Shown here one piece after another: positions 1-64,000 of a stretch of DNA of 64,000 nt. The notes under the pieces are model-generated. The model was not told the DNA's origin, searched no databases, and saw only the letters and a program-made list of their open reading frames with translations. This DNA comes from Pagrus major (lineage: Eukaryota; Chordata; Actinopteri; Spariformes; Sparidae): the NCBI RefSeq assembly GCF_040436345.1, contig NC_133235.1, positions 23,956,660 to 24,020,659 on the forward strand, read 5' to 3'. Position 1 is the first letter of the stretch; the number at the start of each line of letters is the position of its first letter. The position numbers and the translations under genes are program-made.

Positions 1-925
1 CCACATCAGGGATCGGGGAGGAGGATTATAAGTACTGTGACCGGAACGCGTACATCGCGACGCACGCCAGCGTTCCTCCTGCAACATCTCACATTCTGCT
101 GGAAGCCAGCAAGAACCCCAGCTTCCCCAAGCTCACGGTACGCTGAAGATAAACAACCTTTCTGTGTTTTCAAATGTTATCAAAATTCATGTGTTTCTCT
201 GAAAGTAAACGATGATTTTATTTGTTGTAGGTGGTGAAGCCATTCAGAGAAAATGCAACCAGTGGAAGGATAGAACCGTTGAACGAATCTTCCCACAACG
301 CACAGTCACCTCTCGGCTCCCAGGTCACGTGCTGGGACGGGAACAAGCAGCAGCCGGGCCTCCAGAGGAACTTACCCAGCGACAGAGCTCACTTCCCTGG
401 GAGGACTTGTCAAAGCGGCCCCAGGCTGCAGAACGGCAGAGGGCCTCAGCCAAACAGGACTAAAGGGCCGAGCTATAGCAACAGTAGCTCCGCCCAACAG
501 GGCTCCGCTGGGGGGCCTGTTACCATGGTAACAGCCACAGCCTCCGTGACGGTGGCTGTGCATCCGACCCTGCCGGGGGCGGCATACCAAGGCTACATGC
601 ATGAAGGTTTTGACACGGACAGCGAGTCGGACTGTTTCGAGGCCACTAAGAGGACTTGTGGTGACAAAACAAACTTTTCTTCATGTAAGAGAGACTCTCT
701 AGAGCTCCAGGACTTGGAGGCGACACAGAGCCAGACGGAGCATCAGCTCGGCAAGACACAAGGTGAGTCAGCAACCAATCAATCGTAGGTTTACCTTACT
801 TGTAGGGGCATTGAATTTAAGACACAATTTCTAGTCACGCTTAGCACTATCTAACCTTTTTTCCCTCTCTCTTCTGTTTTCCTGCTGCAGGTGGGTTGAG
901 GATCCAGTCAGCCAAAGATTGCTAG
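1..925 (+). CDS. ptch2: Patched receptor, C-terminal end (ptch2), partial
   Basis: Patched is the 12-pass membrane receptor that binds Hedgehog ligands and represses Smoothened. Only the cytoplasmic C-terminal tail is in the window. Coding exons are <1-137, 231-762 and 891-925, with GT-AG junctions and consistent phases, and the stop is TAG at 923-925. The key identification is the stretch TATASVTVAVHP in exon 231-762, which matches the conserved PTCH C-tail, followed by an acidic segment with DSLELQDLE, similar to the VIELQDVE end of PTCH1. The last coding exon adds only GGLRIQSAKDC. No PPxY ubiquitin-ligase motif is visible in this part. The choice of ptch2 over ptch1 rests on kif2c being the next gene, as PTCH2 and KIF2C are neighbours on human 1p34. 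The protein alone does not decide between the paralogues. Confidence 0.85.
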
Positions 926-3030
926 ACTCTCTCACACGCCCCGCCGTCTCTCTTCGAGCCCTCCGGCCGCTTCCCAGAGCACCTTGACGCCCGCGCGGCG
1001 TCACCATCGAGTCTTGAACTCTCAACTGTACATAGACTTCACACAAAAAAGGAGAGGATTTATTTCAAGGACATATTAAGTAAAAAGAAAACAAACAGAC
1101 GTTTTAAGAATTATATAAATCTATGAGTATATATTTTAATACTAAAAAAAGAAGGAAGCTATTTAAAAGAGTACTGTATAACTTGGGTATACTCTTGTGT
1201 AAAAGTTCAGATGTAAAAGATTATTTGTTTTTTGTGGGGCGGCCTCCACGGTGTATAGAATAAGAAATGTGCTATATGTAAAAAGTGTCCACAGAAAAGT
1301 GAGATGTTATTAAGATATTAGGCTATTGAACATACATGTCAGTGTTTCTATTTGTATTGTTATTTTCTTTCTTTTTTTTCTTTTTTTTGCTGCTACACTT
1401 CAAAATAATTTTAAGTGATTTGCCTTAAAAAAAAATGCAGTACCCCCTCTTCCCCCCTCTGGTTTAAGTCACAGTACTACACTGTGAGAAAGTCTGAATC
1501 TGACACACTGACACGCTCTGTGTTGTATTTTTTAAGTGTAGAAGTTCTCTGTCACTGTAAAAAAAAAAAAAGAAAGCAGAGAATTACACACAGATACTGT
1601 TTTCTTAACAGTAGTAACCGTCGTGCCTTCAATTTGTCCCCTTTCTCTTTTGTTATCACAGCATTCAGAGCTCAGTGTTATGTTCTCACTTGTACCTGTT
1701 GTGTCTCATCCGGACACAGAATGTTTGTCAAGAAGCAGTAGCGGACCGTCCGTCCGTCTGTCTGACGTCTGTCCGACATGCCGGCAGAGTCCCGTCTGAG
1801 TCATATTTCATGTTAAATATTTGTCCTCTGCAGTTTTAAACTACTTGAAGGAGCTGTGATAAGATTCTTTCTTTTATGTTCCTGCAGTTTTTGTAAGCTC
1901 TACAGGAGGTGAAGTTGTCACGTTTGTGTTTGACAATTGCTCACCTTTCTGTATTATTCTGAAAGGGAATTTTAAAAATCCGATGCAAAGGGAGTGATTA
2001 TATTTAATTTTATTAATTATTTTGTCCTTTTTTTTCTTTGCTGGCTGCTTTAGGGTTGTAACACGTTCAACCTGACTCTCACTCACTTTTCTAATTCCTC
2101 GCTCTTCTCGCTAATACCAACCTCATATATGCCACGTTACGTTTTCTTTTTTCGTTCTTAGCGTTTTCTTTCATGTCATTTTGCTTTACAAAGTTCTTGT
2201 TGTTGTTCAGTATTGGTCTCATCACTGCCAGGTTAAATTGCAGGGAAAAACTCGCGGATCTATTTTTTAAAATGTCATTTTTGTCAAAGTGGCAGCTTCG
2301 GTTTTCTTTCGTAAGTCTGAAAGAAAAAAGTTAAGTAGCTACTGTGCAGTTGTGAATGATAATTAAGCGACGTGAGCAAAGCACCATATTACAGTTGGAT
2401 CAGACCATAGGCAGCCAGCAGGTGTTGTCAGACAGTGGTGAGGAGTTTTAAAAGGGAGGGGGGGTCGAGGGGGGAGCTCCTGCATTGGTTTGTAGTTTAT
2501 TTCAAAAAAATTGTTAATGTCATGCCATATAAATTATTTATATTAAAATTTTATTTTTGTAGTTTGTACAGATGTTAGTATCTAGACTGAAGTTCTATTT
2601 TTAAAGAGTGAATATATATTATATATAAATATATCTATTTGTTGGCGAGTTTGTTTTTGTTTTGTTGTTTTGTTTGCATTTTGGGATGGGGGGGATTCGG
2701 GGAGGGAGGGGTTGACAACACTTTAGAGCAGAGGCCTTTTTTTTTGTTTTGTTTTGTTTGGTTTGGTGGGGCAGTTGGGGGACCATGAAGGAGAAGAAGG
2801 TGTGTAGGATTGTGTCACTGTTACACCTTGTTTTTTAAAAGTTTCCTCTTGGCCCTTCCTTCTTCATTGTCATTTTTTTTTTTTTTTTTTAAAGAAATGT
2901 TCTTGTCCATGTCTAAAACACTGTGACTTCTGAAAACTATGCTCAAGAAAAAACCCTCGTGTGACCGTTATGTTCCCTCACCTGCTATAGAAATTTAACT
3001 AACAAAATAAATTGAATGAAAAAAGTGGTT
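926..3030 (+). other. ptch2: 3' UTR of ptch2
   Basis: About 2.1 kb of AT-rich, T-run-rich sequence with no open frame follows the ptch2 stop codon. An AATAAA signal at 3006-3011 followed by GT-rich sequence marks the likely cleavage site near 3030. Patched transcripts have long 3' UTRs in other vertebrates. The extent is inferred from the poly(A) signal only. Confidence 0.65.
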
Positions 3031-5062
3031 CTGTTGTCTTTGCCGGTCTTTTTCGAGTGCGTGTTTGCCTGTGACCCTGCGAAGAGCTGCGGGGTCGGCG
3101 CTGTTATCACTAATGCCAACAAACTGACAGTGTTTGCTGGTTAAATATACTAGTTAAATACACCTCTCCATTATCAAGGTGCATTGTTGAGGCGTCAGAC
3201 AAAAGGTTTGGTTTCCGTATGTTTATATTGTAAACCTAGATAGTATCCATGTTTACAAGTGGATTTACTTTTAGGCACAAATCTCACTGAAATCAGATGA
3301 ATGCTCAACATACTGACTGATCATTAATCACTGACTCACTTATACAAATCACAAGGCATGCACATGTCACGATCGATAGGCCTTCTTTATAAAGTACGGT
3401 ACATCAGATCATTATAGATGAAATACCAGTTTAGACTGATAAATGTGTCCTAGTGCCATCAGATATCAAACAATGTGTTTGAAGTGCTGAAAGGCCAGTA
3501 CACAAAAATCATCTAAAATTTCGTGAAGCACCTTTCTCAAATCAACATAATTGGAGATAAACTCATGAGATGAGACGATTTAAGAGGGGACTCCATCCTA
3601 CCTTGTTAGCAAAATGACCAAAAAGCACAAAAGACATCCTGCAGAGGGGTTGTATAGTTCAGTTGGGAGGTATAGGTGTGTGTGTGAGTGTTGGTTGGTG
3701 GTGTGGAGGCAGGGGGTCGCTCACATTGGGCTATCCTCCCTGTTCAAAATTAACAAATCATTGACCAAGAAGATTTTATGAACAAGGCATCATCTGATAT
3801 TCAACCTCATGCTTCACAATCACATTTTATCTTTCGTCTTATTTCCCTCAACTTGAACCGAGGCGCCCCTGGGTGCAATGTCAGTCAGTTATCTGTGCAC
3901 ATCTTTCCTCCAGAAGAAATACATCTTTAACAACTGAAATAGAGGTTTTGCATTGTCCCCAGAGGATGATCCTGATTTTGGTAACATCTTTGACCTTTTC
4001 TCCTGAGCTTTTTAAAAAAATCTTGTACCCCTGCCGAACATTTTGACAAGACAAGATTCAATCCTAAAATTTTTCTGTTGACGTTCATGGTCACTGGAGC
4101 GATGACATTTTAGAGGACGGCAGGGCAAAGATACAGAGTCCCCTGTGCAAACAGAAAATCATTTGTCCCCGTTGCCATAAAACATCTAAATCATTAACGA
4201 CAGCTACGCTTTGAAGCGAGCCTGCTAGCTCAACACACAGCTCTTTATATCTTTCTTTAGTGTCCTGTTTGTGAATGTGATATGTTGTGTTTTTAATGTG
4301 TCTTGTACACATGCAAGCAAAGACACATTTCTGCCACCCTCAGGCCAAAATGTCAACTTTAGTTACATACGGATATTAATCAGGATAACTTTCATATTTT
4401 CAGTCACATCGCTGTACTTATGTTGTTAAGAAAACCACATGAAGTGTAGTGAGGACACATCACTCATACAATAACATTGCACAGAGTCAGGGTGACTGTA
4501 AGAAGCCATTTGCTGCCTGTTTTGTGTAACATGGAGAATTAGACACACTTCAGTGCTGCCTAAGCTACTGTAAGTTGAAAAAAAAGGGAGAGATATACAC
4601 ATCAAAAAGCTCCCGGACTTTTATCCGCTTCATTGCCTAATTTATGACATATTGTTGTAACAATTTGGGTCGAACATAATTAAATATATGACTCATTACA
4701 GGATATAATTACAACGGTTTTTAATTTCTGTTTAATTTTCATTTCATTGTGCCTGAGGCGAACATTATGCTCTGGCTTCCTGTAAGTCACCTGACACCGA
4801 CAAAAAAACCCGGGTAAGGAAATAAGCTCTCAAAATGTGTTGTCTCACACGCTTCACTGTCACATTCCTGCTCGTCTGAGAAGATTTCTTATTACTTTGA
4901 TAGATTCAAACATTTGGCAATATTTCATTTCTCACTTCAGTGTTTTAAACAGTCTCCACTTCGTGAACAATTAACGCAGAGAGTCACTGAACTGGAGCGT
5001 TGAACCACCTGGAAAGTGTCTGGGATCACCGCGTCCTGGATCATTGTTGTGACTCGCCTGAC

Positions 5063-5212
5063 TCACACACACACACACACACACATACACGCTCGCATTC
5101 ACACAAATATCACAACTGTACTTATGCACACTACACATTCTTATAACCTCAAACACAAAACAAACTACAAACTCACATACACATACACACATGTACACCC
5201 ACGTTGCCTCGT

Positions 5213-5262
<50 letters not shown>
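5063..5262. repeat. Two (CA)n microsatellites
   Basis: (CA)n runs at about 5063-5086 and 5215-5262 flank a CA-biased spacer. They create spurious open frames on both strands that have no coding character. Confidence 0.95.
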
Positions 5263-5263
<1 letters not shown>

Positions 5264-6019
5264 ACACACAGGCCCACCTGTGTAGATGAAAGGTAGATGC
5301 TGTAAATTCCTTCGCTTCTCACACAACAGCTCCTCGTTTGTCAGCCCAAGCAAAGCTGCCCATGTCTGAATCTGATACCTCGGTCTTTTGAAGTTACTGT
5401 CATGCACGTCCACCTCTAAACCGAGCCTCATACACACTCACACATACACACACATGCACATGAAAGCAGACTGTACAACACCATGTTTATACCTGGCTAT
5501 GTGGTCAAACAGAAGGTAAACGTCACTTCTGTTTATTTACTATGTCACAAACACCCCGGAGCAGTAAACAATACTGGCATGATTGTTTTATTTTTGAAAG
5601 TCGTATGTGAACGAGAACATGTTGTATTCAATGTTAAAGCTCTGTGACAAAAAAAATGAAAACGCGCTCTCCTGTTACGGGTCATGCATTTGGTGGAAAT
5701 CAGGTTAAACAGCTGTTCAGACTAACATGAACAAAAGGAGTCAGAGAACAGGGACTTAAATGCAACGTTCACTCAAAACAGGCAGCCTTTCTTAAGTTTG
5801 TCTTTCTAATCACTCAGCCACCGTACCACATCTTTACAGTCGTGATAGTTATTCCTTTTTATGTGGTTGTAATGCTGAAACATTTTAATTTTAGAGTACA
5901 CTGAGGCAACACATAAAAGATTCTACAGCACCCATTCATTTTCGTCTAAATGTCCCAGAGAGAAATTAATGAAATAATCAAAAGCAAATGTGATCACACG
6001 GGCTGGTTTCAATAGATTT

Positions 6020-6129
<110 letters not shown>

Positions 6130-8129
6130 ACTCTGGTATATTTGAGCTTCCCACAGGCATTAGGCATTGTACGGATGAATATCAGATAAGAAACGAGAGA
6201 TAACTTTACAGTTTTTATGGCGTTGACCTGAACTTTTCTTTATGTTTGGGTTCGGAGGAGGATATTCAGGTTTATGATGGTGTAATGAAGACGAATAAAG
6301 ACAATACTTTAACCAGAAAACCTGCCAAAAACCTGGAGAAACCTACAAGCTCCATGGGTACTGTTCCACATGTCTGATTCTGACCTTCACGAGCATGTTT
6401 AACTTCTTGTCTCCCTGTTTTGATACCGTCTTATAAAGTAGTATGTTGCAAATAAAAAGACATCAAAAATATTCAATTTGTTCTTTTATGAGTGTTATGT
6501 AAGTTTGGGAACCTCCCAAGATGTGTCTAATACGCCATCTGCATTCTCACGATGAATTAATGTGTATATGTGAAACAGTTTTGATCACGTTAATCGAATT
6601 TCTTGTTTTTCGACTGAGCGAGACAACTGTTGGAGCAATTATCCAAAGAGTGATCAAAGGAATCTGTAAGCATTTATGCCCGTTTTCACATCACAGTCAA
6701 AATTTACTGTATTTTCAGTATTTATTGAATTATCTTGACATTTTTTTCATCTCTAACCACTGATTAACAAAACACTTCAGCCAAGGAACAACTTATTAAA
6801 GATATATGTAAGGTTTTTTGCATCAAAAGACCTTTGTAGAGTTATCCCGAATGTTTCCAACAATGTTCAATCCCAGAGAAATCCATCATTTTACGGTGCA
6901 ATTAATTTTGTTGCAAGTCACTTCCAGGAGTGAGAGAGCGAGGAAGGAAGTTGGCGAATGAGACTAAATGTAACGTGAATAAAAGTTTAATACATGACCG
7001 CATCCTTGACCAGATCAGATAGATTTTCATTTGCAACAAAGAGCTGGAGGGATGACGCATTTCTGTTAGCATCGCCTTGGCTCCTCCGTGTTCGGTTTGA
7101 AGACGTTTAATGTCCCCGACAACCTCTGTAGTCTCCTTCAGCCTCTTTTTAGACATGTGAACGCTCTATAATTCAAACATGGGGTATTTACTGGCGTGTT
7201 TTATGTTGCAGGCCAAAACGTGAACATTTCTTAAGCTAGTGTTAACCACCGTATTTCAGGCATTTAACCAAAAAGATGCAAAAATGCTAACTTATTTCAG
7301 GGTTTCAGGATGTATTCCTGGTACATCCTATTGTGGTTGTTTAACAATGAAAACAACAACTCCCATGATCCCACGCTAGGCCTACTTCACGTCACCAAAA
7401 AGACCCCAAGCAGCAGAAGTTACGTACTGTGTGTTTAAGTACTTTACACAGTGTTGCTCCTTGAACCTTTCCTAGACTGATTATTAGTCTCATTTTTCAA
7501 AAGTTAAATAAGGGTAACATGGAGAGAAAGATTTATAATCAGTCATTTATTTGTCATTCTAGCACTCAGGGTTGCACAACAAACTGCAAGTTGTTGTTGT
7601 CTATTTCTTTTTCACGGTGGAGTGCAGAGGATCAGTTAAGGAGTTTCACAGCCCGAGGGAAAAAAGCTGCTTCGTAGTCCGGTGTTAAACGTATGCATGT
7701 CTGTGAACTAACGCACAGATAAGAGCATTAATGGAACATCACAGTCAATAAATCACATTAACGTGTGCATACATCCTAACTGTAAATCTCCTAAATGTGT
7801 GCTTCTGCACGGTACCACGAGAGCAGAGGATGTAACTGGTGCTTTATCGAGCCCCCCCTCCCTCCCTCCAGTGTGTGGGCCCAGATCGCAGCTGATAGTC
7901 CAGATAACACGATCTCCCAGTGCCAACTCCTGACCTGTGTGTGGAGGTGAGATCAATGGAGGAAAAGAAAACACAATGAGGGAACAAAAGAGTGAACTCG
8001 TGATCTGGTGATGCTGGTGTCGGTGTGTATGCATGTGTGTGTTTGTGTGTGAGTGTGTGCACTGCTTGGGTGGCCCGAGGATGAGCGCCCATTGTTGCTG
8101 GAATTCAATAGGGCTGATTAGTAAAGAAA

Positions 8130-8133
8130 TGTG

Positions 8134-8167
<34 letters not shown>

Positions 8168-8172
8168 CGTGT
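8130..8172. repeat. (TG)n microsatellite
   Basis: The TG dinucleotide run is interrupted once by TTTG. It lies in a moderately G+C-rich intergenic block. Confidence 0.93.
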
Positions 8173-8984
8173 GCAAAAACATGCACTGGCATGCGTGTCT
8201 GTGTGAAGCAGGGGGTGGTGTATGTGTTTGTACTTTTGCACTAAGCGCAGCAGAGAAGAATGGGGGAATTAGCTGTAAAGCCAGTGAGAAAGCAGACTTC
8301 AGGGTGACATACCACACAAATCTGAGGAATGGGGATTGTTTCTCTCCACATCCACAGCAAAGCTTTGTTTCAATAGAGCAACTCTCTCGCAGCCGGATAG
8401 AAAAGAAATATGTATATAGCTGAAGAGCTGCTGTAGAATTTGAAAAACACAAATGAACCCACAATAATCCAGAAGTTTGTCCTCAGTGTGAACCTCAAAC
8501 CATTACTGGCATTTTAATTAAGTAAAACCCCATTTCCAAGTTTCCTAACACTAATATTAGTTTTGTCTCTGAAATAAGGATGAAACACCTCGAAATTAAA
8601 TTAACAGAGGAGAGGCAAGTTTCTATGTCAAATATTTCATTCCGGGTTGACTCCATTTGCTTTACAGTTTAGTAAAATACACCTACAAACATAAGGAACC
8701 CACATCCATCACACAGTTAGTCTAAGTTGTGACCATGCAGCAACAGGAAAACACAAGTTTTGTTGCACTTTTTTTTTGCAATATATCACAAAACATGGGA
8801 TGGTATTCTAAACAAATACTATTAAACCCCTAAACTGTGTCTTTCAATAGGCCTGTGTGATCCGGTCCCTGAAAAATTCAAAGTTGGAAAAAACTGGTGA
8901 ATTTGTGTAGTTGAATATTGCCTGTAACATGACATGAAATATTGAGTATCAATTTAGACATTTTGGAAGAGGGTTAGATGAGAA

Positions 8985-9240
8985 GAACGACACCACTCTC
9001 ATATCTGTCATTTTCAATATGAAGCTCGAGCAAGAAGGTGGTTAGCTTATCTTAGCTTAGCACACAGACTGGAAGCAGAGGGAAACAGCTAGCCTGACTC
9101 TGACCAAAGTTTAAAAAAAATCCATCTTCCAGCACATTTGAAGCTCGCTAATAGGCATTGTATACCCTTAAGTTATACTTCCACCTTATAAATTCAACAT
9201 AAACCACTTCTTGTACAAATTAAACAAAATAACTATAATG
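8985..9240. mobile_element. Decayed hAT-like MITE fragment
   Basis: The stretch includes a TTAGCTTAGCACACAGACTG-like core, then GGAAACAGCTAGCCTGACTC and a poly-A-interrupted TCCATCTTCCAGCACAT segment. I recognise this as the core of an abundant teleost non-autonomous DNA transposon family. The ends are degenerate and no target-site duplication was identified, so the family assignment is from memory. Confidence 0.5.
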
Positions 9241-10492
9241 CGTTGAGTGATGAGCTTAAAGGAAAAGTTCACCAATAAAAGAGTTAGGGTCTTTTACCTT
9301 GCTACTAGCTAACAGTAGGCTCACATACACACAAAAACAGCTCACTCTTCTCTGCTCATGTGTGCGCAGTTGTTTTTGTTAGTTCACCCATTTGTCCAGA
9401 TTCGCTACATTTAACTAGGAGTGCTGTTTCAGCTGTTCATGAAACACCGACTGCTCTTCGCACTCTGTAGCTCTGATGGTACCAACCAACGGTCCAGTTT
9501 GTCCAGTTTCAAACGGTCCAGTTTGAATGCACCCCGAAGTGGCCTACATACTGTAAATAATACAATAATTCATTATAATAATAAATAATAATCCCAATAA
9601 GAATGTTACTATTCCTTAGAAGCAAAACATTTAACATTTAAAGTGTGTAAAAACGACTAGACCTTTGTTATATGTTCAAGGTATGTGTTTCAATTTGTTG
9701 CCTATAAGCGGCATCATATCCTGTAGTCGCTAAAACTTTGGGTTGATACTGCAGAGAGTGAAGAAGGAAGTTAGCGAGCTAGCTAACCAGCCACACCTTT
9801 TTTTATTAAACCATTGTTTGTGAGAGAGATGAGATGACATAATGTTAATCAACGTGAATGAAACTTTAACACATTACCTCATCCGTGAACATCTAACTCC
9901 CATGATCCCTTGCTCCTTCACAACATCCCCATGCTACGCCTTTGTTATTGTTTTGATTGAGAAAGCCTTAGCGACATAAATTATGGACTATGCCTTTAAT
10001 TTGTGGTACAAATGTTGGCTTTACACGTAAACACTTCACATTGAACCCTGTCAAATAATGCCATAGCTCTCATATATTGTGTCCTAATAATAAATATAGT
10101 AAGGATACAACAGATAGCGAAAACAGCAAATCATTTCTTTGATTGCACTGACAATGTTACTAAGCAGTTTGCAGCCTTTTGTAAATAGTGGTGACGTTAT
10201 TGCAACAAGTCTTCTTTCAAATCTCCTCTTAATCAATCCATGCGCACTCGTTTAATCACACAATCATCTGTTCTCTCGCCGTTCTGTGCCTGTGTGAATC
10301 TCCTTTGAGAGTCGAGTTTCCCTGCTGACTGCCTGTATTTATACGTGTTCCTGCGCTGTGATTGCACACTGCGCCAGATTGTTGCTCTGACTGGGTTCTT
10401 CTAATCATCTATCGCAGAAACAGAGGAAGAACGAGATCAATATTTACTGAAAACGCTCCTCAACATAACAAATGTGTTTGTAATCTATGCCT

Positions 10493-10494
<2 letters not shown>

Positions 10495-10574
<80 letters not shown>

Positions 10575-10584
10575 TGTGTGTGTG
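10495..10584. repeat. Long (TG)n microsatellite
   Basis: This is an almost pure run of about 45 TG units with one interruption near 10571. A short (GGA)n run follows at 10624-10642. Confidence 0.97.
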
Positions 10585-11053
10585 ATATACCTTGGCCATG
10601 ACCGGGCCTATTGAGGGGTGGCAGGAGGAGGAGGAGGAGGAGGAATACGAAGTTCCAGGCAATCATGCAGACAGGCGGGAGGGCCCGTATAGTGTAAACA
10701 TGTTTTAAATAAACAGGAACCAGCGTAATGCCCTTTTAATTGATTCATTCTGTGCTTTGCTGTTTACAGAAGGGCCTAAATATGAGCCTCGTAAGGCAGA
10801 GGCCTTGTGTTTATAAGTGGTTTGTTTAGTTCAAACAATAACAGTTTGAACACCAGACGGAGTTGTGGATCAGCCGTGATGTGTTGTGCTGTGTTGCATT
10901 TTTTTGTTGTGTTTCTTTTCACGTTCTCTTCGTCGCCCTCTTTGTACATGTGTGTGTTTTCCATTTTAGGGGAGAATAAAGGAGCTAAAGCAGCTCGCTA
11001 CAGTACCCCACTGTCTCCTCTTTACAATTTGCAGGCCAGCCAGGGTACGTCGG

Positions 11054-11075
11054 TGTGTGTGTGTGTGTGTGTGTG
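11054..11075. repeat. Short (GT)n microsatellite
   Basis: A short GT run in the intergenic region, with CA-biased sequence at 11190-11225. Confidence 0.85.
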
Positions 11076-11329
11076 ACTGAAGTTTAAATTGTAGCCACAG
11101 TGTAATGATATGGTGGCATGGCATTGAGGGGTACTCCAAAGGGAAGGCGGGGGTTGGTAATTAAACATATGCAGACACAGACACATACAGAGGGTGAGAC
11201 ACACACACACAGTCAGACACACAGAGAGGCAAAGAAAGAGAGCAAAGCTAAACACATCCAAGTGGGGTAGTAAAAGCTAATGAAGGCTCAGCGCTAGGCT
11301 GGCACAGACAGCCATTTCATGTGGTGAAG

Positions 11330-11364
11330 AGGAGAGGAGGAGGAGGAGGAGGAGGAGGAGGAGG
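11330..11364. repeat. (GGA)n trinucleotide repeat
   Basis: About eleven GGA/GAG units. On the minus strand this reads as a leucine run, which explains a spurious open frame there. Confidence 0.93.
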
Positions 11365-12376
11365 ACTGGGCCAGGCTGGGGAGCAATAAGGCAGAGCCTT
11401 ACTCGAGAGCAAGTTAGGCAAACCAGAGGATAAACTATAATTGACACCATACATAAGCGTGGTTTTCCAATATTGTTTGTCTCAGGCACTGCCAGATCAT
11501 TGTCCATGCCATGCAAAAGGCAAACAATGGCATTAACACGTTTGGGGAGCAGTAACAATAAAACTAACACTACAGTGTTAGGAGCTCATTACAGTGCTGT
11601 AAGGGTTCAGAATGACATTTCTCTCATTATTTTTTTCTTTGTTCAGCTTTCTTGGTCATACTAACTGCAAATCTTATATTTGTGTCTCACCTGATGAAGA
11701 CTGTTGGTATAATTCTGCCATCGGGCGCCTTTTTCAGGCGGCACTGTCCTCCCTTTGGCTATCTGCGTGTTAGCGCTTTCAAAATCTGCATCGCTACAGT
11801 AAACAACAACAACGGCGTTCAAGCTAGCAGCCCACAAGCTGAAAGTGGCAAGTTAGACTAGCCTAACTTGGACGGTAACGGTACGAAGCTAGCGTCGCTT
11901 ACCTTTTATTTTGCAGGAATTACGCAAAAGCCCTGGCGAACCCTGACGATTTTAGCATCACATGCAAAACAACTTCCATCCTACACTATTTTGCTGGGGC
12001 ACCAAACGGGACATTACATATCATGAGTCAGAGCAACTTTATGTGACCGAAACGGTTTTGTTAATTAACCAAGAAAATCTTCATCTTGTTGCGTAATGTT
12101 TGCACTTTGCTGAACCCTACAAGTCTTCTTGTTTAAAACTGGTGAAACAATCATCTGCCCTGTGCAGTACGATTATTTCATCTGTTTCCAATGCAAGTCA
12201 GCTTGTTTCAAGACTTTTGTAGACAGTAATGTCGGCATCTTGAAGGAAGACAGAAGAAGACCAATCGCTGCACTAGATTAAGGGAAAATGGCACACATGG
12301 GAGACATGATTTGGGGAAATGTTTATTTGTAAGAACACTTTTCGCAATTATCTCACTGCACCGGCAGATTTTTCAC

Positions 12377-12750
12377 TTAAAGGGGCACTATGTAGTTTTG
12401 GAGAAGACATTCACATTTAAATATTAACATTAATGAGGTAATAATCAAACTCAGAAATATTAATTTTTTTCCATAACTGAATAAACAAGCTGTTCTCAGA
12501 GGAAAATAAGGTCCCCAGGACACTGTTTGGAGCTGGAAAGGTGGCAGAGTCCGCCACATATAAACAAAGTAAGACAGTATGAAACTGTGCTGTCCTTTAA
12601 GGTCAGTTTGTTTATTCAGTTTTTTTCGGTCAGGAAAACGAAGAGACTTTGTTTATCTAGTTTGTTTAGGCTAAAAAAAAAAAAAAGTCAGTAAAGATCT
12701 TTCTCTGCTGATTAAAGTTGCTTCACCAAAACTCCACAGCGCCCCTTTAA
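12377..12750. mobile_element. MITE with inverted ends (TTAAAGGGGC type)
   Basis: The left end TTAAAGGGGCACTATGTAG is matched at the right end by the reverse complement of GCGCCCCTTTAA, giving imperfect terminal inverted repeats of about 23 bp around 374 bp with no coding capacity. An internal block containing GGCAGAGTCCGCCACATAT reappears inverted at 31170-31320, so it is a dispersed family. The pattern is typical of teleost non-autonomous DNA transposons. Confidence 0.75.
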
Positions 12751-13821
12751 TATGAGGGAATAAGGCTTTTAGGATTCAACAATAGAAAGAATTGACTTGA
12801 TAAGTTGGATATTTTCGTAGCGCGTCCCATCGCTGTGGTTTCAGAGAAGGCTGTAAAACTCTGGGTATAAATGTAGAGAACTGTGGGGTCCACATGTTGT
12901 AGCCTGCACTGTGCAAGCAAACATATGACTTCTCTGGTGAGTCCCGTAAAACGGAAAAAAAGAAACACTGGTGGGTTTTAAGGATTAATTTCAAAAGCAT
13001 ACTAACACATCTCTGCGCTATTCATGGTCTGTGGTTTCGACTGGTGTTCCCTTGAAGAGTTTGTATGCAGGCCTGCAGTATCTCAATCTTTATGGTTCAT
13101 AAAAAGAAACTTATTGGGTTCAGGAATATAATTTACGGGCTAATTTCCCAGCTGTGGATGAAACTTTGTTTCAGATGTGTTTTAATCTGTCACTTAAGTT
13201 TCAGTGGAAAAGGTTTAAATTAAGCTTCAAGCTGAAAACCTGATTTTTCCCTTCTTAACTTTTTCACCTTCTCTGCACTGTAGTGTCGATGGAAAACTGA
13301 TGAGGACCGACGGGGAAATTGTGAGTGACAGAGGGGCCCTGTGGACTAGTTACTGAGCAAATGGTAAAACAGGGAAACCAAGAGCTGCACCCTGTTACTG
13401 AACATGTGTGTGTGACTGTTGGCATAAAGCAATAACACTTATGGAATTCAATACCGTAGCCCACAAGACATTAATGTTATTTATTAAAAATGTCAGATTA
13501 TATCACTTTAAATGTTAAATTTGGTGTTGCTGATTTTGCGATTGGTTATATAAGTTTGTGTTACTCATGCACATATAGCTCAAGCATGAAAATATCTAGC
13601 TTTTGCCACATATATATTTATTCTTTATATCATATGTTGACTAAAGCTCTCACATTTGATTTACACAATGCTGAATGCTATATGTATAACTTTCACTGTG
13701 TCCTCTCAACATCTGCAACATGCTCTGACCAACAGGGGGCAGTTTACAGCAAAACAAAAACTGGAAGTGATTTTGGTTGAAAGTTCAAAAGTGATTATTA
13801 ATTTATTACAACTGGAAGTGT

Positions 13822-13865
13822 TCATCAGATCGATCAAAAAATGCATTTTTTGATCGATCAGATGA
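13822..13865. repeat. Long palindrome centred on ATGCAT
   Basis: Positions 13828-13859 form a perfect 32-bp palindrome: GATCGATC, six A, TGCA, six T, GATCGATC. The symmetry extends to 13822-13865 with one mismatched pair. There is no loop, so it could extrude as a cruciform. No flanking transposon was recognised. Confidence 0.95.
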
Positions 13866-16559
13866 AACAGCAGGTTTGATTTACATTTGTGCACAGGCGA
13901 CCACACACAAGCACGTGAACGTCCACAAATACACACGTGAGTAAGTGAAATACACCGCTGAGTCATTAAGAAGCTAACGCAGATATTCACACGTGCAAAT
14001 GGCTGCATGTATTTCGTAACCAGTGGCAGAATTCAAGTTTAAGATTCATTCACATCCGTCACTCCGAGCACACAACACCTCTCTCCTGAGTGCATGAGCC
14101 AACAGGTCTACCTCACCTGCACTCTGGGGGAGACTGCACTGTGCTGCTTAGCATGGTAACCAACTCACTGACATCTCATGTAGCTGATTTGTAATTTACA
14201 GATTTACAGGGTAGTGGTCTCCATAGAGCAGATGAGGTGGATGGACCTGAGGTGCATCAAGCCTTACTTGTACCTGTAAAGTAAATCACTTACTGTTATT
14301 ATGCCCTAATTACACTTTGTTGGCATGTAAGCATGTATGGGGCCCTTACTGTTGCTTTAAAGTAATATGTATAGGATATAACACCACCTATGGCTGGCTT
14401 ATAATTGTGATTATGTATTTGTTCAGACCCTGATATAAACCTAGAGTTGACACACGTTTGTTGTGTCCATTGCAGATGTGCTTAGAGAATAAATTGATGA
14501 TTTTATTTCATCTGAAAGGTTTTCTTGTTTTTTTCCATGGTTTTCTGCACCACTTAACATTCAGGAAAACTACCTGAGTTTTCTTTTCTTTACTCTCAAC
14601 TGCCCCACTGAAGATCACCCGTTGGGTCAGCCATCTGAGCCACGCAGCGCTTCCTTCTTCCATTGCAAACTATTTTGTATCTGTTGCTTGTATGGACTCA
14701 AATAATTCTATCAATCTTTTAAATCCTCCCAATTTTGGTATAGTTTTTGGTTTCGATTGATTGCTATCAGCAGAGTCGTGTTATCGTCCTGGAGAAGTGA
14801 CTAACTTGTGGACCGACAAGCCATTCCCGTGGTGTAACTGCAGCTGTGTGTGCTGCCCCTGACCACTCTTAACTGCAAAGAACAAATAAATAAACAAAAT
14901 TACAGGAAACAAATAACACTTGCCAGCTGGGCAAACTTAGGTGGCCGTTGGCACAGGCTCAGGTGTGTGTGGCTGTCAGAGCTCAGAGGTGAATAAACTG
15001 CTCACTGAACTATTTCACTGCTTGAAATGATGTATTTGAAGAGCGGTCTATATGGCAGCTTTTCTTAAATGATGGGCCGGGAACCAAAATGGGTCACTGG
15101 CATGTTTCAGAGGATCCCCACATGCCAAGAATACTAATATGCTTTAATGAGTGAATGTTCCAGACTCACTCTGTATTTGCTCAGTTTGGCTCCTTGGCTG
15201 GAGAAGTTTTTTTAAAATCCCTGCTGTAGCTACGTTGTTGGACGCACACTAAGTTCAGTTATGAAGCAATAAATCACACCAGACCATCAATTGGTTGACA
15301 CTATAGAAAAGCACTCTTATTTTCTATTATTGGCTCGCATGTCTTGTTAGTGCTGTTTTTTCCAAGTCCAGAGTTTTGTTCTTTCTGTTTGTAGCTATAT
15401 TGCTCTCTGCTGGCCATGTTGTATAACACAACAGGCATCCTAATGTTACAGAGATGTGAGATTCCTTTAAAAAAGATGCAACGCATTTCATAAAAAGGGA
15501 ATTTTACAGAAACTGATTGATTAAAACAGTAGGTTCACACAATTATTTGTGTTCTTGCAGTCTTCCCATAACCTTACATGTCTGTATTTTGGCTTCACCA
15601 TGAGACGTGGCTGTCAAAAATCAAGTTTACTGCAATCAAGAGTTTCTCCACGAGCCAAAATGTCTGAATCTTGCCCAAATGCAACATGCTAATATGTGTT
15701 TGTCATAGAATTACGTAATATATTTATTTACTCTAGCTAAAACCAAAATAAAGAGACAGGAGGGTTGAAGAACCAAGTAGATCAATACTCTTCTTTTCTT
15801 CTACGACCTTCCTGGGTGGTTTGTTAAGTGTGTTCAGCTCACGTACTGTATGCATGTGTGTTTATTTAGTCTGTATAGGGGAACAGAGCCACGGCCTCTG
15901 CCAATTTTCTTTACACTGAGAAAATATGCTTTTGGACGGATGGAAAAAAGGGGGAGCAGTTAAACAGACTCAGGGCCAACAGATACAAGACCCCTTCTTC
16001 CTCAAATCAACCACCAGCACGACCAACCCTCCAGTTGTGCTGCTGCTTTTCCATGACTGCAGTCTCCACACGGCGTAGTGCTGTAGGGAGTAACAAGACT
16101 GCCTTTTTAAACGAGAGCTTCTACTGCACTTAAGTTTATTAATGTGAAATACTGAATCCTTATCAGCATGAGCAAATCGGTGTGTAACAGGGTTGGTCCG
16201 AGAGGGAGGCTCAGCAGTATATTTTCATCCAGTGCATAGATCAAATGAAAAGGATAAGTCTAATTTATGAGAGGCTGAGTAAGATAACAAACTCCTCTGA
16301 AAATGAACAAACACAAATCTTAACGAAACAAAAGCCTTAATGATAAGACACAGACCACCAGAATGCTCAGATAGACGGACACGTGGAAACACTTTAACGA
16401 CAAACTCGAACCAATAAAGTATCGTGATTAATTATATGCATTCAGGAACATCCACTGATGATTAATCTCTCCCTTTGTGCTCTCTAATTAGTTTTACTCC
16501 CAGATTTCATGTGATATAATGTTAGAAAGGGGGAATAATGGGGAAGGATGTGTTACATT

Positions 16560-16990
16560 GATGATGGAATGTAACTAAGTACATTTACTTAACACTGTGC
16601 TTAAGTATTTTGAGGTACGTGCACTTTAGTTGAGTATTTTCCATTTTCTGCTACTTTATATTTCCACTCCATGACATTTTGGAGACAGATTTTGTACTTT
16701 TACTCCACTACATTTATTTGATAACTTTAGTTGCTAGTTACTTTGCAGATTACATGCTGCAGCAGATACATTTTAATTAAATTATTATTATTATCATCGA
16801 ATTAAATGTTGAATTTTGAATTTTGAATCTGATAATCGGCCGACTCATTGTATACAGTATATACATACATGAAATCATATATACTTTAACTTGTAATTTA
16901 CTTTTTAGACTTAAGTACATTTCATATCAGTTACTTTAAGACATTTACTCAAGTACTATTCATATAGTTGTCTTTCACTTTTGGAATATT
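16560..16990. mobile_element. Teleost dispersed repeat (TACTTAAGTA-type ends)
   Basis: The sequence runs through CTAAGTACATTTACTTAA, then TTTTACTCCACTACATTTAT and a TTACTTTGCAGATTACATG segment, and ends in ACTCAAGTACT-type sequence. I recognise it as a very common spiny-rayed fish repeat. Other partial copies in this window are at 23046-23130, 40265-40345, 42870-43030 and, in inverted orientation, 46775-47090. Confidence 0.65.
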
Positions 16991-17179
16991 ACAGAATATT
17001 GAACATCGGCGATACACAATATATATCAAAGTACTTCATACATGTTGGGACAGGGCGACAAAATCAACTAAAGACCATCAAGTGACTGGATCACACCAAC
17101 CATAACGCCCGTCAACCTGTCGACACTCCAACCCATGAGTACTCAGTAATCATTATAATATTATCTTTCTATTATCTTA

Positions 17180-17330
17180 GTCTGTTCACCCTGCTGCCAT
17201 CTGGCAAAAGGTACAGAAGTAGCTACATAGTACGTTGCCGTACTGCCAGACTGAGAAGCTGCTTCTTCCCCCAGGCTGTGGGACTGCTCAAGTCATCGGT
17301 CCACGCGCCAATTCACTCCACTAAATAGTT
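17180..17330 (+). pseudogene. LINE ORF2 C-terminal remnant
   Basis: The plus strand encodes LPSGKRYRSS, then RTARLRSCFFPQAVGLLK, with no stop. This resembles the C-terminal end of reverse-transcriptase ORFs of fish non-LTR retrotransposons (LPSGxRYR … RTAR…NSFFPQAV). The flanks are not open, so it is a short 5'-truncated fragment. The family was not determined. Confidence 0.65.
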
Positions 17331-18179
17331 TGTTTTGGTTTTGTATTATTTTTCTAAGGAGCTTAAACTAAATTTCATTTTGCAACCACTAATTATTACA
17401 TTAGTACTCAGTACTCATGGGTCGGACCAAACTCAGCTTTCATTTGGATCTCAACTACACACCTGTAAAGTTTCATGACTGTATCTTCACGGTTGTGGCA
17501 CAATCGCACTACAGTTCCTGTGTTAGCTCCTTGTACAAAAGGTGTCTCCAGGACCACATTTTGCCATCATGACATGAAAATATTCCCAGCCAACAGTGGT
17601 GGACTGTGTTAGGATGTTTTAGGGGCAGGGGCGAAAAAATGAAAGGGGCACCAGCTGTATGCAGCGGGGCACCAGCGAGCAGAAAGGGCACTAGAAGGGT
17701 GCCTGGACGGCATTTTTGCTGCATTTTCTTGAACATGGGGACACTGAAATATCAACACAATGTGATTTTTGATGAATAATCATCAGTAATGTGGATATTA
17801 TGATGAAGTGGGTAAAGGCAAGTATTAGAACAAGTAGAACTGTCATGTAAGTTCAGAAAATGACATCACTTTACTGTAATGCAGTCTTTACTTAAGCCAT
17901 ATCACGACAAGATGATTCATAGTCTCAATTCACAATATTGATGTAATATCCATATATTGCCCATTCAGCAAATGTCTTCTGCGGGTGTATTCAGGCACAA
18001 ATCACTCCCTCATAAAAGTATCTAATAGCTGAGGGTAATAACGAGGTATACTGAGCTCAAGCGCCCACATGGCGTCATTTTAAATAATTAGAAAAAACAC
18101 ACAGACAGGACCAAGTAAAGACACAGACAAGAAACCATTTTTTTAAATGCAGCAGACAGAAGTTTAAAAGCTTGTTTAG

Positions 18180-18960
18180 CCTACTCCATCCACTCAAGGC
18201 CACTGAGGAAGTGTTTAGCCTGTGAGAATGGATAGACTGACTGACTGACTGACTGGAAGGGAGGAAAAGGGGGGAGGAGCGCTCGGGCAGAGAGCATTGA
18301 CGGGGAGAGGAGGGTTTGAGGACGAGAGGAGAGGAGGGTGTAGGAGTTTGGGGGATGTGAGGAAGAGAAGGAGGAGGGGAATACCACCCACTAAGCCAGT
18401 TGTGGAGAGGATCTGGGGGTTGGGCTGCTCACAGGAAACAGTTGTGGCTCCATCCCAGGCCTCACACCGAGCAGCTCTGGGCCACCCAGTCACCGACAGA
18501 CAGACCTACCAAATGGCCTGGCCGGGCCAAACCGACAGGGATTTGTTTATTTTTCATCCTTTGGCGGTGGGGGGAAAATTGTTCAGCACAAGCTGTTTAT
18601 TAGACCTTTGATTTGTCATGTGTCAGCGTTCGCTTGCGGGGAATGTGTATACATAAGTCCAGCTTGTGTATAGTTAGGAGGTTTGGAGGCTGAGAGGGTG
18701 TGGGCACGGAGGAGCGGGGAGGCTGGGGGGGCAAATAGAAAAGAGGAAAAATGGGAAGCCTCCCACGCTGAAGGCAAGGCTGAACTGCATTATGGGTCAT
18801 TCTCCAGCTGTCCCTGATTGTTGATGTCACGGGGGACTGAGCTGTTGTGCCTGGTTTGCAATGGGTGTGGGGAAAGAGGGAGCATGTGGACAAACACAGG
18901 ATTCCTGCGGTCACATGGATGAAATGCAGTAGGCTAAACGGATCAGGGTTTAACAGAATT
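18180..18960. promoter_or_regulatory. G+C-rich noncoding block, possible regulatory element
   Basis: The block is less AT-rich than its surroundings and lacks transposon hallmarks, apart from a short (GACT)n run at 18236-18255. It contains two near-consensus GLI sites in reverse orientation: TACCACCCA at 18382-18390 and GGCCACCCA at 18480-18488. Regulation of ptch2 is speculation from these sites and the position. I cannot test conservation here. Confidence 0.25.
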
Positions 18961-20142
18961 TGATCAGGAAACAGCACAATAGTCACTGTGGAAGTAATCA
19001 AGTCATTGATTCACTGCAGCTCGGCTTTGTTATAAAGCTGCTAACCGATTTGAAACCTGGCGCTCTGTGACCTACAATCAGGGATATTTAAAAACAGATA
19101 TATTACCTGTATACGTACACGACATAGAAAAATCACACACAATTTATATCACCCATCCCTAAATGTATGCAACAAATGATTATTTTCATTGTTGATTAAT
19201 CTGTCAATTATCAATAAGTTGTCTAGTCTATGAAATGTTGAGGATAAGGAAACATTTAAGAAGCAAACCAAAAAGAAATCAAATCAATTAATCAATTATC
19301 AAAAATAATTGTTGATTAATTTAATAGTTGACAACTAATCAATTACTCAGTTAATCGTTGCAGCTCGAAATGGCAGTCAGCAGTGATTTTATATAAAAGA
19401 CTTCTTTTAATTGTTATCAATCACATATAACTGAAGCAGCAGTGCAGTGAGAAGAGTAACACAACGCTCGCAGGAGCTGCCTCTGGAAAACTTCATACTG
19501 TCAACGCTTGATTTGACAATGTTTCAGGAAACTTTCCTTCTTCATCAGTTTGATAAAGAACAGAAACCACAGCGTAACTCGAGGGCTTTTCGCTTGTCAA
19601 CTTTCACCTCTTTTCTGCATGCCAGCTTTTCCCACTGGACTGACAGAAGTAGTACAATAAGGTCCAAATCTCCAGCCAGTTAGTCAGACTCATTTGAAAA
19701 CCCACAAGAAGGAATTTAGCTGATATATTTTTACAGACGTGCCCTATCTGAAACATCATCAGTTAGTAACGGAGAATTGAAAGAGGCAGATGGTCTAGTA
19801 TCATGACTCCAGATAGTTGAGTAATCATAATGAAGCTTTACACTGACGCTCTGCAAAAACACATATTCCTGAACAATTAAGAGTGAGGAATTCAGTAAAC
19901 AGGCATTTTTTTCAGAAAATTATTTTTCCACAAGACATATTTATATAAGTTTAAAATCTAATGACATGTAAACATATTGTTAAATACGGTATTTCACTGC
20001 TGTTACTCCTGCTTTTAAGTACTATGAGGAAATGACAGCAGGTTATTGGTAATCAAAGATATCAGATCTAATATGTATTATCATGTTGCATGAAATTTAA
20101 TTACTTGATACAATAGTAGCCTACAATCTGTTAGTAGTAGTT

Positions 20143-20163
20143 TTCTTTCTTTCTTTCTTTCTT
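20143..20163. repeat. (CTTT)n repeat
   Basis: A short TTTC/CTTT tetranucleotide run upstream of the ATT-rich microsatellite. Confidence 0.85.
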
Positions 20164-20354
20164 TTGTTTTTTTTTTCTTTTGCAGTTGGCTGTCATTACA
20201 ATGGCCATCCCTAACAGAACCAGGTGGTGGCAGTATAACACTAATTTGGATTTTACCTATAAAAGCCATAGAGGAAGGAAGAGAACCAATCACATTCTTA
20301 AACAGCAGAAGCACCGTTTAAAACGTTATATTTACTTTTCTTTAATTTCTTCTT

Positions 20355-20465
20355 CTTCTTCTACTTATTATTATTATTATTGTTGTTATTTTTATGATTA
20401 CTATTATCATTGTTATTATTATTATTATTGGCATTACTATAGTATTACTATTATTATTATTATTA

Positions 20466-20502
<37 letters not shown>

Positions 20503-20515
20503 CATTATTATTGAG
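20355..20515. repeat. (ATT)n trinucleotide tract
   Basis: About 160 bp of mostly ATT/TTA units borders the 164-bp tandem array. Short copies of its inverse (AATAATGATAATAATAAT) occur inside the array at about 20870-20890 and 21607-21628, so the tract was part of the sequence that was copied. Confidence 0.9.
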
Positions 20516-20583
20516 AACATTACAAGTACAAACAAGGCACAATTACATGTCTTTCATGTATATTCATTGAAAATGTTTTGCAA
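20510..20583 (+). repeat. Left arm of inverted repeat flanking the first array unit
   Basis: This segment, ending in GAAAATGTTTTGCAA, is the reverse complement of 20799-20872 and of 21536-21609. The first unit thus sits inside a larger fold-back structure, and the right arm was copied again with the array. Confidence 0.9.
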
Positions 20584-22953
20584 CAGGGTGCAGTCACTTT
20601 TCGGCAGGCCCTGCCGAAAAGTGACTGCACCCTGTAAGTCCTTATTGCAAGGAGTGATATTGACCAAATTCACTGTACATGCACCTGGTTTCCTCTACTA
20701 TTAATGCTGAAAAGACAGAGAATGTAACCCCTCCCAATCCAGAGTTACAGGGTGCAGTCACTTTTCGGCAGGGCCTGCCGGAAAGTGACTGCACCCTGTT
20801 GCAAAACATTTTCAATGAATATACATGAAAGACATGTAATTGTGCCTTGTTTGTACTTGTAATGTTCTCAATAATAATGATAATAATAATATAAAGGAGT
20901 GATATTGACCAAATTCACTGTACATGCACCTGGTTTCCTCTACTATTAATGCTGAAAAGACAGAGAATGTAACCCCTCCCAATCCAGAGTTACAGGGTGC
21001 AGTCACTTTTCGGCAGGGCCTGCCGGAAAGTGACTGCACCCTGTAACTCTGGATTGCAAGGAGTGATATTGACCAAATTCACTGTACATGCACCTGGTTT
21101 CCTCTACTATTAATGCTGAAAAGACAGAGAATGTAACCCCTCCCAATCCAGAGTTACAGGGTGCAGTCATTTTTCGGCAGGGCCTGCCGGAAAGTGACTG
21201 CACCCTGTAAGTCCTTATTGCAAGGAGTGATATTGACCAAATTCAATGTACATGCACCTGGTTTCCTCTACTATTAATGCTGAAAAGACAGAGAATGTAA
21301 CCCCTCCCAATCCAGAGTTACAGGGTGCAGTCACTTTTCGGCAGGGCCTGCCGGAAAGTGACTGCACCCTATAACCCTGGATTGCAAGGAGTGATATTGA
21401 CCAAATTCACTGTACATGCACCTGGTTTCCTCTACTATTAATGCTGAAAAGACAGAGAATGTAACCCCTCCCAATCCAGAGTTACAGGGTGCAGTCACTT
21501 TTCGGCAGGGCCTGCCGGAAAGTGACTGCACCCTGTTGCAAAACATTTTCAATGAATATACATGAAAGACATGTAATTGTGCCTTGTTTGTACTTGTAAT
21601 GTTCTCAATAATAATGATAATAATAATATAAAGGAGTGATATTGACCAAATTCACTGTACATGCACCTGGTTTCCTCTACTATTAATGCTGAAAAGACAG
21701 AGAATGTAACCCCTCCCAATCCAGAGTTACAGGGTGCAGTCACTTTTCGGCAGGGCCTGCCGGAAAGTGACTGCACCCTGTAAGTCCTTATTGCAAGGAG
21801 TGATATTGACCAAATTCACTGTACATGCACCTGGTTTCCTCTACTATTAATGCTGAAAAGACAGAGAATGTAACCCCTCCCAATCCAGAGTTACAGGGTG
21901 CAGTCACTTTTCGGCAGGGCCTGCCGGAAAGTGACTGCACCCTGTAACTCTGGATTGCAAGGAGTGATATTGACCAAATTCACTGTACATGCACCTGGTT
22001 TCCTCTACTATTAATGCTGAAAAGACAGAGAATGTAACCCCTCCCAATCCAGAGTTACAGGGTGCAGTCATTTTTCGGCAGGGCCTGCCGGAAAGTGACT
22101 GCACCCTGTAAGTCCTTATTGCAAGGAGTGATATTGACCAAATTCAATGTACATGCACCTGGTTTCCTCTACTATTAATGCTGAAAAGACAGAGAATGTA
22201 ACCCCTCCCAATCCAGAGTTACAGGGTGCAGTCACTTTTCGGCAGGGCCTGCCGGAAAGTGACTGCACCCTATAACCCTGGATTGCAAGGAGTGATATTG
22301 ACCAAATTCACTGTACATGCACCTGGTTTCCTCTACTATTAATGCTGAAAAGACAGAGAATGTAACCCCTCCCAATCCAGAGTTACAGGGTGCAGTCACT
22401 TTTCGGCAGGGCCTGCCGGAAAGTGACGGCACCCTGTAACTCTGGATTGCAAGGAGTGATATTGATCAAATTCACTGTACATGCACCTGGTTTCCTCTAC
22501 TATTAATGCTGAAAAGACAGAGAATGTAACCCCTCCCAATCCAGAGTTACAGGGTGCAGTCACTTTTCGGCAGGGCCTGCCGGAAAGTGACTGCACCCTG
22601 TAAGTCCTTATTGCAAGGAGTGATATTGATCAAATTCACTGTACATGCACCTGGTTTCCTCTACTATTAATGCTGAAAAGACAGAGAATGTAACCCCTCC
22701 CAATCCAGGGCCTGCCGGAAAGTGACTGCACCCTGTAACTCTGGATTGCAAGGAGTGATATTGATCAAAGTCACTGTACATGCACCTGGTTTCCTCTACT
22801 ATTAATGCTGAAAAGACAGAGAATGTAACCCCTCCCAGTCCAGAGTTACAGGGTGCAGTCACTTTTCGGCAGGCCCTGCCGAAAAGTGACTGCACCCTGT
22901 AAGTCCTTATTGCAAGGAGTGATATTGACCAAATTCACTGTACATGCACCTGG
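20584..22953. repeat. Tandem array of a 164-bp inverted-repeat (MITE-like) unit
   Basis: About 13 units are arranged head to tail. Each unit begins GCCTGCCGGAAAGTGACTGC and ends with the inverse, GCAGTCACTTTTCGGCAGGC, giving terminal inverted repeats of about 40 bp that continue into GTAACTCTGGATTG / CAATCCAGAGTTAC. Unit junctions therefore form 51-bp near-perfect palindromes, starting at 20584, 20748, 20993, 21157, 21321, 21485, 21730, 21894, 22058, 22222, 22386, 22550 and 22849, with a half-deleted junction near 22708. Most spacings are exactly 164 bp. Two are 245 bp because of an inserted AT-rich arm. Repeated 66-75-residue minus-strand frames are artefacts of the array. Confidence 0.93.
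20799..20890 (-). repeat. Right arm copies (20799-20890 and 21536-21628)
   Basis: These are inverted copies of the left arm, TTGCAAAACATTTTCAATGA onwards, ending in an ATAATGATAATAATAAT tail. The two copies are 737 bp apart, which equals one 245-bp plus three 164-bp intervals, so a multi-unit block was duplicated. Confidence 0.9.
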
Positions 22954-23045
22954 CAAACACAGAGGATGTTATGCAGAATGTAAAGGCAATCCGTTACAGT
23001 TCGCCTACAGTTCTATATATACTGCATTATTGTATTCATAATTAT

Positions 23046-23130
23046 GCTCTTAAAAGTACAAGTTATCCAAAAAGTTACTTAAGTAAATGTAATGAAGTAA
23101 ATGTAAATCGTTATTACCCACCTCTGATAG
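23046..23130. mobile_element. Fragment of dispersed TACTTAAGTA repeat
   Basis: The AAAAAGTTACTTAAGTAAAT sequence followed by TTACCCACCTCTGA is an end fragment of the same family as 16560-16990. Confidence 0.5.
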
Positions 23131-23499
23131 CACTTACTAATTTCTCAGTATGTGTTATATGATTGCTATCTAATGTGACGTGGAAACACTCCTGCATTCT
23201 TTTCTGCATTGATTTCTTAATCCTCGTTATAAAAACACTGAAACAGGGATACTGAATTATGACTTTATTTATAGATCAAAGCGGTGTAAAATCACATTGC
23301 AACAAGATAACAACAACAACAACAATAAAAGTGGCAAGGTAAAGCCTACGCCTACTTCCTGGTTTAGTCTAAAAGTATCTACAAATATGTATAAAAACCT
23401 TCCCAATAACAACACAGTGAACAAAGTATATATTTATGAATAAAAACATGAGGAAACGTCTGACAACCAGCTGACAACCCGGACACTGCAGGAGTGAAC

Positions 23500-23831
23500 T
23501 ACCTCCGGTAGGTGGCGGTAGTGAGACACACAGGAAGTGAGCTGCCGTTAAACGTCAGAGACGAAGAAGAAGTTCAAATCTTGGGCGGCGTTAAGTTTGG
23601 CACGTCGGTAAGTTTGATCCTGTCGTTAGTCGGTTAGAAAAGATAAACAAACAAATATAAAAGGATTGTGTGACTACAGCTCGATTATATATTTGTTAAT
23701 TTATCGATGAAAGGAGTGTGAGGTTTTGTAGCAGACCACAGCAGACAGATAGCGCGAGTTAGCTTGTTACCAAGAAGCTAACGTTACCTGAATTATTTCT
23801 CCCCAGCAGCACACTCACAGGGAGGTAAAAA
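23500..23831 (+). promoter_or_regulatory. kif2c: kif2c promoter and 5' UTR
   Basis: A TATA-less region precedes the kif2c ATG. It contains an ETS-like CAGGAAGTGA near 23531, a TTCAAA (inverse of the CHR cell-cycle element TTTGAA) at about 23573, and GGGCGGCG next to it. A donor-like GTAAGT near 23608 and an acceptor CACAG near 23820 suggest a noncoding first exon spliced to the ATG exon. A CHR element would fit the G2/M expression known for KIF2C. The transcription start is not determined. Confidence 0.45.
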
Positions 23832-30165
<6,334 letters not shown>

Positions 30166-30262
30166 GACGAACCCACAAACCCACCCACACAGCTTCTTTT
30201 TTGTTTTTATTGCAAAACGTTTTAAAGCAATTACCGTTTGATTTTATTGTATTAAGGACTTA

Positions 30263-30268
30263 AATAAA
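30263..30268 (+). terminator. kif2c: kif2c poly(A) signal
   Basis: AATAAA lies 98 bp after the stop codon, which implies a short 3' UTR. Confidence 0.8.
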
Positions 30269-30689
30269 GAACACGCATTTAGACACTATCTCATTGAAAA
30301 TATTGCAAGTCTTGTAAGAAACCGCTTTGGGATCTCCTGGTGTATATTGTTCGATGCGGCACTTTTCGCTGTAGATGTTTTACCATGAATAAAGTTGGAT
30401 GCTACTTTGGGAGCAGCAGCAGAAATTCTATTAAAAATAATAAAGCGTATTTTGTTTTTACTCAAAAACACATTTGGCTCCTTTGAGTGGCATTTCTTTT
30501 ATCAGATATTTGACAAGAGAATGTGCACCAGTATGACGTGTGCCGTAAAGTGATTTAAGGGATGCTCAGTATTTACTTTTTAGACTCAGAGTGTATTGAC
30601 ATAAATTTGTATGTAGTTTTTATGGATTTGCACCTACACCACAACTAAAAATACAATATGATCCTCTGGCTTCACTAGTTGGAAGAAGA

Positions 30690-30990
30690 AGCACACAGCT
30701 GTCACCCCCTGAGAGGGTTAGAAATTAAAATTTACAACAGAATTGTTAAATACTCCATTTATTATTTCCTCAGAAATGAATGAAAATGTCATGTGAAAAA
30801 CCACCCTAAATCACAATGTTAAAGAAAGTGAGAAAAAAGTCCTGGATTTGTCCCTTTTATCCGGATCAACACCAAAAGTTACAGGGGTTTATTCTGGGCT
30901 GAGATCCATCCTCCGTCCAAGTTTAAAGGAAATCCATTCAGTAGTTTTTGTGTAATCCTGCTGACAAACAGGCACAGTCAGAAAGATAAT
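30690..30990. mobile_element. Degenerate non-LTR element fragment
   Basis: The stretch AAATCCATTCAGTAGTTTTT followed by GTGTAATCCTGCTGACAAAC is a recognisable piece of a common fish retroelement, probably a LINE 3' region. No open frame or target-site duplication remains. Confidence 0.45.
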
Positions 30991-31169
30991 CTCCTTGTTA
31001 TGATCACAAGCATTTGAGAGGAATTAACTTCATGCAAACTAAACTAAGCTTGTTTTGTTTTTTTCATTTCAGTCTCAACTTCCAACTCAAATTTTTCACA
31101 CAAAATACAAAAAAAGAACCAACATAATACACAAATGTTATCAAGAAGGAGCAGAGAGAAGAAAATGAC

Positions 31170-31376
31170 TTAAAGGTGCACTCTGTAAGGTTTGGGGAAA
31201 GAAATGTAATCAGAGGAGAAAGATTCATTGACCAAACGCTTTGTTTTAATGACTGAATGAAGTGAGTAGACAAACTGACCTTAAAGGATAACACAATGTC
31301 ATACTGCTTATATTTGGCGGACCCTGCCAGCTGAGATTGGCTCCAGCCCCCCTGTGACCCTGAAAAGGATAAGCAG
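31170..31376. mobile_element. Nested fragments: TTAAAGG MITE plus LINE-like 3' end
   Basis: Positions 31170-31320 contain CTTAAAGGTGCACTCTGTAA and an inverted match to the core of the 12377-12750 MITE. At 31319-31376 the sequence continues into GATTGGCTCCAGCCCCCCTG and GACCCTGAAAAGGATAAGCA, a familiar teleost LINE-like tail. One element appears to have inserted next to or into the other. Confidence 0.5.
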
Positions 31377-31493
31377 TGTCATTATAGGCTACATTATAGA
31401 AGGTGTCCAGAGCCATTTGTTTATTTAGAGGATAGATTAATTTGGCTTTTTTTTTTTTGAAGTAACAAAAAATTAGTGTAATATTTTGTTACT

Positions 31494-31806
31494 GTTGGGG
31501 CGGCAATAGTTCAGTCCGTAGGGACTTGGCTTGGGGACTCAAAGGTGGCCGGTTCAAGTCCCACTCGGACCAAAAAAGTATGATGTGGACTACTAATGGA
31601 GAATACTAGTTCACATCCTGGGCAGTGCCGAGGTGCCCTTGAGCAAGGCACCGACCCCTAACACTGCTTGTTGGGTGCCGTTGCAGGTGGCAGCCCTTTC
31701 ACTCATTCTCCTCTATACACTGTGTGTGTGTGTGTGCATGCGTGTGTAATGTGAGTGATAAAAAGAATTTCCCCTTGTGGGATTAAAATAGTATAATAAA
31801 AATAAA
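31494..31806 (+). mobile_element. tRNA-derived SINE
   Basis: The 5' part is tRNA-like, with an A-box-like TAGTTCAGTCCGTAGGG and a B box GGTTCAAGTCC ending at about 31561. It is followed by a core with GAGGTGCCCTTGAGCAAGGC, a short TG run and a LINE-like tail, TTTCCCCTTGTGGGATTAAA, ending in AATAAAAATAAA. This structure is that of a teleost V-SINE-like retroposon. It is not a tRNA gene because the tRNA portion is degenerate and no 3' acceptor half is present. Confidence 0.75.
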
Positions 31807-31988
31807 GTCATTTTTTAACTCTACGCAGACAGTAATATTTTAATGTAATACATTACTTTAAAATGAAAGTAACTAGTAATATGTAATATATTGGTTATTA
31901 CCTCATTAATATTGTAAACACAGTGTCCTTTTTTAAAAATGCTCAGTAAAATATAGTGTACACAGTGTAGGACAGTTGAACAGCCACA

Positions 31989-32002
31989 CCGGTAGGGGGC
32001 GC
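31989..32002 (+). promoter_or_regulatory. Candidate CTCF-type site upstream of selenot
   Basis: CCGGTAGGGGGCGC fits 13 of 14 positions of the CCASYAGRKGGCRS core. It lies about 130 bp upstream of the selenot start codon. A second, unrelated match is CCAACAGGGGGCAG at 13729-13742. Motif match only. Confidence 0.3.
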
Positions 32003-32131
32003 TGAAGGTGCGCCAGCCGTGTGTAGAATCCGAGATGAGGGCGAGAGGAAAAGGAGGGACCAACCAACGACCCGTCCTGGTTAACACACCTCTCCGTCCG
32101 ACCGAGTGAGGAAACAAACCCCGGAACGCGG

Positions 32132-33261
32132 ATGGCGATGAAGTGGTTGCGTTTTTCGCTCCTCGTCTTGGGGGTTTTCTCGCTGTGCTGCGCCACCGCC
32201 GGTGACAGCAGCAGCGGCGTGAAGAAGATGAAGATGCAGTTCGCCACGGGACCTCTTCTAAAGTTTCAAATTTGGTGAGCGGACGAGCGAAAAAATCTGG
32301 CGAGTCATTGCGAGCTAGCTAGCTAGCTAGCTCGTTCAACTCCCCGGCTAACAACAACGCTGTTTCGGGCCGACATTCGGAGGAAGCTAGCTAGCTCACA
32401 TGAGGGTAGCTCGCGTTTACACGTTGTAGGAGGAGCGTTCGCGTTTTGCCTAGTTATTTATTAGCGAAATTACTCAACCGCTGTGCACAACATGTTGTGG
32501 GGGGTTCCTGTTTTTTTCCCCCCAGTTTCTCGACTGAAACATGGCCCCGCTTCCGCTGTCAAACATGCGAGTTACCAAGCTAACGTCAAATCTAGCTACG
32601 TTAGCTACCAGTCTTATACATCGTTTCTTAATGTATCTGTGTTATTTATGTAGATCACTTCGAGTTGTCTTATTGTTTGAAGGTAGAAACATTAGTGTTT
32701 AAATTATCTTTCCTCGTGTTATGGATTAACGTGTTCATTGTAATTTATGGACAATGGGATTATGATAAATCCCTGTAAAGTGCTCAGTCAGTGGAAATAT
32801 TTCAAGCCATTTAAACATTTTAAATCATGCTGGAAAGTTAGCATAGCTCACTGAAATGTACTGGATACAATACATAGCTAGCTATAAGTTATAAATCATT
32901 AACAATATTAACGTAACGTGTTGATCATTAACGAGGGGGGTATACTAATCACAATTTCACATGATTTTAAGGTGTTTTTGTGTACTGCAACTACAAGTAA
33001 ACAAGAACACAAATCAAACTGTTTTTTTTTCTTTCTATAAAGCAAGCAAACATGTGCCATAAACAGGCATGTAGCATTGGAGCACAAAGTATTGACTATA
33101 AAGTAGGCTAACATGCTGCTAACAGGAATTTCACACTGCCACCAAAACTTTCCACGAAGAGGAAAACATTATTTACAGTTCGCATGAGCTTGATCTCAAG
33201 GCTATATTCATTGTCAGTTGTTGTGGCTGCCTTCTGTCCCTGTTTGTTCTTGCAACTGTAC

Positions 33262-33305
<44 letters not shown>

Positions 33306-36300
33306 TCTAACGGTGTTGTTTGTCTTCACACAGCATTTCCTGAGGGTACAAGCGGGTGTTTGAGGAGTACACGCAGGCTTTGTACCAGCGGTACCCAGAC
33401 ATCCGCATTGAAGGGGAGAACTATCTTCCCATACCCCTCTACCGGTAAGAGAGAGATTGTCTGCTTTGTCACAAGTGGATTATATCCAGATTTGTTAAAG
33501 CTGAATGGGATTAGCTGCGATTTGACTGAGGAAATGGAATTCCCATGCAGTTTACTCTTATCTGGCCGTGGATTTGTCTTTGGTAGTTGTAGAGACAAAA
33601 CCACTGGCCCTAAAAATGACAAAGTTAAAGTCAAAGGTGCATCATGTTATAAATGTGGGTTATTATCTGAGCTACCGCAGGAATTATTTTTTTTAAGGGA
33701 AGTGTTAGTATGGCTGACACACACTCAATTGCCAGTTTATTAGGTACATCTAGCTAAACTAATAGTCTAATACAGCTGATCTGCAATAAATCTTTCCTTC
33801 ATGAAGATTACAATGCTTAGTTTTAGAGGTGTGACAATTGTAGGGATGGGACAATATAAGATTTTATCATGGATTGCAATTGTAAACACAATAATTGTGA
33901 ATATCCTCAAGAGCGACTTGAAAAAGCTGTCTATTTCAATAACGCAGAGCCCCACTGTATATTGACTTGGTTTTGAATTGTTTCAAAGGGAGCCCTCATC
34001 TTTCAAGTCATTGTAAAAATCCTCACCCTCCCACCTTTGCTGAAGGCTCGACTTCCCTGTTGTTTCCCCCACAGTGATGATTATTGGGATAATATTGTGA
34101 ACTACAGTAACTTAATCCAGCATAATCATGACACAATATTTTCATATCGTTCCAGTTGTACTTACAGTTGTTGCTATTATTCTGTCTTCCATATTTATAC
34201 TACTGAGGATAGGCTTAACATCGGAAATTTAATTGTGGTCTGTGAGCTTCTGTAAAGCCTGTTAGTTCTTTTAATAAGATTGTCAGTGATATAACAATAA
34301 TTTACCTTGATCTGTGTCTCAAACTACACTGTGTTGGGTCCTTGAATTTGAGGGAACTGGGCCTGAAAAGCCCTTGAAAAGTCATTGAATTTGATATGGT
34401 GTGGAAACCCTGGTTACTTTTAGAAAGGTGTACGTAATAAACTGGCCACTGAGTGTATATTTCTGACATTATGAATATGTGGACTACATGAAAGCTTTGT
34501 CATTAATGCTTTGAGTCGTCACAGGATTTCCACCACGTACCTCAACAATTATCTGACATTTTATAATAATGTGTTGCAGCCCACTGATTAATATTCCTGA
34601 ACATTTATTTTTCAATCTGTTCTGTGCACTGTTACAGATACAGACTGATATTTTTACTCTGCTGAAATTTTAATTGAGTGTCTGTTGAGCATCCCTGGCA
34701 CAAACTAGTCTCAATGTGGGACTGGTTTTTGCAGTTTATAATCCCAGGTGTTACAGTTAGAGGTGTGGTGTCACTGACACCCTCAGGTCCTCATCAGTTG
34801 AACTCTTAATAAACACACTGGAGATTTGCTCCATTTAAAAAAAGAAGACACTGTTTCTTTCTGTCTCTGTAAGAAGAGAGAAGCCTGTTGTGCTACCAGT
34901 TACACATTTTAAAGGTTCAAAGGTAGTAAAACCGGAGCAAACAGGATTCGGGCTCTGTGTTACCCATAATCATTGCTGAAATGGAAAATAAGTATTTGTA
35001 TGCGAGGAAGCCATGGAGCTACACAGTTGATTTGCAATTCCTTTTATTTATTTTACACAATGAAGCTCAATTTGTATAAATTGAAGCCACACCCTCCTGT
35101 CAGTGTTTTATTAGGACAATGTCAAATATACCTTATTTTCTACACCTCAAATAAATATGCTGACTTTGATCAGGAATCTCAAGAGACTTTGGGTATTAGA
35201 CTGTTTATTGGACAAAAGAAGCAATTAGAAAATGTTACTTGAAAAAATTGTGATGAGCAATTTTGATGTCTATAACAAGCCTTTTTGCTTTATGTGTCCA
35301 TGTCTAGAAATTAAAAGTATTAAAAGTCACTTTCTTTTTTTATTTCCTCAGACACTTTGCTTCCTTCCTGTCTATGTTCAAACTGCTGGTGATTGGGGTG
35401 ATTATTATCGGCAGGGACCCATTCGCCCTCTTTGGTATGCAAGCCCCAGGCATCTGGGAGTGGGGCCAGGGAAATAAGGTAAGGTTTACTGGAACAGTCG
35501 GAGGCATCAAAGCTCCGATCCTCATTTTCATGTGTGTGTGTGTAAGAGGGTGGAGTCAGGATGTTGGTAGGATGCAGCTGAGCATTTGTTTTGCATCCCC
35601 ACAGATACCACACAGAAGCATAGACTGAATATAGATATGGAGTAGTGGGCTGTAGTTTGGCAGTGTGTATTCAGACCCATGGGATTTCATTAGCAGTTAA
35701 TTCAGAGTCTTCAGACTGTTGTTAGGTCTTGTTTGCTTGGATGTGTTATCCCCAGGGTTACACACGTGCCAAAGGCTCAGAGAGAGACTGGCCAGTAATG
35801 GCTAACATCAGATGTATGCAAATAAAACAATCTTGCCCTCAGCTACGCTTGTGTTTTAACAAAAACCGAAAGCTCGGGCTGATAAAATGGAGTATGGTTG
35901 TGGTAGACAATCAGATAAGTATCAGAAAACCTTGTAATTGTATACAGAGTAGATACAGATTAAATATGCATTTGACTGATAACAGAGCTAGTCGGATTGT
36001 CTCCTTTGTTGTACGTGTAAAGCTGCTGTAGGTATACTTTCAGAATGATTTAGGTAATATCGGGTTAAATTTTGTTCACATCCTGAAAGTTATCAGTAAG
36101 TCGAATGACTGTTCCAGTCTCTTTGACTGTTCCATGTCATGTAGTTTGCCACTGTGTGATCTGACTGCGCCCTAATATCATCAACCATGAGGGAGAGCTG
36201 TGTGTGAGGTGTGTCACATAAACACAACTCTGTCCATTCCTGACTGAGAGAGCAGGCAACAAGAAACAAATGGAGCAAAATGAACTGAGAACCTCTTTTT

Positions 36301-37021
36301 ATAAATGGCAGCTATCTTAAAAATCCAAATTGAGGTCTGTAAATCGTCCTGTGTGTTCAGAAAATATCTAAAACAAGTAGATGTCAAACGTTGTTGCTAG
36401 CAGCTTTATATTAACCTGTCAATTGAGAATCACATTCATCTCACGTGGGTACGTTTAACAGTATGTTTCCAGTGTGTGGCTCTTCAGATCAATTGAGTGG
36501 GCAAGAAGAAAACATGCGTGTCACAGGCAGCAAAAAAAAAAACAACCTGAGAAAATAGTTTTTGTGCAGAACTTCATAACTCAAGTTAATCTCCTGTTTC
36601 TTTCAGATATATGCCTGCATGATGGTGTTCTTCCTCAGCAATATGATCGAAAACCAGTGTATGTCTACAGGAGCTTTTGAAATCACATTAAATGGTGAGT
36701 CGGTTATTTACCGTATGGCTTTATTGACTGAACAACTATTTTGTCTTAAGATTGATTTAAAAATGTTCTCAATAATTAGTTTTTCTACAGCTATAACACT
36801 GTAAGGAACCTGTAGTACCATTTCATAGCATTACTTTGTAATGTTAAAATATTGATCAAGTTGTGTGGTGATGGATCAAAACGTGTTGTCTTTCCATAGA
36901 TGTGCCAGTGTGGTCCAAACTAGAGTCAGGTCACCTGCCCTCCATGCAGCAGCTTGTGCAAATCCTGGATAACGAGATGAAGATGAACGTTCACATGAAC
37001 ACAAAACCACACCACTCCTAA
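32132..37021 (+). CDS. selenot: Selenoprotein T (TGA read as selenocysteine)
   Basis: SELENOT is an ER-membrane thioredoxin-like oxidoreductase with a C-x-x-U redox centre. Coding exons: 32132-32274, 33334-33444, 35352-35478, 36607-36694, 36900-37021 (TAA at 37019-37021), with phases consistent for 196 residues (human 195). There is an N-terminal hydrophobic signal. The family signature MKMQFATGPLLKFQI leads into Cys48-Ile-Ser-Sec51, with Sec encoded by TGA at 33341-33343. Next come GYKRVFEEY, RYPDIRIEGENYLP, a hydrophobic segment (LLVIGVIIIG), FGMQAPGIWEWGQ and the conserved NQCMSTGAFEITLND … WSKLESGHLPSMQQL. The TGA is followed by 142 more conserved codons and a SECIS, so it is not a disabling stop. 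Teleosts have several selenot paralogues. I cannot say which this is. Intron 2 carries an inverted-repeat transposon and intron 1 a (GCTA)n palindrome. Confidence 0.97.
32311..32334. repeat. (AGCT)n palindrome in selenot intron 1
   Basis: CGAG, four AGCT-type repeats and CTCG form a perfect 24-bp palindrome just inside intron 1. Further GCTAGCTAG copies lie around 32383-32396. Confidence 0.9.
33264..33305. repeat. (TG)n microsatellite next to the Sec exon
   Basis: A (GT)n run of about 20 units ends about 28 bp upstream of the acceptor of selenot exon 2. Confidence 0.95.
33341..33343 (+). other. selenot: Selenocysteine codon (TGA) of selenot
   Basis: In-frame TGA lies within the context C-I-S-(TGA)-G-Y-K, the exact position of selenocysteine in the SELENOT C-x-x-U motif. 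It is the eighth to tenth base of exon 2. Confidence 0.97.
33722..34457. mobile_element. Non-autonomous DNA transposon in selenot intron 2
   Basis: The left end ACACTCAATTGCCAGTTTAT plus TAGGTACAT is matched at the right by GTACGTAATAAACTGGCCAC plus TGAGTGTAT, its inverse with few mismatches. The element is about 735 bp with no coding frame. A clear target-site duplication was not seen. Confidence 0.7.
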
Positions 37022-37063
37022 CCCTACCCCTCACATCCTGGCTGGAGCTAAAAGCCCCTCCAT

Positions 37064-37177
37064 GTAAGTATAGTGGTGTTTACAGTCCTTTTAATTCAGT
37101 CTTTTGAAGATCTTATAATCTGTGGAAATGTTCATGTATTTATAAGCTATCCACCCCTCTCCTCTCTTCCTGTGTAG
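37064..37177 (+). other. selenot: Intron inside the selenot 3' UTR
   Basis: A strong donor CCAT|GTAAGT at 37064 and an acceptor (pyrimidine tract, TGTGTAG) ending at 37177 lie downstream of the TAA stop. The junction would be 42 nt after the stop, under the usual distance for nonsense-mediated decay. Removing it joins the coding exons to the exon carrying the SECIS. Predicted from splice signals only. Confidence 0.65.
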
Positions 37178-37203
37178 GTTTGAGGTGGGTTTCTCACAGG
37201 GCT

Positions 37204-37282
37204 GTGAAGTGATGTTTATGAAGGTCTGCGCTGAAGGCAGGAAGACTGCTAGCACAGACTGGATGCCCCCATCACTCTTCAC
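37204..37282 (+). ncRNA. selenot: SECIS element of selenot (form II)
   Basis: Helix I pairs GTGAAGTGATG (37204-37214) with CATCAC-TC-TTCAC (37270-37282). The SECIS core is ATGA at 37218-37221 opposite GGAT at 37261-37264, which allows the tandem G-A pairs. Helix II pairs GGTCTG-GCT (37223-37232) with AGC-CAGACT (37251-37260). An AA-containing bulge at 37234-37235 precedes a GCAG/CTGC mini-stem, as in form II SECIS. It recruits SECIS-binding protein 2 and the Sec elongation factor to recode the TGA. Confidence 0.9.
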
Positions 37283-37671
37283 CATGCCCCTTAGAGACGT
37301 CCCGCCCCCGACGCCAGAGTGGGATACATGGCAACATTGCCGGCCATTTTGTCATTTTCTTGTACTATTCCAACTACTGCAGATTTCATCCAGGTGACAT
37401 CAGTGGTCCCGTATGAAGAGATTTAACATTGATTACTTCTAGTCTTTAACTTGTTGCATACAATTGATCTGTGTGAGTAAATAATCGTGTCATTTGTACC
37501 ACTGAGCCATATGTAGAATTTTAAGTTTATTGTTCTATAAGTAGCTTAGCCATGTAGAAAATGCAACATTTAAAAAATCTGTCATCACTGTTGTGGAAAT
37601 AACGACTGTGTCTTGGTATGATTTCTGAATAATTTTTATATTTACATAACTTGGAGGAAGCTAAGAAGATT

Positions 37672-37677
37672 AATAAA
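37672..37677 (+). terminator. selenot: selenot poly(A) signal
   Basis: AATAAA about 390 bp after the SECIS element. Sequence to 38500 holds no further feature I can support. Confidence 0.75.
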
Positions 37678-38547
37678 ACCTATTGTAACTATTTAACGGT
37701 GAAGGTGTGGTGTTGATGTTTACTGATTGATGTGATGGAACAGGGAGTTTTTATAAATTATGGTTTGGTCAGTTTAGTGAAAGGAAATCTTGAATGGCTT
37801 GTAGGTATTGTTTTGTTTGTTTGTTATTTTCCCAGAAAGCAGACGAGTGCTTCACGAGAGCTCATCTTTGGACCATCTGCTCAACCCTAATGTTATTAGG
37901 GAGACTTGGGGAGCTACACTGATTTGATTAGAAGACACTAAACAGATTAAGCATGAGTACAATGCGAGACTTAAAGTCAGTGCCATACACCCGCTATTTC
38001 ATAGGACTTTTATTTGTCCGCAGTATAATCCTGCATGCACAAGACAAAAGAACAACATGAGACTATTCCCTGTGGGTTTTAAGAAACAATAAATCATTTG
38101 GTGAAAATTTTTCAACTTTAAATAGATCGATGATATTTTTTTTTTTTTACTTGTAGTTATGTAGAAGCAATCTAGATTTTTAGATTTTACATTTCTTTGA
38201 CCTCTGGGTTGTGGTCTTGAATGCCATCCAGGAATCACTACCAGTGCATCCTATGTGTGAGGACCCAGCATTGTGATCTAAATGCCATTATACTTCCTGA
38301 AATCCCATTACGCGTCTTCAAGTTGTGTAGAAGGAACGAGGTCTTAGCTTCTGTGCTCTTCCTCATGCCCTTGTATTGTAGTTGGAACTTGATATATTAT
38401 CAAAGCAGACCAAATCAAAGTTAAGTAAAGAATTTGTAATTTTAGCCAGATTTAAAGTGTTTTAATCTGCCTTCTGGAGTATGACTTAACTTTTTGCCAA
38501 AGCAGAGTTGCTGTCAATGTGTCTCAGAGTATTTTATCACTGGTACA

Positions 38548-41500
38548 TCAAAGACAATCCCGAAGGCACCTATGAATAAAGGCTCTGTCACGCTCACTCA
38601 TCATCACATCAGCACTGACTGCCAGAAGCCTTTGGGCAACAGCATGGAGGTGGCGGACTTGTGAGGTCTTCGGCAGCCGGGGACGGGAGGGCGTCCTCAG
38701 GTACTGGTGAAGCTGCAGAAAGGCCAGGTGGATCCTAATCCTGGCTGCTGATACAAACAGCTCCTCCTTCAGGAGTGATGGTCCTGAGGAAGCCATGTTT
38801 GTTTTACATTCACCCTGGGAAAAAAATAAATGAACATTGTTGCCATCAAAACATGGTTTTTTCATTCCTATTTTCTTCTTTGTCTCTTTAAATATGTGGG
38901 ATCCCTATGTATTTTTACATAACCAGATTCAACACAACACAATTGGTGCTTGCTTTTTGCCTGTGGCTCACCATTAAGTTTCAGTTTTGGCTCTCCACAG
39001 AAAAAGCTTTGGCACCCCTGCTGTTAAGAGATTATAACTGGCATTTTAATACTGTAAAGCCTTTAAGCTAATGTAAGAGTTACATGTTACATCAAAACTA
39101 GAAATGCCAGCAGAAATGGATTATAAGAGCTGGAAATACTGGCCACTGCAACATAAATATGCAGATAAACAATGCTTCACCTGAGTGCAGCAGGTGCCCA
39201 CGCTGAACTTGGCCTGTTGACCTCTTGCCAGGAAGGAGACAAACACCTGTGCCCTCCCGAGGACCCGGACCCCAACAGTTTTGTTTAGAGACAGGAAGAT
39301 GGGGTGCAGGGGAGTGGGAGAGAGGCTGCTCCAGCTCCACTGACGAACCCTGGCACCCTTCTCATCCAAACACTGACCGCCTGATGTGTTTAAGGCCAGC
39401 CTGCAATATAAACACTGTCTTATTGTCTTAAAAACCATAAATATTAGATGCATCCATCAGTATAGAAACATCATATAAATTAGCCTAATTTGTATTTACC
39501 GAAAGACAAATTAATTGAATTAGATATACCATAATTATTACCAATATTAGTTATAATAATTTTAAATACAGATGATAAATATCAACATTGTGCTGTGTAC
39601 CATATGTTTCCATTTCTGTGATAACATGTCGACCTGCCATCAGACAGGAACACGGCTCTGATTGGTTGACAGGGGGCATCGCTGTCATCATATACGATGC
39701 AGACCCTTCCATTTTCTTCAGTGACCACGACGACGACAGCCAAGAGGCCTGAGGGATAACTGTTACCATGGAGATAAGGATGGGAACACCCACTGGAGAG
39801 TGTGTGTTGTATTCAGTGTAACGCACACTGGGATTTGCTAAATTTCCACATTATTCTTGTTTAAATGACATCTGTACCATCTATTTTGGTCAAAACCCTA
39901 CTGGAAATCTAATCACATGATTAAAAAAAAAAGAAGAAGCAAATATTAAACTGTGAGTGGATACAAGACCTGAGCAGAGCCGTCAGGGAACACTGTGAGA
40001 AATTTCATACCCTTGGAGTAAGTCTTCTGTAGAAACTCTGCCCCATCCTGTGAACATATGAGATTGAACAAAGTCAAAAGATGTTTAATGTTAACATGTC
40101 TTTTTAAGGGTCTTGTGTCTCCGGTGGTCAATGCTCTGGAGAAGGTCTCAAACTTGGACTTTAACCAGGTGCAGAGAAAGATGCTACAGCATTATGAGAA
40201 ATGTAGGATCAAGTATTTTTTGGAGCCTGGCCTATGCAGTTTTTCACCATACTCCACAGCATTTTGAAGGCAACACTACATTTATCTGATAGCTTTAGTT
40301 ACTTTGCAGATTCAGATTATTACATTTAAAGTATAAATAAACTAATAAATCATAATATATTGAGATCTTTTCTTATGTTTTTAAACTTGAGAGACTTCAA
40401 GCATCAGAAATGTATGGAAGTCCATTTGATAAATTTGAAAAACTGATGGAAATGTAGCCTTGATAAAGAAAAATATTCCCATGGTAAATTATAGTTGTGA
40501 GGAAAAATGTCTAAATTATGAGATAAAAAGTCACAACTGTGAGTTTAAAAGTGGAAATTATCAGATAAATGTTGACTTTAAATCTCAAAATGATGAATTT
40601 TGATCCCATAATTATAACATACCATACTATTTATAATAACAAGCAGCTTTCATTTGTCAAGAGCAGCTGGTTTATGGTTGTATACACTGATCAGACACAG
40701 TGTGACCACATGGGGGCAGTGTTTATTAATGTGTAAAGATTCATATACAGTGTCACACAGTCTTCTGTCTAGATAAATGATTATTGTTTGTATGGTCTAG
40801 TCAGTGTTGATATCAGCAATTACTTAAAATAGTCTTACTATTAACTTTCTGAACTGTTTAGTGCTGTGTGGGTCGTGACACAAAACATGATAGTAGTTTG
40901 TGGGTACCTGGTGATGACACAAGCCAAACTGAAGTGGCTTATGGTCACAAAAGGGGACCAACACCTGCTCCTCTTTTATTTTCAAGTGTTTTTCAGCTGG
41001 ATCATCAGGATACTCTGTGCTGCATCCTGTTTCTGGAGCACAAGAGAGCCGGAAGCTGAGCACCCTCAAAGTCGGGCCAACATCTGGAAAATAGCACCGA
41101 GCAAAGTGTATCAGTCTCACAGAGCTATTTAAAAGAGGAATTATTTTGTTTCTTATTAATAATCTGAACAAACAGAAACATGACGCACACTGTATCAGCT
41201 TATGTTTGCTGAACAGATCTGTAATAGTTACTCACGGTTTTCTGCTACAGGTAGTTGGATGGAGTCTTCCTCTGAGTATCTCTGTTCTGGTTGTTCTCTA
41301 ATAAGGGATACAGATTGCATTGCTGCTGACTTAAATGCTAAAATATTTACAATTTACTGTACTTTAATCTGTGTGTTTCTGTGTGTTGGATACAAAAACA
41401 AAGACATTTTACGATGCCACTTTTGTACCCAAATCCCTGCGGTAACTCCATGACAAACTTGTTGCCATCCTCCATCTCCCTCGCCTGGACGAGAAGCTCC

Positions 41501-41806
41501 TCCGTCTCTGTGGCTGGCTTGTTGTCTCCCTGCGTTGTTGGAGTAGCTGTCCTCGACAGGTCGCATCGCCACCCAACCAAACAGGTCTGCTTCACCAGCA
41601 TCTCACAGAGCTGCTGCCACCGGGCACAGCAGAAGACTGTCTAAGATGGACACAAAAGAGAATGAAGATCAGCATCAGGTATATTCGAGGTTGTTGAGAA
41701 GATTCACTCTCTTCCTCACCTCAGGCTGATGCACCCATGTCAGATCCAGTGAAGGTTTGGCCTCTTCTCCACAGTACTCACACCTCACTGGGTATTCTGT
41801 CAGAGG
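38548..41806 (-). CDS. erich6: Glutamate-rich protein 6-like (erich6), 5' end unresolved
   Basis: Minus-strand exons in transcript order: 41806-41720, 41640-41421, 41083-40908, 40047-39965, 39759-39634, 39400-39181, 38814-38548 (stop). All phases fit, giving 391 residues. Diagnostic parts are CEYCGEEAKPSLDLTWVHQP (a CxxC motif), then GMKFLTVFPDGSAQVFYPSG with LLAVVVVV after it, then WSWSSL…PLHPIFLSLNKTVGVRV and FLARGQQAKFSVG. This order matches what I recall of the ERICH6/C3orf20-type domain (PDG…YPSGxLAV, then LNxxxGVR). Human ERICH6 is next to SELENOT on 3q25, which supports the call. The function of the family is not known to me. The donor of the second exon (GTGGCA) is weak but keeps the frame. 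A further upstream exon is possible at 42227-42157. The N-terminal region was not found. Confidence 0.78.
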
Positions 41807-42156
41807 CTGGGTGTGCACAACAGTTTGTCAAATTGGACTGATCAGTCACAAAGCCATGTTGCTGTGGGAATTTAACAACAGTAGGTATTGGGGAATTTGA
41901 TCTCAGTACCGCTTGAAGAATGGTTGTTAAGTTTATCCCGTGGTTGTCGGACTCCCGATTGTACCTCAGAACTCCTGCTGCGCCGATACAATGGGTGGGT
42001 GGGTCACTGATAGACTGTGGACAGCCCTCTGGTATCCTCTTACCAAACCCAAAGAGCCATAAACAAATAAGCAAACAAGCAATTCATCAAGCACTACAGT
42101 AGATCAGATATTTATTGATAAAATAAAACAGGACTCTAAGGGAAAATAGATCTTAC

Positions 42157-42227
42157 ATCATCCAGTGGCTCACTGAGATCACGTTCTAATGTAGCACCAG
42201 CAGCATCTAATAGTACAATGGAAGTTA
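42157..42227 (-). CDS. erich6: Possible further upstream exon of erich6
   Basis: Between an acceptor GTTCAG and a donor GATGAT|GTAAGA on the minus strand, an open stretch reads TSIVLLDAAGATLERDLSEP. It ends in phase 0, matching the phase-0 start of the exon at 41806. There is no homology that I recognise, so this is tentative. Confidence 0.3.
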
Positions 42228-42869
42228 CTGAACTCAGCCCCACAAAGGGAAGTGAGCATTGACCCAAATAAGATAAGAACTTCCCCTTCAAATAATTTCA
42301 TTTTAAATCGTTTGCAGCAGACTCACAGGAAAAGCCAGACCGCATCTTTTTTGCTCTGTCCAGCATTCACTGCTTGTTGCAAGGTTTCTTTCCTGCTGAG
42401 GGAATATAAAGACCATGAGGAGACAGATCAGGAAGCAATCAGATGGAAAACATCTCAGACTTTAAGCCACGTTTTATCTCTGATACACACACATACGTTT
42501 CAGCAGAAGAACCAGCCTTATATTTTCCAAAATACGAGATCAAATGTCAGAGAAATGTCAGACAGACAGAAAAAAAAACAAATATATGTTTGCTTGTCCA
42601 AAATATTGGCTTTACTTTCAGTGGAATATATAACAATAATTCAAAAAAGCAATAAATGTAGTACTGTACATACAGAGTAATGCACTCACCTCACTTGCCA
42701 GTGTTGTCAGTAACCTTGGAGATGAAACAGCTGTGTACAGGAATGTGCAAACGTAATAGGCACCTAATTATGGCTGCTGGCTGACTGGTTTTAATACCCA
42801 CAAGTACTATGAAACACAATTGTAAAATACTGTACTGCATAATACTGTACTGGACTGTCCACTCCTGCA

Positions 42870-43030
42870 GAAGAGAACTGCTACTTCATACTTCCACTCT
42901 ACTGCATTTTGGAGGCAAACATTGTACTTTTACTCCACAACATTTAGTAATTTTGCAGATTACATGCCGCATCAGACATTCATTTATTTTATCAGCAATC
43001 GGATAAAATAAATAATCCTGATTCTGATAA
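42870..43030. mobile_element. Fragment of dispersed TACTTAAGTA repeat
   Basis: Contains TTCCACTCTACTGCATTTTG, then TACTTTTACTCCACAACATT and a TTTGCAGATTACATGC block, parallel to 16660-16760. A smaller fragment is at 40265-40345. Confidence 0.55.
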
Positions 43031-43203
43031 TCATAAAAGTGATCTTGAAGTTTATAGGTGTATATTGAAAAAATGTTTTTGTGTGTTTGTTTTGTATTGT
43101 CACCCTCCTTTACACTCTTTCTCAATCCACAGTGACGACATGTTTTAACACCATTTCTCCAAAAGATGGCGGAGTGGTTGTGCCTTTGTCCTTACAGACA
43201 AAT

Positions 43204-43354
43204 TACACTACTCAAAATCAGTTAGGGAAATTGGGATATAGTGTTAGAATTTGGTCCCCAAAAATAATGCGACACATTTCATTTGACTTTTATTGCATAT
43301 CCACACACATGCATATATGCAACGATATCCCAATAACTAATTGTGGGTAGTGTA
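43204..43354. mobile_element. Short mariner-like MITE
   Basis: The left end TACACTACTCAAAATCAGTT is mirrored by AACTAATTGTGGGTAGTGTA at the right, enclosing 151 bp with TA at both edges. The length and TA edges are typical of Tc1/mariner-derived MITEs. Confidence 0.7.
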
Positions 43355-43499
43355 TAGAGGTAGGAGAGGGGTTATTGTAACTTCTCCAACTGACTGAGCT
43401 GATAAAACAGAAACACTGGTGATAAAATCTTATGATAATCTGGCATTAAAGTCCATTATCAGCTCACCCTCCAACCCTGCTGTCTCTTCGCCTCATGAT

Positions 43500-43668
43500 G
43501 TCACCCAGGTGGAACCAATCCCAGTTAATTAGAGCACAATCAATCAGCCCACCTTCTGCAGCTTCTGATAGGCTGTTGCAGCACCTGCTGGCAGGTGATG
43601 TCTCAGATCAAATAGATGGGGCAGAACATCACCTCTCAGCTTCTAACATTTGCGGGAGTCAGGACAGA
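43500..43668 (+). promoter_or_regulatory. Upstream region of ZP-N gene A with E-box cluster
   Basis: Three CAGGTG/CACCTG E-boxes lie at 43506-43511, 43582-43587 and 43592-43597, within 165 bp of the ATG. A similar cluster precedes gene B. No TATA box is obvious. Function is inferred from the shared arrangement only. Confidence 0.35.
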
Positions 43669-46199
43669 ATGATGCTCAAAGGAAAGAGGAAAAGCCCCAC
43701 TTTTTACCTGGCTGCTGTGATTCTCTCGTGTTATTTGGCGCAGTTGACAGACTGTTATCGACTGACGAAAACAGAAAGACGAGAAGGAAGGAAAGAAGCG
43801 TACGCAGGCAAGACGATAGCTCTCCAAGAGGGGAAGATTGTGTTCGGGAGAGCTTTTGAGAGCGGGTCACAGCTCATAGACGGGACCAAGAACCCCTCAA
43901 ACGCTTCTGTGGAGGATGAATCTACTTATCAGGCAGACTCTGCAGGTAGAAATCTTTTAATAACCATGTATTGCACAGGCTACTTTACAGTTTCATAACT
44001 TCTAAAGGTATCACATTGAGTTAGGCTACACTAATTGTAATGTTCTGTTTGGATAAAAGGACACACTTCGGCAAAAGGACAAACTAGTGATGCAGAAGCA
44101 TTATGGAGGCACATGAATCCTTCCCTCCAGTGCGGTGCAGACCAGATGAGGTTCAGAGCAATGGGACCAGGATCGTCCTCATTTACAGTGGCACAAGGTG
44201 AATTAACAATGCAGTCTTTTTGTTTACAATGCAGGTATTCCCACCAATGATTACACACACACACTCATTGAGATTTTCTTTTTCTCTCCACACAGGAAGT
44301 GCCCCTCCAATGCCTCTGACCCAGATCCCTTCCAGCTGTGGCTACAACATGCAGAGGAACGCTCTTGGTTTTTCCATGTATGCTCCCTACGGCGGCTGCA
44401 ACATGGTTCAACAGGTAATGTTTGAAATGCAATGGTTTTAAGTGTGGAATCATGTGATGTAACCAAGAGCTGGAACGACTTGATCTGAAACTTTTGATAA
44501 CCAATTTGTTAGTTAGCGCTACAATTTAATATGGAACTTAAATGCTTACAATAATCCATTAAGTGGTTTGAGTAATCTAGTGTCCAAAGTTTCTTGACTC
44601 CTGACGGTAAACTGAATGTCTTTTGGATTTGGACAATGCAATTTAAGACAATCTCAGGCTTTAAGGAAAGCTTGCCATTTTTCACCATTTTGGCATTTTA
44701 TAGACTAGTAATTGAGAAAATGGTAATGATTTAAAATAATCATTGGTTAAGCTCAATCTTCAGCTTCTCAACTTCAACCAACTGTTTTTTTTTTTATTCT
44801 GGTTTTTACTAATCATTCAAGCAAATCTGAAGATTAAAGGTGCAATATGTACAAATTGAACACCTGTCAAACTGCTGATTGTAGCTACATTAGCAAGTAA
44901 GCTCAGTTAACTGTGCAACTAGGTCATATTGGCTGACTCTGCCTGGACTTGGAGTGTAGGGGTGGTTTTTTCTACAGGCCTATCGCTACTTGAGGTACAA
45001 AATGGCTAGGGGCTAGCTGGTTGGCATGCTAACTTGAATAGATGCCTTGACATCAAAACGTATCTTGTTAATTTTCAACATTAACTTTTTCACATATTGC
45101 ACTTTTATGTTTATTTTTAAAATGAGAATTGATAGATGACAATAACTAACACTTTTTTTCATATCCCCAGGGTGGAAGTTATGTGCTCCCAATGCATTGG
45201 CAGGGAATCCCAGTCTCCCTCTGGTGTCCAAAACCTGCAGCACAACCCACTACTGCAGCACCCACCACTGAAGCAAAACACCCAGAAATGCCTAAATTTC
45301 CACATTATCCTCTCTACCCTCCTTTCTATCCTCTTCCAGCCACTCCAGCACCAGCCACAACAGCTCCAAAGCCACAAATGCCTCTCTATCCTCCTTTCTA
45401 CCCTCCTTTCTATCCTCTTCCAGTTACTCCAGCACCAACCACAACGGCTCCAAAGCCACAAATGCCTAAATTTCCACCATATCCTCTATACCCTCCTTTC
45501 TATCCTCTTCCAGTTACTCCAGCACCAGCCACAACAGCTCCAAAGCCACAAATGCCTCTCTATCCTCCTTTCTACCCTCCTTTCTATCCTCTTCCAGTTA
45601 CTCCAGCACCAACCACAACGGCTCCAAAGCCACAAATGCCTAAATTTCCACCATATCCTCTATACCCTCCTTTCTATCCTCTTCCAGTTACTCCAGCACC
45701 AACCACAACGGCTCCAAAGCCACAAATGCCTAAATTTCCACCATATCCTCTATACCCTCCTTTCTATCCTCTTCCAGTTACTCAAGCACCAGCCACAACA
45801 GCGGCAAAGCCACAATTCCCTAAATTTCCACCATATCCAATCTACCCTCCTTTCTATCCTCTTCCAGTTACTCCAGCACCAGCCACAACAGCTCCAAAGC
45901 CACAAATGCCTCTCTATCCTCCTTTCTACCCTCCTTTCTATCCTCTTCCAGTTACTCCGGCAACTCCAGCCACCAAACCTCCTCCCCCAATATTTCATTT
46001 GCCTCCCTTCCCTTACCCTCTTCCTGTGCCAGTAGGCTTTCCTGCCTATCCCTATCATCCAACTACAGCGCCGACCACTGCAGCTCCGACCACTGCAACG
46101 ACTAAGAAACCAGACGTCCCAACAACTGTACCTCTACCTGATCATACTCACCGACATGGCCACTATGCTTACCCATATCCTCTCCATTTCCATGGCTAA
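43669..46199 (+). CDS. Secreted ZP-N-like protein with proline/tyrosine repeat tail (gene A)
   Basis: Exons 43669-43945, 44060-44197, 44296-44414 and 45171-46199 join in phases 1, 1 and 0 for 520 residues. I do not recognise the gene. A hydrophobic segment (FYLAAVILSCYLAQL) gives a signal peptide ending near residue 29. Residues about 110-197 form a four-cysteine module: Cys117 (SLQCG), Cys153 (IPSSCG), Cys173 (YGGCN) and Cys197 (LWCP), with the SYVLPMHW stretch between the last two. The spacing and aromatic/GC pattern resemble a ZP-N domain. No ZP-C half follows. From about 218 there are eight 28-30-residue repeats of two kinds (MPKFPPYPLYPPFYPLP… and MPLYPPFYPPFYPLP…) linked by TPAPTTTAPKPQ-type spacers. 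The end is Thr-rich, then His-rich (HTHRHGHYAYPYPLHFHG). No transmembrane segment is seen. An egg-coat, cuticle or other extracellular-matrix role is inference. Confidence 0.88.
44835..45107. mobile_element. MITE in intron 3 of ZP-N gene A
   Basis: The left end TAAAGGTGCAATATGTA and the right end CACATATTGCACTTTTA are inverted copies with one or two mismatches, and the element is about 273 bp. It resembles the TTAAAGG-type MITE ends at 12377 and 57571. Confidence 0.75.
45288..45960 (+). repeat. Coding minisatellite in ZP-N gene A (about 84/90-bp units)
   Basis: Eight in-frame units of 84 or 90 bp encode the PYPLYPPFYPLP-type repeats. Order by type is K, L, K, L, K, K, K, L, where K contains KFPPYP and L lacks it and has an extra YPPF. 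Neighbouring units are nearly identical at DNA level, a sign of recent expansion by unequal exchange. Because units are multiples of three, other frames also stay open and are not real. Confidence 0.93.
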
Positions 46200-46216
46200 T
46201 GAGATGAATTGATTCT

Positions 46217-46222
46217 AATAAA
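46217..46222 (+). terminator. Poly(A) signal of ZP-N gene A
   Basis: AATAAA lies 18 bp after the stop codon, a very short 3' UTR. The DNA from here to 47830 contains no gene that I can support. Confidence 0.8.
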
Positions 46223-46774
46223 TGGTTTGGAAAAACATTAAGTGAATCTGTCAATTTCTTTGTACTTGTTTACCCTGCAACTGAACCAGAGAATGAAGTT
46301 GTCACACTTCAGGCTTAAAAACAAGAGGTTATTGAGCAAATAACTAAAAACAAGCGCTTGCACTTATTAGTTGGCCTAAACGTTTTTGCTTTAAAGAAGC
46401 TTGTTCTGGCAAGAGTAAAGGTGCTTTTCTATATGGATCACTTGTGGTAAGTCTTGAATGAAAGGTCCTGTATTTTAAAAACTGGATTTACAGAAGCAAA
46501 CGATGTCCACATGGTGGCACCATGGTTCATCCATATCTACTTGAGTCTCAAATTTGACATGACATCACAAGAGATTTTGTATATTATCTTCAGTCTAAAG
46601 AACTGTTAATATGACTTTGCAAACAAACATGTTGGCATTTAGCAGGTGTGAGTAAAGCTCTACTAAACTGTACAACTACATTTTGCCACTTATTAACCAG
46701 AAGCCAACCTGCTGTATTCTGCTTTGTGCCTTCCCTCCTGATTTTGGTTTTGTCAAAAGATCTTGAAAGGAGTT

Positions 46775-47090
46775 GGCAAAAAGTACTTAAGTAAAAGGAG
46801 CAATACTACAGTGTAGAAACATTCTTATAAGTAATTGTATTTTTTTAAATGAAAGTACAAAACACTGTAGGGATCAGATTATACTCTAAAGTATTAATTA
46901 TTCAGAATGTCCTATTTCAGAATAATTTTATTAGAATTGACGCATTAATATGTAGCTGATTTTAACTACTCCCTCAATGATCAAAGTTTTCTTAGTCTAT
47001 AAGTATTACATGATGTATTTGATTATATGTTGTGTATTAAGCTGAATCTTCACTCATAACTAAAGTTATGAACTAAAACTGAAAGAAATT
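46775..47090. mobile_element. Inverted copy of dispersed TACTTAAGTA repeat
   Basis: Begins AAAGTACTTAAGTAAAAGGA, followed by CAATACTACAGTGTAGAAAC and an AGAATGTCCTATTTCAGAAT block. This is the opposite half of the family seen at 16560-16990. Confidence 0.55.
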
Positions 47091-47439
47091 ATAATGATTA
47101 AAAAAAAACCCCTAATAGGTGACACCCTGAACCTGCAAAGAAAAAGATCTCATCAGCAGTGAACAAAGCAAGAAATGTGATATTCCAAGGAAAGTCAAGT
47201 ACGCTGTCAAGCTTCACAGGAAATTCAGTCTGAATCCTGTGGTCACATGCTTGTTTTCAGTAAAGAAATGAATAGATTGATTTGAGTTTGACTTTTTTTT
47301 TTTTTGGGAAACAGCAAAAAGTCTTCATTAAGCCTTTTTGATCAACAAAAAATTCAAATGCCTAAATAATAATTATTACAGAATTACTGAGTACATAGAA
47401 GAAAAGGATGTAAATACAATTCCACATGTTGTACAACTG

Positions 47440-47500
47440 CTGTGTCAAGTCAGTTTTATTTATTTAGCCTAAAATCACATATTTGCCTGTTTAATTCCCT
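47440..47500. mobile_element. Short retroelement-tail fragment
   Basis: CAAGTCAGTTTTATTTATTT followed by AGCCTAAAATCACAT resembles a widespread fish repeat tail (…TTTATATAGCCCAAAATCAC). Confidence 0.4.
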
Positions 47501-47829
47501 CTATCCTAAAACCCGTGTGTATTTTAAACTTGTCTTTCTCATTGCTATTGCCATTATTCACAGCACTGACCATGAAATGCATTGTCCCTGGTCCGAGTCA
47601 GGCTTTTGACCTTTGTAGCATGTAATTCCCCGTCTCTCTCCCTCTGGTTTCCAGTCATCTCTGCTTAAAAAAGCAGGCCCAACCCATTATTCCTAATGTA
47701 AGTGGAGTTATACGTATTATCCTATAAAATGTAATTAGTCACATAACCTGACTGAAACATAAATATACCTACAAAACAAATTCAAGCTGCCTTTATTGTC
47801 CTGAGGCAACGAATTAGACGTCAGAGGCT

Positions 47830-48003
47830 CTTTACAAGGCCACCTGTTGTGATCTAAGTGAACACAGGTGCAAGCTGCACCTGAAGTTGCATCTAATTGG
47901 TTGATTACCTGGTGCCAATATGTGCCGGCGTTAAAACTTCAGTTGTTCTGTGTCATAGCAAGCAAGTGCTCTCCACCTGAGCAGCAGGACGTGCATCTCC
48001 AGT
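47830..48003 (+). promoter_or_regulatory. Upstream region of ZP-N gene B with E-box cluster
   Basis: Four CACCTG/CAGGTG E-boxes lie at 47841-47846, 47865-47870, 47878-47883 and 47974-47979. The ATG follows at 48004. The same E-box class is clustered before gene A. Confidence 0.35.
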
Positions 48004-49813
48004 ATGGCAGGTGAAGATGGAAGGGGATGCTGGTCACCTCAAGCTGTAGCAGTCATATTAGTCCTGAGCTGTTTTGCCCAGAGTGTAACTTGTTTTAGCT
48101 TGCGATGGCTGAGTGGAAATGTTAAGCAGGACGAGCTAGCTAGTGAGGCTACAGTGATGGAAGTAAGGGCTGGAAACATTCTCTTCAATGGGAAAGAGCT
48201 CAAGTCCCAGTCAGGGTCTGCCTTTGCTGCGGCCGCAGGGAATGATGTATTGCTGCAAACTAACTTGGATGAATCAGATGGCTCAGGTAAGATATTGCTG
48301 CCTAATTATCTGCTAAACCCAATGGATATGGTCAGTATTGAGTTTGTATCTGGGCTTTACATTTAAAAGGGATGTTGGAGCCGACGTTTCAGCCGGAGGA
48401 CGCCTTGGCCAATGAAGAAGCATGGAGGCGCTTAAATCTTACCCTGCACTGTGGTCCGAACAAGATGAAGTTGAAAGCAATGGGACCTGGAGCTTCTCAC
48501 TTAAAGCTAGACATGGGTATTGAGACACAACCAAGCTTGTATAATGTCAGTTTATGTTGCCGCACTAAGCGCATGATAGTTTGGCATAGAATAATGGTCC
48601 CTTTCTCCTCCTTGCAGGCGAGGCCAATCCCCTGCCTTTGACCCAGGTGCCTGAAAACTGTCACTTCTCAGTGAAGCAAACTGCACTCGGTCTTGTTTTG
48701 GAGGTTCCCTACAATGGATGCAATGTGACACAAGAGGTAGGACTTTACTCTTAATTGGGTTAACTGGCTCAAAATTGTTTCTGTCAGTATGTTTGTTTTC
48801 TTGAAACTTGAATTATGCTCATTGGGATGAGTATTATAATCTCAACTGCTTGTACACTGTTTCAGGATGGCAACTACTTGTTGCCAATGCGTTGGCTGGA
48901 CACTCCAGTTAAATTCACCTGTCCCATGTTGACGAGTTCTGCTGCGACATCTGCTTCGACGACCCTCAAGCCTGCTCAGCTGCCATGGCAACTTCCTGTC
49001 CCTCACGGACTTCGGAGCCTGAATCGTCGTAAGCGTCAGGCATACCAGACCCTGCCAATCTACGATCCTCGCCATCCATATTATCGCTATTGGTATTATT
49101 ATAATTATTATTACTACTATTACTTGTATATGATGCGACAAACGCCAGCACCTAGCACTGCTACAACTACTGCCAACCCTGACACTACTACATCTACAGT
49201 CAAACCCCCCTACATGTACTACCCTTACTATTACCCCTATTACTACTACTATCCCTATACCCAAGTGACTACTACAGCGCCACCAACTACCACTGCCAAT
49301 TCTACTGGTGGAATGACCACGACAGCCGAGACAACAGCACCTCCCATGACTTCGTCTGCTCCCGCTCCCACGCCAGCTCCCACGCCTGCTCCTACGGTTG
49401 CCCCCACGCCGGCCCCCACGCCCGCTCCCACGCCGGCCCCCACGCCCGCCCCCACGCCGGCCCCCACGCCCGCTCCCACCCCCGCTCCCACGCCAGCCCC
49501 CACGCCCGCTCCCACGACTAAAACATGCACAACAAAGCCCAGCGATGGCGTATATCCAGGCACGATGAAACCGTACGTTCCTTTTGACCAGCTCCAGTTC
49601 GTTCCATATGTTGAATACAACAAGGCTGGTAACGTGCCGTACGACCTGAAAAACATGCCTCAAGCTGGCTACAAATCTGGACCAGGGGCTCGAGCACAGC
49701 CACCCCCACATCCAGGCTTCAGCCACTGGCAACCTGCACATTGGTTTCCCCAACAAACAGGCCAAGACTATCATCAGTTCGGCTGGCAAAATCTGCTGCC
49801 TAAACCGGCCTAA
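48004..49813 (+). CDS. Secreted ZP-N-like protein with Tyr-rich and TPAP-repeat tail (gene B)
   Basis: Exons 48004-48286, 48370-48516, 48618-48736 and 48866-49813 join in phases 1, 1 and 0, the same as gene A, for 498 residues. A signal peptide is visible ([17 protein letters not shown]). The four-cysteine ZP-N-like module has Cys122 (TLHCG), Cys158 (PENCH), Cys178 (YNGCN) and Cys202 (FTCP). The shared stretches [18 protein letters not shown] and [10 protein letters not shown] align with gene A. NLT and NVT are possible N-glycosylation sites. A furin-type RRKR site at 237-240 separates the module from a tail with tyrosine tracts ([11 protein letters not shown] and [12 protein letters not shown]), Thr-rich spacers and about a dozen TPAP units at 49362-49516. 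Gene A has no equivalent furin site. I do not recognise the family. Cleavage and matrix assembly are inference. Confidence 0.88.
49362..49516 (+). repeat. TPAP-coding 12-bp minisatellite
   Basis: CCCACGCCCGCT/CCCACGCCGGCC-type units are repeated in frame about twelve times. It is much more G+C-rich than the surrounding exon, so length variation is expected. Confidence 0.93.
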
Positions 49814-49822
49814 CTCCAGATG

Positions 49823-49904
49823 GTAAGGACGACTTGCAATTCATGTTTGATTTGGTATTTTAAGAATTAAGTTTGTCAACCATAACTTTGTTGCTTTCTT
49901 TCAG
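49823..49904 (+). other. Intron in the 3' UTR of gene B
   Basis: A donor ATG|GTAAGG ten bases after the stop codon and an acceptor CTTTCTTTCAG ending at 49904 predict an 82-bp intron. The poly(A) signal AATAAA at 49934-49939 follows. Confidence 0.6.
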
Positions 49905-49933
49905 GGGCTGGTGTCCTGGTATACTGAGCATTT

Positions 49934-49939
49934 AATAAA
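49934..49939 (+). terminator. Poly(A) signal of ZP-N gene B
   Basis: AATAAA 120 bp after the stop. From here to 52020 no gene is supported. The stretch has a poly-T run at 50174-50197 and otherwise plain AT-rich sequence. Confidence 0.8.
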
Positions 49940-52044
49940 GCTGTTTTACTTAGAACTGTCTCAATCATCCCTCATTTGTTATGCAAATATTTCCCTTTGG
50001 TGCCATGTGGCTTAAAGCTAGGGAAAGTGATTCTGAAAGATGGTCAAGTTTCATTCCCAGGTTGTCAAATACTGCTGCTTTTGGTCGGTATTCATCCAGA
50101 AATTCTAACCCAAAGTGTCGGTATGCAACAACCTGGCAATGAGACTAAACAAACTTTCTCCACAGTCGCCGTCTTTTTTTTTTTTTTTTTTTTTTTTGGC
50201 CCGTGTGTGTATAGTTGTAGGGCAAAGTAATTCAACTGATTTGGTAAATCTGACTAAAGGTCAATGACTTTATTTGCTTTCCAAGCCACAGTTTGCAAGT
50301 GTCCTGCATAAATTGGCTTATGCAGAAGATAAGACGGTCTTGTTTTTAAAAACTTGTGTCCTTGGCAAAGAGCTTGATGGTGACAAGTCCTACTGGAACA
50401 ATTTGCTAATCACAATAAGGGCTTTAATTTACTGAGCTTGCATCTCAAGCTGTACACTGCAAATGTCACAACCTATGCCAAGGCTGTATTAGACCACATT
50501 AATTAATGCTAACCCTGATGCCTTAGCATTTCTGGTATGCATGAGGGCCAGCCCGCGTAATCTGCATCCATTTGGTGCATTGGTTATGCACGTCATAAAT
50601 AAATGCTACACGTGCACATTTGAAAGGTTTTTCCTTCGCTAAATTTGGGCTTGTCTTAGGCTAGAGGGTGACCTATGCTGTACCATTGTGGCAAATTTGG
50701 GTAATTAATTAGGCTGTCTTGACTGACCTCAGATTAAATGGACTCATAAGGTGCAATACACAATCCTTGTTCTAAAATTGTGATTTCCTGCTGGCTGCCT
50801 CATTCAGTGCTACATTTATTGAATTTTGACTAAAATGAGCTCCCACCCAGATACTGCTCATGTACCCAAGGCTCATCTCTTACTGCTTCAGTGAAGCTGC
50901 CAAAAGGAAGACTGGTTGTACCTGACAGCCTGGAGATGCGAGTGAATGTGAATGTGAGATGGCGTTGCTGGAAAAAAATGTTTGCCTTGCTTGGAATGAA
51001 TTGGATAGGTTTGATTTTAAAAAAACAATAAATTTGTCTACTTTTTAAAATCTTTTCTGCCTCTAAACACTGATTATTTTCTGAAACATCCCCTCACTCT
51101 ATATATACTCAGAGTGCCTGCACACACACACACCCTATTCTGTCTGTTCCTATATACTTCCACATGGTGCTCTCTCCTCTGGGCACGCTGTGACGACACA
51201 CATGCACCCATATCTACACACATCACTGAAACTAAGCCACACGTGACGACGGAGAAATGTGTAACGCTGGTCTTTGAAAGCAAGGATGCGTGTCTGTAAT
51301 TCTTCCTTCTCATTTATTGCTGCTCTTCGATGTTAGCTGCCTGGAATTATGCAGCCCTGAGCTCAGGAATAAGAAACTATTTCGCAGAGGAGCAAGACAT
51401 CCTAAAATCCAGCCTTTAACGGTCATCCTTCCATGTCTGTCCACCACGGGAGAGACCGATGTCCTTTAATGCAACAGCGCGCTGCTTTGGTTTTGCTATA
51501 ATTTCTGCCTTTGAATTCTTATTTCAGGCATCTTTTTTCAATCAGGGTGAGTCCTGTGAACAGCATGTGTTATATATGTTCTTTTTTATGTTACCAGTGT
51601 TTGGAAATTAGGATAAAATAGCATAATATGCATTTGTAGGTCATCTAAGTTTAGCAGAATTTGTTTTGTTGTGATTTCTGTTGAAACAGACCAATGAAAA
51701 AAGACTAAAAAGTACAATCAGAGACTGAAACATGACAGAATAGGAACATAGAATCTACATGGGAAATGTTACGACGAAGAATATTGCTTTAATTTCACGT
51801 TGAAGTCCATTCTCGATTATATTAATCCATTTATTTTATTTGTGTGATCATAGGAAACACTGAGATACCATGGACATTAAAGATATCGACACAGCCTTCA
51901 TTCAAGCAGTTGGTTTCAGTCTCAGATCTGTCTCCCATCTCTGAATATCTTCAGTCCATCTGTGGCCATATTCCCAGCCAGGGCACTTAGTCCCTCCCCC
52001 AACCACTGACATTTTTCTCCACCCACTCCATACAGTTTATCTTT

Positions 52045-55000
52045 ATGGAGGACTATGATGTGGACATGGATGAGGAGGAGGAGGGAGAGGTATTCATGAG
52101 AAAGGCCACAACAGGCCCTTGGTGGGAGGACTGTGGAGATAATGGCAACTGTGACATACAGGGAGGAGGAAGAGGCTGCATGGTGAACAGCCGCAGTTGG
52201 GCCGAGGAGCTCCAGGATATCTTTGCACCACAGACAGAAGACTGTTACAGCGGAGGGCGAACCAGACTGTCCAGCATCTCTGTGAGTTCATTGTCTTTCT
52301 CTCTGTGTGTCTGGGCCGCACAAGCACTGAATTCCTCCCTCTGAGTCCGGACGAGTCCCTTTTAACCAAAAGAAAACCAAAGGAAATCCAGGTTCCTACA
52401 AACATTACGTTTATTAAAAGATGATAACATAAAACAACTTGCATACAGCATTTGCAGTCTAATTCTAAAATATCCACACACATCTTGAGCACATTTATTT
52501 CAGCCTGGAAGTACAACAGGCTGGATTTTATCAAATGGTAATGTTAGCTAGGAAAGTGGTTAAATGCTAACGTTAGCTAATGGGTTATCAAAAATGTTGT
52601 TTTACCTTAAAATATGGTCCGATGTCCCTCCAGATTTTCACTATCCATCCATCCATCTTCTTTGGTGAAATGATAACAATTTGTCAGATACCCTTTGTTT
52701 ATACGACTTGCAACCTAGAAAACAGCAGCATAGCATTATTCTTGCTTTGGAGATTCCCGCTCTGAATTTGACATCAGAGAAAAAAATGGCCACCATGTGA
52801 CTATGGTCTATGTATGATTATACAACATTGTGTCACAGCAGTTTGTTAAATTGTCTCGATTTGTGTACATGGACATGCATTTTCTTTCCTTGTACCATGT
52901 TTCTTTGCTTGAATGAAGCAATGCATTTATAACAGCGAGGGAGTTGCACGGAAGTATTCGCGGTGGCCGGCAGGCAATTAAAAAACCAGAACTGTCACAC
53001 CAGAATCCAGGCTTTGCATCCAGTGTGTAGTTAGGTTTAGGCAACAAAAGCTGTTTGGAAAACATTAGGAAAACATGGTTTCAGCTCATCAGGAAATGTA
53101 ATCTGTAGGATTCACTTTGGTGTTAAGGTCAGGGAAAGATCATCAAATGTAGGCTGTCAGGAAAACATGGACCATTTGATTCCATGTACACGAACCCTAT
53201 AGATGAAATTTTGTCACTATTTCACGAGTTGCAGTCGGATAATGATGCCGCATACATCGCCATTAGAGAAATGCAAAAAGGCTGTGAGGCTGAGGAACAT
53301 GGCCTCTGATGCTGATGATGGATGAAAGATGACTCAAAAATGTAATGTCGTTTAATGAGCCCGCTGCTGCACTGTGACACAGCACAGTGGGAACTAACTG
53401 TGGGTCTGTGTACGCGCGTTATCTGTGTGTGTGTATATTTTTGTTTCTCTTCGCACGTGTGGGCACGAGCACCCTGTGCCGCCTTGTCTCTCTTACAGCT
53501 CATCACACTTGAATCTGTGATGTGGAATGAGGCCTGAGGAGATTCCTTTTTGGAGACAAAACAAACAGAGGATGTGCAATTAGAGATTCACAGCTCAGCT
53601 CCGGGCTGACGAGCAGATGCAGACGTCGTGTCAGTGCTGCTCAGAATGCTGACATTTATTAGAGGAGCTATTATTGATCACCCTCTTTAATGGTTTTGTT
53701 TTCCAGTGTTGCAGTCTCATTTATCAGATTATGTTTAGCCCCGGCCTAGCGTTCACCTGGCCATGCAACCGATCCTATGCCCTTATTTCTGTGAATCTAT
53801 AAGGTCTGTCCCACTGTTGTCAAGATTTCTAGCAGCTGCTATTATAAAAGGAGGATGAAGAGGAAAGAAAGCCAAGTGAGGAAGATGGAGGAGCAGATAA
53901 CAGATCAGGAGAGCCGTGGCAGCACTGAGCAGCTCTGACTCTCCTCTCCCCTCCCTCCTCCATTCCTCCCTCCTCCTCCGCTTCCGTCCCTTCCCACTCT
54001 TTCCTCTCCCGCTTCCCACACTCCCCCCCAACCCTCCCTTCTTCTCTCTGCTGCCTCCAACCCTCCCCTCGCTGTTCTCTCCACCCTCCCTCCCTCGCTC
54101 TCCTGCACGGAGCTGCAGTATATGAGAGGGTCTCCTGGGTCTAGCTTCACTGCAGTGTAGAGAAGGGCAGGGCGGCTGTTCTAGTACGATGCGCTGAAGG
54201 ATGGTGCACCAGGAGAAACGCGTTTACCAGGTGTGTGGATTTCTGTTTGAATAGATGTGGTGGTGATTGTGAGGGCGTAGTATATGTAGCATAATATTTA
54301 CAGGTATGCATGACGGGTATCCATCTTGCTGTGGGTGAATCAGCCACAATGGATGTGTGATTGTGAGGTGGCGTGGGTGTGTTCATACGTGATCTTTACC
54401 TGTGTTGCTACATCTCCTCAGTTTTTAAAATATCTTCATCTCTCATATAATGTGTCATCATATCAAATGCATTGTTCAGTTTTTCATAATTGAAATCATT
54501 CTACATGAGGTGCGTTTGCTACACCACCTACTTCCCTGGGAGGGTAAAATAGGTTGTGTGTGAATCTATATGTGTGTGTGTGTGTGTGTGTGTAGACAGT
54601 GGTAAGGAGGCTGTCTGAAGTGGATGAAGAGGAGGAAGCGAAGAGCTGGTTGGACGAGTGAAGGCGATCAACTGCGATTTATGTTCTTACATCACAGACT
54701 CGTGTAACGATGCGTCACAAAGAAGATGAGAGGGTGTTAGTGCTGGGCCACTTTTGAGGTTATTTCGAGAGAAAAGCGTTGACACAGAAGAGAAACAGGC
54801 CTAATTTTGGATGTGTTATTCAACGGTGTCACAGGCTCACACACTCATGAAGGAAGTGGTAGGACACATGTACACACAACACCATGGAGCCAGAATAGGG
54901 CATTGTGCACGCTTCAAGGGAAAAAAACTGAGAATTCAAGACCTTGGATTTTGGATTAACCAAAAAACAAAAGACAGCGGACAAAGGGACAAAAAGAGAT

Positions 55001-56999
55001 CTAAAGGCAGCTACAGAAAGGAGGCTGAGAGAAAGTGAAACTGATAAATGATCATGAACTGAAGAAGCAGAAGAAGAAAGGGAAGAGGAAGAGAAAAGGG
55101 GACAACATTAGATCAGGACAGTCGAACTTCTAGATGCTGAGAAATGTGGTCAACATGAGATTAGAGCAGAATGACGAGGCAGTTTCAATGATTTCACTGG
55201 AGATAATGGTCTGCTGTCTCAACGATGGGCTGTAAATGGACAAGTGAGCAAAGAATGATCGTTACTGATGAGTTACAGCAATTATAGTCCTGTGGATGCA
55301 AGTGATTACCAAAGATCTTAAAGATTTGGAAGTTTAACGGTGATATCTATTAAAATTTTTACCCTATTCATCATTTTTTGGGCAAAGAATATATGGAATT
55401 TTACAATACGTATCTTTAAAGGTCGTTTCCCCATTTTCTTCTCATATTGTGAGCCAGAAATCTGCAATTACATACACCAAAAGTTCCAGTTTACCTATAG
55501 TCTTAAAGGTTTTTACAGAGAGGATTGTTCATATATCATTCATAGCCTGATTTATACAACATTTTATTCCTAAGACCATGGCTGCCGACAGTATTTTCTC
55601 ATTCATGGGTTGATAACCCATAACCCAAACAAAATGAAACAAGAATGTTGAACCTGGCTTTATCCAATGTACAGATTTCTGTCCTGGAAATGTGTGCAAA
55701 TTAGTGCACATTTCATAAGATAATGTCTCGTTTGCATATTTGAACATAACATTTCAGAAAACTTGTAATACAAAAATGAATTGTCTTTAGGTAAGTAATC
55801 AACTGGGGAGGTTTGATGGTGATATCTATTAGTTAAAAATGTTACCCTATTCACCTATAGTGCCTCCCCTTAGACAGACAAGGACGCATGTAACAATAGA
55901 CAGAAAAAATACCAGTATAGATATAAATATATATATATATATATTCTTTTTTAGATTTGATGTCTAGACCTGGAAAAAAAAGCAACAAACGTACTTTATA
56001 CATTCAAGCCTCTGTGTTGAAACAGGAAACTGTGTGGTCACTGTTAATCCATCCATCCATTTTCTATACCAGTCTTTCCCAGGATGCATCTGTGAGCCGC
56101 AGGGTTCATCCTGGACAGGTTGTCAGCCTATAACAGGGCTGACACATAAACAGACGAATTCCTTCACACTAACATATACAGTACACGCTGATCTGCATGT
56201 CTCTGAACTGTGGGAGAAAATCAGACCACCTCCATGTGCCAGGCGTGCCTCTTCCAATATTTATTGTAGCGTCTGCTTAAAAGGAGCATCTTCTGTTTTC
56301 TGCGTATGACGATATAAAATCTCCATCATTTATACTTGATATTTTTAGGTTAGTTGATTATCTGGAGAGAGAGAACAGGAAATGAGAGGAGGAGGGTTAC
56401 ATAAGGAGTGATGTCTGTACCTATTATTGGTAGAGAAGAAGAAAAGGCTAAAAGCTGATTTTTATAAGTGTGTTACCTAAGCTTTTGTTAGCGTAGTTAC
56501 ATATAGTTAACGTATTTATACAATCATAATGACAGTGTCATATGTGAGCCAGTGGCTGGATTATATTCATGTGTGAAAGGCAGGAAATTGGATTTCCTGA
56601 CTTTGTTACATTCTAATTTTCCCACATAAACCCACATTTGTCCCTCCTCTTCAGCTCCTCTTTCTTCTGTTTTCCTTTCATCCTCCACCTCTCCACAAGC
56701 ATCAGCAATCAGTACAATACATGTATTTATAGCTTTAATTTAACCAGCTGGCTTAATATTTATTCCCATGAGTATTCCTCCCTCGGTCAATCAAGCAGCG
56801 ATGAAACTACAGCAACAACAGCGGCACTAATATTCTTTATATTCATGCATTTTATTCTCTTTTTCTCCGACAGGCCCAGAGGAACGACAGAGAGTCCATC
56901 AGGCAGAAACTTGCCCTTGGCAGTTTCTATGACGACGAGCCAGTCATCTACACCAGCTGCAGCAAAAACGGCCTGTCCTCCCGGTGGGTTTGGATCCAG

Positions 57000-57038
<39 letters not shown>

Positions 57039-60000
57039 TCGTGTTAACGGTTTGATCAATGAAGCCTTTTGAAGGCCGGCACCTTTTTAGATGTTCTCCT
57101 AGAATCTATTCTTAGATGGATGGCAGGTAAAAGAGTGAGATGTGGCCTAGATGCAATGAATTATTGAGTCACAGAAAACAGTATTAATCTATTTTAAAGC
57201 CTGAATATAAAATTAATGTGTGTACCTGTGTAGGGAGGAAATTAGCTCACAGCATATTCGGCATAAATCATCTGTTCTCGTTTTAAGATTAATGTTTTTT
57301 TTGTGCTGCTTCTTGATGTGTAGGTTTTGTAGACTTTATGTGTTGCTTGTATAAGGAACCTGCTCTTATAGACTCCCCAATATAAAAGCATTTAATAATT
57401 TACCTGCCAATCCTACTGGCAAACTAATATGTCAATATCAGTCTATTTTAAGTGTGATCTTTGCCGTCGAATGGATACCATCTATTCCCGAATTCGGTGA
57501 TTTTGATTTTTTCAGATAAACTGCAGGATTTTGTGTTCATTTATGGGTCGAGGAAATGCTCTTACTTCCTAAAAGGGGCTCTGTGGAACTTGTGTGTTGT
57601 GCTGGAAGCTGGTCGTTAGTTTATGTTAGCAGACGTTAGCTACTGTTGCTCTCTGTAAGCGGTGCGAAGAGAGGCACTGAGACGAGGCACTCGAGTCCGT
57701 CCAGAAAGTCACATCCTTTGGACTGTCGCAATAAATCTGACCTGAGTCCTTTACAAAGAAATCCACAGTCCAGCAGCATTAAACACCTTAAACAAATTGT
57801 CCACAGGCTTGAATAGACAACAGAGAGAGACAAGGAAGGTCTCATTACAATCTGCTCACATATGGCCAATAACAAAAGGGATTCATACATGTAAATTGCT
57901 ACAAATTGTTACATAGAGACCCTTTAAATAATGGCGTGCCTCAAATGTCAATTCTTGAACCTATTTCTTCGGCCTATTTGCTGCTCTTGCATTATATCAT
58001 CCGTAATCCATTGTCAAGCAGCGGATAGACACTTGTACCTCTTCGTAGGCAAGCTCCAAAATGAGCATGGCGTGCAGATTGTCACCCACCATTAATTTTC
58101 AGTTTTGGCCCTCCAAGGGAAAAGGTTTGGACACCCCTGTTTTAGACCTTTTAATGCCTCATGAACGTGTGCATAGTTTGAGTCCAGGCTGAAAACTAAA
58201 GGGGGCAAAGCCTTTACCCATCAGAGCCCCGAGGCTCTGGAATGACATGCTTAAAGGAAATAAGGCTGTCTGAGTCAGTTTAATGTTAAAAACACACCTT
58301 TAATCAGGAAGCATATTCTGATTTTCTCTGGGCTGGCTTTTTATTTTATCAGTTTTATTTTCAATTTTATTATTTTAGTTATAATTCTGCCATTATTTTT
58401 TTATTTCATTCATGTATTTAACAGATTTTTTCCCTCTGTGAAGCCCTTTGTACTTTGTTTTGTGCTCTATAAATAATAGAGTTAGAGTAGTTAAAAAAAT
58501 ATGTAAAACCCATGGAGAGAAAAAAACGGTGAAACTGTCACAGAGCTAAAAATAGGGCTGTTTTTCTTCTCTTGAAGAGTTCTTGTTCAGCGGCTTGTCT
58601 GTTTCGTAGCATCTGTAACAGCTCGATCTTCACGGTAAATTCATGCCGTCATTTAAGAGCCAGGAGTGGAAACTATGGCAGCTCACTTTACCGAAGAACT
58701 TCAAGCTAAAAACACACAAATCAGAAAGAACAACATGATTGGACTGGCCGGTTGGCTCGTACGTATACTGTAAGTGCAAATGACAGTAAATGCGAGTGGG
58801 ACCTTTGTCCATTTAGAGAGCGTGAGTCATTGAGAGGAGAGTGCAGCACAGTGCAATAACAGGGGTTAAGTACAGTAAGTATAATTATCCTGTTTGTATG
58901 TTCGACTTGGCAGCAAAGAGGGAGAGAAAGAGAATGAGTGACTCACATTAATGACGGACAGACAGATTGAAAATGAAGGGTTTCCCAGAAAGCCACAGTA
59001 TTCTGTTTACAGTTAGTCCAAAGGGAACTGACATGAGACTCAACAATAACTAGTTTTTACTATCCACAGCAGAACAAAGAAACCCAAGAATGGAAAGAGT
59101 TGGCACACAGGAGGTGGCACAGTGGTTAACCTCTATTACGTGATAAGTTGCTGAAAGAGAAACTGAGCGATGTCTAGCTTCCTGAGCCAGACCGTGGGAT
59201 AAAGTTTAGATATTAAAAGTTTAATGTCAGAAATGAGATGATTCCCATTGCAAAACAGATTTTCACATTTTTCATTGTATATTTGTTTGTTATTATTATT
59301 ATTATTATTATATCTTTTTTCTATTTAACATTCAAATTCTGCATTTTACCTTAAAATAACCTATATAAAAGTGCAATAGACATTAAGTTTAATTTTTTAT
59401 TTTTATTAACTTGAATTGAATTGAATTTGACATACAGCAAGTTTGACATAATGAAATCAAACTAAAGGGCACCATTTTCCATAAAAACTGATATTTCATG
59501 TTTGTAATTGAGGTTTTGGATGCCCACACAGACACACACACGTAATGGAAAGAGTTGCATTACATCAGACACAAGATGGTTAACCAAAGCCACAACAGCT
59601 ACATCACAACTCCGATTTGTTTTTATGACAGCTTTGACCTCCAGTAACTTTCTGCCACTTTAACTTTCTCATAAGAGGGGGCGTTTGAGTCAAACAATGT
59701 CAAACAGCAACCTCCCCCCCCCCTTCTTTGTCCTCGACCATGCTACTGACTGTTTTAGGAAGTTTGAGGGAGTGCAGTTCTGTCTGTGGTCCAATTGCGC
59801 CTGAAAGAGGAAGTGATACCTGATATGAGTCCGTGGCTCTGATTGGTGGACGCGGTCATGGGACCTCCAGTGGAGGTAAAGGTGCACCCTCTGGGGTGTG
59901 CTTTGGGGTGGAAATTCCACCTCCATCCTTTCAAGTTTATGAGATGTTGTATGAGTTATTGTTCTCCGGGGGAGGTGTTACTGTGGGTTGTTAGGTTCTT

Positions 60001-62863
60001 TCAGTCAGAGTATCGTGATCTGGAATTGAATGAATGGTGTTTTGAGCTCTTGGAAAAGCTGAGGTTTGAGGTCTCACTGCTATGGAAGGCAATGATGTCA
60101 TTTTTTTAGCTGTTGTTTGATCAGCTAACAGACTAATAGACGATGACATAGGCATGGATACACTTTGTGGCCAAAAGTATGTGGACACCCAAACATAACT
60201 AATTGTTCCACAACCATGGGTACTGATATTCTGCTATTACTTTGGGAAGACTTCCCTCAACATTACTGGAACACGGTTGAAAAGATTTGCTCCTGTTCGA
60301 CTACAAGAGCATTAGCGAGTGAGTCAGGCTGAGCACTGATATTTAGTCATAAGACCCATGATTGCAGTCAGTGAAGACAAAGTTCTGTAAAGGCCAATCA
60401 AGTTCATCAAACTCAGGCTCCTTATAGACCTGATTTATGTTGAAACAGGTCACGATCTTCCTCAAATTGTTGCCACAAGGTCAGATGCACACAATTGTAT
60501 CATGATGTTCAAATATACGCTGTGGCATTAAAGATTTCCCTTAATTGGCACAAAGTGGCCAAGCCAAACCATGAACTACATCCTCAGACAAAAAGTACAC
60601 AAAGTATCCATACGGGGTTGTTGTTTTTAAGTAAAAACTGAATAGCAGGGGTGCCCAACTGAGCTACTGGGTTGTGATTTATCTGGGACTCTGGCACGTG
60701 ATGCACAGTACAGTATACCGAGCTGGTAAACTTTTTGAAGACTGTTTTTTTGTTGTTTTTTTTCTTTCTGGAAATTACAATAATCACCTCCATTAAGTGT
60801 GTTTTTACGATGCATTTGTTTTTAAGAAATTTGAAAATGCTTGAACCTTGTGGCCAAATATTTCCTGGCCTTTCCACTCTCTGCTCCTTTATTCATCATT
60901 AGATATGCAGAATTTATTAAAAAGCCATTTAGATCATCTTGTTGAGGATTAATATAAAGACATACATTCCTACCACGTCCTATGTCTTGTGATTTATTTT
61001 AAACTTACATTGTGTTTGTGTGTAAACAAAATATGTACACAAAAAATAGTAATTTTCACTTCTCTCTATTGGTTTCACTCTGACTCTTGAGACACAATTG
61101 TCTCTACCTGGAGATCAACATTTCCTCTCTCTCCCTTTGTGTTCTTCCTCTCAGACTGCAGAGTGGCGTGAACCTGCAGGTGTGTTTTGTGAATGACAGC
61201 AGCAGTGACAAAGACAGCGATGCTGAGGACAGCAGGACAGAAACCAGTCTGGACACACCGCTGTCACCTGTGGTACGCACAGCTTAGATAGTGTTTTTGT
61301 GTGCCTGCTGTGGGTGTGTTTCTTTCTCGTCTCACAACTCTCGTTACTCTTTGTAATAACCATTCGTGACAACCACATTGACCGTTACATGATGATATCA
61401 CTTACACCACTTCCTCTCCAGAGCAAGCAGAGCTCATCGTTATCCGATCGAGACACAGCAGAGGAGGACTCAGACCCGTTGGATGACTGCGGCGGGTTCT
61501 GGAGGGTGCAGCGGAGGCTGCAGGAGGAGGCCCGGGTGGCGCTGGCTCTGGCTCGACCCATGGCACGCATGCAGGTGGAGGTGGAAAGGCAAATCCAACA
61601 GCACAGACGTTCACCTGTGGCTGACTTGGTTAGTCAGTGAGATAAAAATAAAAGGGGATTTGTGTGTTTGTGTGTGGGGAGCTCTTCTTTCCTTCTTCCA
61701 TGAAAAATGCATTTAGGAGACGATCAAGGACGATGAAATATCTGTAGCATATGTGACTGTGAACACATTACAAATTACATAGGGAGCTTACATAGCCTGA
61801 ACAGAAGGTCAGTCAGAGTTTGTCTGTGGACGTGTTTGTGAGACCAAGAGAAAACCCCTGATGCTTGTAAACAAAAAAACAGCAGATCTGTCCCACTGCT
61901 GATGGATGAAACCCAGACTGATAACATATCAGTAATAATCATGTGCGATCCAGCTGACTTGGATCAATACTGACTTTTGGTTTTTATTCACATTCTGAGC
62001 CGTGTCACAGTAATTTCCTTTTCTCTGTTTGTTGACATATGCAGCTTCCCCATATGCCCCACATCAGCGAGTGTTTGATGAAGAGGAATCTGAGGCGGGG
62101 GGACATGAGGGACATGAGTCTAGGACAGCTGCAAGTCATCACGAATGACTTGCACTCACAGATTCAGAGTAAGTAGATCACACACGCAGATATATACACG
62201 TAGACGTATGACACAAACATCCCTCCAATTACTTTTTAAAAACCCAACAAACATCAAATCAAATGGTGGAAACGACACGAGCACATAAACATAATCATTG
62301 AAAGGCTAATCAAACAGTAACTGCTGGAGAAGCTAACGCTGATGTTAGCCTGTTGAAGAAGCTTACATTGGGATTAGCCTGTCAGAGAAGATGGCCTACA
62401 CTGATGTCATCCCGGTAGCTTTAAATCAGTTAAGAATTGCTTCTGTAAGAGGAAGATTTTTCCTTTATTTGAAACTTGAGTTAAGATTGGCCAAGCAGTT
62501 AACATTTGTCACTCATGAAAGCTCAGGCTCCTAAATCATCCTCTCCTCTCTAACACAGGTCTAAATGAGGAGCTGGTGCAGTTGCTGCTAATAAGGGATG
62601 AGCTGCATGTGGAGCAGGACGCCATGCTGGTGGACATAGAGGACCTCACCAGGTGTGAACCTCCTTTTTCTCTCACCTCTCTCTTTGTCCTTCTGTCTGG
62701 AAAATATTGCCAAATTCTCAATAATGAGTGGTGCCATGAGCTGTATTTTAGACAAGTACTATACGTTCTGATCTCGCTCTCATGTACTTCTTGTTTTTCT
62801 TGTGACAGGCACGCTCACACGCATCAGCCGCGGCAACACGCAGAGAAAGCTGTCTCTAAATAA
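52045..62863 (+). CDS. schip1: Schwannomin-interacting protein 1 (SCHIP1), long form
   Basis: SCHIP1 is a coiled-coil adaptor that binds merlin/schwannomin and, as part of IQCJ-SCHIP1, ankyrin-G at axon initial segments and nodes. Exons: 52045-52281 (acidic, begins [16 protein letters not shown]), 56874-56983, 61155-61272, 61422-61628, 62045-62168, 62559-62652, 62809-62863. Phases agree, giving 314 residues. Conserved blocks are [84 protein letters not shown] and the leucine-zipper-like [16 protein letters not shown] / [15 protein letters not shown], all close to mammalian SCHIP1. The ATG at 52045 follows an acceptor-like CATACAG and the frame is open to it, so upstream exons (including IQCJ) could lie before it. 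The last residues ([17 protein letters not shown]) are His-rich and less conserved. Confidence 0.93.
53850..54200 (+). promoter_or_regulatory. schip1: Internal alternative promoter of schip1
   Basis: A strongly pyrimidine-rich tract (53936-54108, mostly CTCC/TCCC runs) is followed by a TATA-like CAGTATATGAGAG near 54116, about 85 bp before the alternative ATG at 54201. This arrangement fits a promoter for the short isoform. Start site not determined. Confidence 0.45.
54201..54230 (+). CDS. schip1: Alternative first exon of schip1 (short isoform)
   Basis: Encodes [10 protein letters not shown] and ends at a donor CAG|GTGTGT in phase 0, so it joins the exon at 56874 ([13 protein letters not shown]). 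Mammalian SCHIP1 has a short isoform starting MVHQENCSYQ at the same junction. The resulting protein would be 245 residues. Confidence 0.8.
54570..54595. repeat. (TG)n microsatellite
   Basis: A short TG run that also acts as the upstream part of a possible acceptor site at 54595. Confidence 0.9.
54596..54661 (+). CDS. Possible alternative second exon after the short schip1 start
   Basis: After the acceptor TGTGTAG, an open stretch reads [20 protein letters not shown] then E and a TGA stop at 54659-54661. Spliced in phase 0 to [10 protein letters not shown] it would make a 31-residue peptide. It may instead be chance. No homolog comes to mind. Confidence 0.3.
   Translation, partial: TVVRRLSEVDEEEEAKSWLDE
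56043..56215. mobile_element. Retroelement fragment (CATCCATCCATTTTCT type)
   Basis: Contains ATCCATCCATCCATTTTCTA, CATCCTGGACAGGTTGTCAG and ATAACAGGGCTGACACATAA in the order typical of a very common teleost LINE-like 3' sequence. Located in schip1 intron 1. Confidence 0.6.
57003..57038. repeat. (TG)n microsatellite at a schip1 donor
   Basis: The run begins about 20 bp after the donor of exon 56874-56983. Confidence 0.95.
57571..57927. mobile_element. MITE with inverted ends in schip1 intron
   Basis: The left end AAAAGGGGCTCTGTGGAACT is matched by the inverse of GTTACATAGAGACCCTTTAA at the right, with mismatches. The element is about 357 bp and related in its ends to 12377-12750. Confidence 0.65.
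58170..58485. mobile_element. LINE-like 3' fragment
   Basis: A broken frame resembling a LINE C-terminus (…CCCCGAGGCTCTGGAATGAC…AAAAACACACCTTTA) is followed by GTGAAGCCCTTTGTACTTTG and TGCTCTATAAATAA, a familiar fish retroelement tail. Confidence 0.5.
59290..59312. repeat. (TTA)n repeat
   Basis: A short pure trinucleotide run in the large schip1 intron. Sequence around it is AT-rich with no other feature noted. Confidence 0.85.
60156..60610. mobile_element. Internally deleted Tc1/mariner-like element
   Basis: Starts GGATACACTTTGTGGCCAAA plus AGTATGTGGACACCC and ends with an imperfect inverse, AAAAGTACACAAAGTATCC. Internal blocks such as CAATCAAGTTCATCAAACTC, ATTGTTGCCACAAGGTCAGA and AAACCATGAACTACATCCTC match my recollection of a widespread fish transposon that is normally longer. 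The transposase frame is destroyed. Confidence 0.7.
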
Positions 62864-64000
62864 AACACCCCCTTCTTCAAGTGTGTGACCATTTGCACGC
62901 CATCTTTACCTCCCGCTCCATGGACCGTCACCAGTGTTACTAATGAAACTCCATCTGTGCTGACTGTTTCTGGAGAGATTAATACACCATATACTGTAAT
63001 ATTAACACACAGACACATTCGTATTGTATAGCACCGCAGGACGAAGGACAAGAGGGCCCCGACGTTCGACGGAGGCCGAGTCGTCGCTGCTTTCAGTGTG
63101 GACACAGTTGAGTTTGTGCAGGCTTTTCATCACGCCATATTTCACAGAATTAGGGGAATCCTCTCAGCTTAATTCCATCCCTAACCCTGATTTACCTCGT
63201 CATGATTTTGCACGGTACACTCATGTATGTTAATGCCGGGTCGGAGAGAGCACCTGCACGCCTTGTTTCCTCCCCGATGATGACTTCAAGGGGCCACATC
63301 TGACTGAACTGAAGATCAATTTGTATTTTTGTTTGTCTCGATAATAATCACGATCGATCAGTTCATTTATAAACATGCTCCGTTCAACTGTTTATCACCT
63401 CTTTCACTAAGAGCACTGTCATCACTGTCTAACACTGGAATTCACTATTAAACATGTACTATCTGAGCTGTTGCAATAGAAAATGATAAACTGTGCTGTT
63501 TTGCAGCTTAGCTTTAGTGTTTAAATGCTGCAGCAGCTTCACTAAGGTTTGTGTAAGGATCATTTAGACATAACTGGATGTAGTCAGTAGCTGCTACAGT
63601 TTCCACCTGCTTTAAAGATGCATTTAGAGCTCTAGAGGGCAACATTTTGAACTTTATTCACACAAATTCGAAATTGTCAGATGCCTTTATCAACATATTG
63701 GTTTAAAAAGTGGAGGCATGTCGACATGAACAGCCCCTAAATAAAAGTATGCAAAGTCATTTTTGTTATGCTCAATCAAATAATGCTAAAGGAAAAGAGT
63801 AACTATAAACGTGTAAAACAAATATATTGATAAATCACAGCCTCATACATATATCTATTTTATCTGATTTATGGACATTGTATGTAAATGTTAAAAGAGA
63901 CTTTATTAAAAGGATGAAGAACTGAAGCCTCATCGTCTGGCTGTGTTTAAGTGTTTTCACTCTCAACTTCTTAAGAATGTCATTCATCACAAAGATTTCT
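62864..64000 (+). other. schip1: schip1 3' UTR and downstream sequence
   Basis: AT-rich sequence follows the TAA at 62861-62863, with no conserved frame. Candidate poly(A) signals are AATAAA near 63740 and ATTAAA near 63905. The true 3' end is not determined, and nothing else is supported to the window end. Confidence 0.5.

Follow-up and report, generated by a model that had tools for sequence, protein, structure and literature searches.

The first, "free" ZP-N domain (ZP-N1) of ZP1 and ZP4, the ZPB class of proteins, is represented by the Pfam family PF22821 and the structure 6GF6 and is built on a frame of four cysteines. According to the available text on bird ZP1, a proline-rich region follows ZP-N1 and ZP1 dimers are linked through a non-canonical cysteine (PMC6626044). 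The teleost choriogenins ChgH and ChgHm (ZPB) belong to the same ZP1/4 class and are described as liver-made proteins with long proline-rich Pro-Gln-Xaa repeats and a retained ZP domain (PMC10140178), and in the accessible text on the tongue sole the trefoil is reported only from ZPB (PMC12155184). Several free ZP-Ns are present in ZPAX and ZP2, and free ZP-Ns have, in the portion of that report used here, been identified so far only in egg-coat proteins (PMC9154058). Finally, PLAC1, OOSP1-3, Papillote, CG16798 and carp ZP1 have been described as lone ZP-N proteins, the criterion for the group being, as far as the available text goes, that its members are homologous to the ZP-N half of a ZP domain (PMC1479692).

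Here we analyze two tandem genes in a window of 64,000 nucleotides from Pagrus major (the whole stretch of DNA under study). They have the four-cysteine frame of ZP1/ZP4 and, as in bird ZP1, a proline-rich region behind it, but they are devoid of the trefoil, the ZP module and the extra cross-linking cysteine, and their tails are richer in Tyr/Thr than in Gln. Like the PLAC1 group they are putatively secreted, with a single ZP-N and no ZP-C, and they are set apart from it, by description, through their match to the free ZP1/4 type and their low-complexity tails of about 300 aa. They have the ZP1/4 class and the long proline-rich repeats in common with the choriogenins, whose ZP domain, Pro-Gln-Xaa repeats and liver origin are unlike the features of the pair. 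Among the papers found, taken mostly at the level of titles and the beginnings of abstracts, none was recognised that deals with a lone ZP1/4-type ZP-N and tail in fish. Our main reading, with a probability of roughly 0.65, is that the pair are tandem kin of a ZP1/4 protein that lack its module, probably made in the oocyte as accessory or cross-linking proteins of the egg envelope.

Gene models of the tandem pair

The two genes and their parts are as follows.

43669-46199, + strand: gene 1, 520 aa, four coding exons
43669..43945, + strand: gene 1 exon 1, pre-domain region preceded by a putative signal peptide (by eye), ends near YQADSA, phase 1
44060..44197, + strand: gene 1 exon 2, ZP-N start, Cys1, phase 1
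44296..44414, + strand: gene 1 exon 3, ZP-N core, Cys2 and Cys3, phase 0
45171..46199, + strand: gene 1 exon 4, ZP-N end (Cys4, to about 45230), Pro/Tyr/Thr tail, His-rich end, stop
46217..46222, + strand: gene 1 AATAAA signal
48004-49813, + strand: gene 2, 498 aa, four coding exons
48004..48286, + strand: gene 2 exon 1, pre-domain region preceded by a putative signal peptide (by eye), phase 1
48370..48516, + strand: gene 2 exon 2, ZP-N start, Cys1, NLT sequon, phase 1
48618..48736, + strand: gene 2 exon 3, ZP-N core, Cys2 and Cys3, phase 0
48866..49813, + strand: gene 2 exon 4, ZP-N end with Cys4 (until about 48925), then a furin-like site, a tail of Tyr runs and TPAP repeats, and the stop
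49823..49904, + strand: gene 2 3' UTR, probable intron (GTAAGG...TTTCAG)
49934..49939, + strand: gene 2 AATAAA signal, 3' of the probable short 3'-UTR intron

An earlier note on this DNA had proposed four coding exons with phases 1, 1 and 0 in both genes, and the spliced models bear this out: all internal exon borders are GT..AG, each frame has one terminal stop, and exon 3 is 119 nt long in both. The four ZP-N cysteines lie at residues 117/153/173/197 in gene 1 and 122/158/178/202 in gene 2, so that the spacing, previously given as approximate, is exactly 36, 20 and 24 in each. The GPG…LPLTQ…C…ALG…GC…LPM.W…C pattern ascribed to both proteins holds overall, except that gene 1 has MPLTQ where gene 2 has LPLTQ. 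Aligned globally with BLOSUM62, the N-terminal parts (to the CP after Cys4) score 284; the highest score among 500 shuffles was -21. Additional cysteines are found in the leader and at C404 in the gene 2 tail, and a membrane anchor is absent from both, as judged by eye.

The domain resembles the free ZP-N1 of ZP1/ZP4

The assignment of the domain to ZP-N was supported, and could be sharpened to the N-terminal Ig-like family of ZP1/ZP4, by Pfam and by a six-row profile of the family run against the PDB. PF22821 (ZP1_ZP4_Ig-like) is the only Pfam family matched by the window genes, and both match it below the cut-off of 28 bits (gene 1, E 4.9e-4, 21.0 bits; gene 2, E 1.5e-5, 25.8 bits). Three of four relatives in the same genome (see below) exceed the cut-off with 40.9, 33.7 and 48.9 bits while the fourth scores 22.4, and at the loose limit of E 10 all six rows of the family alignment are matched, the best at 4.3e-8. 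When the genome was searched with PF22821, exons being searched separately, three places were found, all below the cut-off and not including the window genes. The best PDB match of the six-row profile, among 177,635 sequences, was 6GF6, the ZP-N1 of chicken ZP1 (E 3e-4). In single-sequence searches of the PDB gene 1 gave no match, and gene 2 had 6GF6 in fifth place with E 0.92.

The four cysteines are invariant across the six aligned N1 domains, with a predicted 1-4, 2-3 bonding, and no fifth cysteine is present inside the ZP-N of gene 1 or gene 2. Since the non-canonical cysteine that links ZP1 dimers is absent from the pair, the disulphide cross-link known from ZP1 is not available to these proteins. 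These comparisons support the view that the domain resembles specifically the free ZP-N1 of ZP1/ZP4 and not one half of a ZP module. A missing ZP-C is therefore not odd for the domain itself; the unusual point is the lack of the trefoil and ZP module that a ZP1/4 protein would have.

Relatives in the same genome and selection between the copies

The earlier note had regarded the proteins as unrecognised, which does not hold, as a genome search revealed four relatives. These have two ZP-Ns ahead of tails similar to those of the pair and intron phases 1,1,0,1,0 in common, and free ZP-Ns in series are thus a feature that they share with ZPAX and ZP2. One of them, on C1, appears to continue into a trefoil and a ZP module, as its hand-joined downstream translation matches trefoil (E 6.7e-9), ZP-N (9.6e-15) and ZP-C (5.9e-20); the trefoil sets it apart from ZPAX/ZP2. 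The C23 relative is followed by a ZP-C exon on its own strand. A trefoil read by eye and a modular ZP-N exon behind C23 were not confirmed by Pfam and were rejected, so only the ZP-C is claimed there, and no ZP-module exons were found behind the remaining two relatives. For two relatives, C21b and C23, the second ZP-N gave a weak match to Pfam Ig_ZP2_N below the cut-off (E 2.7e-4 and 0.005). Three further weak matches in the genome, L022 (C9), L023 (C21:32.56 Mb) and L011 (C5), look like chance and were set aside, and a search of a phage collection gave no match. Another ZP-N-like exon with a differing pattern is found at L009 (C7).

A 13-row domain tree places gene 1 next to gene 2 as its sister with support 97/95, the only grouping resolved among the ten inner branches. 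Across 91 ZP-N codons dN/dS between the two was 0.44 (NG86), 0.45 (ML), 0.46 (LWL85) and 0.72 (YN00), below 1 by all four methods, with YN00 indicating weaker constraint than the other three.

Absence of a ZP module around the pair

A search of the whole window with E values up to 1 gave no match to PF00100, in agreement with the original observation that no ZP-C half follows. With the window extended downstream, a scan for trefoil-like patterns that covered 40000-88941 (+ strand) and 1-88941 (- strand) came up empty; it recovered the trefoil of the C1 relative and missed the C23 candidate read by eye. SCHIP1 was confirmed downstream of the pair (Pfam SCHIP-1_C, E 3.2e-47, hand-joined translation). 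The nearest ZP-C exon found lies past it, 21.6 kb after gene 2, in a ZP3/ZPC-like gene with ZP-N and ZP-C just beyond the window, about 20 kb downstream.

If transcripts skipped the stops, with a donor inside exon 4 joined to ZP-module exons further downstream, the pair would be full-length ZP proteins. The tail exon of the C1 relative does end at a phase-1 donor, as does that of C23 (phase counted by hand), and a GTAAGC within gene 2 exon 4 gives phase 1. However, gene 1 exon 4 is without any GT[AG]AG, and the sole nearby ZP-C exon is located beyond SCHIP1 in a separate gene with its own start, for which reason full-length proteins made through downstream exons were rejected and we consider this explanation very improbable.

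The same absence could mean that a full-length ZP1/4 gene was broken and that the pair is a non-functional remnant of it. The pair matches only the front of the relatives, no trefoil-like pattern lies behind it, the only downstream ZP-C exon is that of the ZP3/ZPC-like gene, and the YN00 value is not very far from neutral. Against this, the frames are open over 520 and 498 aa, the splice sites are intact, polyA signals are present and each gene keeps the four cysteines; three of four methods give dN/dS of 0.44-0.46, and the E-boxes described below lie upstream. Despite the YN00 value, open frames, splice sites and dN/dS disfavor a pseudogene, and we regard such an origin as improbable.

Upstream E-boxes

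Copies of CACCTG/CAGGTG are present upstream of both genes.

43506..43597, no strand: three E-boxes upstream of gene 1, at 43506, 43582 and 43592
47841..47979, no strand: four E-boxes upstream of gene 2, at 47841, 47865, 47878 and 47974

Taking the 200-bp upstream stretches of all six genes together, 12 sites were found, distributed over 6/6 genes, compared with a mean of 1.03 and a maximum of 5 in 1000 shuffles; in the background 11.9% of 852 stretches have such a site. Clusters of at least three per 400 bp occur also elsewhere in the window, at 2.7% of positions, some of them in a repeat array. FIGLA acts, in the available account, on a conserved E-box within the first 200 bp of Zp1-3 (PMC1906760), and judged by sequence the boxes in the six genes are as expected for FIGLA-driven ZP genes. 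An oestrogen element with at most one mismatch was not found within 3 kb upstream of gene 1 or gene 2, and over all six genes there was one, at -1034 of C21b; with none upstream of either window gene, liver/oestrogen control of the pair was rejected.

The pair could also encode proteins with a co-opted ZP-N that are secreted into the matrix of a different tissue (skin, inner ear, tooth or gut), as CACCTG is also bound by other factors (E-proteins, SNAI/ZEB) and is not oocyte-specific. Lone ZP-N proteins outside eggs are known, PLAC1 in placenta being described in the available text (PMC1479692). Yet the kin found to be closest are of the ZP1/4 type, two of them with ZP-module exons, a ZP3/ZPC-like gene is nearby, and this class of free ZP-N is identified only in egg-coat proteins in the text at hand (PMC9154058), which makes another tissue unlikely, though the least so of the alternatives weighed.

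The tails

The description of two different low-complexity tails was correct, and the repeats could be delimited.

45282..45962, + strand: tandem array in the gene 1 tail, with a 90/174-bp unit such as KPQMPKFPPYPLYPPFYPLPVTPAPTTTAP
49361-49516, + strand: gene 2 tail TPAP array, 12-bp unit, in a tail that also has Tyr runs
49019..49039, + strand: gene 2 furin-like site LNRRKR/Q, between ZP-N and tail

Known transglutaminase substrates include Pro-Gln-Xaa repeats, and unlike these both tails are Gln-poor (2.8 and 5.4%). The motif LNRRKR/Q in gene 2 is presumably a furin-like cleavage site. Its DNA also holds a GTAAGC, a possible phase-1 donor with the phase counted by hand. Gene 1 repeat copies of equal length differ by 9 synonymous and 15 non-synonymous codons, a comparison discarded as uninformative on selection because the copies are homogenised. 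In all, the sequences support secreted proteins with a ZP-N, no ZP-C and a fast-evolving and cross-linkable-looking tail, as was first suggested, with the window genes on their own below the Pfam cut-off.

The rapid protein change between gene 1 and gene 2 would also suit sperm-interacting or micropyle proteins, in which the ZP-N would be a receptor as in ZP2/VERL and the tail an anchor, and the free ZP-Ns of ZP2, ZP4 and VERL are linked to sperm binding in the available texts (PMC9154058, PMC6626044). According to the available text, the entry point of fish sperm is a micropyle (PMC12530800), so there is little reason to expect a sperm receptor all over the coat. We find this explanation, which may overlap with our main reading, rather unlikely.

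A model for the pair and its implications

Kinship, the upstream E-boxes and the neighboring ZP3/ZPC-like gene allow the proposed extracellular coat or matrix role to be confined to the egg envelope, the role itself being one that we infer. Under the main reading of module-less ZP1/4 kin, each gene would be akin to the first part of an egg-coat protein of the ZP1/ZP4 type (ZPB, trefoil), with signal peptide, one free ZP-N1 and Pro-rich spacer but without the trefoil and ZP module, which were most simply lost, or else may never have been present. Expression would be driven in the growing oocyte by an E-box factor such as FIGLA, and the secreted protein would be retained in the egg envelope, possibly by pairing of its ZP-N with ZP filaments or with the ZP-Ns of full-length relatives. 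The disordered Pro/Tyr/Lys/Gln tail may act as a spacer that becomes cross-linked, by transglutaminase or as dityrosine, at envelope hardening, and gene 2 may be cleaved at RRKR to release its tail.

More tentatively, at a little short of even odds, a fish ZP1/4-derived egg-coat subfamily may have shed its polymerising ZP module to become soluble "ZP-N plus disordered Pro/Tyr tail" linkers that do not use the ZP1 disulphide, in a genome that also has ZP1/4-type proteins with at least two free ZP-Ns, contrary to the published view that fish ZP1 homologues are without ZP-N1 and that extra repeats belong to ZP2/ZPAX. This one fish has six genes with a ZP1/4-type ZP-N1, two with it alone and four with ZP-Ns in pairs or more. 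Such genes lend themselves to testing what a free ZP-N can do when no ZP module is attached, be it to dock, cap, bridge or bind sperm, and how fish envelopes acquired cross-linkable spacers.

Structure and kinship of the tandem pair

The two genes lie in tandem on the same strand, separated by 1.8 kb:

window 43669-46199, plus strand: gene 1, four coding exons, protein of 520 aa
window 48004-49813, plus strand: gene 2, four coding exons, protein of 498 aa

Upon re-reading of the exons, intron phases and cysteine spacing, the coordinates and features described for both genes in the earlier note were borne out. The genes share intron phases 1, 1 and 0 and a third exon of 119 nt. Both proteins begin with a hydrophobic stretch, by eye a signal peptide, and continue with 75-90 residues that match no known domain, a four-cysteine domain with 36/20/24 spacing and a long tail. 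The gene 1 tail (Pro 35%, Thr 13%, Tyr 9%, Phe 6.5%) repeats KPQ, and the gene 2 tail (Pro 20%, Thr 16%, Tyr 11.5%) contains Tyr runs and is separated from the domain by RRKR, which we take to be a furin-like site. A GTAAGC within that site (window 49029-49034) would give a phase-1 donor and possibly an alternative splice form. Within the third intron of gene 1, window 44834-45000 is a dispersed repeat, of which the genome carries 39 or more further copies at 74-88% identity.

Alignment of the front halves scored 284 against a maximum of -21 in 500 shuffles. In a small domain tree the two domains are sisters (support 97/95; the sole well-supported branch of ten inner ones), and tandem duplication is therefore the simple reading. 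For the ZP-N domains three methods put dN/dS at 0.44-0.46, while YN00 put it at 0.72; the value stays below 1 under every method used, and is only rough because dS is 0.7-1.

Identity of the cysteine domain

Pfam matched a single family in both proteins, ZP1_ZP4_Ig-like (PF22821), with E values of 4.9e-4 for gene 1 and 1.5e-5 for gene 2, both short of the 28 bits that its curated cut-off demands. When the pair was aligned with the four relatives described below, 6/6 rows matched PF22821 under a permissive threshold of E 10, the best of them at 4.3e-8. Searched against the PDB, the six-row profile matched chicken ZP1 ZP-N1 (6GF6) with an E of 3e-4, the sole other match up to E 10 being filamin-B (E 0.49). 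Gene 1 alone gave no PDB match and gene 2 alone ranked 6GF6 fifth (E 0.92); such single-sequence searches are too weak, so it is the profile and the relatives that carry the assignment. The domain is thus predicted to be a ZP1/4-like ZP-N: the ZP-N proposed in the earlier note is supported by the profile, and neither gene reaches the Pfam cut-off.

Relatives in the same genome

The Pagrus major genome (786 Mb, 25 contigs) gave 12 matches with gene 1 at E up to 10 and 12 with gene 2, and both queries yielded the identical set of four other genes, named by contig:

C6:19.09 Mb: relative C6
C21:10.20 Mb (region C21:10194500-10213900): relative C21b
C23:7.64 Mb: relative C23
C1:19.57 Mb (region C1:19564900-19575900): relative C1

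Two more weak matches to gene 1 look like chance. A genome search with PF22821 gave only three places, none above cut-off and neither gene 1 nor gene 2 among them, since exons were searched apart.

After joining the exons by hand, all four relatives show phases 1, 1 and 0 across a first ZP-N and 1 and 0 across a second, followed by a Pro/Tyr/Gln-rich tail of 309 to 1207 residues (as far as the splice donor in C1 and the exon's stop in C23). The proteins of C6 (568 aa) and C21b (a reading of 1511 aa with two ZP-N domains and a giant PFYPNPFYPQP repeat as tail) end in a stop, and neither a ZP-C exon nor a same-strand trefoil-like pattern was found in the ~11-13 kb behind them. Behind C1, hand-joined translations contain two more ZP-N-like units (one weakly supported by Pfam, E 0.0024, below cut-off; the other without match), a trefoil and a ZP module. 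C1 thus reads as a gene that combines a trefoil, a ZP module and a Gln-rich tail with free ZP-Ns, two of them clear and two possible; it would have more ZP-N repeats than the published ZP1/4 descriptions consulted. Behind C23 lies a ZP-C exon above cut-off; a trefoil and modular ZP-N read there by eye received no Pfam support. Judged by open frames, phases and splice sites, C1 and C23 are each probably one long gene.

From this make-up, gene 1 and gene 2 look like the front part of a ZP1/4-type egg-coat protein. They may have lost the module, or the short form may have come first; loss is simpler, since no member of the domain class is known outside ZP-module proteins.

Genomic neighbourhood

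Downstream of the pair is SCHIP1 (Pfam E 3.2e-47), and beyond it, ~20 kb from gene 2 and no longer in the window, a gene in the same orientation that has a start of its own, a ZP-N and a ZP-C (C21:24028056, 56 bits), by eye ZP3/ZPC-like. With 78 ZP-C matches listed genome-wide (~40 places when grouped by hand), chance would put ~0.0025 of them within 25 kb. We take this as a hint of an egg-coat neighbourhood, not as proof. Seven ZP-C places at C4:37360549-37448288, spaced ~11-17 kb, probably arose from a ZP gene that expanded in tandem.

Upstream E-boxes

In mouse Zp1-3, FIGLA acts via a conserved E-box within 200 bp, according to the sections consulted of PMC1906760. The 200 bp before the ATG of gene 1, gene 2 and the four relatives hold 3, 4, 2, 1, 1 and 1 CACCTG/CAGGTG sites, in sum 12; 1000 dinucleotide shuffles averaged 1.03 and reached 5 at most. 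Among 852 background 200-bp stretches, taken outside the repeat array and window 43-50 kb, 11.9% hold one site and none holds three. Counts for other CANNTG forms and for control hexamers ranged from 0 to 3. The motif was picked after inspecting gene 1 and gene 2; the relatives, which played no part in the choice, have at least one site in 4/4 (sum 5). One site also lies at -100 of the neighbouring ZP3/ZPC-like gene. CACCTG is the preferred form of FIGLA and is bound by other factors as well. Elsewhere in the window, at least three sites per 400 bp occur at 2.7% of positions, array included; this tandem array (window 20894-22953; 164-bp units, ~96% alike, blocks of 3.9 and 6.6 copies) inflates the window's CACCTG count.

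No oestrogen element (up to one mismatch) was found within 3 kb of gene 1 or gene 2, which is evidence against liver choriogenin-type control.

Discussion

Gene 1 and gene 2 encode secreted-type proteins with one ZP1/4-like ZP-N, in which the polymerising module was not found. Like them, PLAC1, OOSP1-3, Papillote, CG16798 and carp ZP1 have a lone ZP-N (PMC1479692, in part), and ZP1, ZP2, ZP4 and ZPAX have free ZP-Ns (PMC9154058, sections consulted). The novelty would therefore be the combination, a solitary ZP1/4-type free ZP-N with a long Pro/Tyr tail, and not the domain class.

The ZP-N would dock on filaments or other ZP-Ns, with the tail as a spacer that is possibly cross-linked; in gene 2, cutting at RRKR might release it. 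In medaka hardening, transglutaminase links mostly Pro-Gln-Xaa repeats of ChgH/ChgHm, and the first envelope layer is made of ovary-made ZP proteins (excerpts of PMC10140178). On chemical grounds the KPQ repeats of gene 1 may be cross-linkable and the Tyr runs of gene 2 could form dityrosine. The disulphide cross-link of ZP1 cannot form, because the extra cysteine is absent from both.

Database annotations may already label these genes ZP1-like. Fish ZP1 homologues are said to be without the ZP-N1 element (PMC6626044, in the part consulted); gene 1, gene 2 and their relatives argue against this in at least one fish, Pagrus major.
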